Shown here in pieces: positions 1 to 64,000 of a stretch of DNA of 64,000 nucleotides. Made by a program: the position numbers and the translations under genes. The notes below the pieces were generated by a model. It saw only the letters and a list, made by a program, of their open reading frames with translations. It ran no database searches and was not told the origin of the DNA. Source of the stretch: Chytridium lagenaria. Lineage: Eukaryota > Chytridiomycota > Chytridiomycetes > Chytridiales > Chytridiaceae. Position 1 is the stretch's first letter. Each line of letters opens with the position of its first letter. Where the stretch lies: NCBI GenBank assembly GCA_025449115.1, contig JAHLKC010000042.1, positions 124,001 through 188,000 on the forward strand, read 5' to 3'.

Positions 1-829
1 CTCCTTCAGGAATGTTGGACGTGCACACCCAATCCATTTCAGTAAAGCTCCTCGAACAAACATGACCCTCTTCATTAATTATGTAGACTCTGTTGCTGAT
101 CGCAAGATCGACAACCTTATGGGTACCATCCACCAGATATTGGGTTTGGGCATAGATAAAGCGGAAGAGGTCGCCACCTTTTGATGTCAACCAGAGTTCG
201 CTTGTCGAACCAGAAAGCTTGCGTATAGAGAGAGTTCCGGCAGGAAAAGTGTCTCCAGAGGTGTTGTTGTCAACGGGGAAATTGTGCATAATTAAATTCC
301 CGTTCGAGCCGACATAGGCAAATCTGGAACCGAAAATTGCTGTGCTGTTGCCTGCATATAATTTTTAATATAAGCAAAGCAAGTGAAAAAGTGTAAAAGC
401 ATTAGAGCAATGCGCCAAAAAAATAAATAAAAGATAAATCAAAAAGTAGAAAAGGATCACTAGGAATGAATAGAAGGCGAAATATCCAAGAAAAACAATA
501 CAAAACAACAAACAAGCAAAGGAGACAAAATAACTCACCTGTGCCTGGAATTTGAATCCACTCTCTCTCGTTAGGCTCCAATCTCATCAATCGCCCGTCT
601 GAATCCGATGCAAAAGTTCTTTCCTGGTACACTGTCCAAGAAGTAAAAGTAGTGTTGGTGTGAAAGGAGTATCTTGAGCCATAACCCCTCCTGGCTCATT
701 CATCAACACTGCAGTAGCCAAGAGCAGACCAACAATGGAGCGAAAGACATTTCGACGACTCCATGACGATGACAATGATGATGTTGATGATGAAGATATC
801 GACAATGATGATCCCTGTCCAGCAGGCAT
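1..829 (-). CDS. Receptor-like membrane protein A, 5' part (3' end outside window)
   Basis: Start chosen at 829: the first ~50 residues hold a Ser-rich stretch and a hydrophobic signal segment (VFRSIVGLLLATAVL) ending near VMAQ. Exon 1 runs to 539 and ends with EWIQIPGTG. A GTGAGT donor opens the intron, and exon 2 starts at 351 in phase 1. Exon 2 reads as propeller-like strands (GSRFAYVGSNGNLI, STSELWLTSKGGDLFRF, VCSRSF, DWVCTS) and leaves the window at base 1. These strands and the intron position match genes B (2014-3605) and C (5314-6954), so this is the third paralog. The frame breaks by one base between about 650 and 675, between the signal peptide and the first strand. The transmembrane helix and tail are off-window. 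Function not recognised; secreted or membrane-anchored by inference. Confidence 0.7.
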
Positions 830-2013
830 ACTTTTAACTCTATAATAATCGTTGCGGGCCGGCTTTGTTGCTGTTCTTTTTGCTTCTGTTATTGACGGTT
901 CGTATGAGGTAGGGTTGCTTGTATGGAGAGTAAAGACTGGATTTGATCCTATCGTTGTCTAAATCAAAACCACTGTCTCTATTTCTTTGTAATTCTTTGA
1001 CGTAATAGATTGATGGTTCTCTAGTTCTCTTTTCTTGCCTCCTTTACTTTTTCTCTCTCACTCTCACTCTCTCACTTTCTCTTCCCACTTCCAGAATCCA
1101 GTGTTGGTTACTTGCACACTCCACTGGGTACTTGAGGTTTCTCCACTTTGCAATATTGCAAGTAAAAGTGAGCCTGGGAGGGAGCTGACTAAATGGCAGT
1201 GAACAAGAGGGAGTCGCTCTACACACTTGGCAGCAGTGACGGAATGGAATGGAATGGAATCACAGCAAGCAGCAGCGTATCGTATAGATGGAGTGGAATG
1301 GATGGGTGGATTGGATATACGTAAAAAAGTGGAATAAATGCTAATAACTCAATAATAGATATGTAAATACTTGAAATTACTAAATCTACCAGAGTATATA
1401 CCTATAAACCCAATATCCTGTTTAGGTATTTTATAAAAAGCAAAAGAAAGACAAAAAGACACCAAATAAATGTCAGATGGCAGGGCATCACACTCTTAGT
1501 ATATATAGTATATACAGTATAGTATGTGGTAGATACAGTAGATATGATATACATAGGGAGTATATACTACCATGATCCCCTTTTCACTGCTCTGTATAAC
1601 GTAGTACAATGAGATAAATCCCTTTTTAAAATTTATTTTATTTATTTACATATGTGTAACACATGTATACCAGCCTCAACAATTACATATTAATTATTAT
1701 TATTAATAATAATAAATTTGTTTCATATGTGCAGATTGTTGTTGTTGATGTATTTGTTTGTTCCAAAAAGAAGACGAACTCGAAGAAATATGTGTCAAAA
1801 GATATTCTACACCCACATCAACCATCAAAGAAAAAGAAAGAATGAAAACATCTACATACATCATATAAAATAATGATATTCAATATTTTTTTAATTTTAA
1901 AAAATAGAGTTGACATTTGTAAGAAAACCGAGAAAAAAACATAAACAAAAACTTTGAGCTAATAATAAACCATCTTTGTTCTTTCTTTTCATTCTTTTGT
2001 TTTTTTGGTGTTT
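830..2013. other. Intergenic, AT-rich, low complexity
   Basis: Lies between the starts of gene A and the end of gene B. It contains a GGAAT repeat near 1240-1262, a TATA/GTATA-rich stretch near 1497-1570, and ATT/AAT runs near 1625-1710. The 1.2 kb upstream of 829 should hold the promoter of gene A. No convincing coding sequence seen. Confidence 0.6.
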
Positions 2014-3605
2014 TTACATCTTTCTTTTCTCACTCCACTCCATCACCTCTTTCCCTCCCATCTTTTCTTTCAACGTGCGTTCCCTATACACAGGGGGCGC
2101 CTCCTCCTCAAAGTCCACCGCCTGCGTCGAAACACTCCCAGTCCGTGGTGGCACCACCACCGCATTCTCCATCCTCGACACGGTAGGATTGGAAAACAAC
2201 AATCCAGTCTGCGCGTCATCAAACTGCGACGATTTCGTCTTGACGCTGTCACTCAACGCCTGCATTGATTTCAAGTGGCTGTTGCTGCTGCTGCTGCTGC
2301 TTCCGTGTAATCCTGTCAGTGAAGGGGTGATCATGTTGGAGGAGGAGGCAACCGCGACAGGGGGAGGTGTGTAAGGTGAAGACGATGATGAGGATGATGG
2401 GGGGTAATAAGTGTCGTTGCTCATATGATTGGGGGGTTGGTAGAAATGGGTCTTGGCGTCAGAGGGAAGAGTGTCACGACGATGACGTCTCATCAAAAGA
2501 ACGAGAGCCACAGCACCAGCGATAAGAGCGCATACTCCAACTGTACTTCCAACAATGATTCCAACAGGCATCGACTGTGATGATGAACTTGCGGCTGCCG
2601 TCGTGGAATTCGAAGGTCCCGCTATCGACGCAACGTTTGGATTCACACCTGAAGAAGGAGACGGAGAAGGAGGAGGAGGAGGACTAAAGCACGACACGTT
2701 ACGATCACAAAACGTCTCATCCACACTTCCATCATTGTTCAACACCAACGGCAGGTTACTGTCATTCGGCACATTCAACCATTTAGCATCGCTCGTGAAC
2801 CCCGTGTAAAAAAAGGTTGAATCCTCCGTCAATGGTAACTGTGAAGCCCACAATCTCCCAATCGTATCCATCCCATACACAATCTCATCACTCGCCGCAA
2901 CATACCGAAACGTCACCCCCTTGGGATTCTCCCCACACACCCAATCCCTCGTCTCAAAACTTCTTGAACAAATCTGTCGAGACGCCTGGGTGACCACAAA
3001 CACCCTCTCCCTGACCGCCACATCCACAATAGAGAACGTCGTGTCCGTCCCAAACCCACGTGGTCGACGTAACCAGTTATGAAGAACGTTGGTGAAACTC
3101 ATCAACCAGATCTCGCCTGTGGATGAACCAGAGTGCTTTGTAAAAACGCCTGTTGGACCGCCGAATTGGTTTGCCCAGATGGCTCCAGTGTCGAGACGGG
3201 TTGGAGGGATGCTGTTGATGACGTAAAGGGATCCTTCGGCGCCAATGCCTGCGAGACCTGAACCCACAACAACCACACCGACCGCTTATATACATAAGAT
3301 ATAAACAATAAAAAAAAAAGGCAAACCAAAAATGGTGAGCATATCTCTTTATCACATTTCAAGTTGAAATGGTTGTTGTAATATGAAATGAATGATTCGC
3401 ACTCACATATCCCCGCAATCCGCGTCCACGATGTAGAGTTGGGCCTTCGCATCCACACCAGCGGATCCTTGTTCCCATCTGCAATGTAAGCGTACCCCTC
3501 AAACGTAGTGTAAGTTCTATAAGGTGATGTAGGGACCCCCTGAGAAGCGACCCCATGCAGCATCACCATCACCATCAGCATCACCATCAATGACAGTGGC
3601 ATCAT
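2014..3605 (-). CDS. Receptor-like membrane protein B (propeller ectodomain, one TM, PPVY tail)
   Basis: Two exons, 3605-3407 and 3284-2014, joined by a phase-1 intron (donor GTGAGT), give an intact 489-residue protein. Residues ~1-25 are a Met-rich hydrophobic signal peptide. The ectodomain has about six strand-turn units with Trp and Gly-x-Leu/Ile-Trp patterns (WMRRPNSTSWTRI, GAEGSLYVI, GEIWLMSF, ICSRSF, DTIGRLWAS), suggesting a tectonin-like or other beta-propeller. A Cys-containing segment is followed by a Pro/Ser stalk. One transmembrane helix (VGIIVGSTVGVCALIAGAVA) lies near residue 300, then RRHRRD as stop-transfer. The ~160-residue tail is Ser-rich and ends with APPVYRE, a PPxY motif of the kind bound by WW domains of Rsp5/Nedd4 ligases. 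This is the only one of the three paralogs free of frame breaks. Ligand unknown. Role as a surface receptor or wall sensor is inference. Confidence 0.85.
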
Positions 3606-3639
3606 GACGGGCAAGATGAGGAGTTGTTTATCTTTTTGT

Positions 3640-3735
3640 AGTAGTAGCAGTAGTAGTAGTGGTGGTAGTGGTGGTAGTGGTGGTAGTGGTGGTAGTAGTA
3701 GTGGTAGGTGATGGTAGGTGATGGTAATGATGGTA
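3640..3735. repeat. GTA/GTG trinucleotide microsatellite
   Basis: Interrupted GTA/GTGGTA repeat immediately upstream of the start of gene B (3605). If transcribed it would lie in its 5' leader. Confidence 0.85.
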
Positions 3736-4242
3736 GGTGATGGTAGCAGTAGTGTATTGCAGCAAACTTGTGGTGTGCACAGTAAATAATAATAAATATT
3801 TATTATATAAAGAGTCATGGAAAGATTTCTTTGGACTACCTTTCTCAAGGGGTGTGTAACAATTGTGTTTTGACGTGGTTTCCAATTAATTGTTATATAC
3901 TATTAAAGTTTATTTTTCAAAATTCATGTTTCATTTGATCGTTTTATAATTGAATATTTAAATAATAATATAGAATACCAACGGGCACACCTCCTCTAAT
4001 TAATCATAAGTAAATATATATTACTGCGGGTTATTATTATATATGGATAGGTCCAACAGACAACGACGACGGTTCAAGAGAAACATCAAAAGTTTAAAGT
4101 TCCATTTACAACTGCCTCACAGGGGCATCAAGAGGGAGAACATGGGTATGTATGTAATGTAATGTCATGTCATGTCATGTCATGTCACAGAGGAAGGGAG
4201 AGCGAACAAGAACAAGAGGTGAGAAGCAACACGAGAAAAGGA

Positions 4243-4323
4243 ACAGACGAAAAGAAAAAAGAGTCAACTGGATAGGTGGGTAACAGACGAAAAGAAAAAG
4301 AGTCAACCGGATAGGTGGGTAAC
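4243..4323. repeat. 40-bp tandem duplication
   Basis: Two near-identical units of about 40 bp beginning ACAGACGAAAAG and ending GATAGGTGGGTA. They differ by one A in the A run and by CTGG versus CCGG. Confidence 0.85.
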
Positions 4324-4487
4324 AAAGAAATGCAACGAGAGCAAGGTTCAACATCATCACGTATTTATTTCTTTATATTTATATTTATATATTTTATATG
4401 AATGAATGAATGAATGGGGATGGGGATGGCTGGGTACATCTGGGTAATACAAAAGCTCTGGCTTTTTCTTTTGTACAGTTAGGGTTA

Positions 4488-4592
4488 CACCATCCATCCA
4501 TCATCCATCCATCCATCCGTATTATTCCATCCATCCATCCATCCCACCCATTCATTATTCCACCCATTCATTTTATTCATCCGTCCATTCCT
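4488..4592. repeat. CATC/CATT tetranucleotide repeat
   Basis: Imperfect ATCC tetranucleotide array, interrupted by CGTATT and ACCCATTC segments. Confidence 0.8.
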
Positions 4593-5313
4593 GATGCATG
4601 CAAATCTACACAAACTTGTGTCATTGCTTCCAACTCAACAGATCTCTTAAACTCGTCTTGCTCATTCACGCTGTGCATAGTTTAGCTTCCTTCCCAGCCT
4701 TGACGAGGGGTCCACACAAGCAACTCTCTTTTCTGTAAAAACACGGCAAGGTAAACCGGAATCTTTGATGAACCATCCAACTCACAATCAAAATGAAATC
4801 TATGACAGCCAGTTCTTGGATTGTTTTTTTTTTTTTTGAAGAAACTTTGTTTGGGCTTCAACGCTGCTGTGAAGCCAAAAAGTAGGACAATGACTGTCTT
4901 TTCTGGGTTTGTCTGCATGTCAAAACAAAAGGTGTTTTCTAAAGAGAAGGGATAAAAGTGTTTTCTACGATGCATATTCTTCATAAATAAAGGTGTAAAA
5001 TATATTTTATGGCCCCAAAGCTGTTTGATATGCGCTTTGGATGACTTTGAGCCCTTTCTTTTACAGACTTTTCTGTGGCTTCTGGGTATCAGCCAAATCA
5101 CCCATTCTTATTCACCTGACAATCTTCGGGCGGCTTCCTTCCCTCCATCGTTTCAAAATCGCACAATAAAAGAGGGCATCTTCAGGGTCAACCTGGATAC
5201 ATACCGAAGACAAACACATAACGATCGCTATAACTAACTGTCTTTTTCGTCTGGCCGCCTTTTGAAAGGCTAGTCGTAGAGTCCCTCTCTCCCACATTCC
5301 GTCCTTTATACAC

Positions 5314-6954
5314 ATGCTCTTCTCCGTCGTCGTCGTCTGGCTTCTGGCCGTCATCTCCATCGTCCATGCCCAACCTGCAACTCCTTACAGGACTTACACA
5401 ACCTACCAAGGCTACGCCTACGTTTCAGATGGAAACCCAAGCGCCGGAATCTGGATGCGAAGACCCGGTGAATCCACATGGACTAGGATTCCAGGCATCT
5501 GTAAGTCGGGGTCCATTCTCTCCATTCCAACACACCATGATCAAAGTAACTCAACATCTATCCATAAGGTGAGGCCGTTGTGGTTTTCGGTAATCGAATC
5601 GCAGGAATAGGCGGTGAAGGATCACTTTACACCCTCCCTTCAGCACCCCCATCTCGTCTCGACAATGGCGGTATCTGGACAAACCAACTTAACCCCTCTG
5701 CTTTATCCAAACCCGCCGGATCACCTGACGGACGTTTATGGGTCATGAGCCGTGCCGGTACCCTCCATACCTGGACAGGAAGCGTAAGAGGATTCACCCT
5801 CGATGCCACCTTTAAAATCATCGATCTCGCCATCAGGGATCGAGTCTACGTCATCACTCAAGGAGATGGACGTGTCTGTTCAAGAAGCTTCGATACCAGG
5901 ATTGGGTTTGCGCATCCAATCCACCCAACGTTGCTTTCCGTTTAGTCGCCGCAGCGGGGGGCGTCGTGTACTGCATTGACTTCACGGGAGAATTGTATTC
6001 CACAAGGTTACCTTTAACCGAATCTTCCACCTTCTTTGCTACCGGCTTTTTCAGCAACGCCAAATGGCTCAACTCAACGTCCCCAACGATGGATCCACAC
6101 CCATCATCTTGAACGTCGATGGAAGCATCACGACGATATCTGTAATCGCGTCAACTGCGTCATGTCCACCAACCCCGCAAACCCCTCAGACCCCACAAAC
6201 CCCTCAGACCCCACAAACCCTCAGACTCCACAGACTCCAACCCATCAACAGACTCAACCTCTCCCTCATCCACAGAACCCACCTCCTCCACCGCCTCGAT
6301 GCTCGAAAACACCTCCCCAACAACACCTCCCTCACAATCAAACTCCATCTTTAATGTCGTCGTCGTCTCAAAACCCAACAACCCTCTCACCAACACCCTC
6401 ACCGGGTCCGATCCATCGGCAAATAACTTATCCCATCCACAATCCCCATCTACGTCCGCATCATCGTCCCCCCCCGTTGGCATCATTGGAGGCGTTTTAG
6501 GAGGTTGCGTCGTCATCGCAGGTGCCGCCGCTTTACACATCCTTCGACGTCGCCCCACAAAACCTCCACCCAACAACCCTCCATACAAGTTCACACCACC
6601 ATCAGATATCACTAAACTCCATATCGACTCAACTCCCTTCCCCATCGCTAAAACACCCCCACCTTCTTCCTCCCACCCCAATAACATCACAACACCCCTC
6701 AATAATATCACAACACCCCAAATCTCTCCCCAGCACAAGCTCGCAACACCCCAAATCTCCCCCCCAGCACAAGCCTATCGCAATCATCCCGTTTATCCAC
6801 CTCACTCGAAACATTCAAATGATCATAGCTTGTTCCCTGGCGCGACATCGTCAAACTCTTTAATGGCGGAAGCTCAAATGGGGGTGATGCACCGCCTCTG
6901 TATAGAGAGAATACGGGAATAAGGCCAACTTGGGAAAGTAAAGGAAAGATGTGA
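5314..6954 (+). CDS. Receptor-like membrane protein C (several frame breaks; PPLY tail)
   Basis: Exon 1 (5314-5500) encodes a clean signal peptide (MLFSVVVVWLLAVISIVHAQ) and the first propeller strand TPYRTYTTYQGYAYVSDG. A phase-1 intron at the same place as in A and B leads to exon 2 at 5569. The ectodomain follows gene B closely, then comes a stalk of DPTNPS-type repeats. The transmembrane segment is PVGIIGGVLGGCVVIAGAAA, followed by a basic RRRPTK and a tail with APPLYRENT (PPxY) before the stop at 6952. The frame breaks near 5903, near 6072 (an extra CTCAA), near 6128, near 6219 (one C fewer in a repeat unit) and near 6850. Similarity to B resumes after each break, so these are consensus errors or very recent decay. 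Read literally the gene would end at 5945. Confidence 0.7.
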
Positions 6955-7650
6955 ATGTGGTGAAAAGCCAGATTTGTTTGTTGGTGTTCTTTTTTTTTTT
7001 TTTTTAGAAATGTCGAGGATTTATGTACGCTCCACGGCATCTTTAGACGTTTTTCATTTATTTCGTTACATTATATTATAGAGTTTTATTCAAATATATA
7101 AGGTTCTTTAATCCAAGATTTCTGTATAACGTCTTACGCGCCCTCTCGCTAAAATTAAAACTTCCCCAACACAAAGGACAGTCATCAATCCTCCAATTGA
7201 AAAAACTCTGTGCAGTCAAAGATCCGCCATCAGCGTGTAAAGCGAGCGCGTTACAAAAAGAAGGGTATGATGCACCAGTCTCACAGAAAGAAAGAGTTTG
7301 ATGCATCAATACCCACAGTCTCACAACAACTCAACACGCGATAAAAATAAAGGAACACTATATCTTTGGGGTGGGGGAGTATATGTTTCATCATATTTCA
7401 TAAGAGGCTAACAAGAAGCATTCACATTCACTATACATTCCAAAAAAGAGTGGGGTGGGATAGAGGTTCTTATAAAAGGGGGTTTTGTATCAAAAAAAAA
7501 AACAAAGAAAAGGGTAGGGGATTCACAGTACAAGGGGGGGGGTTTACAAAAAAAAATAAGGTAGAGTGGGGTTTTACATTGGGGAAGAAGAAGAAGAGGT
7601 TTTACAAAAAAAAAAGGGGGGGGTAGGGATACGCTATTTATATATCGATT
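6955..7650. other. Intergenic between convergent genes C and amylase
   Basis: Two genes end here, so it holds two terminator/polyadenylation regions. The 7360-7630 part is a G- and A-rich low-complexity stretch with long A and G runs. No gene seen. Confidence 0.6.
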
Positions 7651-10600
7651 TTAGACGTAGACTTTGGGGTCGCCGTTGAGTGCGATGGTGTAGCTATGAA
7701 CATAAAGTGTTAGTTTTGAGATAAATGAAGGGGAGGAGAGGAAGTGGGAACGAGACTTACAATCCGTCGGCGCCAGGGGCGATGGTGTCAGCGGGGGTGA
7801 GGACGTTACGAAGAACTACAAAAAGGAAAATAAGTTAAAACATTGTTTTCAATCAAATAACGCAAGCAAAAGAAAGGGGAGGTGGGAACCGGTAGAGACT
7901 AAACGTAGAAGGAAGGAGGTGGGAGGGACACTCACCCTTGTTATCCCCAAACGACGCCGCAACTCTCACCGTGGTGCTCACCACTTCCAGAGTTTGTCAA
8001 CGCAATCAAAAACGGCTTCCTGGCAATCACATAAGTATTGGTCGGGTTCGCCGGTCCCGCCTTGACAGCCCTAGCATTCACAAAAATCTCCCGTCCAATA
8101 TCCCTCCTCGCCTTCTGCATGACGCTCAACCACTGATAAATCCCTGCACTCGGCATAGAATTGAACCCAGAGTCCCACACGGGTCGTCGGTACTCTCCAC
8201 CATCGCTGTACGCCTGTTCCGTGCCTTGGTAAATGTTGGGGATACCGTCTGCAAAGAGAATGTAGGCGAGCGCGTTGCGGTAAAGGGACTGGTCGGGTTG
8301 GAGCTTGAGGAAACGGTCTTGGTCTTGGTTGTCGATAAAAGTTGCCGAGGACCGTCACGTCCGTGAAAGCTTCGCCGTTGTAGAAGGTTTGGTCGTCAAT
8401 GGTTTTCATGGGAGTTTTGTTGACAAAGACGTTGCGAATAATGGCCGAGTAGGTGGGGTAGCCTTGGAGGGATGCCATGACGCGTTGGTAGGCGCCAACG
8501 TAGGGGGTGCTGAATGGATAAATGGTTTTAGAAATTAGTTTACAAGATAGGAATTGAGATACTGAAAAAAAGGCGCGACCAAAGTATATAAATCCAGAGA
8601 TATTTGCTGAATAGTTAAACAGCAAAAAAGAAAGAAAACAATAGAAAACAAGAAAAAAAAACACATATACTCACAAACTCTGCGCGACCTCTCCCATACA
8701 AAACTTATTTCCAGCAGCCGCCACATAACCCGGCCAAAAGTCCATCCTCACGTGTCTAACAGCATCCAAGCGATACCCATCCGCCCAAACCCATCGACAA
8801 ACCTCATCCCCTTCAACAAATGCTCCACCGTCTCCCCATCCTCCGTGTTCAAATCCGGGTTCACCGGGTTCAATCGACAAAACTCCATGGTGCTCTGCGG
8901 CGGGTTGGCCGAGTAGTTGATATCACAGGGGGAATGGTAGTTGGAGGCCTTGTTGAGCGGCGCAGGGTACTGATTCGGCGCGTTCCCGTTCAACGGACCA
9001 ACGTGGTTGGGACCGTGTCAATCATGACAAGCATATCACGAGCGTGAGCCGCGGCAATGAGATCGCGTAAATCTTGTTTCTGCACCAAACGCGCCGTTGA
9101 TTTTCAAAAAGTCGCGAGGCCAGTAAACCGTGGTATCCTCCGGGGGTGTTGTCGATAACAGAGGAGATCCAGATGGCGTCAAAACCCATGTTTTGGATGT
9201 AGTCGAGCTTGTTGATGATGCCGCGCCATTTGCCACCGCAGTAGTTGTTGAGGATGGTGTTGAAGTCGCAGAAGGAGTTGTCTTCCGGTGGCGCGGGAGA
9301 AACGGTCGGTCATGAGCTGGTAGATGGAGCGACCTTTCCAGCCTGCGGGAACAAACTTGGGGAAGTCAACGCGGTAGTTAAAGTTGGGGCTGTATGATGT
9401 GTTGGGGAGGGGGAAATTTGCAAGTTAGCGTGATAAAATAAATCATAAGAAGAGTCATTAACAAGAAAAGGAGGAAACAGAAAGAAAAAATAATTTAGCT
9501 AAACTCACCCTCCATTGCTATCAAAAGTCACAACACCAGAAGCAGTGTACTTGAGGAAGAAACTATACCAAAAGCAAATCAGCAACTAACTTTATGACCT
9601 AAAGTCCTAAAAAATAAGGAAAATAGAAGACAATACTCACCATCATCCCTGCGCCACCATCACTGGGTCTCCCTCAAACTTCCAGTAATCATACCCAGGC
9701 ACAAGACTCTTACTATCAAACCGTCCAGTGATCGTCGTGGTGGTCGTCGAAAACAGGCCGACCTTGTTGGAGCACACAATCTCAAGGAGTGGGGTCGCGC
9801 CAGGTCGGATCCACACACCTCCAGCAAGGGTGTTGGTGGTGGGATCGTAAGCGTAGCTTTCGAGGAGGACAGCTTGGTTGCGAGGACCTTCGGGATGCGG
9901 GCGGACGGTGGACGTGAAGGTAGGTATGACAGGGGGGCAATAGTGGTGGTAGTGATGATGGCTGTGGAAGAGGTTGGGACCACTACAGTGCAGTTGTAGT
10001 GGTGGTGGTCAAGGTCGGAGGGGCGGTAATGGTGGTTGTGCTAGTGGGCACGACTACGGTGGTGGAAGTTGGCACAACAACGGTGGTTGAGGTGGGGCGT
10101 AGCTGTGGTCGTGTAGTAGTAACTGTAGTAGTAGTCGAAACAGGGAGTTCAGGAGCTCCAGAGGCAGGGGCAGTGTAAGGTCTAGTTTTGAGCCGTTTAG
10201 ATACAAACACGAAACGCGTATAGGCAAGAGATCGGTAAAGTGGATTACAAGAAAAAGAAAAAAATTGAGACCCTACCCATCATTGTACGTCCACTCCATT
10301 CACAATGTAAGAAACAGCAATCTATTTAAATGAAGAGAAAAGAAATGGTCTGTTAAAAAAACAAACATGTAAACCGAGAGACTTACCCTAGACCCAGTCA
10401 CAAATGCACCGGCGGCGGCAGCATTTACAGACCAAGCCTCATATCCATTGGTGCTTGTCGACAAGTAAGAGGCAGGAGCACTGACAGTCTGACCAGTAGT
10501 CGGGTGAGTCACGGTCAAGGTCACGACTTTCGTGAAAGCAATGTTGCGAACCTACAGAGTGAAACAGTATGAGTAAAGAAAAAGAGTGGTGAAAAGTATG

Positions 10601-11700
10601 CAAAGAAAGAAAGCATGCAACAAAGACGAAAGGATGCAACAAAGAAGAAAAGGATGTAACAAAGAAGGAAAGGAGAGGAAGGATGAAAACTTGCCCAGAT
10701 TCTGGCTGAAAGGGAAGAAGTCCCGTCAAAGGCGTAGGAGGTGAGCTTGACCGGGTCAGTGAAGGGACGGCAGGGTTCAAGGCAATCGAGACAACGGGGA
10801 CGGCAGGGACGCGGTAGTTGGTACTAGATAAATGGGATAATGTGAGTAATCAATTGATGGGGAAAAGAGTATGACAACTTACTTTGCATTGTTGTCATAG
10901 TAATTGGTGCCAGCAACCGTGTACTGAATGTAGAACTAAACAGAGAAAAAAAGGGGAAGGGCTATTAGAATAACTCTTTAAAAAAGTACAACAAATACAA
11001 TACATTTGTTCCTGGAGCGATAAACGCAGGGTGGAACCAGAAAAGGTCCAAAGCTCTTGGTTGTTTGTACCAGAGGAGGCATAGTTGGCTTGAAATAAAG
11101 TTGGTGGTGGACCATCCTGTCCCAGTGGGGTTGCTGTAGAACACGCGAAGCACCTTGTTGAAGCTCAAGTTGTTGACCTAATCAAGAGCATGGAGTGATA
11201 TGAGCAATTAGAAGTAGAATAGGGGGTTGAAACCAGATAGAGTAGTAAAAAGTGGTGTGAATAATCGATAGAAGAATGGTGAGTTAAGTTGGTATGGATA
11301 GGAAGTGGGCATAGCAGGAGGAGTAGTAGTAGCAGTGAGTATGAGTACTCATAGGAGTAGCGGTAAAAGTAGTTGTATGACTAGTCGTCAAAGTAATGGT
11401 AAAAAGTTGTATTGATAGCGCTGATATGGAAGTGGTTGGGTAGCGAGCTTGAAGTTGCTCGCCCTGCTGCGCAGAGCTCGGCAGAGCCTCGTTAATTTAA
11501 AGCTTACTCACCCAAATGGCACCGGCGAGCAATCCATTGGCATCCGTGTTAAACCTCTGCAATTGGATGTTTCCAGCGGTGGGGTTTGAGAGGGGAGAGG
11601 ACGACATTTGCAGCCAAGACAACGGTAGAGGTGGATTGAAGGATGGAGAGGAGAGCGAGAGAGAAAAGAAAAAGGAGCAGCTCCTCTTGATCCAGTTCAT
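7651..11700 (-). CDS. Secreted alpha-amylase (GH13) with three N-terminal CBM21-like modules
   Basis: Hydrolyses internal alpha-1,4 bonds of starch or glycogen outside the cell. Exon 1 (11700-11512) gives a hydrophobic signal and the start of module 1. CBM21 hallmarks are [12 protein letters not shown] and YYDNNA for module 1, [12 protein letters not shown] and SYIVNG for module 2, and GGVWIRPGA and FFLKYTASG for module 3. A Thr/Pro/Val-rich linker (TSTTVVVP repeats, ~9985-10130) separates modules 2 and 3. The GH13 barrel covers ~9350-7950: FDAIWISSV, region I (IDTV..NHVG), region [13 protein letters not shown] with the nucleophile Asp, region III GEVAQS, region [12 protein letters not shown], then [12 protein letters not shown]. 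Region IV has Gln where the family has His. The last small exons encode [10 protein letters not shown] and the end DPKVYV. At least eight introns. Frame breaks occur in the signal peptide, both outer CBMs, regions I-II and before region IV (TTTT run at ~8338). Confidence 0.88.
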
Positions 11701-12590
11701 GGACTGGATTGAGGTCGATGAGGAGAGCATTCTTGATGATGGTGCTCCCTTTCCTGCTCTTCTGTAGGATGTGTGTAGGAGAGGTGAGGTGAGGTGGCCT
11801 TTTAGAACAAAGAGAATACGTGGGAATGAGGTACTTTTTTCAGGATATGAAGGTCTGGGATATGATGAGGGAATGATAGGTAGGAATGGGAAGAGGATAT
11901 TATGAGGGAAGACCACACGAGGTATTTATTTAATAAATATATTTATATAATAAGAATGAATTGAATTAAAAAAGAATAAAAGAATAATAAGAAAGAAAGA
12001 AAGCAAAACAATTAAAAGTCGATCAAAGTACATATGTATAGTCTACATATGAATGATAATGATGATGATGAATATGATGATGAGGGGAAGGTTTAGCCCC
12101 CGTTAGTCAAGCAGAATAAATATTATTATATTGATTATTACACTCTAGTCATGCGACCAGATGTAAATACCTCATATTAATATTTATATTCAGTAATGCG
12201 GCAGTGACCACGACCATCACAAAAAATAACAACTGCGCTTCACAATCACATATATAAATATTAATAAACTGTCAGACATTTTCCATAATTGTCTTTCATC
12301 ATCCATTACATAACAAGGCTTGCCTTTGTTGTTGTATAATTATATATGTGTAACATTACTAGACGGGCTTCTTTGTACTACGCTCAGCCAAGTCACGCGA
12401 GTTTTAGTTTATTAGTTATTAGGTATTATTATATAGAATTGCCGAAATGCAATCATAATATATTTAATTCATAGGCCGAGAACCTGAATCAGATCTATTA
12501 CTATTATTTATTAGGAATAGAAGAAGGCAAGCCTCGGAGAATAAGATTTATTACATATAATAGTATACAGGCCAAGCAATTCAAGTCAAT
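11701..12590. other. Intergenic, AT-rich; amylase promoter region
   Basis: Upstream of the amylase start. Strongly AT-rich from 11930 onward with GAT/ATG repeats near 12050-12080. No coding sequence or structured element recognised. Confidence 0.55.
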
Positions 12591-12726
12591 GTAATAAATA
12601 ATAAACATCCATTACCCCACACACGAGACCTAGAATAATGAATAATTAAGAGATATTCAACACAGACTCTGTAATAAATAATAAACATCCATTACCCCAC
12701 ACACGAGACCTAGAATAATGAATAAT
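12591..12726. repeat. 80-bp tandem repeat, 1.7 copies
   Basis: A 56-bp block beginning GTAATAAATAATAAACATCC is present without change at 12591-12646 and 12671-12726, so the period is 80 bp. The second copy stops 6 bp before the transposon end at 12733. Confidence 0.93.
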
Positions 12727-12732
12727 AATAGA

Positions 12733-14277
12733 TACACCCCCGACTGAACACAACGTTTTTCAGAAGTTGCAGCAACTATTGCCACAACGTTTTGCTGGCA
12801 ACGTGTGAGTTACGTTTTCAAGTCACTATCTCGTAGCAACGTATTTTTGGAACGTTACCCCAACGATTTTTTAAAATGTTTACACAACGTTTCGCTGCAA
12901 CGTTGGTACAACGTTTTTCAACGGTTTGAAGGTTTTGGGATTCCTACCCTTTCCACCTTTCTACTTTGGTTGATACCTCAGTAATAATAATAATAATAAT
13001 AATAATAATATATATAAATAATAATAATAATGAAACTTTATTATAGAGTTGTGATAAGTGCAAGAAACGTCAAAGTGACAATGACAGGGGACTAGGGGTA
13101 TAGGGCGTGAGAACAAGCGCACAGATGAAAGAAAGTGAAGGCATACATCCATGCCGCAAAAGAAAAATGCGAAGCATACGTTACCTGACAGAGATTAGTA
13201 TTTATTTACCTGCAGACTCGATAATGAATCAAAGCTACCTAAATCAATTTGCGCTGAGTCCACTGAATCACTAAAACCGAGTTGTTAAAAGAAAATGGCA
13301 TTAAACCTTACATGAAATAGTCCACTCCCTTGCATAATAGCAGTAGTTCCAATCTGCGAGTTAGTGATAGATATGTTAAACACACGGCAAAGATAATCAA
13401 CACTTAACACTAAGTGTTGAGCCTTACCAGGGCATTCATCTCCAAGCAGGGTATCCTTAGAAACTGGCATCTAATCAGAAAAGTTAGCCCTAGATATTAA
13501 GATCAATGACACAACTCAGCGAAGGTATCCAGAGCCATTGGTCGCAACAGTGGCCGCACAATAGGGGATGTCTAATTAGAACGTCAAGATCTCTTAATGA
13601 CAATAAAGGATTTTTTACCACACTATGAAGCATTTGGAACGGCAGGAAGTGATTTAGATAAAAAGAGGTGGGAAAAAGGGGCGGGATGAAGGAGGCGGGA
13701 GGTGGATGAAAAGGGCATGGGTTGGGATGAGGAAGGTAGGAGGCGGGATGTAGAACATATGACGACGAAGAAATGCCAAAAGTTAGAACGCAACAACAAG
13801 TGACGGTGGATGGGGAGGAATGATGGATGGTGGTAACGGCGGTGGGGTAGGATCGTTAAAAAAAAAGTGAAAGAAAAAAGGAATGTGGATTGCTTTCAAA
13901 TCAAACTAATAATGTTACAGAGGATGGACTTAGCGAAATTGGTGAACGATGTACATCAACGCTGCTATAACGTTGGAAAGCAACGTTGTCTATTAAAAAA
14001 TCCCAACGTTTCCATTTCAACGACATGACAACGTTGGCAAAATGCACAATGAAGTTAATAGAGGTTGCCATAACGTTGCAAACCAACGTTGTCGATTAAA
14101 AATCCCAACGTTTTCAATTTTCAACGACGTGACAACGTTGGCAAAAATTCCAACGTTGCAGCAACAACTGTTTCAACCACATGGGGCGAAAAATAGTTGC
14201 CACAACTTCTGAAAAACGTTGGAGTAACGTTTATCCAAAAAAACGTTTTTCAAACGTTGTGGGCAGTCGGGGGTGTA
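12733..14277. mobile_element. Non-autonomous TIR DNA transposon (TA-flanked, CAACGTT-rich)
   Basis: Begins TACACCCCCGACTG (12733-12746) and ends with the exact inverse CAGTCGGGGGTGTA (14264-14277). The outermost TA on each side fits a TA target-site duplication, as in Tc1/mariner-type elements. Inside the terminal repeats the two arms (to ~12935 and from ~13920) stay imperfect inverted repeats, sharing CACAACGTTT and the sequence around AGAAGTTG. They hold about twenty copies of an ACGTT/CAACGTT motif. The ~1 kb core (12960-13900) encodes no transposase and has a plain AT-rich composition. It is therefore a deletion derivative or large MITE needing a transposase elsewhere. Superfamily assignment is inference from the TA flanks. 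Confidence 0.85.
13966..14147. repeat. ~100-bp imperfect tandem duplication inside transposon right arm
   Basis: Two units beginning ATAACGTTG, each continuing through CAACGTTGTC, ATTAAAAA and ATCCCAACGTTTTC-like text to GACAACGTTGGCAAAA. Starts are at about 13966 and 14069. Confidence 0.8.
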
Positions 14278-16088
14278 AATTAATAATTATTTTATAAATA
14301 AATAATAAAAGGAAATAAAGCCGCATGGCGCATATACATTATTGGTATGTAGGTAGATAGATAGATAACATAGTAGGTTAAATATAGTTTATACCATCTC
14401 ATTAATGTGTATGTAAATATCTACCCTTATTATTCATTAATAAACCTGTCATTATGTAAATATCATAATAGACTACAGTTGAATCCAACTGCATACATCA
14501 TATTGAATAAATACATGTCCACACTAAATAATAACATATGTAAGTAAAAAATGTTGACACAAATTATATCCAACAAGATGATACATCAATATGCAAATAC
14601 TTTATCCCCTTCAAACATTCACAAAGCTTGCGTCATCACCTCTACACCTTCATCCACCTCACCACTTGCAAGAGTACTCTCGTAACAGAGTTACGTCAAT
14701 GGCGTAAAAGCACTCCTCTAACATCTCCTGTCAACAACCAACCCCCCTTTCATTTGCACTCTCAAAACCACCTTCATCCCCACCCCCCCCCCCCGATCAA
14801 ACTCATTCCCTGTTTCTAACATTAGAATCTCTTTTGACATTTTATCTCTGTCCCGCTTATGGTAGTTTCCCATCCCTCTCTGACATTCAAAACATTGCGC
14901 GGGGGTGGTTTGTTGGAGAACATCCACCAAATTAAAATCTCTCCAAATTGTTTCGGGTTTCATATCGCCATAAAGAGCCTCAACTCAAAATAACGCAAAA
15001 AACAAACAAAAAAAAAAGATTCTCCATCGTCGATCCATCATTTTTTTTTTACCTTTTACCTTTTTCACTTCTTAACTGCCCCCCCTTTTTTTTCAATGTC
15101 CAGATGCTGTCGAAGTGGATGACCAGCCTCATCAACTTGAACCTCATCCAAGTTTCTGAAACACTCCAGATTTCCGAACTCCTGAAACCGTTGACGGGGC
15201 AACGAACCTTTTGGTCTGTGGGGCCGTCTTTACAAAGGAATGAACAAAAATTGAAAAATATTTTAAAAAAGGGCACATGTCGGTCAAAAGGGGCTTTTTC
15301 TTTTGTGTGTGTGTGTGAATGTGTGTGTGTGTTCAAAAAAAAAAAACGAAAAGCCAATTGCTTGGAATTTTTGTGCAAAAAAAAAAACAAACAAAAAACA
15401 AACAAACAAACGGCAAACGACCGAGGCGGTTGTTGATAAGGATGATTTGACGATGCGCGGGCTAAGCTCACCGTTCTACAACATTTTTTTTCATGTGCGC
15501 CGTTGATAAGTACGCCGTTCACATGTCTCCAAAGACGCGTGAAAAAAAAACACTGAACGTTGCCACCCATCATTGTTAAACGTTTATTTTTGCAATAGAA
15601 TCAAGAGATGGGGTTCGGTGGTTTTGCGACGCATCATTGTTAAATAGGTTGTAATGGAGTCAAGAGGGAGGAAGGGTGGAGCTCCCTGTTTTCTGTGAAG
15701 GCCCAACTAGGGTTTACGTGACATACCATTTTCTCTTGTAAGAGGTTTGGTGTTTGTGGAAATATCAGGAGACAGGGTTGGGAAGAATGAGCGCGGAGAA
15801 TGGGGTTGAACGAAAGTCAGGGTGGTGGTAATGTTAAGCTCACCACGTTATCGACGTGAACTGGGTAGGTGAGGCTTGTTACTACAATGACTTGCCTTGA
15901 TATGTGGGGGTAAGAAGGGAGGTTATCAATTCACGAAGATGATGATCATGTAAGCGATAAACAAAAACAACCCAAAGCATGTACATTAAGAACGTATTGA
16001 TTTATTTAAACACTTAAAAAAAACACAAAAATTTAAATTATACACGTGTATACGAAAGGAAGAAAGAGAAAAAAAAAAAAAACAACAT
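14278..16088. other. Intergenic, no gene seen
   Basis: AT-rich from 14278 to 14600, a 12-C run near 14784, purine/pyrimidine runs, and a GTGTGT stretch near 15305. Open frames at 14948-15573 are dominated by A and T runs and overlap on both strands. I do not support any as a gene. Confidence 0.5.
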
Positions 16089-17111
16089 TCATCGTTTCCC
16101 CACACCCCTCCCCATATGCACCTTAAACGCCACAACAGTCGGTCTAGGTCTCTCCACACCCCTCACCCGTTCCCTTGGCCCCCACATCCGATTCACCTGC
16201 TCTGTGACCCCCACATCCCATCGATTATCAAACGCGTGCGCAATGTCGGCGTCGGGCACTTCGATGGGTTCTGGGGTATCCCCTTCCAGCCAGGGTGTTG
16301 GGGGGGTGTTGAAGATGATGTTGACGAAACCGTGGTGGTTTGGGGGGAGGTTTGGGGGCGGGGGAGGGATGATTGGGAGGGAGGTGCGACGGGATGGGAC
16401 ACGACGCGGGGAGTCTGGGAGGGATTTTGAGCGGGTGCGGGGGACGCGGAGGGGGTGGGTACGGGGGAGGGGTTGTGGGGAGGAGGGTTTTTGGATTTGG
16501 TGTTGTTGTTGTTGTTGTTGTTGGAGGGAAGGTTGGTCCAATTGGGCGAGGGGTTGTTGTTGTTGTTGTTGAAGGGGTTGTTGGTCTAGTTGGAGGGGTT
16601 GCTGGTCTAGTTGGAGGGGCTGTTGTTGTTGATCAAGGTTCAGTTGTTGCTGTTGAAGATGTTGTTCGAGTTGGTGGAGCTGGAATTGTTGGTCAAGTTG
16701 TTGTTGTTGTTGGTGGAGTTGGTGGTGAAGCGGTTGTTGGAAGGGTGATGTTCCAAAGAGCGTTTGAAGGTCAGCGAGGTTCGGGGATGACGGTGTAGGG
16801 GTTGGAGCGGGTGTTGGGAGGAGTGATGGGAAAGGTGAATGCGATGTCACGATACAAGGAGAGGACGCCATCTGCATTGCCGCATCGTAGGCAGCGGCGT
16901 TCAAGAAAAAGGCAGCGGCGGCAGCGTTTGCGGCGAATTGGGATTGATTCAAGAAACTGAAAGGGTCGAGAAGGAGTTGGAGCTCGTAATGGTGATGGAG
17001 GGAAGTCGTTGAGAAGCGGGTTGGGAGGGAGGGTGGGTAGTCTTTGGACATGGTGAGAGGTGTCGTGATGGTTGGGAGGATTGAAATCATTTGGGTTTGG
17101 GGATGCGCCAC
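16089..17111 (-). CDS. Glutamine-rich protein, function unknown
   Basis: Uninterrupted 340-residue frame. The N-terminus (MAHPQTQMISIL) is followed by an Ala-rich block (ANAAAAAFFLNAAA) and then a long Gln/Leu region (residues ~125-210) with repeats such as QQPLQLDQQ. A basic Ser/Pro segment (RTRSKSLPDSPRR) could be a nuclear signal or phosphosite. The last ~90 residues are more complex (IPPPPPNLPPNHHGFVNIIF, ADIAHAFDNRWDVGV, VNRMWGPRERVRG) and look like a constrained domain. An internal Met at residue 21 (MSKDYPPS) is an alternative start. Composition suggests a transcription-related or RNA-associated protein, but I recognise no family. The long open frames opposite it on the plus strand are antisense shadows of the repeats. 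Confidence 0.6.
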   Translation of the reverse strand: MAHPQTQMISILPTITTPLTMSKDYPPSLPTRFSTTSLHHHYELQLLLDPFSFLNQSQFAANAAAAAFFLNAAAYDAAMQMASSPCIVTSHSPFPSLLPTPAPTPTPSSPNLADLQTLFGTSPFQQPLHHQLHQQQQQLDQQFQLHQLEQHLQQQQLNLDQQQQPLQLDQQPLQLDQQPLQQQQQQPLAQLDQPSLQQQQQQQHQIQKPSSPQPLPRTHPLRVPRTRSKSLPDSPRRVPSRRTSLPIIPPPPPNLPPNHHGFVNIIFNTPPTPWLEGDTPEPIEVPDADIAHAFDNRWDVGVTEQVNRMWGPRERVRGVERPRPTVVAFKVHMGRGVGKR

Positions 17112-20100
17112 TTGAGATGATTATTTTAAATCTTATTATATTTTTTTTATGCGCTGTTAATGATGTTTGTTTTTTGGCGGTGGTGGTTGCTGGTGAGGCA
17201 GATTTGGAGGGTGGTTGAGCCCTTTTATAAATATTCGTGAGTTGTCTTAAGAAGCGATTTGTTTAAATTTGGGGAGAAATGAGATGGGCGAGAAAGAGAA
17301 GAGGAAAGAGAGGAGGAGCGTCGAGAGGGACCATGGTGTCTTTAATGCATATCGGACTATTACATAAATAAATAAAGTTGGGCGTGAATTGCGATGGCTC
17401 GTGTCTTTTTTTTTTCCCTTCTTTTTCTTACTAATTAAAATAATGGGTAGTTCAGTTCTGAGCCGGAAGTCATCAACGAGTCCCGTTTCCTTTCATTCTT
17501 TATTCTTTTTTTGAAACAGAATAAAACCCTTTCTTTATTCAAAAGGCCCACAGGCCATCTGAATCAAATCAAGAAAGACGGGAGGATTCATTCATAAAAT
17601 GTTTTCCTCTCTCATTACTCCTCGCCGTCCTCCCTCCTCCTCACTTTCTTTTTAACGAGCATCAGCCCTGTTTCAATCGGTCCGCAGCAAGTGTTTTATT
17701 GTAAATTTTATTTTAGAAAACGTACTTTTCCTGGAATCACAAATTGTTATATTTGTAATAATCAGTAAAAAGGGTTCTTTTTATATTTGTTTCATAATGC
17801 AATGCTTATTAGCGCATAACTCTGTTAAGGAGAATTTCAAATGTTGTAAGAAGTTGTATCAGGTACCGAGTTGGTGTGTGTGTGGTGGGTCAAGTGTAGG
17901 TGGCTGGTAATAGTAGTTTCTGGTTATGCTCCATTTTATCCACTCGATACATGCAACCATTAGAAATAGAAATAAACCTCATTTTTTATTTTTCCCTTTC
18001 AACCCCTTGAAGCATCACCAGTCGAGTCCGTCCTTCTTACTTACCTCCCTTTTACCCAATATTTACTCCCTTATTACATGTCGATACACGAGTCCGTCCT
18101 TCCTGGTTACCTAGTAGTAATACCGTATTTCCCTATATAAGAATAAATATTAATATTAATATTAATAATAAAAAAATAAATAATAAATAAAATAAATAAA
18201 TAAAATATCTGTTACATATGACAAATAAACAAAATAAATTAAAAAATAATATTACAAAATAAAAAATAATAAAATATAAAACAGGGAATTGACATAACCT
18301 CGCCGCCCAACACAACGCCACAATATGCTCCAAGATGCCTTGTCAACAAACCACGCGCCAGTTGAAAAAACCCCTGTCTAACCACATTGGTTACTCAAAA
18401 GCATAAAATTTGTATCTCTGTTCTATTAGGGGCCAAAGAGGCTTATTCTTCTAAATCAGGACAAGCAGGTCCAACCCCATTACTAATAAATAATATATAT
18501 AAATAATAAAATAAAATTATTCTAAAATGCTCCGATATTCTCGGTCCGACCTTATAAGCCAAGGAAAGTCTACACAAGTCATTGAGAAAATAAACAAACA
18601 CACCCAGAATTATCGTAAAAAGTCCACTGACTTAGCCAAGGGGCTTAAACGATGATAAACTATTAGATAAAAACTGCATTAGAAATCAAGTGAACATCAG
18701 TAAGCAGCAATAGTATACTCTCCAAATTTTCCGATAAAAACAAAAAAAAAAAACGATAAAATTGAAAAAAAAGAGATAAAAAAAAAAAGGCAAAAGGGGC
18801 AAACATACGCGCATCTCCCCACCTTCCACCACAAGCCATACAACACACACGCACACAACACACATCAGCCATCAATGATTATTTATCATCCACACGTTCA
18901 TCGCGTCTTATTTTTTTTCTTTTTATCCTTATCACCCCATCGTTCTTACAAATTATTCCGCCCGTCCCCTCCATGCAAGTCATGAACTCACTTCGCCCAA
19001 CCAATAGCTCTCAAGCCCCTTTTACGTGAACTGCGTGATGGGGATAGAAAGGTGAACATGTGCTCAAAATTGAACTGTCTACCTTTGTTTTTTTGTTTTT
19101 TTACGTAAGTAAACAAATGTTGGGGGGACTTTATTATTTTTTTTGGAACGAGGGATGAACATGTTTACGCGGGTGGAATAACTGCTTTTAGGGTCGTAAG
19201 GAAAGTAGCTGTAAGGGATATGACTAAAAAACAATGCATTTGACGATATGTTGTAGAAGTAAGGGAAAGGTCAAGTAAATCGAGGAATGGGAATAGACAA
19301 GACCAACACCTTAACCTCCCCTTCATCTTCCCCACCTATTTCGATGACGAGAATCTCTGTTTCAGGTTCAAGAACGATACCCGTCGTTGAGGCTGTGTCA
19401 AACAATCCCCATTGAATCCACCCGAGACCATACGAAAAAAAAAAAGAAGTGGGTGCAGGACCCTCAAGATCGATATTCGCCTTTCAACCCTTCCATCCTA
19501 AACATCTTTTGCGTTCTTGTTGTTTCAGAGTGGGGGGGGGGGGGGGGGGGGTCCGATGGCTTTGTGCTTTCTCACTTTTTTTTTTTTTTTGTGAGACGAT
19601 TCTTGAAACAGAATTGATTCTTGGTGGAATGCGCGCTTTGCAGGAACGTGACATTGGGTTTTTTTTCGAATGTCAGAGTGTGGTTGGGAGAATGAAACCC
19701 CCATCTTCCCCCCGCCCCCCGTGGAGATGATGTCAATATCTTGTTTACAAGGTTTGATGGGAACATGAAACTAATGTTGGTCGTGTGTTTTCGAGTGCAA
19801 ATGAAAGGGGTGTCGAAGGAGGTGTGTGAGAGTTCGTGTAAGAATTCCTGTTGACGTAGTTTAATGCAATGTAAGTGAGGAGTGATGACGCATGTAATTC
19901 ACTAAAAAACTTATGTACCCGACAGATCAAACTGCCACGTTTTCCCGTCATTGCGAGATTTGGTAATGTCTTAACCGCCTGTATCCTCAACGACTTTAGT
20001 GAGGCCATCAATGATGTTCCTCTCTCCCCTCGATATATGTAGTCAATATCGGGTGACGTTTCCAAACTTATAAAGGTAAGGCATGGCTTTTTCCGACTAC

Positions 20101-20648
20101 ACCTAATCTTTCCATAGCGAATGCAAAAGTACAATGGCTGGACCTTGTTGTGTACGAGAACATTTGATACCATTGACTATTACTAGACGTTAGGTTTGAA
20201 AACCACCGTATGACCACGATCTCTTGAATACAGAGAACTCTCTTTGTTGAAGGTAAGGCGCGCAGCCTTGAGACTTTCATGGTTGTCATCTTTAAATTTA
20301 TGTTCGACATAATCGCTCAAGATGGCTTTTACATCGAATGCTCTTCTATAGTCTTAACAATATCACCTCAACCATATTATCTTCCGTCATCGAGGGTCTT
20401 TCCATTTCTAGTTTTCGCAAAGTCGAACTAAAACTGTAACGCCATATCATACTACAAAAAACGACGAAACCTTGTATGTATTGTATACATTCAAAAATAA
20501 TATCTACAGAAAAAACCCCCTATCCCTTAGATAATATGATGGTTTTAAAAAAAATATTTATTCGCATGACGATAAGTAGAAAATAAGTCCCTTTCAGGCA
20601 ATAACCAAAAATGAAACAAAAAGGAAGCTGCACTATCTTCATCTCCCT
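17112..20648. other. Long gene-poor, AT-rich region
   Basis: About 3.5 kb. The first few hundred bases precede the Q-rich gene and should carry its promoter. 18130-18290 is a very AT-rich AATAAATAA tract. 19532-19551 is a 20-G run. Minus-strand frames at 19745-20310 contain short plausible segments but no recognisable domain, and they could be remnants of a dead gene. Nothing else seen. Confidence 0.45.
19532..19551. repeat. 20-nt poly-G run
   Basis: Uninterrupted run of 20 G on the plus strand. Confidence 0.95.
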
Positions 20649-23029
20649 TTATACAGAACCAAGTGCAGCAAGCTTGAGGTGGCAGTCAATAATCTAAAAC
20701 CATCAAAAAGAAGACAATTCCGTTAAATGATACTTCTCTACGTACACAAAAAAAGTAGTTGATAATGAAAACACGAAAAAAAATAGCTTACCTCTGTAGC
20801 CTGCTTCACCTCCAAATGAAGCCTAACCTGCTCCAACCAATCCTTTGCAATCTTCTTCGGCCACCCCTTTAACTGATTCAACTCCCTCCCCCCACTCTCC
20901 ACATCCCCCTTCTCCAAATAATACTCCGTCCTCGCCAACACACTCTCAACATCATCCCCAGGAACAAGCCCTTGTTTCCTCAACACAAACGGCGACAACA
21001 CACTCGACACAGAATAACTAATCGGTCCCCCAAACTCAGGCATCAACTGAACCTGTCGAATCGTCGACGAAATCACCTTGAACCCTTCCGCCAATTCCCC
21101 AAACGTCGCCACCCCTTGTTCCGAAATACTCTCCGACAAGGAATTAACAACCTCCTCCACAAAAACATCCCCTTCCCCACCGTCTTCAAAATCTCCACCT
21201 CCCTAAACAGCGGCGCCCTATGCGCTCCCTCCAACCTCGCATTCAACAACGCAAGCGCACTCTGCATCTTCAACACCCTCCTCGACTCCCCAACCTCATC
21301 CCCAGCTCCAATCGCCACATTCTGCAAATACTTCAACTGTGCCGCAACATGATCCAACCGCGCCAACCGTCCATCCCGTTCATTATCAATAGCACTCCTG
21401 ATCTGTGCCTCCCAATCTCGTTCAAGAGACGCCACAACCTCCTCAATCTCATTCTTCTTCACCTGCTCAAACTCATTCGCCATCCGGGATAACACCGACG
21501 CGAATTCATCGGAAAGCGCTTCCTGGAGGTTGCTGTATTCCTTGTCAAAGGCGTCGCGTAATTCTTTTTCTTTCGTCGCCAAGTCTTGAAGGAAAACAAG
21601 GGAGGAATCTTGGAGATCTGTTGTGAGTTTCTCCACCTCGCTTTGAAGCTTCGCCAACTCTTCCACGGTTTTCTCACCAACCACCGACGCGGCTTTTTCG
21701 AAAAGGTTCACGAGTGACGAGAAAACATAGGTCGGTTCAATCGCTTCCGTATTTAAGGAAGCGATAGCGGATTGAACCTCCTTCTTCAAAATGGCGTCAG
21801 GGATGTTTTCTGATATGGCCGTGAGAGCTTCAACAACTTTTTCGACGTCACTAGGTTTCACCATCTCCACGGGGGCGGGGCGGGAACTGGGGGAACGGCA
21901 GGCTTGGTTTCGGGGGTTACTTTCTTTTTCTCTTCAGGCTGCTTGGCGGGTGCTGCGGGAACTGCGGGGGTTGCGGGAGCTGCGGGAACCTTGACAGCCT
22001 TTTTAACGGGCTCCGGCGCTTTTACGGGGACGACGGGCGGTGCAACTTCCTTCACGGGTTCATCGATCACCTATGACACAATTCAATACATTATTTTCAA
22101 AAAAAACAAAAAGTACACCAAGTATAAAAACTGTGGTATAATTGAAAGAACGCGAATGGCTACGTAAAGAAAAAAACCCTTCCTCCCCACCCACACACAG
22201 AAGAAGAAAAATGAAATGAGGATTCAATCATTACCATTGCAATTTCCAATGGTGCTGGGGGAGATGAGGCCACTATTTCGGGTGCAGGTTTCTCTTCAAC
22301 GACAACAACAGGAGGAGGCGCCTTCTTCTCAGCAACAGCCTTGGGTACCTTCTTCTCAACGACAGCAGGAGGCGGAGGTAAGGTAGAAGCAGGCTGAGGA
22401 GGAGGAGGCGGCGGCGGGCTTGACTTTGCCGAAGCCGGCGTCTCCCCCAAAATCGACGTCTTAACCCACTCCACTGTCTCAAACACCTTTGTCGAAGTCG
22501 TATGAACCGTATCCGAAACTTGCTTATAAGTGTTTTTCGCCGTCTCAGCCGCCCCTTCAACCTGACTCTTGGTCTTGGAATACACATCCTCAACTTGACT
22601 CTTTGTCTGCGTGTAAAGATCCAACGCCTTCTCCGTCCCCGTCTTCACCCCTTCCTGCGCTTCAGCCGTCAACGTCTGGATCTTGGTCACCCCCTTCTCA
22701 ATCCCCGTCTTTGCATCCGTCACCGCCGCCTCCGCCGTCTCCTTCACCTCCAACGCCTTCTTCTTCACATCCTCCAACGATGTTTCGTTCCATCGTTTCT
22801 CAAGCTCGCTGATTTGATCAAGAGCAGGTTGACCACCAGGGACATTGTCTAGCCAGAACTTTTTCAATTTGTCATCCTTGTTGGCGACGATGCCGACGGT
22901 GATGTAGGCGGCACTTGTGGCGAGAAGAGTTGCGGGGATGAGGAGACGGAGGGAGGAGGATTTGGGTTTGGATGCGGGTGGAGACGTCGCGAAGGATCGA
23001 CGAAGGCTTCGAACCCTCAGCATGGACAT
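20649..23029 (-). CDS. MIC60: MICOS complex subunit Mic60 (mitofilin)
   Basis: Core subunit that shapes crista junctions in the mitochondrial inner membrane. Start at 23029 (MSMLRVRSLRRSFATS) gives an Arg/Ser-rich matrix-targeting presequence, then one transmembrane helix (LLIPATLLATSAAYITVGIV). Next come a long helical region with KSQVEDVYSKTKSQVEGAAE repeats and Pro/Ala/Val-rich linkers. The coiled coil runs ~21850-21230, and the C-terminal mitofilin domain ends the protein (TFGELAEGFK, GDDVESVLARTEYYLEKGD, LNQLKGWPKKIAKDWLEQ). Introns lie near 22234-22075 and at 20791-20694. The last exon ends CHLKLAALGSV, as mitofilins usually do. The frame breaks near 21873 in a C-rich run and near 21165 in GGGGAAGGGG; similarity continues across both. 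Confidence 0.93.
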
Positions 23030-23387
23030 GATGGATTTTTGGGTCAAAAAAAGTGGAGAACTTTTGTGTATCGCAAAGAATTGGAGATTTCTTTTTGGTA
23101 TTTTATTTACCAAGTTGAGGTTGCTAAGTCTTTCGCGGGCGGCCCTAAGAGTCGGTGTTGAAATCAGGACAGAAAAGAATCCCTCAAAGTATAGGAAAAA
23201 TCATTGCCTTCTTCAGGTTTGATTATGCAAGGGTTTTTTTTTTCAAGCAACACACCATTCTCCACGCAAATCTCGATGAAAAGCATTCGTATTAAATATT
23301 GACTATGAAACGCGTAAAAAAATACATTTATAATTGAATGATATAACCAGTTATCGATTGATTTGAGGGGCAGTAATAAGTCGCGCG

Positions 23388-26300
23388 TCAGCAGCGTAGA
23401 CCATAAATACTTTCTTTTCGTAGCCTGTAACGTGATGCCCAGCATGATCGAGAAAGAGAGACGGGTGACAGGGATAGGAGGAAGGACGGGTCGAGCTACA
23501 CGAAACGAAAGACGTTTAGAGAATAATCGATAATCAAATATATAAAACTGGAAATCGACACCGGAAAGAAAATAGTAAAATGCACAGAAAACAAACGAGT
23601 TAAAGAAACAATACAATAAAAAAAACGCGCATTTTGATAGCAAAAAAAAGAAAAAATAACCAATAAGCAAATATCTCACCTCCCACCCCTTGGCGTCCCG
23701 TCCACACATCTCAACATGCTCATTCAACGGTCTAAACCCTAATCTTCTCAAACTGAAATCTGTCGCATCCGTCGCCGTCTCATCCCCAACAGCCCGACTT
23801 GGGTTCCCATTCAACGCTTGACCCACAGAGTCATGTCGATGTCGAAGCGCCCATAACCATATATGAAGTGGGGTTTCTACACCGAACCGGGGACAGTCAC
23901 GATGGATATAGGAGAGAAGGCCGGAAAGGGTGTCAGAGGAGATGCGGCATTCATATTGTCTAGAGACAAAAGACGAAAGAAAAAAGGCGTAGATTTGCAA
24001 ATTAGAAAATCGACAGGATGTTAATGACTACCAAAAAAAAACTAGAAAACCTCAACAAAATGACATTTTTTAAATAAAATTCTTTACCTCCCGTCCTCGT
24101 CGCCCTTCTATCATACATCGTCTCAAGCAGCAACATCCTATTCCCCATATCCCAATGCGCAACAACATACGCCACAATAGTCTTCTTTTCCTCACTCCCT
24201 GTATCCTCAGTCTCCTCTGATCCCTTCACCCCTCTTCCCGCAAAAGCCTTTGCCGCAATTGCGTGGTCATAATACAGCACCCTCACATACCGCCTAAATC
24301 CCTCTTTTTCCGGCCCCCCAAAAATTCCTGCAAGGTCTTACTCCCCATCTGAAAGTCCACAATGCTTTTATACGACCGTCCGTACCCTTTGGCACGCTCC
24401 ATGACTTGAGGGACCGCAACATCGGTCAAGAGGCTGTCGAGACGTTCTCTCTTAATTTCATTGACGATCGCTGGGACGAGTGTATCATCTCCAAAGTCCT
24501 CCATACACGCGTCTCAAAATAAAGTGGGGACGTACAAGGTTTCATCAAATCCACTCGTTCCACTCCCATACCCTCCCGTCCCACATTCTGAACACGCACA
24601 TGAGATAAAGTGCAACACCGCCTTCCAGCTGCAAAACATCTCCTTGGGTCTCCATTTCCCAATTCGATACTGTCCTCCAGCCCCACAAGCGGTGCAGAAT
24701 GCGTATTTCGAATAACAGGACGGGCAGACAGGTTCTGGAGAACAGAAGCGGGGACTTGCCAACGATGGGCGTCGATGAGGCGAGGGGTTGTGGTCGAAGG
24801 TGGAGGGGAGTGTGAAGGGGGCCGGTAGTCAATGCGACAACCTCCACGGCCCAACACGCGTGTACAGGCTGAACAGGCGATTTCGCAGTCGGGTCCATCG
24901 TCGTTGCGGTCGTTGCGGTTGCGTTTCGGGGTTTAGAGAGAGAAGTGGAGATGCAGGAGATGGTTGTTGTGGTGGTGCTAGTGGTTGAGGATGTGGAGGG
25001 TGGGGAATCGACTGCAGGAATTTTGGCGTCGGAGGGAACGGTTTTAGGGTTTGGGTAGGGGTCGTCGTTGAGCGGACGTTGGAGGAGGGGATACCTTCAC
25101 CGCGGATGTGGGCTCGCCGTTGGCAAAGCAGCATGCATTACAGATATAGTGTGGGGCAAAAGTTTTGGAGCCGGGTTCGAGTATCGGTTCGTGATCGTCT
25201 AAGGACAGGTCTTTGGAATCTCCGTGGAGGAGAATGATGGCGAGGTCGCGATTGCATTGGATGCATTGAGCGGAAAGTTCTTTGGTGATGCGACGATGGC
25301 GTCGGGAAGCGGATTTGCGGGATGTTGTTGAGGGTTGGGAGATAGTAAATGGGATTTGCGGGGAGGTGTAAGGTTCCAAGATGTTTAGAGGTTTTTAGTG
25401 GGAGCGTTTCTACGGGACGGCGGCCGATTGTTCGCTTTGGTTCGGGTTTGGCATGGGGTAAGGTTGCTGGATTAGGACGGATCATAATGGGGATTTTGTT
25501 GCCAGATGGCCTCGAGGCGAACGGGGAGGGCAAGATATGGGGTTGGATGGGAGTAGTGAGGTGAGACGTCGCTTGCGGAGATATCTGGCGCTTCACAGAT
25601 AGGTCTTGAGGAGGATGAAGGGATTCGTTGTAATCAGCACTATACTTCTGCAACGACGCTGAAGGTTGCTGACTCAAAGATGATGTGTTTGATAGTAAGC
25701 CTGGGGATACAGAGGCCGTCCAAGTCCGTGGAGAAATCTGTTACAGTGGCGTTGGATATGACAGAGGTAGGCGGCGAATCATGCTGAATGTTTGGTTCGA
25801 TTTTCGTTATGTCTGAAGGCGAAAATGCAGGCACATAGTCCGCCAACAACGCTTCCACATCTGAAGCTTTAGCGTTCTGACTGTTTTGCTGTTGCAGGAA
25901 TTCCTGAAAGTTCCATGTTAACAGCGCGTCTTCTTGCGTAAAATTTTGACTGCTGGCGGTGGGTAGATACGATTGATGCGGATCATCGTGAGACTCAAAC
26001 ATAGCGGAAAGGGGCGAGGATTCAAAAATTGTGGGTGTGGCGATGCTCCCAACGGTTGGTACAGGGGAATGGGTTGAACTGTTGAAAGTGACGGTGAGAG
26101 GAGAATGGTTCCAGGAGACGATATACAGTGAGTCCATTTGAATCTCGGGCAGAGGAAGGAGTCATTGGCCATGGAACATCATTAAGTTCGCCTGAGATTT
26201 GTAAAGTAGTGTTTTGATGCTGCCGTTCAAGAGCGCCGAGCATCTCGTTAATGGTAAGTTGTTGTTGCTGTTGTTGTTTCTGCTGCTGGTGGTGGTTTTG

Positions 26301-27254
26301 ATGTTCATAAAGAGTAAAAGTAGGAAGAGAGGAGGAAGCGGCATTCTCAGGAGCTCGGCGACATCAACAGATCGAGAAGCAGATGCACCTTTCTAAAAGC
26401 ATTTTACGGGTTCCATTAGATACTTGGAGGAGTAAAACAAAAAGATAGATGCAGCAACGACGCAAAGGTACTTCACCTGCTCAGTTGGTAGTCCTATCAG
26501 CGAAGACGTCAAAGTCCCCGACAACGGCGATCCCCAAGCTCTCCAATCTTTTTGCTGGGTACTTGCAAGAGGAACCGAAGTCGGCGACATCCCAAACATA
26601 TTCTTCATGGACGCCTGGTCAAGGGATCCCATCTGCTTCCCTCTTTCAATCTGCGAGGCTGGAAACCAAAACTCATAAGGCAAACTCTGAACCTCCGGAT
26701 CAAGCTCGACTGGAACGCCAAAAGGCTGAAGCACTTCATTCATGTCTTCCAAAAGATCGTCTACGTCTGGAGAAGGTGAGCTATCAGAGTTGGTGGGGAG
26801 GGGGGCTGCAGCTGTCGTTGAAGTGGAGGGCATGGGCACAGGTGGTGGCATTCTTGACGGAGAAGTGTTTAAGCTTCCCAAGGACATCCAGTGCTGTTGA
26901 TGCTGCAGCTGCTGGCTCTGCTGTTGCTGCTGCTGTTGCTGCTGTTGAAGACGCATGGCACTTGCGAGATTCATTCTAGCGGTTGGATGATTCAAATGCT
27001 GTTGTTCTTGCTGTTGCTTCTGCTGCTGCTGATGTTTGCTGCTGTATTAATATATTGGAATGCGAGAGATAGGGAGCTGCAGCAGTAGCTAAAATAGAGG
27101 ATGAGACCGCAGAATAAGGGGAAGCTGAAGCCTTGCTGGAGTCTCCCTGCAATGATATTGATGAATCTAAAGGCCGAGGATACTGCTGCTGTTGTTGCTG
27201 TTGCGGGTATAGATGCTGCTGACGATAGTTTTGGTGGTGATGGGAGGGATGCAT
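23388..27254 (-). CDS. Large Q-rich / zinc-ribbon / GNAT-like protein (many frame breaks)
   Basis: Read as one gene from MHPSHHHQNYRQQHLY at 27254. Segments in order: Gln-rich blocks and Ser/Pro-rich acidic segments (27250-26400, DVDDLLEDMNEVLQPFG); a further Q run and TINEMLGALERQ; Ser/Thr-rich linker; a basic RKSASRRHRRITKEL; Cys pairs CIQCNRDL and YICNACC; a second cluster CEIACSACTRVLGRGGCR and CPSCYSKYAFCTACG; then CTLSHVRV and a C-terminal alpha/beta part (VMERAKGYGRSYKSI, VAYVVAHWDMGNRM, DFSLRRLGFRPLNEH). The last pattern resembles the end of a GNAT acetyltransferase fold. Introns at ~26458-26397 and 24087-23960 are supported. Frame breaks occur near 27045, 26155, 25715, 25385, 25050, 24940, 24725, 24650, 24510 and 24325, mostly in runs. 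A nuclear regulator is plausible; family not recognised. It could also be two genes. Confidence 0.55.
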
Positions 27255-28122
27255 GGTGAATAGTAAGAGGTAGGGTTGACTTCTTCGTTGACGTCCGTAC
27301 TCGCTGCTTTGTCTCTTTTGAAATGCCCCTGCTTCAATTCAGACACCCTGAGGATCCAATAATCAAATTCTCCAACGGGAATGAAGATAGTGATGATGGT
27401 GATGATGGTGGTGGTGGTGGTGGTGGTTGATGTTGATGTGATGATAATCCTAATAAGAGTGATGATGGAAATGAAGCATTCTCCTCTGTTTTGATATTTA
27501 TTTTAAATCTGAAAAAAAGGGGGGCAAAGTCAAGGGGTACTTTTTACACATTAAAAACAGTAGTATTTCAATAAATATCACAATTGCGGACTGGCTAGCT
27601 CAATGACAGACTGACCGAAAGCACACCAACCCACTCGTGAAAAGCAGATGTACGCTGGCTGTCTCTATTACAGAATATTCCCGGTTTCGTAAGAAGCATG
27701 GCCTTTGCACACTAACTATCCTTTCGGTTTTTACACGCGGCTTCAGCTGCAGTTACAGATATGCAGAGTTAAAAGCAGGACACGCTACTTACAAGAATCA
27801 TTTTACTCAAAGTGCACACACACACGCACGCACACTTACGTGATATTACGCAGCTAGCTAGCGGCAACCGTCTCCATGAAAATGACATTTGAGAGTTGCC
27901 CTTTTTCTTCCCCAATATGGTGGTGATACAAATACAACAAACAAGGGTTCAGAATTGTCGTGACATTTTCTGTTTATTTACTGATGACCATTGATGCACG
28001 GAACACAGTAATATACAAAAAGATGTGGTGAAAGGGCAATAAAAAATAACGAGTGCAGTAAGACAACAAAAAGTAAATGACTTGAACGAAATCAACAATC
28101 GTTGAAACTGGTAAAAAGGTTA
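27255..28122. other. Intergenic with GAT/GGT microsatellite
   Basis: Upstream of the Q-rich gene start and downstream of the phospholipase end. Contains a GATGGT/GGT repeat near 27390-27440 and a CACACG run near 27818-27836. No gene seen. Confidence 0.55.
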
Positions 28123-31100
28123 TCAAGAAGAACTTGCTGCTGCCAATCTCGCGTCCCTCTTGGCTTCCCATACCGCCCTCAAGGCATCCCTAATACGATC
28201 CACATCCTGCATAAAGTCAAATTCAGCGCACTTTAAAAGGTCCGCAGTCTATTCCGATTGATGGTGTGAGAAAGGTGCATAGCCATGTGAATCGAACGAA
28301 AGAAAATAATTATGCGAGCGATGATAAAGAAAGTACGATAAATGATTAGTAAACTCCTCCAAATACCCAATATCAAAATATGACAAACACAAACCTCCTT
28401 CTTCTTATACTGCAATTTCCCAAATGAAAACGCACTCGGCGAAAAGCCTTCCTCCATCCCGTCATTCCCAATCGTCGGCAAATAAATCAACATCACCTCC
28501 CGTTCCGCCATTGGCTCCCCATGATCCCCAACCGCTCCAGGAGGATGAACAGGGACACCCTTAAAAATCTGACAATACCGATTTGCATATTTTACCGCAT
28601 ATGGGACCTTTTTCTTCTTTGCGAGTGGTTTCGGCTTTTTCGAGGACGTGGTTGATGCAAGGGATGCGAGGGAGCTTGAACTTATCGAGTGGGAGAGACG
28701 GGTGAATATAGTGGGTTTGTCTTTAAGGGTGTTGGGTTCAAGCTGTGGCGTCGCAGGCGCTGACTCTTTCCCCGTCTCACTCTTCCCATCCGTGTCCTTC
28801 TCTACTTCATCCTCTTCCTCCTCCTCCTCATCGAAATCAGCAGGATTGGCAGGCTCCGGTGAAGTCCTGGTAAACACTAGTCCGCGTCGTTTCCCCAAAA
28901 TTTTCAATATCTTTTGTAACGCTAGATAAAAAAGAGTAAGTACCCGCACGCAAATCGCAGAAACCCCACATATTCCTTTCAACGTCTTCGCTGCTGTCCA
29001 ACACGAAAATAACGTCCACGTTTCTCCCCTTCCGCAAGAATGGGTACAAAGGTTGATTGTTATCAGCGCCTTTTCATAAACATTAGTCAGTCTTAGAAGA
29101 AAAGATCCGCGTACGAACCTGCATCTATCAACTGTATCCGTTCAGAATTGATCAAACCTGGTGGGTGCGGGCCCTGCGTGATTCGGTATAATGGATTCCA
29201 ATTATATGCCGCATGGAAGGGATGTAAACTCAACATCTCCTTAACTCTGGTTGAAGCATCAGGTGCCAGCATCTATTAATTTAATGAGCATGTTACAAAG
29301 AACAAGTAGGTCTTACCTTGACCGCATGGTTTCGCACCATACTACCAACCCATGAGGTTGGGTGAGTGCGTTCAAGAGTTTCACAGGATGTTTGGAAGGG
29401 AGCTGTCATGGCGGATGCAACCATGCTTTTACAACCGGTTAATTTACTGCAGTATGCGACAGAAAAAATTAACGCGATCTCTTACCCTACGATCATTGTA
29501 AAGTTTTGCTCGGGGGCTTGATCAGTGCTGATTCCACCCTTGAATCGTCGTCCAAAAGACCACGACGGGATCCAGACTACATAAAAGCAATTTGTTATAT
29601 AAAAAGAAAGAAAAACGAATGATTATACGTACCCTTCAATTCATCGCATCCAACCTGCAACGGCGTCAACTCAAACCACTGCCACCAAGCCCTACGTTCC
29701 TCCACCTCCCTCCTCCACTTCTCCATCCCCTCCATCTCCTCCCTCCCGAAAACCGCAACCTCCTCCCCCCTCCTCGCCTTCCACGGTCTCTCATGTCTAA
29801 TCGCCGTGTAAATCGGACAAGGCCCGCGTCCGTCCTCACAAAACCTCCACTGCTTGCTCAACGTAAAATCATCCTTCTCCCAATCCACGTCCGTGGAAAA
29901 AAAGTGGGTCTGCATAAATGACGAATAGAGCTCGACGACGCCTCTGGGAAGGTTCTGGAGACGCTTCGAGACGAGACCACCAAAGAGGAGCGGGACGCGG
30001 TGGAGAGGTGCTGGGAGGAGGGTTTCTTGGAGATAGAGCGGGTCGCCGGGAAAGTTTTCAAGGGTCTTCACGAGAAGATCTGCGAGACGGGTTGGGGAAC
30101 ATTGGGTGGCTGTGCGGTAGAGGTTGGAGAGTGTCCAGCAGGAACCAGAGACGCCTTTTCACGGAAAAACAATTTTTTTAGAACGCTTCACTAACAACTA
30201 GATGAACGGAATCGGGAAAGTAACATGAACAGGTTCTGGGATAAAAAACCGACCTGCAAGGTACATCACTGCGTCATAAAGTCCTTCATCTTCCATAGCC
30301 TTTAAAAACCCGGTTGTTCCAATCATCGCTTTAAGTCCACCACCCGACCCTCCGACGGCAATATGGGGGACGTCAGCCTCATCCACGAGTTCTTCTGGGA
30401 CGTTAATAAATCTTGCAAACGATATTCGACCAAAACGACGACGATCTTGTTGGTATTGCAGTTCAGAGTCTGGAATGAGGTTGTCCTGGCTGTACGGGTA
30501 ATGACAAAGTTAAAGATATGTTTCATATACATGCGCTTTTCTAAGCAGCAATCTTGAATGCTTCGCTTCATTGTATTGCGTCTATGGACTGCTTCCTCCC
30601 TTCAATTTCTACTCATCTCCTCATTTCATATCATCGTCTACCTCCAAACGCCACTCTAATTTGGCCAAAAAAAAGTACAAACCTCACAGCTGCTACCTTG
30701 AATATTTCCGGATTCCTGATCCCATCCAAATGCCGTCTCTTCATCTCCTTTGGCAACACCTCAAAAGCAGCCATAACCTCCAACGAATCCTGTAACCCCA
30801 CATCCACATTCTTCGAAACCTTTGGCAACAACGTTCCCATAATCTTATGCGTCTGCGTCACCACCGTATTCACAAACCCCGTCATCACCGCCTCATTACT
30901 CGACAAAGCCTACAACATTTAGCTTTTACGAAAGACCCGGGGTCTTTACTTTACCGATGCTGTGCTCCGGATACTCCCGGATTCGGATTTGGTTTGGGTT
31001 GTGGTGAGAAGTGTGGATCCACTTGCGGATGCAGTCTCGGTTTCCCAAATTTCAACGGTGGGGACGGCGACGGTCTCATCATCCTCAAAGGCGAGACTCG

Positions 31101-31257
31101 CGATCCTAGCGCCGAGCGTTGGTTTACGTCTTAGGAAGCTGTCACGTCTTGATGGGGATGGAGATGATGGGCGAGATGGGATTTCAGGAGGGGTTAATGA
31201 CATGGTATCGGGTTCTGGGACCTCGAGGGGGATGGGAGGGAGTGGAGGGGAGGACAT
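28123..31257 (-). CDS. Cytosolic phospholipase A2 (cPLA2-type)
   Basis: Releases fatty acids from membrane phospholipids. Start at 31257 gives a ~100-residue Pro/Ser/Thr-rich N-terminus. The next exon (ending near 30631) is helical (TQTHKIMGTLLPKVSKNVD). Then the catalytic domain: HIAVGGSGGGLKAM, with the oxyanion-hole glycines, then after an intron VSGSCWTLSN, where the first Ser in GVSGS is the nucleophile of the Ser/Asp dyad. LIDAGADNNQPLYPFL holds the dyad Asp in the D-A-G context. Other family segments are VDVIFVLDSSED, YANRYCQIFKGVPVHPP and the terminal VDRIRDALRAVWEAK. An acidic insert (FDEEEEEEDEVEKD) lies near 28810. No C2 domain is visible. At least seven introns. The frame looks largely intact. 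The last exon ends at 28123 after RLAAASSS. Confidence 0.9.
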
Positions 31258-31796
31258 GATGGAACGATCGTTTTTTGATGGTTTTCTGACCGAGTCTTGG
31301 GTTGCACGAAGATTGTGATCGTTTGCTTTGTGGCTGAAGAGTGAAGACGGTGTATGTATTCACCCGAGACGGAGGGTAGGTCAAAAGTATGCTATGCTAT
31401 TGGAGTGGTTGACATTTAGAAAACGCGTTTGGAAATGGCCGCGTGTGGTGACCTACTAGCGTAAGTATTTTGTTTTACAAAAAAGTCGCTCTCGACTTAG
31501 CTCCAGTATTTCTTTTCAATTGTTTGGCGCCGTCACATGGTACACGGCGTGCGATATAAGAGCTTATCATTAACTATCGTATAAGCTTTATTTATGTACA
31601 TCATTAAAGTGGGAGGGTACTGGACAGAGTGAAGTAGGATGAAAATTATGATATACACATGCGAAGGTGGAATGGAAAACCATATGCTTTGACACAGAGA
31701 TCTACCGGTAAGCAGAATAATTAAAATGGAGAAGCGCCCCTTAAACCAGAATGAGAAACCACAAGAGTTAATTAATAGCACATGAGAAATCACGTC
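31258..31796. other. Intergenic between TmcB-like gene end and phospholipase start
   Basis: About 540 bp, holding the 3' flank of the upstream minus gene and the promoter of the phospholipase. No gene or structured element recognised. Confidence 0.55.
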
Positions 31797-34700
31797 TACT
31801 CGACCTGAGTAGTTGGACCACCCCCTCCATCCCTCATTACCATAAAGTCCTCCTCATTCACTCCCTCTTTAAACTCAAACCCAGCCCCTTCAGCCCTTGA
31901 CAACCGACTCTTATTATATTCACCCATTATGAAACTCCTTCTCACCCCTCCCCCTTGCATATTCACCATCCCATCATCGAAGACCTTTTCCTCGCCGACG
32001 CCGTCATTGACAAGGCCTCCGCCACAGTAGCAGGTACATGATCCCCATCAATCGACGCCCCATGCGCCCCTCTCACCCCATCTATCTCCCCCGAGTCATT
32101 TGACGTAAAGTTATGCTGATGCGAGTCATGGGGATCGATGCTTCCACGCGTGGTAGAGAAGCCGTGATGGTGGACAGGGTGTTGATGCGGACGCACGTAA
32201 TGGGAGTTATGTCCCGACACCTCTGAATCCATACGCGAAGGTGGAAGACCTGGCACACTTTGATTATGGGAAGATGGGCCCCTGGTTTTGTTGCACAGGG
32301 TTTACGATGCGGGTGCTTTGACGAAGATGAAGAAGTTCACGGAGTGAATCAATGTCGGCCACGATTTCAACGGGTATCATGAGAAGAAGTTTCAGAGTGC
32401 GTTCGTTCTCCGTATTGATGAGGTACGATAGTATAGGCCGCCAGTAGAAAAAGTACGTCCCCAAGATGGCACATACCACAAGAACAAACATCCCAATGGA
32501 AAGGTCGTATAATTGAGATATTTGTCTCTCAATATCACTCTGGTAGGCATCAATGAACATGCGGTACTCTTCGGCAATAGAAGGCGCACTCCCAAAGACA
32601 CTCCGGACGTCCGTTAGCACCAAACCAGCATTCCCCAAATCCGTCAAAGCTATCCTTATCGCTGAATCCACAAACATCGACACCCTCTCAAACAAACTCC
32701 TCTTATCCCCGGTCGCCTTGGGCTCAAAGAAATACCTATTATACGCATTATTCAACGGCTTCAACGGTATCCCAAGCGATTCATTTCCATACAAAATATT
32801 TCTCTGACTAGATTCTATCGAGTTCATATCAGACGTCATAACGTGGTACGCCGAGGCCCAGGGTCTCGCCTCATCCCAAAACGAAAAGGTGGGCCTCAGA
32901 GCTGGTCTTACGCTCACCCCCTCGGATGCTGCTAAAACCCCTTGGTATCGATCATTCACTACGGCAACCATTCTTAATGTCTTGAATTGGGCGTCCATCC
33001 CCGACATCACAATACCAGGGTACGGCACCAAATTCAATGAAATTAAAAAGTCCCCTGAGAGCGCCACGCTAAACGCCGCCGCAATCAATAATAACGCCCG
33101 AGAATACATCAAAGTCAATCTCAAATATCCCGTCATGGCTTTGGTGTGCAACACATCAACATCTCCAGCATTAGGGTCGGTAGGGTCTACTGGTCCTTCA
33201 TCATCAGTATCTCTCTCAGTGTCAGATTTTTCGGCTACGCTTTCTTGGGCCTGTGTGAGATCATCCTTGGAGACGGCACCGGGTTCATAGTAGCGCGCAA
33301 AGAGGGTTGTGGGTGACGGATTTGGGGATTTGGAGAAAAGCGCGAAGGGAGGTTTCGCGCTCGCGACGGGCTTTGTTGATCATGGGAGCGAATACGAAAA
33401 AGGCAGAGAGAAGGATGGTGAGGATACCGAAACCCCAAACAGCTGTTGTGGTAGTGGTGTAAATTGTAAGAGTAGTAAAGTGGTAAGTGGCAACCGACTG
33501 CAATGTAATAAAACAGGGAATAAATCAGGAAACCTACCAAGCTCTGCGTAACCAAGGAGCTGCAAGTTGAATCTAATGTCATGTGCTATGATTCTAGAAA
33601 CATCGGTGAATGCATTCGCCAACACTACCATCCCGTTGTCCAAAACAAACTAAAGACAGGGTATTAATGGGGTACTTCCAAAAAAGAAAATGTGTTGACT
33701 TACCCTCCACGCATTACTCCCAAACACCACTGTCGGATCGGCCCCAACTGCCGTCACAGCCTCTACAGACGCTTTTGAATGTCTCAAATAGAGCAACGTC
33801 GCATCCCTCAACGACAACATCAAAGTGCTTCGATTCGGACTCAGCACATCCCCATGAAACAGATCCACCATCACCCGAGGTTGTCCCCACATCACGTACG
33901 TTGATCGACGATTTGACAGACGATCAAAAAGGAGCGTCGTGTTCTCAGATATACCGGTTAAGAGTTTTTGAACTGACGCTGTGGATGCGTTGAGAGATTC
34001 GGGGGAAGGAAAGGGGTTGGAGGCTTGGATGGAGCGGAGGGTTGTGTGGATGATCGGGAAGGAATCGGAACATTGGTCTAGGGTATGGAGCCAGTGAATT
34101 TCGTTTCGGATGGTACTAAGACCAATTTGAATAATAAGGAGCTGACAGATTCCGACGATTACGAATAGAAGCAAGACAGCTACCGAGAGAAAGACGAGTA
34201 AGATTTTTTTGTAAAACATATTAACGGTGTCGAAATTGATAAGTACCTCGTATCATCGAATGCATCATCATACTATTCGCCCTTGAATACAAATACACTT
34301 GCTTCCTATACTCCTTATACCCTTGCCTCTCCTTCTTCGTTTTCACCGTCAACACCCCCGTTTTCACATCCCCCGCTCCCACAAACTCATCGCTCATCCC
34401 CGCGTCCTGGATCTTCTTAATCTTTTTCCGAACCTCCTCCGCCTCAATCAGATTATTATGAATCTCATCCAGGAAAACCGCGTAACTCTGAAGAACGCGG
34501 ACAGAAAGCGGAAATTTTTGAAGAATCTGGCGGTAGGCGACAGTGGCGCGGTCATCACAACGTTCCATTTGCGCAACGAGGTTGATGAGAATGCTGGTGT
34601 CGACCGGTTTGTCCTCTTCGGCTTGGAGAATGGTTTGCCAGAAATTAGCGATGCTGGCTTTAGCGTCGCGGTGATTGTTGGCAGCCTGTGTATTGTCGGA

Positions 34701-36893
34701 TATATCAACCAATTAAACAAGAGACATGTAAAAAAGTAACTTGCAAAATATAGGAAAGTTAATTGACGCAAAACAAATACGCACTGCTTTCATTAGCTGC
34801 TTAAACTCAACCCTATCCACAGTAGCCACTTTTTTGTTCATAGCATTAGTATAGCGCGAGTCCTGCCGCTGCATATATGCCAGAACTTGGAGCGTCAAGG
34901 GAAGTCCTCTCGCCTTTGCTTTTGAGATATAATTTAACGCCATCGATTTGTCTTTCTTAAACACTGAGTAAAATAAAAGGAAAAAGAAGAACTGTCAGAA
35001 AAGAACACGTTGGTCTGAAGCGTACCTAAAAAGTAGATCGAATCTAAAAAATAAAATAGAAAATGAGAATAGTTAGTACAAAAGTTTTACAGAGATGAAG
35101 GCTTACATTGGAGCATGAGCCACGAGCTGTTGGGGAACTTTTGAACACCCGCAAGAAAAATTTGTTCAGCAAGATCTACAGCTTGCGGGTCAGAGTTTTC
35201 AATCAAAAACCTCGTCGCAAGCTCAACCTACAACAAAAAACGTTAACAAAAAGCACCAAACAATATAACCACCAAAAAAAAGGAGATTGTTCACCTGTGA
35301 TGGATGCCAAAACCGTGCGTCCTTTTTCTTTGTAACCTCGATTTCCTCAATTTCCCAAGTATTGAAATTGTTTTTTGACGCCTCAGCTACCCCAAAGTTA
35401 TCTGATGCTGTCTTGAAGCTTGTTGCAAAAATGTAGCGCTGCTGGAATATGTAGTAGGATCCAACGGCAATGAGCGGGATACTGGCGAGGAAAGCATAAA
35501 AAATATAGTCTTGAGCGGCGTGGTTGTGATCCGGTTGAATAAATACGTAGACTTGTTGGACAACACCAACTTGATGAAGGGAATTACGTTAGTGGCCGAG
35601 AGAATAGTATAAAATTATTTCTACGTACATAGAGAAGCCCACGCGATGACATTTGAAAAGATGAACGACAGTATATTAAAAAGCCGGCTGTAATACCTAC
35701 ACAAAGAAAGTGTGTCAACATCTCTCCGAAGAGGATACATAGAAACTACTTACGGAATAAACACTACCAAATACGACGACATTATCACTGCGAATATCAA
35801 TGACGTCGTCGATTTGAAGATCGGAATGTAATTTGAATACACAAAAGCCGCCACAACGAACAGTCTCTGTGTGATCTGCAACACTTTTACAAAAGATTCA
35901 CTCCTCGCTTCAACGTCCAACGATACAGGGTTCGATTGATACACTGTAAAGGCATTGAGATACGCTCCAGCAAAATGAATAAATAAGGCTGGTGTGCATA
36001 TTACAGCCAGGAGAATTTCAATCTGCTTCGACGTAGAGCAATCTCCCCATTGGCACTCATACAGGTTAAAAAACGTAAAAGTGATCGGGATAAAGAGAAC
36101 AGAGTCGGCCATAAAGGCTGAAAGTTGGGTTAGCTGTAAGAAGATATGAGGGGCTTACTTTTTATTCTTAGTGCTCGCATTGGCCATAGCCCGATGTTGA
36201 AGTTGTTGTTGACGTGGGATTTTAGGAGATAAGCGCCTAGAACGGCGAAGACGTATATATAGAAAAGGTAGATGCCGACAAGAATATATGAGTACAGATA
36301 TCCGTGCCGTTCAACGACAGGCTCCTCAATCTATTACAAGCAAATGTAAGTGATCTTATCGTGTAAGATTCAGCCAAAACAAGAAAATACAAACAGCATT
36401 CTCGTGTTTTGTTTTGTTATATAAAAAAAAAATGGAAAGAGGTTTTACTGGCATCTTTTCAAAAGTAGCAAACACGTACCAATGAAAATTCGATTGCACT
36501 TCCGAATGCATTTCCATGCGGCCCCCAGTCAATATCATGAAAACACAGGGCTATCATCTGCAAAAACTCCACCGCACTCACAACTATGGCTGCCACACTC
36601 CCATTCGATTCCGCAAGAAGCCCGGTTACAAAATTAAAGTAACTTCGTTTCCACACCCTCACTCTCCTCCGAAACTGTTTCAACAGCATTGTGAGCCGAC
36701 TGGGGACCTTTGATGGCTTTTCCAATTGATCCTTCAACGCTTGCTGCTTCTCCGGAGTCAATTGCGCCGTCGTCGACCCGCCTGGTCGCGGCTGACCGAG
36801 AGAGAGTTTTGAAAACCTTGATTCGAACCCGAAGTCCACCCCACTCCCTGGTGTTGGGAGTAAACCCCCAGATTCGAGGAAGGCGTCGCTCAT
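31797..36893 (-). CDS. TmcB/TmcC-like multi-pass membrane sensor
   Basis: Resembles the Dictyostelium tiny-macrocyst B family that is common in zoosporic fungi. Start at 36893 (MSDAFLESGG). Residues ~1-140 are cytosolic, then about eight membrane helices (IVVSAVEFLQMIAL, YSYILVGIYLFYIYVFAVLG, IEILLAVICTPALFIHFAG, SLIFAVIMSSYLVVFIP). A TPR/HAT-like block follows (YRQILQKFPLSVRVLQSYAV, FLDEIHNNLIEAEEV), as expected in TmcB. Next come two helix-bundle ectodomains, each between membrane helices: ILLVFLSVAVLLLFVIVGIC with AVWGFGILTILLSAFF, and RALLLIAAAFSVALSG with IGMFVLVVCAILGTYFF. The tail ends FMVMRDGGGGPTTQVE. At least ten introns; roughly 1,400 residues. Frame breaks lie near 33290, 32262 (GGGG) and 32025. 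Cell-surface sensing is inferred from the architecture. Confidence 0.8.
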
Positions 36894-38660
36894 AGCTTGC
36901 TCTCGGGCCCTTCTCTCTTCAAATGGAAACTCGCCGTTCTATGAAAATGTATATCTGGGGGTAGAGAAACTGGGAGAACGGGCGATGGAGGATCCGGGTG
37001 ATATAGGATGGTCTTTGTTACAAAAAAGGGCTGAGTTCTTTGCAAGTGTTCCAGCATTACCCAACCCAAATTCACGAAGTGCCTCTGATGGTAATAATCA
37101 AGAAAGATTTGCTCAACTTCATTAACCTTGCCCGTTTTGCATGCGTTTCTTTTAAAAAAAACGGGATTGCCAGAGTCAGTTATGTAACTTAATGACCTTG
37201 GTCGTGTCAATCTCGCATGCGATCATCTTTAATTTTGCAATTTCAGCCTTTATCTTCTGCCGCACGTCCGCGTTTTTTGCTAGTTTCAAAACTCATGTGG
37301 GCTGTCTGGAGAATCCACCGTTATTGCGGAAACGCATCCTCTCGTTTTTTTTTGTAACTCCTAATAAATGCAGCCACAAAGTCTCGGTATATTAAAAGAT
37401 GTTCGGGTTTCCTCGTCACCACAGGAAAATAAGTACAGAAAAAAGAGAGAGAGTGGCTGTTTTTTGGCTAATTAATTAAACAAAAATGGTGATCGTCTAA
37501 TCGCCTGCCTTTCGAAGGAAGCCTACCGAAACTCTGATATAGGCTGCTGCTGTGCCTACTCAGGGTATCCTCCATAATTGATGTCCATGATTGAATAGAG
37601 TTTCTCTCCCGATGCAATCAGTTTTCTGATAGATGTTCGCTTTATCATTTGTCTAAAACGTCCTTTTAAAACTTTTTTAAAAAACTGTCTAAAATGCAAT
37701 TACTTGCCTTCACAAAGAGGATCAGTGTTCTGACATCACTTTATTGGAAAAAAGGCGACACGATATACAAGAGCACATACATAAAAAGAGAGTCAAATGT
37801 GGATTAGTTGTTCGGGTTCTGATCCTGGAAATGAGATAATTAACGAAAATAAAGGAAACACCGACTGACGGCGTTTCGTTTTCCGTGTTTGGTGCTATTA
37901 TTTAGTATATAATACGTCGCCATTACTCAGACCCAATTCAACCTCATGCAAAAGACTTTGTTTACAGGCGTAGATTACGGGAAAGGAATTTCCGTTACTT
38001 GACCCATTGGCCTCTGCAGCAATTCCTTTCCGATAAAGTGGCGACGTCACTTACGAGCAGTTTTTTATAGAGATTTTTAGATATATTATGTATCTAAAGA
38101 GATTTCATAAGGTTTTCTAGTGTAACACACTCACATTTTCTTGTGGTCGCATCACGTGATGGAGAGGTATTCAAAAATAGATTTGTCGGCAAAATGCGGG
38201 TTAATTTATAATAGATGATAGATCATGTGAATATTGATGTCAGTCAGCAGCAACTCACTGCTTGCGGTAGCAAACCTAGTAACCTACATGCATGATATCT
38301 TGGATAGAGAAATGGAGCATTTTGATGATATTTCTCGCGAGTGTAAAATGAATATTACAGTAGTATTTAGATATGTTCTAGTTACTCCATTAATATTTAC
38401 GTATCGAATATTGCAGAATGCTTCTGTGTTGTTTAGGTTGGAAACTTGTAAAGTTGATATTCTGATCGAGAGGATGCTGTGCTGGAATATGCTTTTAGTA
38501 CTTACTTATATGTAAGATATTGTGGAATTATTGAGTCGTACAAGAGATATTCCCAACAGAGAAATATTACCAATTGTTTTTCAGTTTGACCTCAAACCCC
38601 AAAAAAGAAGAAAAACCTTTTCGTAATTCACCCATCAAACCTCAACCTCTATCCATCCAT
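36894..38660. other. Intergenic between divergent TmcB-like and acyl-CoA synthetase genes
   Basis: About 1.8 kb that must contain both promoters. AT-rich; a plus-strand 93-codon frame at 38234-38515 has no recognisable motif and is not called. Confidence 0.55.
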
Positions 38661-41600
38661 ATGCCGCAGCTCCTCAAGACTCATCACGAGGGTGTTCTCG
38701 CTCAAGGTGAGGGAGGATATTCTCTTTAACGACTCAAACGATCTTTGCGTATGGGATTATACCTCCTTCCGCTCGCCATCAAGTCGTCTAGCTCCATTGA
38801 CCTTGAATAGAGAGATGATGGTCACATGGGGTAACTGACTTTTTCGTTTGTTCATGTGTAGAGCCCACCTCCATTCACAAGCTTCCCGTTTACTCGGTGG
38901 AGTTGCCTGGAACCCGTCCTGAAGATGGATCCGAGACTGGTGAGTGTTGGGCCGCGTTTTTTGGACTTCCCGTTTTCCATGTAAAGTTGGGGTCATAATG
39001 GGTATTTTTTCGTGTGCATGCAAGTAAAGGGATGAGAGACCCAAGATGGTGGCTTGATCACTGGATTACTTAGATGCGGACTGTGCTTTAGTCAATGCGT
39101 TTATGTCTTTGCGTCTGACCTCATACTTCCTTACTTTGAGACTAAACCCCACGTGCTGTTACCAAACTAAACTCTGCTGCTAAATTACAATAAAGGTATC
39201 TATCGTACTGCGATTCACCCCGGAGATCTCCGTTCCGACTTTCCCCAAATCAAGACCATGTACGATGCATTCCAGAGTGGCAAGCGCATCTCTGGAAACC
39301 GTCCTTGTTTTGGACACCGTCCCACTACCAGGGACCCTGTAACTGGTGCCGTCAAGTCAGAAGGATACGTCTGGCAGACCTACAACCAGATTGCCGAGAG
39401 GAGGATTAACTTCGGATGTGGTTTGAACAAGATTAATCAGGACGCTGTGAAAGTGGACAAGTTTAACTTAGCTATTTATGCGGTGAGTTAAAGGCATCTT
39501 GGCTATTTGCTGCGAAAACAGACTATTTTAAATGATTGGTAGTTAAATGCGCTAGTTTAATGTGTTGGTGTTAGCTGAGATGTTGCCCGTCTTGAACTAT
39601 TATTGACGGTTTTCGGCTAATTTGCTCACGCTTATAATTCTTGAGTGCTTAGTGGATCTCATCACTGACTTAAAGCCGTTTATTTTGATTTCTTTTTTTT
39701 TAATGGGACAAAGGTCAACCGACCCGAGTGGATGATCGCCGACCTTGCCGCTCACTGCTTCAGCTGGACCACCGTCGCTTTGTACGACACTCTCGGCCCC
39801 GAAACCACCGAGTTCATTCTCAACCACGCCGATGTTCCCATCTGCGTTACCTCCATCGACAAGGTGATCAACTTGATCAAGCTTGCTCCTTCGATCCCTA
39901 CCCTTAAAGTTGTCATCTCTATGGATGTTGTGCCCCCCGTGTCTGCTGGATCTGCGGCTCCTTTCGACATTTTGAAGCAGTGGGCTGCTGAGAAGGGATT
40001 GGCGCTCTACAGCTTTGCTGAGGTTGAGGCTCTTGGAGAGAAGAACAGGGTGCCCCTTGTTTTGCCCAAGCCTGAGGATGCCTGCTGCATCTCTTACACC
40101 TCGGGTTAGTTTGAACATTAAGGTGTTTGTGAACATGACCTAACCTTGTATATTTTCTTGTGATTAAAGGAACCACCGGAAACCCCAAGGGAGCCATCTT
40201 GACCCACGGCAACATTGTATCTGTCCTCCGTGCCCAATTTGATCACGGAAACGACCAGAACCCCGATGATGTGCACATCTCTTACCTTCCCCTTGCCCAC
40301 GTTTACGAGCGTGTTGCCATGTCCGCCATGCTCTGCAACGGTAGCGCTGTTGGATTCTTCAGGGGAGATGGTGCGTTCAGTTTTTCCGCGACTCTTTTTT
40401 GACAACGAAATTGGGATATTGTCTTAATCTCCTTTTTCACTCAACAGTCTCCCTCCTCATTGAGGACATCGGTGTCCTTCGTCCCACCATCTTTGTCTCG
40501 GTTCCCCGTCTTCTCAACCGTATCTACGACCGTGTCATGGCTCAGGGCATGAACTCTGGCTCTGCTCTCAAGACTGCCATTTTCTCCCGTGCCCTCCAGG
40601 CCAAGTTGGCTCACCTTAAGGCCACTGGTTCTATTACCCACCCTCTCTGGGACGCTCTCGTGTTTAATAAGGTTAAGGCTGCTCTTGGTGGACGCGTCAG
40701 GATTGTTCTTTCTGGATCTGCGCCCATTTCGCCTGAAGTATTGCAGTTCTTGAGGGTTGCGTTCTGTACGCAGGTTGTGGAGGGTTATGGACAGACTGAG
40801 AGTACTGCTGGTTTGACCGTGTCGATTCAAAATGACTTTGACCCTTCGCATGTCGGATTTGCTGTCAGTTGGTGAGTTGATTTTTAATATATTTCCTTTT
40901 TCGAAGAATTTATTGTCGGATCTCATTTCATGTCATTAACAGTTTTCTTTTTGCCGCTTCCTTTATTAAAGCAATGAGATCAAGCTTGTTTCCCTTCCCG
41001 AAATGAGCTACCTTGCTACCGACAAGCCTCACCCTCGTGGTGAGATTTGGTGCCGTGGGCCAAACGTCTTTGCTGGATATTACAAGGACGAGGAGAAGAC
41101 CAAGGAGACTATCACCGAGGATGGATGGCTCAAGACGGGTGACGTCGGTGCCATTGACGAGAAGGGCAGGTTGAAGATTATTGACAGGAAGAAGAACATC
41201 TTCAAGGTGAGGTTTTTTAGATAGAACTGTTACATTCCGTATCTTTGTTACTAATGCGTGTCCTTCTCTCCCTTCAAAATATGCCTTTGCTTGTTATAGC
41301 TCGCTCAGGGAGAGTACATTGCTCCTGAGAAGGTTGAAGGCGTTTATGAAAAGGCCAGCCTCGTCGGTCAAATCTTTGTCCACGGTGACTCTCTCCAATC
41401 CGAGCTCGTCGCCATTGTCGTTCCTGAACAAGAGAACGCAATTGAAGTCGCCAAACGCCACAAGCTCATCCCGAGTCCACCGTTAACCCTGGGCCTGCTC
41501 TCCCCGGTGCTGAAGCCCTCCCCATCATCGTTGAGCTCTGCAAGAACAAGAAGTTTGCCGAATTGGTGTTGAAGGATATGGATGCGAAGGCTAAGAAGGC

Positions 41601-41879
41601 AAAGTTGAGGGGTTTCGAGTTTGTTAAGGCCATTCACCTTGAACCCGAGTTCTTCAGCGTGCAGAATGGGATGTTGACTCCCACTTTTAAGTTGAAGAGG
41701 AATGATGCGGCTGTGAGTACCTCATTTTTTTTTATCTTCTTTAAAGCGTATTGGCAAATATTAAATCATGTCTATCCCCCCGCCCCCCTTTTTTTTTTTA
41801 GAAATTATACCGTCCCGTCATTGATGAGCTTTACGCCGCTCTCGCGGCCGCCAAGCCCCCTGCTCCCGCCAAGCTCTAA
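38661..41879 (+). CDS. Long-chain acyl-CoA synthetase
   Basis: Activates fatty acids with ATP and CoA via an acyl-AMP. Nine exons: 38661-38706, 38862-38939, 39196-39482, 39714-40104, 40170-40370, 40448-40871, 40972-41206, 41300-41712, 41802-41879. All introns are GT-AG and phases agree. The product is 717 residues once one missing base is allowed for. Motifs: N-terminal [28 protein letters not shown] (P-loop AMP-binding signature, split by an intron after SG), [45 protein letters not shown] and the hinge IDRKKNIFK. No signal peptide or peroxisomal SKL/PKL-type end; the C-terminus is PPAPAKL. The frame breaks near 41468 (KLIP then ESTVNPG in another frame), where one base is missing. Confidence 0.95.
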
Positions 41880-43170
41880 ACCTTGCATCTTTTTTTGTCA
41901 AATACAAATTGATATTGTCCTTTTTTTTTGTTTGCTTTTTGGTCGTCCAGAACCCCATTCCCCCTTTCTTCGTTTTTGGTCAGTTTTCATTTTGTTTTCG
42001 TTTGTCTTTATGGGCTTGATGTTGACATGCCTTCCTACCCGACTGAGGATTATCCTGGTTTTGCTTTGTGAATTCTGATTCGTCTTTTTGTTTTTGTTTC
42101 TTTCTTTGCAGTGTCGTTTATGATGACGAAACTTGTCGTCCGTTTTGTTTGGTTGTTGTAAGGAATGTGTTGAAAAACGTGAACTTCAAATTATTCTTTT
42201 CTAGTCCAAAGTTTTGTTGTCCTCATACATTTCGGCTATTTTTCAAGTTAAAGGAACTTAAATGGATTCCCGGTCCGCTCACGTGTTTTATATGGTGTGG
42301 AATATTACACCGTCATGCGGGTTCTCAACGACTAATCCCAGTTTCCCAATTCTAATTGACTTTCGGAATTGATGCCAGCTGTTGGGACTGTGGGCAAACG
42401 GGTAATGGCTTTAATTTTGGGTTCTTTAAAGAGAGTTCAGACAAATGCGTGCTAGTGTTGCCAAGTTTTCGCCGTTAACGACGATTCAGGCTGTACATTT
42501 TTGAGGAGGTTGTGGACTTGAGCATAAAACATGCGGGACAGTTATACTAATTTTACAAGACTGCATTTTTGAGGTATAAGGCGCCCAATCAAAATCAGCT
42601 CATTTATATTTTCTAATAGGGCAAAATCCCCTCATTGAGAGAATTGAACCAATAGAAATAACATCTCAAATGGAATACTTTTGAATTTTGTTGAGTCACT
42701 TTTTAATTATTCAAAGTACTCAACATATTTCGCCTCATCATCGGTCACCTTCATCAGCGCCATTACCGAAAGTCTTTGGGTGAGTGAGTAGGTGTTAGTT
42801 CTCTCTCCTCTTGCTTGAACTAAAGACGGGTGCTGTGTGGTTGGAGAGCGTAGGATAAACGGATGGGATGGTTGGATGGTGTGGTGTGGGTGTGGGTGTG
42901 GGTATCGGTTTGGGTGGTAGTGTTGTTTGTTGGTGGATGTGGTGGTTCAAACTTCACACGCACACACACAACCAGCTTTATGTTTATAAGGATTTGACTT
43001 TCTATGGACTGGGTGGCAGACATTACTTTGTTTTCGATTTTATTTTCCTTAACATGCTTTTTGCCTAATCTCCATTTCCCGATTCCGTCCTCAGGTAACT
43101 TATAGCCACTCCGTCACGTTTACAACGTCCACAAGTTTCATAAACTCATACCCACACCAAAAACTTTGCC
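41880..43170. other. Intergenic downstream of acyl-CoA synthetase
   Basis: T-rich 3' flank to ~42300, then AT-rich sequence and a GTGTGGGTGTGG repeat near 42878-42910 followed by CACACACA at ~42957-42970. It should include the promoter of the copper transporter. No gene seen. Confidence 0.55.
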
Positions 43171-44624
43171 ATGTCACTCTCCTGCTACGACGACCCATCA
43201 CAATTGATATGCGAAGGATTTGAAATTCCCCTCCGGAATGCTACATTGTCCGTGACGAATCTGTGCAATGCGATGGACTGGATGCCAGGTTAGTTTAGCT
43301 TTTTCTTGATATCACAAGAGATTGTTTTGTATTGATTTGCTTACAGGATGTACGGTTCGGGATGCTTGTTATGAAGACTCAAGGCTGAATGCTACGGCTG
43401 AATTTTGTCATCCTGTTTCAGTGCTGGCGGATATTTGTTCGAGAGATATGCCGAGGATGAGAGGGTGTTCGTCTTACGGCAAGGTGGGTTTGGTTTCGCT
43501 TGGTTCATCTGGGTTTTTAAATGATTTGGAACTCGGGACCTAATTATGTTTTCTTTGATATTTCGCATACATCTTTGTTTGGAATTCGCAGCTGTGCAAA
43601 CAAGGTATGTGTTCTCAGTTCCGCCTTGTCAATAGCAACGTTCGTCTTTTTATGTTTTCTGAACAAGTGTTAATCGGTTTTTAAATTGGTAGGGAGCCGA
43701 GTTCGTCAATGCGCCGACCATCTTCCTCTCCCGTATATTCCCACCACGAAAGAGTCTTTGGAGCTTGTTCACTCAATCTGTGATGAAATGAATCATTCTG
43801 GTTGCGAGCTTTGCGTTGCCGGGAGTGCAAAACCTTGTGACTCGTTGACGGTATACTCAAACCTCTGTGTTATGATGCCAAGCATGCATCAGGTAAGGCA
43901 GTCCCGTCACTTTTCTGAGTCCTACCTGCATACACTTATCATGTCTAAACATTGACTATAGTGTACCAAGTTCCATAATATCTGTGCCGCCTCTCCGACA
44001 TTCCCGCTCTGCGGCTCCACCGCCCCCGGCCGTCTAGCGCCTCCCACCATGAAAATGTTCTTTCACTACGGCTACTCTGATTACCTTCTTTTCGAACCCC
44101 TCGTTCCTCGCACTCCCTTACAATACACCTTTGCCCTCATCTTTCTCTTCGTCTCTGCTCTCCTCTACGAAGCCCTCCTCCGATACCAACGCCGCATGGA
44201 ATCCAAATGGATTAATCTCAGCCACAGCGCCACCACCTCCTCCCAATCCCCTCCTGCCGTCACGGCGACACATCCCAACGCATCCACCCTCCTCGCAAGT
44301 GACGAATCCACCCCTCTCCTCAACCGTCCACAATGGTGGAATACCAAACCCGCAAAACCGTCCACGTGGACACCCCTGAAAATTCGGATGGCGAGAGCTG
44401 CTTTCCGGCTTGTAGGCGTCACCACGGCCTATGCCTTGATGTTGCTCGTGATGACGTTTAATGTTGGGTTTTTTGTAGCGGTTGTGTTGGGATTGACGGT
44501 GGGAACTTTTCTATTTGGACCGGAGCCGAATGTTGGGGGGAATGCGGCGCGAGTTGGGCAGAGAAGTGGCAATGAGAGTGGAAGGATTGAGGTTGAGGAG
44601 CCATCTTTAGAATGTTGCGGCTAA
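43171..44624 (+). CDS. Ctr-family high-affinity copper transporter with Cys/Met-rich ectodomain
   Basis: Trimeric Cu(I) importer. Exons 43171-43288, 43347-43483, 43592-43604 (a 13-nt microexon), 43693-43892 and 43962-44624 give 376 residues with consistent phases. The first ~170 residues contain about twenty Cys and four Met/Cys units (MDWMPGC, DMPRMRGC, EMNHSGC, MMPSMHQC), plausible Cu(I)-binding sites outside the membrane. MKMFFHYG then matches the Met motif before TM1 (TFALIFLFVSALLYEALL). A cytosolic loop of ~75 Ser/Thr/Pro-rich residues follows, then TM2 with MLLVM (the Ctr MxxxM) and TM3 with GLTVGTFLFG (GxxxG packing). The tail ends in CCG, a Cys pair typical of Ctr C-termini. No frame break. 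No N-terminal signal peptide; in this family TM1 can direct insertion. Confidence 0.93.
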
Positions 44625-44967
44625 TCCTTATGGTCACCCCTTTTTTTATTTTTTGTTGTATGGAGATGAGTTGTGCTTCATTTTGCCTTCTTTCTTCTCC
44701 TTGCTCTATTTTTAAATGTCATATCCCTGAAACTTTACCCGTGCTCCTGCAAAGATGCGGTTCTAAACTTATTCCCGAATCTTTTCTTGAAGCTCAGTGG
44801 CAACGAGAATTTTAAAAAAAAAAAGTATGTTAATTTACAGCCCATTCCCTCTTTTCTTTATATTTTCCTTCATTCCCTTTTTGCGGCATTAAAAACACAC
44901 CAACGATACTGTATGAGGAATCTTATTTTGATATACAACCAACGCATCAGCACAACACATCTTTTCT
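44625..44967. other. Intergenic between convergent copper transporter and MsrB genes
   Basis: 343-bp T- and A-rich stretch between two gene ends; terminator region of both. Nothing coding seen. Confidence 0.6.
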
Positions 44968-45578
44968 CTACAACCTTCCTTCCTCAGGAACCTTCACCCC
45001 CTCCCTCTCAAACTCCATCGCATTCCCATTCATGCAATAACGTAAGCCTGTCGGCTTAGGACCATCCGGAAACTTATGTCCCAAATGTCCGTGACATTTC
45101 GCGCACAACACCTCAACTCGATACCCAAACTTATAATCTCCGCGTTCTTTCACAGCCGTTGGGGTGATGGGTCGAAAGAAACTCGGCCAACCTGTGCCGC
45201 TCTCAAATTTCGTTGTAGAGCTTATAAAAAAAAAAAAAAAAAAAAAAGAAACCGTCAATGCACTAATATGGAAAGAGGTGGTACCTGAATAACGGATTGT
45301 TGCAGCCTTTGCATTTGTAGATGCCGTAGTAGTGGTTATTCCAGTTTCGTCCTGTGAATGCCATTTCGGTGCCGGCTTTTCGGAGAATGTTGAATTCGGA
45401 GGAAGTGAGGATCTTTTTTAGAATCATTAGACTGTGTCTGCGCCACTCCGTGTTTAAGAGATTTCTGCGAAATCGGACAAACAGGGAGGATGATGAGGAT
45501 ACCTACTTCTCTCCATTCTTGATCTGTCTTGAAGACTTCGGGTTCGCCGAGATCTTCTCTTGAAGAGGATGTGCCCAT
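44968..45578 (-). CDS. msrB: Peptide-methionine (R)-S-oxide reductase
   Basis: Reduces the R-epimer of methionine sulfoxide. Exons 45578-45507, 45412-45285 and 45220-44968 give 150 residues with matching phases. Motifs in order: [42 protein letters not shown] (first zinc CxxC), [29 protein letters not shown] (second CxxC), [14 protein letters not shown] with the catalytic Cys of the RYC motif. Ends VPEEGRL. No targeting peptide is evident, so a cytosolic location is likely. A poly-A run of about 22 near 45229-45247 lies in the second intron. Confidence 0.95.
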
Positions 45579-45874
45579 GGCTGATGAGTGATGGTGGTGA
45601 GGGGAGTTGGTTGAGCAGCGGAAAAATGAATTTGTCAGTGTTGATTCCGATCGAAGTATTTAAAACCAAAAGAGTATGGAATACTGCAGAAGCAGTACAT
45701 AACAATTCTATTATTCTTTTATCGATAAAAACAAACAATCGTGTCATCATTTTTCCTCCAGGCAACCTCCAAGTCGTCTTTCCCTTAAACCAAACTTTAT
45801 CCCCAGGCCAAAACATGAGAATAATGGCTCCCCACTCGTACTTGAAATGTTTGAAAGTAAAGACATGAGATCCT

Positions 45875-47077
45875 TTAGTAAACATCGTTGTAGAATTTGA
45901 CAAGAACAAGACTTCCACAGAAAAGAGCAAACGATGAGACAGCAAGGAAGATAGAAGAAAATTGGGTTCCCTATTATAGAAAAGGACAAACAATGAGCAT
46001 GGAAAAAATAAAATAAAAGATAGAGAAGCAGAGAAGGAAAAAACGTACCCTAAGCGATACTCTGCCAACATAAAGCAGTGCAGAATGTACAAGACCTGAC
46101 AATAACGCAATCATCGGGTCCGCACTGCTTAAAATGATAATACAGTTGGCAAGCGTGAACAAGGATTCAGCAATATGGTCGAAAAACGAGTGAATCGGGT
46201 TGATGGAAAGAGGGTCTGGCATGTTGATTTCTTGCATACGACGTTTAGCTTCAATTGCTTGAGGGTCGGTACGATCAGCGAGGGCAACCTGTTTAAAAGA
46301 ACATTAAAAATTAAGTTAATAAGCAAAATAGATACCTAGCGTGACGATAAAAGAAATATAAACAAAGGAGTACGCCTTAAAGCGCGAATAGCTTAAACTC
46401 ACCGAAGCAAACACTGAAAAATCCAGCAAAAGCCTCCAAAGATCCCCATCCAATCGCTAAACTAAACGCTCGTCCAATGCTGGCACCTCCGGGGTATAGA
46501 TATAAGAAAATGTAACGAACAAAAGCGTCCATGAAGCCCGTCCCTATTGCCATCACGCCGTGATAATCAAAGCCGGGATTCCTTGTTGCGAATCCCTGGA
46601 ATGGAAGGCGAAGTGTAAGAGCTGCGTACCACGCGACGCTACCCCACATACTATATAACGATTAGATGCGGGATAATATAAGGATGTTCTTTACATCATC
46701 GATAAATGAACTGTGTCCATCTTCCCTCCACTCATGAGCGTCCCGATGGGGATGATCAACGCTAAAGAGTACAGTGGTGAAATTTTGTACATGGAGTTCC
46801 GGATCTTGCCCACCTGAGCGGGATCAGGTCTGGAGGAATCGTATTTCCGGTTGTATTTCTGTCTATTGTTGGCTTGGAGTTGAGGATTCGTTTGCGGGTT
46901 CGTTCCAGCCTGTCTGGCCATAGTTTCTTAAGAATTTAAATATCGGGAAATAAGAGATGGGCATTCGGGTAGCGAGGAAATGAGAGGTAGTATTGAGAGC
47001 TTTTTTTGGACGTGCTAAGGGAAGCAGGGATAAGCTGGTGTTCTACCTTTCGCTTTGGCGATTTTTCCTCGAGCCAT
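45875..47077 (-). CDS. Multi-pass membrane protein, unknown function
   Basis: Main exon begins MARQAGTNPQTNPQLQ (Met at 46921). An upstream mini-exon at 47077-47047 (MARGKIAKAK) joins it in phase through a GTAGAA donor and a TTAAG acceptor, so I prefer that start. The N-terminus is basic and Asn/Gln-rich. Membrane helices follow: YSLALIIPIGTLMSGG, IMWGSVAWYAALTLRL, MDAFVRYIFLYLYPGG, FSLAIGWGSLEAFAGFF, ESLFTLANCIIILSS, SGLVHSALLYVG and a last one (SSIFLAVSSFALFCGSLVLV) ending FYNDVY at 45875. GATRNPGFDYHG-type loops face one side. Seven or so helices, about 310 residues, four or five introns; the junction near 46400 does not fit phase exactly and may hide an indel. I do not recognise the family. 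Confidence 0.65.
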
Positions 47078-47374
47078 CTTGAAGGAAGGGGGGTAAATGA
47101 ATGAGGTTTTCTGGGTGGTCACACCACGACGTACAAGGACTTTTACTACTGTAATTACTTTCGTGTGTGGTGAAAAAAGTACAAACGTTTAACTATGAGA
47201 AAAGTCGAACGTGTTCGAAAGGCAAAGAGAAAATTCGATCAAAAGCAATTCAAAACAATGTCCTTCTAACCCAATCGAACAACCTCACAGCTTGTCTATC
47301 CTTCGCTTTCCCAACGGTCTCCCCATCCTTCCTAATCTTTCGTCGTCCCGTACTGCTCCTCTGACTCTCATCCC
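47078..47374. other. Intergenic upstream of the unknown membrane protein gene
   Basis: About 300 bp between two minus-strand genes, holding the promoter of the 45875-47077 gene. No gene seen. Confidence 0.5.
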
Positions 47375-50300
47375 CTATGAACCCACTCCCCACGTTTCGC
47401 GAAAACGAATTGTATCCAGCGGTACCGTAGGCAGACGTTGGGCCAGCATAGCCACCGGCTTGAGGGCTTGGGGTGACAACGTGGTCGCCGGATATGGGAC
47501 GAGGAAACAGAGTGGTGAGTTGGGGACGTCAAGGGTGTCAAATTGAAGTTGGCCGATGTTGGGGAGGGCACCTAGAGGGAGAGGCTTGGGGCTGGCGCGT
47601 AGGGAGGAGACAAGGAAGGCGTATTCAAAGGCGAGATCCTAATTATATAAAGTATATAAAGAGCAATTTAGTGTCAATAGATCCCTTTAGATCATGACAA
47701 AATCAGGAGTGCTTAATATCATACTTCAAGGTACGAATACTGTCCAGAACTTCCACCATGTCCACCTTCATCTACTTTTAACAGCAACATCCTCGCCTCC
47801 TTCTCCGGATCTACTGATTCCGACGACCCGCTCTTCAACGCCTTTCTCTTTTCATGTCTCATCTTTGCGACAAGCTTCAGAGGCTCAAAGAACGCGACTC
47901 TTGGGTCGTTCATACCGCTCACCACTAGGAAGTGAGGGCTAAAGTATTGTAAGTACATAAAGTCAAATAAAATGGCTTAAGGCTGTCCTTACTATTCTTC
48001 GTTTGCTAAAAGCTCCCCACGGATATTAGTGTACGGACAATAGGTTTTCATGACTTGATAAATTTCCTCATCGTTCGGGTTACCCCATTCCTCACTTAAT
48101 ACTTCGTTAGGCCAACAGACCTTAAGATTTCAAATGAAAACTTACTACTCAAAACGCTGTCCAGGGAATACTCGAGTCAAACATCGTGTTAATCACCTTA
48201 TTATTTAGTATATTTGAAAACTCGTGTCACTCACATCGACAAATGGAACTTCCGTCAACGCAGCTCTAAAAAGATCCGGTCTCATATTGATAACAGCGCC
48301 AATGAGAAGTCCACCGGCGGATCGTCCATAAATGCCCAACCGACTCGGTGTAGTATACCCTAATCTCAAAATTAGTCAAAAGCTCACATACCGTTAACAA
48401 GCAGTACATACCTTCTTTACACAGGTACTCTGCCGCAGAGATAAAATCAAGGAACGTGTTCGGCTTTTTATGAAGCTTCCCTTCCTCATACCTTTCAAAT
48501 ACAATCAGTACGTTTCAATAACTTTTAATTCAGACCAAGCATTCCCCATGTCTGCCCCTCCACGCACATGGGCCGCAGCATATATAAACCCTCTATCTAA
48601 TAACGATATCCTGGATCCCGAGAACATGGGGCTCACACAAACTCCATAAGCTCCGTAAGCGTGAAGTAAAAGAGGATTCGGCTGCGGATTGGCCAAGTTG
48701 ACGCCGAGGAGATCACGGCGGTAAACCTGTGTATTCGGTTAAAAAAATATGAGGTAGAGGATGGGAACTTACGATGGAAATAGGAACGGTCGTTCCATCT
48801 ACTCCCGTTGCAAAGAGACGCTTGGAGACGTATAAGGAGGGATCATATGGGAGAATGCCTCCGACTTTTTCCTCATGCACCACCTAACAAAAATGCGTAA
48901 GACTTGATACATCACAGAGTACTCATACATTCATCGTTCTAGTCACCATATTATAATCCACGATTTGTTTCGGTTGTATAAACGAGGTATACGTAAACCT
49001 CAAAATTTCCGTATCAAACTGCACGCTCTTTGTCATATCCGCAATATCCTCATTCACAGACCCAGGTAACAAACTATATACCTGTCTCTGAGAATGAAAC
49101 GTAATGGTATGTTGTAAAGGCAGGGACGGATAAATCGACAATACGGACATTTTGGATACAGTTGGACCGCTCGAAAACAATGAGATGGTTTTTGCGCATT
49201 TGGAAATCTTCGATGAGAACAAAATCGCGGTGTTCTATCACGGTTTCACGTTTGTCGAGAAGGGATTCCCAAGTTTCAGTGGAGGTCGGAATGGGGATTC
49301 GGAAGAGGCAGTTGTTTTTGGAGTCTTCATTGGTAAGGATGTAGAAGTTGTCTTCGTGGGCTTCACACTACAGATCATTACAATCAAACATGTGGATAGG
49401 AAAAGCCGACAAACGAGAATCAGAATTGCAGGACTGGCCGAGAGAGAAAAGAATGAATGCTGATGCTTGTTACTTACGGTATACTGAATATGTTCTCGTC
49501 TGGGGAACAAAATTTCAGGCTCATTACAAGGCAAATTCGCAGGTATGTAACGAGTCTCCGAGGTTATCTGTGCAGACGAATTAAGGATAATCCATTTCCC
49601 GTTCGCACTTGTAGTGAGAGTAAGGAAGAACATCTCATCTTCCTCATGGTAAAGAACAACATCCTCGGACACATCGGTTCCCAGTTTATGGCGTTTGAAC
49701 TGGTGAGCTCGCTCACAATCATCGAGGAGAGTGTAAAAGACCTAAACGCAGATATAATTGTGATTACATACTGTAAGTCACGCAAAATGCATGCTTACAT
49801 ATGATCCGTCGGTGGAGAATTCCAAATCCTCGTATACTTTGTAAAAAAGTTAATAATCCCTGTGTTAGATGCGAAATACTAAGTATTAATATCACCTCCT
49901 TCAATCCTGTCAGGCAAAACCTCTTTGGTCTCAATGTCCATAAAATACGTTGTATTTCTCTCATTCCCCACAGAATCAATCCCATAAGCGATGAGCTTAC
50001 AATTTGGCGAATGCTTCAAAAAGCCGAGTTTGAAATACGTCGAATCCTCAAACAAATCCGATCGCGACATCTCATTCTCATCCAAATACGCATCTTCCCT
50101 TCCGGATGGATCTACACGACAATGAATTCGGTATTCTTCTCCTGGGGCTTTTTTGGAATAATATGTGTACCCGTCCTGGAGCGTCACTTTGGCGGTTTCT
50201 TCGTTCTCGTCCAAGCGGGAAACGAATTCTTTGTATAGAACTTTTTGGAGGGGGCGGGTATGAGACAGCATATCTTCAGAATATTTGTTCTCGCTATCAA

Positions 50301-50840
50301 TGTATGAAAGGACTTCAGGGTTCTCGCGGTCCGTTAGCCAGGCAAAGTCGTCGACCCTGCTCTGATTAGAGAGCTGGAAATCACATTATGATATTACCAT
50401 TCCTCCCCGTGCACGTTAACGATGGATGATGATTTGGGGGCAGGTACGGGAGGCTCTGGTTTCGGGCGGTCCTCATCATTCGCAGAGTCAATCGTCTTCT
50501 TGTAAAGTTCCTGCACGAGTTCCCTCAGCCTCCCCCACACAAATCCCGACAGATCGGGATCCGCATGCAAAAACGACTCAATGACGTGCGTGATCTCTGG
50601 AAGGTATGATATCAGCGAAGATATGTCGGAGGAGAGAATCTTGTCCAGGTTCTTGAACCCAGCGTCGTTTTGAATGTTAAACGGATGGTTGGATGTAAAG
50701 ACGGAAGTGGAGGCAGATGGGGATGCTGGCCTGAGGGTTGGGGAATGAACATTTCTGATGGATGCCATTGAAGCAGTTCGTGATAGGGGTTTTCTTGGGA
50801 GGGACCCCACCAAGGGTGAGCCAGGGATGTTTGAAGACAT
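47375..50840 (-). CDS. Oligopeptidase B-type serine peptidase (S9A) with N-terminal extension
   Basis: Cleaves short peptides after basic residues if it follows the family. Start at 50840 ([12 protein letters not shown]). The first ~145 residues (Ser/Pro-rich, then helical, [19 protein letters not shown]) are absent from ordinary oligopeptidase B. The usual beginning follows: [20 protein letters not shown]. Propeller segments include [35 protein letters not shown] and [12 protein letters not shown]. The hydrolase domain has [39 protein letters not shown] with the nucleophile Ser, [19 protein letters not shown] with the catalytic Asp, and DEGGHGG with the catalytic His, so all three triad residues are present. 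More than ten introns. Phase at the first junction (50398) is off by one, and breaks also occur in the 48500 and 49150 regions. The end after [10 protein letters not shown] runs ~55 residues longer than usual. Confidence 0.88.
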
Positions 50841-50934
50841 TGTCAGCTTGGACAAGAAAAAACAAACCAACAAATTGCGGAGTTGCGCAAAACGCGGTTT
50901 AGTACTCACTACATTTTTATTATTTGAGCTGGCT

Positions 50935-52076
50935 TCATTTGCAATGCGCTGCAGCAAAGGATTTCATAAAAGTGACGAGAGCCTCGGAGGCTTCAACGGG
51001 TAACGCGTTGTATAGGGAGGCACGGATACCGCCTGTGGAGCGATGTCCTGCAAGTTGTACCATCCTTTTTGCTTCAGCCTGTTTGATGAATTCCGTCTCA
51101 AGCTCTTTGTTGGGTTTTCCATCCACAATGATACGGAAGGGGATATTCATGCCGGATCGGAAGGCAGGATTACAGACGTGGGTTTTGTAAAAGCCCGAAG
51201 ACTCGTCGATTGCCTGGTAAACGAGACCACTCTTCTTGTTGTTGATTTCGGCCATCTTTTCAAGGCCACCAATGTCCTTCAAGAGCCATTTGAAGACAAG
51301 ACCAGTAACGTAGATGGACCAGGTTGGGGGGGTATTGTAGAGAGAGTTGTTTTTTGAGCAGGTCTTGTAATCGAACATGACGGGACATTTAAGATCGGGG
51401 CAGTATCTTGTTCCAATGAGGTCATCTCGAATAATCACCACAGTCACTCCAGCAGGTCCCATGTTCTTTTGCGCGCCGGCAAAGATGAGCGCGTATTGAG
51501 AGACATCAGTGGGTCTTGAGAGAATACAAGAGCTCATGTCGCAGACGATGGGGACAGACTTCTTGACCTTATCACCAAACGGTACTCCAGAGAACTGTAC
51601 TCCATGAACAGTCTCATTCTCGCAGTAGTAGACAAAGGCGGGATCTTCGGAGAATGTCCAGTCATTGAGAGCCTTAACATCTCCATCGTGCTTAGTGGCT
51701 GTGGTATCGACGACAATGTTGACGTTGGCTCCAAGCAATTTAGCCTCTTCTGCAGCCTTCTGCGACCAAACTCCCGTCACAACATAGTCAATGGGCTTTT
51801 TGATATCAGATCCGAGAAGGTTGTAGACGACTGTGGAGAATTGAGAGGTTGCGCCGCCCTGCATGAACAGGATTTGGTAGTTGGAGGGAATATTGAGGAG
51901 GGTGGTGAGGTCTTCCTTGGCCTTGTTGATGCAGGCTTCGAACTCTGCAGAGCGATGTGACAGCTCCATCAGAGAGCATTCTGTTCCCGCGTAGTGAGAA
52001 GATCGCGTTGAGCCTCTTCGAGCACGGGCTTTGGTAGGACTCCGGGACCAGCAGAGAAGTTCCACACTTGGGCCAT
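50935..52076 (-). CDS. serC: Phosphoserine aminotransferase
   Basis: PLP enzyme of serine synthesis, converting 3-phosphohydroxypyruvate and glutamate to phosphoserine. Single exon. Start at 52076 is set by MAQVWNFSAGPGVLPKPVLE, the family N-terminus; the longer in-frame upstream reading is a shadow. Motifs: SLMELSHRS, ILFMQGGATSQFS, VVTGVWSQKAAEEA, CENETVHGVQF, VCDMSSCILSRP, YALIFAGAQKNMGPAG with the PLP-binding Lys, NTPPTWSIYV and the terminal AGHRSTGGIRASLYNALP. About 380 residues. The frame breaks near 51997, where one base is missing before YAGTECSLMEL. The stop is only 94 bp upstream of the peptidase start, on the same strand. Confidence 0.95.
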
Positions 52077-52319
52077 TGTCTAATGTAGTGAGAGTTGAAG
52101 ATGGGACAGAAAGCAACGAGAAAAAAAAAAGATTGAGATTTTAACAAAAGATGATATCACTCCCACATCAAAAGTTATTCTGAAGATAAAAACTACGCCA
52201 TTCTTTTATTATTCATTGCTTTTAATAAGGATGTGAAAAGGAGAGGAGGCATGTGGGAGGGAGAAGGGGTATCCTTTGGAGAGTGTAGTTGTGAGCTTGC
52301 TGTGTTGTCGTTGAGGAAA

Positions 52320-52806
52320 TCACTTCTTAACCTTCTTCTTTGCTCCAAGAGCAGATGGAGTCGGCGGCTTTGCGGTCATGATCTTCTTCTTCATCTTAGC
52401 ATCCGCCTCCTTCTTGGCCTCTTTGATGGCCTTGTCCGCGACATTCCTCATGATCGTCAGCTTGCCGGTCGAACCTGCCTTGGCGGCGATCTGCCTCTCA
52501 GTCTGCACAATCGCTGTTGCCGCCAATTTCTATTCACACCAACAATTGATCATTAGTTCCCCGAAAGCCTGAGGATCATCTTATACCTTCTTCATGGTCA
52601 ATTGCTTTTGAAGGGTGGCCTTCTTGGGAGCAATCTTTGTGCCTATAAAGGGTTTGACATTAGCATCTAAGCATTTCCCCACTTTGCCGTTCTTGGTTGC
52701 TCTCCAAAGCAACAGGACAAAAACACTCACCACCACGCTTGGGACCAGGGCTGGTCTTTTTCTTAGCGCCAACGCCCGGCTTGCTTTTAATCTGTCCTTG
52801 AACCAT
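52320..52806 (-). CDS. Small basic UPF0390/DUF2462-type protein
   Basis: Exons 52806-52731, 52642-52587 and 52529-52320 give 113 residues, phases consistent. The N-terminus MVQGQIKSKPGVGAKKK, then GTKIAPKKATLQKQLTMKKK, is the pattern of the UPF0390 family (small Lys-rich nuclear/nucleolar proteins, human relative the Leydig cell tumor 10 kDa homolog). The rest is a charged helix (ADKAIKEAKKEADAKMKKK) with a basic end AKKKVKK. No catalytic motif. Its start faces the Dom34 start 85 bp away, implying a shared promoter. Confidence 0.8.
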
Positions 52807-52891
52807 CTTATGGCTGTTGTTGGCTTTGTTGAAAAAAAAAAAAATCAACTGAAATTGCAACCTGTAAGGATCCATACCCCGACTTCGAGAC
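52807..52891. promoter_or_regulatory. 85-bp bidirectional promoter region
   Basis: Start codons of the UPF0390 gene (52806, minus) and Dom34 (52892, plus) are separated by 85 bp, so both promoters must fit here or overlap the coding starts. It includes an A run at ~52831-52843. No TATA box is obvious. Confidence 0.6.
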
Positions 52892-54343
52892 ATGAAGCTT
52901 CTCAGCAAGGAAATCGCTAAGGATATGTCGGGGACGATACGTCTCGTTCCAGAAGAGCAAGAGGATATGTGGCATGCTTATCTCCTCATTGTTCCCGGGG
53001 ATGCCCTGAAAAGCACAACAATCAGGTCCGCCCTTTCTCTCTCCCCTTTCTTACTATATGGGAAGAGGAGCTGTTGGTCTTAATTAATACATGTGTCATT
53101 CCTGCTTAATTCAGACGAGTCGTTTCCGAGTCTGCTACTGGATCCACAGACAAGACAACGGTCCGTATCAGTCTCACCATCCAAGTCGAAACCGTAGAAT
53201 ATGACAAACAGGCATGCATGCTTCGAGTTAACGGCCGTAACATGGAGGAAAACAAGTTTGTAAAAATGGGTGATACCACACAATCGACCTGGAGTTGAAC
53301 CGGCCGTTCTCGTTGGCAAAGCATGAATGGGATGTTATTACTTTAGAGCGTGTGGCTACATCATGCGACGTTGCAACGCGGGCGGATGTGGCGGCGGTGG
53401 TGTTGGAGGAAGGGTTAGCCAACTTTTGTCTTATCACGCAAAATATGACGATTGTGAGGCAACGGCTTGAAGTGAATGTGCCTCGGAAGCGGAAGGGTTC
53501 AAGCAATCATGAAAAAGCGACTCAGAGGTTTTTTGATCAGGTGTATCAAGGCATCTTGAAGCACTTCAGTTTGGATATTGTCAAAGTCATTATTCTTGCA
53601 AGTCCCGGATTCGTAAAGGTAGTAGATTTGAGATGCTACGCTCTATGGTACTGATGTGTCAATTTTGTTCTTTTACAGGATCAACTTTTGGAATACATCA
53701 AAGCTACTGCCATCCGAACCGACAACAAACCTGTAATCCAATTTCTCCCTAAATTTCTCCTGGTTCACTGCTCATCAGGGCAGAAGCATGCATTGGGAGA
53801 AGCCTTGTCGGATCCAGGCGTACAGTCGCGATTATCGGATACCAAGTTTGCTAGGGAAGTCAAGATCATGGAGAACTTTTATATTACACTGGCCAACGAC
53901 TCTTCAAAAGCTTTTTACGGCATGCGGCATGTCGAGATTGCGGCGACAAAGGGGGCTATTGACACGCTTATGATAACAGACGAACTTTTCCGGTATGTGG
54001 ATTCTCTTTTCATTTTTATAAGCAAGCAAATCTGATCTGTGAGCTATTTTGTCTAGTGCGGCGGATGTCGTGACAAGAAAGCGGTATATTGCTTTAGTGG
54101 AGCTGGTGCGGTCCTTTGGAGGCAATGTCTTTATCTTTTCATCACTCCATACATCTGGAGAGCAGCTGACACAACTAACTGGAGTTGCGGCTATTTGCAG
54201 CTTCCCGTTACCAGAGTGAGTGATTTGTTTACAGCAAGATTGGGTTACTTAACTAATACTAATACCTTTTTTCCAGACTAGACGATGAAGTTGAAGAGGA
54301 AGAGCGCTCGAGCACTGCCGGCGAGATGGATACGACGGATTGA
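52892..54343 (+). CDS. DOM34: Dom34/Pelota ribosome-rescue factor
   Basis: Works with the GTPase Hbs1 to split stalled ribosomes in no-go and non-stop decay. Exons 52892-53025, 53115-53618, 53679-53992, 54057-54215 and 54277-54343. Domain 1 opens [20 protein letters not shown] and [13 protein letters not shown], followed by [19 protein letters not shown] and the [14 protein letters not shown] segment. Domain 2 contains [13 protein letters not shown] and VPRKRKGS and lacks the GGQ motif, as expected for Pelota. Domain 3 has [20 protein letters not shown] and [20 protein letters not shown]. The end is acidic ([11 protein letters not shown]). The frame breaks near 53270, one base missing between VKMG and YHTIDLEL. 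Confidence 0.96.
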
Positions 54344-54447
54344 TCTTCATTGTCGAAAAGCTAAATTAAAGTAAAATAAATGGATATACATAAATGAATC
54401 TTCATTGTAGAAAAGCTAAATTAAAGTAAAATAAATGGATATAAATG
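54343..54447. repeat. 55-bp tandem duplication at the Dom34 3' end
   Basis: Two copies starting ATCTTCATTGT at 54343 and 54398, sharing GAAAAGCTAAATTAAAGTAA and the following 15 bases. The first begins in the stop codon, so the duplication lies in the presumed 3' untranslated region. Confidence 0.88.
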
Positions 54448-54867
54448 TTTTGAGATTTATTGATTTTGAAGCTTGGGTTTGTTTCTTGGGTTTTTATTAT
54501 TTATTACGGAAAACCGTTTTTTTGATGACAAAGATATTGAAGGTTGAGTGATCATGGTTTAAAGAAGGCAAACCCGTAAATAAAATTAATGCACATACCT
54601 AGAAGGGGTTGAGGGTATTCGAATCCAACATTTCTTTTAAAATCCTGAAGAAGTCTTTGAAAGGCGGCACGTGAAGAAACTTTTTGAACGCGCTCTAGAT
54701 AACCCTGTGCCGTCGTTGGCAAGGGTGTTGACAAACCTGTATTGAAGGTTGAGTGATCATGGTTTGTGATACAAAGACGACTTTCGAAGCCGCAATAACC
54801 TAATAACTTCGAATCCATCACAGACCGAGCGCAACCACTTATTGAAAGAACTTTGAAGGACTTAACA
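54448..54867. other. Intergenic with 26-bp direct repeats and a nested hairpin
   Basis: TATTGAAGGTTGAGTGATCA and six further bases occur at 54535-54560 and 54740-54765. From 54761, GGTTTGTGAT pairs with ATCACAGACC (54817-54826), and TTCGAAG (54783-54789) pairs with CTTCGAA (54807-54813). Shortly after this the F-box gene starts. No gene called. Confidence 0.65.
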
Positions 54868-56550
54868 ATGGACCATCTGCAAATCAATACTATCCCGAGT
54901 CCTCCAAACGAGTTCTTTCCTGTACTGTCCACTGCTACCGCCTCTCCTGTCGTCCCTTTCGCCACCATCACCACCACCATCATCTCTGAAGGAATCTACA
55001 AACTTCCTCCAGAGACACTATGGCGCATCTTCAGAGCAACAAATTCACCCAAGCTTGTTTTATTCATTTGCCCGAGAGTCTGCAAAAAGTTCAAACACCA
55101 TCGTTCTCTCACGATCAGCAAACATCCTTGCGAACATTAATTTAGTGTCAGAGGAAGATGAAGATCCCACCAACGCCCTCCTTCAATCCCCAGATCCGGC
55201 ACGTCTCTTTAGCTCGTTTGTTTCAGTGAAAATCAACCATCCCGTATCTTTCTTCAACCCTATTTCCAGATACGATTCGACCGAACGAAAAGCCGATGAG
55301 GACACAGTGGTATCCAGTGGCCGGGGAAAGGGTTCTTAAGGTCCATATGAATGCAATCACCGATAACCCAGAAGCCTTGGTGGAGTATCTTCGTGCATTA
55401 CTGAAAAGGGGAGTCAGTGGACCGCATTCGAAGCGTTTAGTTCGAGTCGTCTTTGGAACTGTGCAGGTTAAAACTTTATGCGTGTGATGTGACATCATTC
55501 TGACGCTACGATATATTTTAGGTAACCGGACGGAGAGGTGCTGTACCAGCTGAGGTGCTTGTCTCGTTTATGCGGGCTATGCGGCCATTGGTAACAGACC
55601 ATTCCACGCGTGATTTATTAACTATTTCAATAGAGCGTTTCTTTATGGTGGTGGGACGCGGATCTCATAAAAAATTTACCCATCGCTATCACGTCTTTAA
55701 AGCTTCCGAATATGAGGACCGATAATCACATACAGTCGAGGGACATTGCGCTTCTTTCCAGTCTTGGGCCTTCCCTCAAGAAACTTGAATTATTCCGACC
55801 CCTTCCGCGTCAACCATGGGGGCTCGAATCGTCAGCGTTTTCTTCCCTTTCAGGCTTTACCGAGCTTCGGGAGCTCATCGTTCGTAGTGGCAGGTTGATT
55901 GGCCCTGCAGAAGCTTTGACTGCAGTCTTGTCACTCGTTAATCTAAGCGTTCTTGAGGCAAGCCTTGCACGTCTGATCACATTTCCAGTTTGCTAACATT
56001 GATTACTTAGCTTCCTTGGAATTTGGATGCTCGCCTTTCATCCCGTCTTATTTGTGGTCTTCCTAACCTTACACGCCTTCAATATGTCCACGTCTCAAGT
56101 CCCGATTTTTTCCAAGTCTTCCCAACCTACTACCACAATTCATTTGACGTTATGAATGCCGCACCCGGTGCGGTTCGTGGCATCGTTGCTCCAAATGTCG
56201 TTCACCTCTCTTACATCGGCCTTAACTACATGGAACCCGATAGCGGTGATTTTGCTGTGATGGTTGAGGGACTTATCCGTACGTTTCCTTGCTTGAAAGA
56301 ACTCACCATCCGTATCAACAATCGACCAAATGAAGGCCATTATGATTTCTTCTTGATTCCAAGAGAATACTTGGAACGATGTTTGAGGAGATTGGAGAGG
56401 TGGACAAGGATGACGAGTGTGTTAATTGAGTTGGGGGTGAGGATGTGGGGGTCCAGGAGGAATTATGTAGATGATTTGGTGGCAACGTTTTCGAATTCGA
56501 GGATGAAAGTTCGCGTGCATTCTCCTGTTGCTAGAATTGGATTCGAATGA
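54868..56550 (+). CDS. F-box protein with leucine-rich region
   Basis: Probable substrate adaptor of an SCF ubiquitin ligase. Start at 54868 (MDHLQINTIPSPPNE). The F-box is YKLPPETLWRIFRATNSPKL. A long C-terminal region has repeated Leu-rich strands (SLKLPNMRTDNHI, LGPSLKKLELFRPLP, FTELRELIVRSGRL, LPNLTRLQYVHV, FPCLKELTIRINN), so probably LRR-like. Exons 54868-55466, 55522-55590, 55634-55957 and 56011-56550. The intron after 55957 begins GCAAG, a GC-AG intron. The frame breaks near 55085-55125 and near 55300; reading resumes with LANINLVSEEDEDPTNAL and YPVAGERVLKVHMNAI. Substrate unknown. Confidence 0.75.
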
Positions 56551-56734
56551 GGATACTGAAATGATGATGATGTTGGTGACCTGACGCGGCTGGCTTTACT
56601 TTTTTGTTTGATGATATTTGCCCTGATTCCGCCTGTTAATCATATTTTTTCCTACTATTCTTTATGATTCCCTGTTTATCACTTGAACGTACATCACAAA
56701 AACTCGTATATTATTTTAAAACTTACAATAAATG

Positions 56735-56754
56735 CCCCCCCCCCCCCCCCCCCC
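56735..56754. repeat. 20-nt poly-C run
   Basis: Uninterrupted run of 20 C downstream of the steroid-reductase-family gene (33 bp past its stop on the minus strand). Confidence 0.95.
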
Positions 56755-56786
56755 AAACAAGTGTAATCAAACAAATCCCATCAAAT

Positions 56787-57757
56787 TTACACCAAAAACG
56801 GAATCACCGCGCGCCGTTTCTTTGGATATTTCCCTCCAAACGTCTCCTTATACCCACCGGTGTGTCGCCAACGCTCTCGGAAACAAATTCGTGAACGTGA
56901 AAAACGCAAACGCCGCACCGGCCCAATTCGAAGAAGCCACAGCCCATCCAACCCATTCCAGTATTTCACCAAAATAATTGGCACAAGACACGTAGTTAAA
57001 CATTCCACCTGATGGTATACGGTAAACACGACCGTTCTTTTCTACTTTGATGCCTGTGGAGTTTGGAGCGCGGAGTCGGAAGAGCGTGTTATCGGAGGAT
57101 ATGTTAATGAACATCCCTGTGAGAAAGATGAGAAGACCGAGGTATAATGTGGGGTCGGAAAGACGGGTGGAGGGTTGAGAGGAGGTTGCGTAGCCGTTGA
57201 CAAATGCGTTGGGGATGTTGAAAAGGATGGCGGAGAGGACGACGGAGATGCTTGTTGGAGAAATGCTATGGGCTCGAAGTACATAAACGATTGAGCGGTT
57301 GAGGTAATGTGTCAAAAAGCTTTTTTTGATTAGAGACTTCTACGTGATGGAGCTTACCTTGAGGTCAGGATGATCGTGACTGGATTAAAGGAGCCCTTGG
57401 AGTTCAGTAGGAAAGAAGCGGGGAACACGATAACAGGAACGACTTCAAAAATAATCCATCCCCATTTGCCTGGAATCGTTGGTCCAAATGTTGTGGAAAC
57501 GAACCGGCCTTGTTTCGAAATGAGCAGATAATGAATGTAAGCATCAAATGTAGTGGGTTTTCGAGATATGTCGAGTCAACGCTTACCAAAGGGAGCTTTG
57601 ATGAATAAAAGCGTAAAGAAAAACAAGATGCCAAACGTGAATATTCCTTGAATGCAGTAGTCGTATGCTTGGGTAGATGTTAGACAAAAGAGTTGCGCAT
57701 TGCATGAGTGGGCAACTCACCAGCATCCAGATCTAATGTTGATGTCATGCTGGACAT
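56787..57757 (-). CDS. Steroid 5-alpha-reductase family (3-oxo-5-alpha-steroid 4-dehydrogenase) protein
   Basis: NADPH-dependent double-bond reductase of the ER membrane. Exons 57757-57721, 57667-57587, 57508-57358 and 57319-56787; 266 residues when one extra base is discounted, the usual size. Motifs: GRFVSTTFGPTIPGKWGWII near residue 41, several membrane helices, SDPTLYLGLLIFLTGMF, NISSDNTLFRLR, YRIPSGGMFNYVSCANYFGE and EWVGWAVASS, then NLFPRALATHRWYKETF and the terminal YPKKRRAVIPFLV, which fit the cofactor-binding C-terminus of SRD5A1/2 and DET2. The frame breaks near 56855 in a GGG run (HRWV then YKETF). Substrate in a fungus is unknown; a sterol or polyprenol enone is possible. Confidence 0.93.
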
Positions 57758-57854
57758 GACGAAAAATTGGATGGTCAAGCAATTGCAAACAACTTAAAAA
57801 ACCTCATCTTCACCAATATCGTCAATGAGGGATCGGTGGTGAGTGCAGGTTTTA

Positions 57855-58055
57855 TCAGTGTCGAAGTGACGCGACGCAGTACTTCCATTTGACGCTGGCA
57901 CCCGGGTTGGCAAGGAAGCCGACTGGAGGTTTGACACAACCACATGCCGAGGCGCAAAAGCCTGGAAGAAAGAAGAACCCATATTTACCACCTGATCCCA
58001 CGCTGCGAGTCTCCGAATACACAGCCTGTTGTGGGTTTTTCGATTTGTCCATCAT
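57855..58055 (-). CDS. Possible small Cys/Gly-rich protein
   Basis: 66-codon frame starting MMDKSKNPQQAVYSETRS, with GGKYGFFFLPGFCASACGC and KPPVGFLANPG. Sensible composition and a CxxxCxC cluster, but no recognised family and no upstream evidence. It lies just upstream of the reductase gene on the same strand and could be an unrelated exon or noise. Confidence 0.3.
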   Translation of the reverse strand: MMDKSKNPQQAVYSETRSVGSGGKYGFFFLPGFCASACGCVKPPVGFLANPGASVKWKYCVASLRH

Positions 58056-58124
58056 GGGCTAAATGAGATAGAAACAAGTTCTCACTCTCGTAACTACCAA
58101 AAGTATGAAAGCTGATGCAATTGG

Positions 58125-58565
58125 TTGCTAAAGCCACTTTTTCTAAAGTATGGGAAACATATGCAACTTATTCCTCATGAAAAGGACACCAGACCACCAC
58201 ACAATTCAAAGCATGAAATTGAAATTGGGAAGTTCGACCTACTCGAACATCATTCAAAGCATGAAATTGAAATTGGGAAGCCTTTTCAGCTGGAGGCGTT
58301 TAATTTTGCTCATGCAGCGGCGAGATTATCAGAATCCCATGGATATGACGCGAAAGAAGTGGAGGATATTTATCAGAGATTGGTGGTGCATGCATTTCAG
58401 CTTGTTGGGAAGGATGGTTTTGTGATGGATCTACATGACCAAAACAAAAAAATTCGCAAAGAAATAAAATTAAACAACCAAACAAAGCATCAAACCAGGA
58501 AACCTCAAGCGAGACGCCAGCTTGCTCCATTCCACTGGAGCTCATACCCGTGGCAGGCCGAATAA
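58125..58565 (+). CDS. Possible hypothetical protein with internal 16-residue repeat
   Basis: 146-codon frame upstream of muskelin. The segment HSKHEIEIGK occurs twice, 16 residues apart (48-bp direct repeat, copies near 58204 and 58252). The middle (NFAHAAARLSESHGYDAKEV and EDIYQRLVVHAFQLV) reads like a folded helical protein. The C-terminal third is Lys/Asn/Gln-rich and may be non-coding. The start is uncertain, and it may be a remnant or an exon. Confidence 0.35.
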   Translation: MLKPLFLKYGKHMQLIPHEKDTRPPHNSKHEIEIGKFDLLEHHSKHEIEIGKPFQLEAFNFAHAAARLSESHGYDAKEVEDIYQRLVVHAFQLVGKDGFVMDLHDQNKKIRKEIKLNNQTKHQTRKPQARRQLAPFHWSSYPWQAE

Positions 58566-58688
58566 GCTTTCGCTGCACTGTTATTGCATCCGTAATATCA
58601 AATTTCGTCAATCTCCTTTTATAGAAGGTCTTTGTGACGAGCTTATTCTACATCAAACAACCCCATACCCGTCATCCCCCGCAAAACC

Positions 58689-61793
<3,105 letters not shown>

Positions 61794-62207
61794 AATTCAA
61801 TTTTTGTATTTTGTTGTTGTTATTGTTTAACGAGATCCTAACGCATTCTGCTGATTTGTTGTTGATTTTCCCTAAGTTTTAATTTTGTCCGGCCAAGCAT
61901 CTCATCTCTTCTTCGAAAACCAAACTATTTATTTGCCCCGCGCTCTGATGTTTGTGGTGTTGTGAACTTGTTTTTGAATTTTTTGTTGTGATGCTTTCGC
62001 CGGATTTACTTTGTGAGGCATTTTGGCTTCTATCCTTTTCTCACTCTATTTCGTCTCTGTAATTTCGCTAAAAGCCTGCCCCGATTTATAAGACATCCAC
62101 TCGCCGAACCCCCCTTTTCTGTCAACGAATGTTTGAGGTAAAGATCATTGATGCAAGGGTCTTTCTTGTCGCAGTTGGTCGAAATTGAATTTTTCAATCG
62201 AGAAAAA
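61794..62207. other. Intergenic between muskelin and SF3A2
   Basis: About 410 bp, T-rich, holding the muskelin 3' flank and the SF3A2 promoter. No gene seen. Confidence 0.55.
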
Positions 62208-63138
62208 ATGGACTTTCAGGTGAGGGGTCCCTGCACAGAACAAAACAGACGCATTCAGCAATGGCAATCTAAAATACAACTTTGCGTGCTATAACAGAAC
62301 CGAGCAGGTAGTAAGCCCGGGAGTGGCGGTGTGGCCGGGTCACTCTGAAAACAATGTTGACCGTAGAGAACGTCTTCGCAAGTTGGCGCTTGAGACAATC
62401 GACCTTGCAAAGGATCCCTATTTCATGAAGAACCATTTGGGTTCTTATGAATGCAAGCTGTAAGTATCTTTTATCACGGACCGGTATACATGGCAGAACA
62501 CTAAGGAATTTCAGATGTCTTACCCTTCACAACAACGAAGGCTCCTACCTCGCCCACACTCAAGGGAAAAAGCATCAATCCAACCTTCAGCGTCGTTTCC
62601 GCAAAAGAAGCCCGTGATGGCCTTCTCAATCCTCTCACCATGGCTGCCGCTCGACTTCTCACCGGTCCAGGAATGGTCAACATTGGTGGAGGCGGTTCAG
62701 GCACCAACACCACAACGGACGATGGTGACAAGAGCTGCGGTTGTTCCCCGTAAAGTGGCTGTGAAGATTGGTCGTCCCGGTTACAAGGTGACTAAAGTGC
62801 GTGACCCAATGACCCGTCAGATGGGGTTGTTGTTTCAAGTTCAATATCCTGAAATCGGTGATGAGATTCGTCCGAGACATCGATTCATGTCGGCGTATGA
62901 ACAAAAAGTGGAGACCCCGAACAAGGCTTATCAGTATTTGTTGGTTGCGGCAGAACCTTATGAGACGGTCGCGTTCAAGATTCAGAGCAAGGAGATTGAT
63001 AAATCGGAGGGAAAGTTTTGGACGCATTGGGATCCGGATTCGAGGCAGTTCATTTGGCAATTCTTTTATAAACAGGAGAGGCCGGCTGTAGGGGCACCTG
63101 GATATTATCCTGGGTTGGGAATGGGCCATGAGATTTAA
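62208..63138 (+). CDS. SF3A2: Splicing factor 3A subunit 2 (SAP62/Prp11)
   Basis: Component of the U2 snRNP SF3a complex. Exon 1 is only 12 nt (MDFQ), then 62298-62459, then from ~62514. Motifs: NRAGSKPGSGGVAG and RRERLRKLALETIDLAKDP, followed by YFMKNHLGSYECKLCLTLHN and EGSYLAHTQGKKH (the matrin-type C2H2 zinc finger: Cys-x2-Cys and His pair). Later KIGRPGYKVTKVRDPMT, YPEIGDEIRPRHRFMSAYEQ, YQYLLVAAEPYETVAFKI and GKFWTHWDPDSRQFIWQF are strongly conserved. An unusual segment (ARDGLLNPLTMAAARLLTGP and a Gly/Thr-rich stretch) sits between finger and core. The frame breaks near 62338, 62595 and 62745. The C-terminus ends GMGHEI, without the long Pro-rich tail of animals. Confidence 0.95.
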
Positions 63139-63553
63139 TTGGGAGAGAGACCAAGCTCCATGAATTTATGTAGATATCAGCAATCCTTAATATATTCACA
63201 AAGATCGCTAACAAGCTTTGATGAAGTCCTTCAGCTTTAAAAAAGGAAAACAAGAAATTGATATTGACGATGATTGTATTTGGTGATAATTGCGCGAAGA
63301 ATGCGTTGCGGCTGAATAGATGAGCAAAATATGTATGCACAGATTGAAGAGAACGGTGTCCTTTTCCAAAATCGAAAGAAAAAGTAAGGAAAAAGTCGGG
63401 TTTCAGAAAGGAATTCAAGACAATAAAAAGTAGATACAAAATAATGAAAGGGCGCATAAAACGACAATATCTGTGAAGGCTGAATCTTTAGCTGCCGATC
63501 AAGAACATTAACTAAAATAAGTGTGCCATTCGCCAAATCCTTAAAAGCGCTTT
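63139..63553. other. Intergenic between convergent SF3A2 and edge gene
   Basis: AT-rich 415-bp spacer between two gene ends. No gene seen. Confidence 0.55.
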
Positions 63554-64000
63554 CTAATCCACGCGAGAAAGTTCTCCTGAATTTCTCTCACATCCCCACA
63601 ACAATTCAGAGGCGGCAACAGGCACCACAGGACTCCATCCACAATCACCATCGCTGTCATGACCTCTCGCCAACAACGCTTGCCGGCCAGTCGACACCAG
63701 AGCGGACTTGATTATCAGAATCCACGTCTTCGCTACGTCGGAATACAACGTCGTCACGAAGGTCATCGCAGTATTGGAATGCCGTGATACTGTCAAAGGA
63801 GACAGCGCTACCACTAACCCCGTCCAACGTTCAAGCCAAGGGAAGCTGCGCGACGTCTCTTCATGACATCAACACCTCGGGCCATGCTGTTCACTTGCGA
63901 AACGTTAAAAACGTCACCAATGGACAAAGTCGACGCGGAAGCATTCTGCCCAGAGTTTTCATTATTCGGGACCTCCGATCGTCGTCGACTCGGCGCGATG
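63554..64000 (-). CDS. 3' end of an unknown gene leaving the window
   Basis: From base 64000 downward the reading APSRRRSEVPNNENSGQ, DVFNVSQVNSMARGVDVMK and RRRAASLGLNVGRG looks coding. It continues after a shift near 63825 as VSGSAVSFDSITAFQYCDDL and RRSEDVDSDNQVRSGVDWPA. After another shift near 63660 it ends WGCERNSGELSRVD, stopping at 63554. Composition is Ser/Asp/Arg-rich and low in hydrophobic residues, so this may be a disordered tail. No family recognised; the start is outside the window. Confidence 0.5.

Follow-up and report, generated by a model that had tools for sequence, protein, structure and literature searches.

Tectonin-domain lectins, including tectonin 2 of Laccaria bicolor (PDB 5fsb, 5fsc), are similar in size to the ectodomain of the proteins described here (222-237 residues in the PDB rows). 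To our knowledge, these lectins are not membrane-anchored. In contrast, the family analyzed here possesses a signal peptide, a stalk, a transmembrane (TM) segment and a tail, and it lies below the Pfam cut-off for Tectonin. For fungi outside Dikarya, passages of a 2023 survey of fucose-related genes place Tectonin lectins in Glomeromycotina and Blastocladiomycota, and they report only Lectin_legB for Chytridiomycota (PMC10481521).

The yeast proteins Rcr1/Rcr2 and Sna3 are, like the present family, membrane proteins with a cytoplasmic PPxY motif. We know of no propeller ectodomain in these proteins. Further Rsp5 adaptors are Ssh4 and Ear1. In animals, the LDLR/LRP (YWTD) proteins and Sevenless are single-pass receptors with a propeller ectodomain; among the Foldseek matches listed for our models they appeared by fold only, at approximately 10% identity, and no sequence match was found. 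From fungi, we know of few surface receptors that are single-pass proteins and have a defined ligand-binding domain. The fungal wall sensors Wsc and Mid2 combine a signal peptide, a Ser/Thr-rich stalk and one TM segment, but they differ from gene B of the present family, which lacks a WSC domain (zero Pfam family matches up to E 10).

A five-gene family with a receptor-like layout

We analyzed a window of 64,000 nucleotides (contig C42, positions 124001-188000) from the genome assembly of Chytridium lagenaria (Chytridiomycota, Chytridiales; 41.9 Mb in 356 contigs). The first-pass annotation of this window had proposed a clustered family of receptor-like proteins encoded by genes A, B and C. 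Genome searches using B, D1, A and D2 as queries supported this proposal and extended it by two paralogs, D1 and D2, which are arranged in tandem on contig C141. The family thus comprises five genes; no sixth gene was found in these searches, the counts of which are lower bounds. When D1 was the query, only D1 and D2 were matched, and the family is small and fast-diverging. Weak matches of B on contigs C17 and C10 covered stalk and TM regions only and were excluded from the count, because they are look-alikes of these regions without the ectodomain. The match on C17 is an unrelated protein (C17:24412-26620, L016) with a Ser-rich stalk, a TM segment and, by eye, an SH3-like tail.

The features of the locus are as follows (positions in the window unless a contig is named).

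1..829, minus strand: N-terminal part of A, with the start at 829 and a phase-1 intron at about 352-538; the gene leaves the window and reaches about C42:122723
C42:122790-122812, minus strand: motif EAPPLYRE of A, to the left of the window, followed by 22 residues
3407..3605, minus strand: exon 1 of B, encoding the signal peptide (approximately residues 1-21, by eye) and the first presumed propeller unit
3285..3406, minus strand: phase-1 intron of B (GTGAGT...AAG), whose removal yields the NCBI protein exactly
2014..3284, minus strand: exon 2 of B, encoding the remaining ectodomain, stalk, TM helix, tail and stop; the spliced model equals the NCBI protein
2668..3282, minus strand: part of the B ectodomain in exon 2 (residues 68-272) that was modelled separately
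2491..2562, minus strand: TM helix of B, approximately residues 308-331 (model helix 308-337, and hydropathy)
2081..2103, minus strand: C-terminal motif EAPPVYR(E) of B (PPVY)
5314..6954, plus strand: C, with exon 1 at 5314-5500, a phase-1 intron at about 5501-5568 and later pieces in changing frames
6476..6544, plus strand: TM segment of C (hydropathy)
6886..6908, plus strand: C-terminal motif DAPPLYRE of C, followed by 14 residues
7941-9309, minus strand: alpha-amylase adjoining C on the right, with a frame change inside the catalytic domain

Gene B is the sole intact frame among the five genes. Its spliced model of 489 residues is identical to the NCBI protein BC829DRAFT_443342. In this protein, a signal peptide and an ectodomain of 250 residues are followed by a Ser/Pro stalk and a single TM helix, and a PPVY motif lies 23 residues from the C-terminus. 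The signal peptides that had been ascribed to A, B and C were visible by eye, although A needs a longer N-terminus. Further, the phase-1 intron lies at one shared position of the alignment in these three genes, as had been claimed, and D2 also has a phase-1 intron at this position (splice sites by eye). The Ser/Thr/Pro stalk, TM segment, basic stop-transfer and PPVY or PPLY motif described for B and C were all found. The TM segment and PPLY motif of A had been missed. This gene is cut by the edge of the window; its flank outside the window encodes a Thr/Pro stalk followed by a TM segment, and the tail there carries EAPPLYRE. The tail of D2 contains PPLY within TMPPLYQD, whereas D1 (BC829DRAFT_406071, 264 residues) stops at its TM segment and a tail was not found on looking. 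The best Kyte-Doolittle 19-mer of the TM segment scored 2.07-3.06 across all five genes (the whole protein being scored for B and a short stretch for each of the others), and a basic stop-transfer was seen by eye in A, B, C and D2. The layout resembling that of a cell-surface receptor, with signal peptide, ectodomain, stalk, TM segment and PPxY, is real.

No relative was found outside this species. Protein searches of 5.77 billion sequences returned only B and D1. Two of them scored the 7987 and 7998 top word-sharing candidates, and another had 1196 candidates; distant relatives could have been overlooked because these searches reach only relatives that share 5-residue words. When B was compared with viral and prokaryote contigs, collections that hold no other chytrid genomes, there were 16 and 596 pattern matches, none of which was confirmed. 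No account of these genes or of this layout was found in the published literature covered, which mostly excludes subscription journals. Read as membrane-bound lectin receptors handled by Rsp5, the family would be a new combination of known parts, limited to a single species as far as these data reach.

Fold of the ectodomain

The ectodomains of the five genes aligned with one another in all 10 pairs (z 24-107). The first-pass annotation had described the ectodomain as a propeller of about six Trp/Gly units. The propeller fold was favoured by structure comparison, although the models are of low confidence: mean pLDDT was 45.3 for full-length B and 52.6 for the part of the ectodomain in exon 2 modelled alone. 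The full-length model on its own was too poor to rely on. When the models were compared using Foldseek (50 matches listed per model), most of the named molecules were known propellers. For the exon-2 model, the best among the listed matches were L. bicolor tectonin 2 and other tectonin-domain lectins, including carp fishelectin. Chains of large complexes, as well as 9m58_B (titled superoxide dismutase), 9ya3_K and 7som_b, either did not fit a propeller or were not named as one.

The six units, in contrast, found no statistical support. In an ungapped lag test for internal repeats, the best value was 8.7 compared with a 95% point of the null of 11.6; lags of 41, 43, 82, 87 and 125 were among the best by 20-residue window in this non-significant test. 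Further, HHalign comparisons between presumed blades gave a probability of at most 16% in 15 pairs. The Tectonin profile (PF19193, cut-off 30 bits) reached at best 11.9 bits, in A, and did not match B, C, D1 or D2. A six-frame scan of the genome with this profile gave zero matches, but the control was matched in none of 14 genomes. The PQQ, Kelch, YWTD and WD40 families of Pfam were not matched in B, nor above cut-off in the other four genes. Propeller-type matches below cut-off were PQQ_2 in C (19.3 of 27.6 bits), DUF6923 in A (19.3 of 27 bits) and LVIVD in D1 (10.7 of 20.2 bits). The structure models support, but do not prove, that the ectodomain is a beta-propeller whose nearest counterpart is a fungal tectonin lectin.

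Conserved PPxY of the tails and a candidate WW partner

A cytoplasmic PPxY follows one TM helix in four of the five genes (A, B, C and D2), of which only B is intact. The tails behind the TM segment are 103-278 residues long and each of the four contains PPxY once, with 24 (A), 23 (B), 16 (C) and 17 (D2) residues after its Tyr. When the tails were shuffled, PPxY fell into the zone of 15-30 residues from the end at frequencies of 0.027 (A), 0.004 (B), 0.019 (C) and 0.018 (D2). The product of these four chances is 4e-8, a value that reflects composition only and treats the tails as independent although they are paralogs. For this reason, the divergence of the tails is the better argument. The parts upstream of PPxY scored like shuffled sequences in five of the six pairs (the exception being C-D2, p 0.008) and the motif is present in four of four, which bears out the earlier statement that the tails diverge strongly except for this motif. 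These comparisons support the view that nothing else in the tail is as clearly retained as PPxY. A DNA pattern encoding [DE]APP[FLIMV]Y[RS][DE] was matched at three sites of the genome, namely A, B and C, and its backwards control at none. D2 is the weakest of the four copies, because it lies outside this pattern and behind a frame change.

The retained motif had been read as a sign of selection for binding to WW domains. The retention stood, and a potential partner is present, but the conservation is limited to paralogs because no ortholog was found in another species. The genome contained 30 WW matches at E 0.01, of which 24 exceeded the cut-off, and 27 HECT matches. On contig C29, three WW matches immediately precede the best HECT match. 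In translated frames of this region, Pfam recognized two stretches of WW as well as HECT, with C2 lying further upstream; two other frames between these domains had no Pfam match. Yeast Rsp5 was the best match of the HECT exon among PDB chains (E 1.1e-152). Judged from these sequence matches, the genome contains an Rsp5/NEDD4 ortholog. Rsp5 is the likeliest partner, but other WW partners are possible. In yeast, Sna3 binds Rsp5 via PPxY, which is needed for sorting of Sna3 to the endosomal pathway (PMC2171029). According to passages of PMC5578492, Rcr1/Rcr2 are regulators of amino acid permeases that span the membrane and carry PY motifs, and Rcr1 binds Rsp5 through its cytoplasmic PY motifs.

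We tentatively favour, at somewhat less than an even chance, that the family encodes type I single-pass receptors, so far known only from this species, with a tectonin-like propeller lectin outside, a stalk, a TM helix and a PPxY tail handled by Rsp5. The propeller would bind a glycan on the surface of a host, prey or bacterium, or of the organism's own wall. The tail would be of low complexity, its C-terminal PPxY being the only clearly conserved element, and the Rsp5/NEDD4 ligase would engage this motif through a WW domain. Lysines located behind PPxY or elsewhere in the tail may then be ubiquitylated, and the receptor with its ligand would be internalized by endocytosis and delivered to the vacuole. 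If this is true, an early-diverging flagellated fungus possesses a simple module for receptor uptake, consisting of a propeller lectin and a ligase-docking tail, and a tectonin-like domain is placed in Chytridiomycota. A more specific proposal, which we regard as doubtful, is that chytrids possess a separate class of lectin receptors, each with a tectonin-like propeller, a stalk and a TM segment, that evolve via tandem duplication, have an uptake or immune-like role, and whose cytoplasmic tail is selected solely to recruit a NEDD4-type ligase.

Alternatively, the proteins might be Rsp5 adaptors similar to yeast Rcr1/Rcr2, which would bring Rsp5 to other membrane cargo, the propeller contacting this cargo on its outer or luminal side. 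The single TM segment with a cytoplasmic PPxY is consistent with this role, for which Rcr1/Rcr2 provide a precedent in that Rcr1 binds Rsp5 (passages of PMC5578492), but the exported domain is large and differs from paralog to paralog, which is better suited to ligand binding, and we consider adaptors unlikely. It is similarly improbable that they are adhesins. In this reading, lectins anchored in the membrane would attach zoospores or rhizoids to a host or substrate, with PPxY setting turnover only. The stalk and the lectin-like fold of the models would fit, as would the Physarum tectonins, which are located at the cell surface and for which a role as bacterial sensors has been speculated (passages of PMC2707011), but the retention of the tail motif suggests a function beyond anchoring.

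Frame breaks in the family and its neighbours

Neither A nor C is a single open frame, and the breaks had not been mentioned. The minimum number of frame changes is three in A, four in C, one in D1 and three in D2, and three of the four copies of PPxY (A, C and D2) belong to genes with broken frames in the assembly. The same type of break occurs in two other genes. In the alpha-amylase next to C, two pieces in different frames match adjacent parts of PDB 6sav (219-272 and 273-389). In the Rsp5 ortholog, the first WW domain switches frame within the domain (L051:2815-2930, C29, minus strand), too tightly for an intron. Because both genes show this type of break, base errors in the assembly appear to be the likelier cause of most of the breaks. 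The break in the WW domain points to such errors because Rsp5 is essential in yeast (PMC2171029).

Another explanation is that the family is decaying, B being its sole working gene and the others pseudogenes. The frame changes of the four copies other than B and the absence of a tail from D1 are in line with decay, as are the unbroken frames of B and of the Rsp5 HECT exon. Further, a profile search yielded only P0001 (B) and P0002 (D1), and A, C and D2 gave no protein in the size range searched. GC content by codon position did not separate intact from broken copies. However, PPxY persists behind the breaks in A, C and D2, with a stop codon at a similar distance beyond it, and like breaks occur in the alpha-amylase and in the Rsp5 ortholog, within its first WW domain. 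Decay of the family therefore has a low probability in our estimate.

Taken by itself, the frame change in the amylase may be a sign either of base errors or of a decaying gene. Upstream of the amylase, at 9643-11925 on the minus strand, Thr/Pro-rich stretches and short frames with an LxGxxW look were noted by eye; these might be repeated carbohydrate-binding modules. The three frames of this region that were scanned had no Pfam match at E 0.01. Elsewhere in the window, an open frame at 22160-23200 on the minus strand matched Mitofilin below threshold (21.9 of 27.4 bits).
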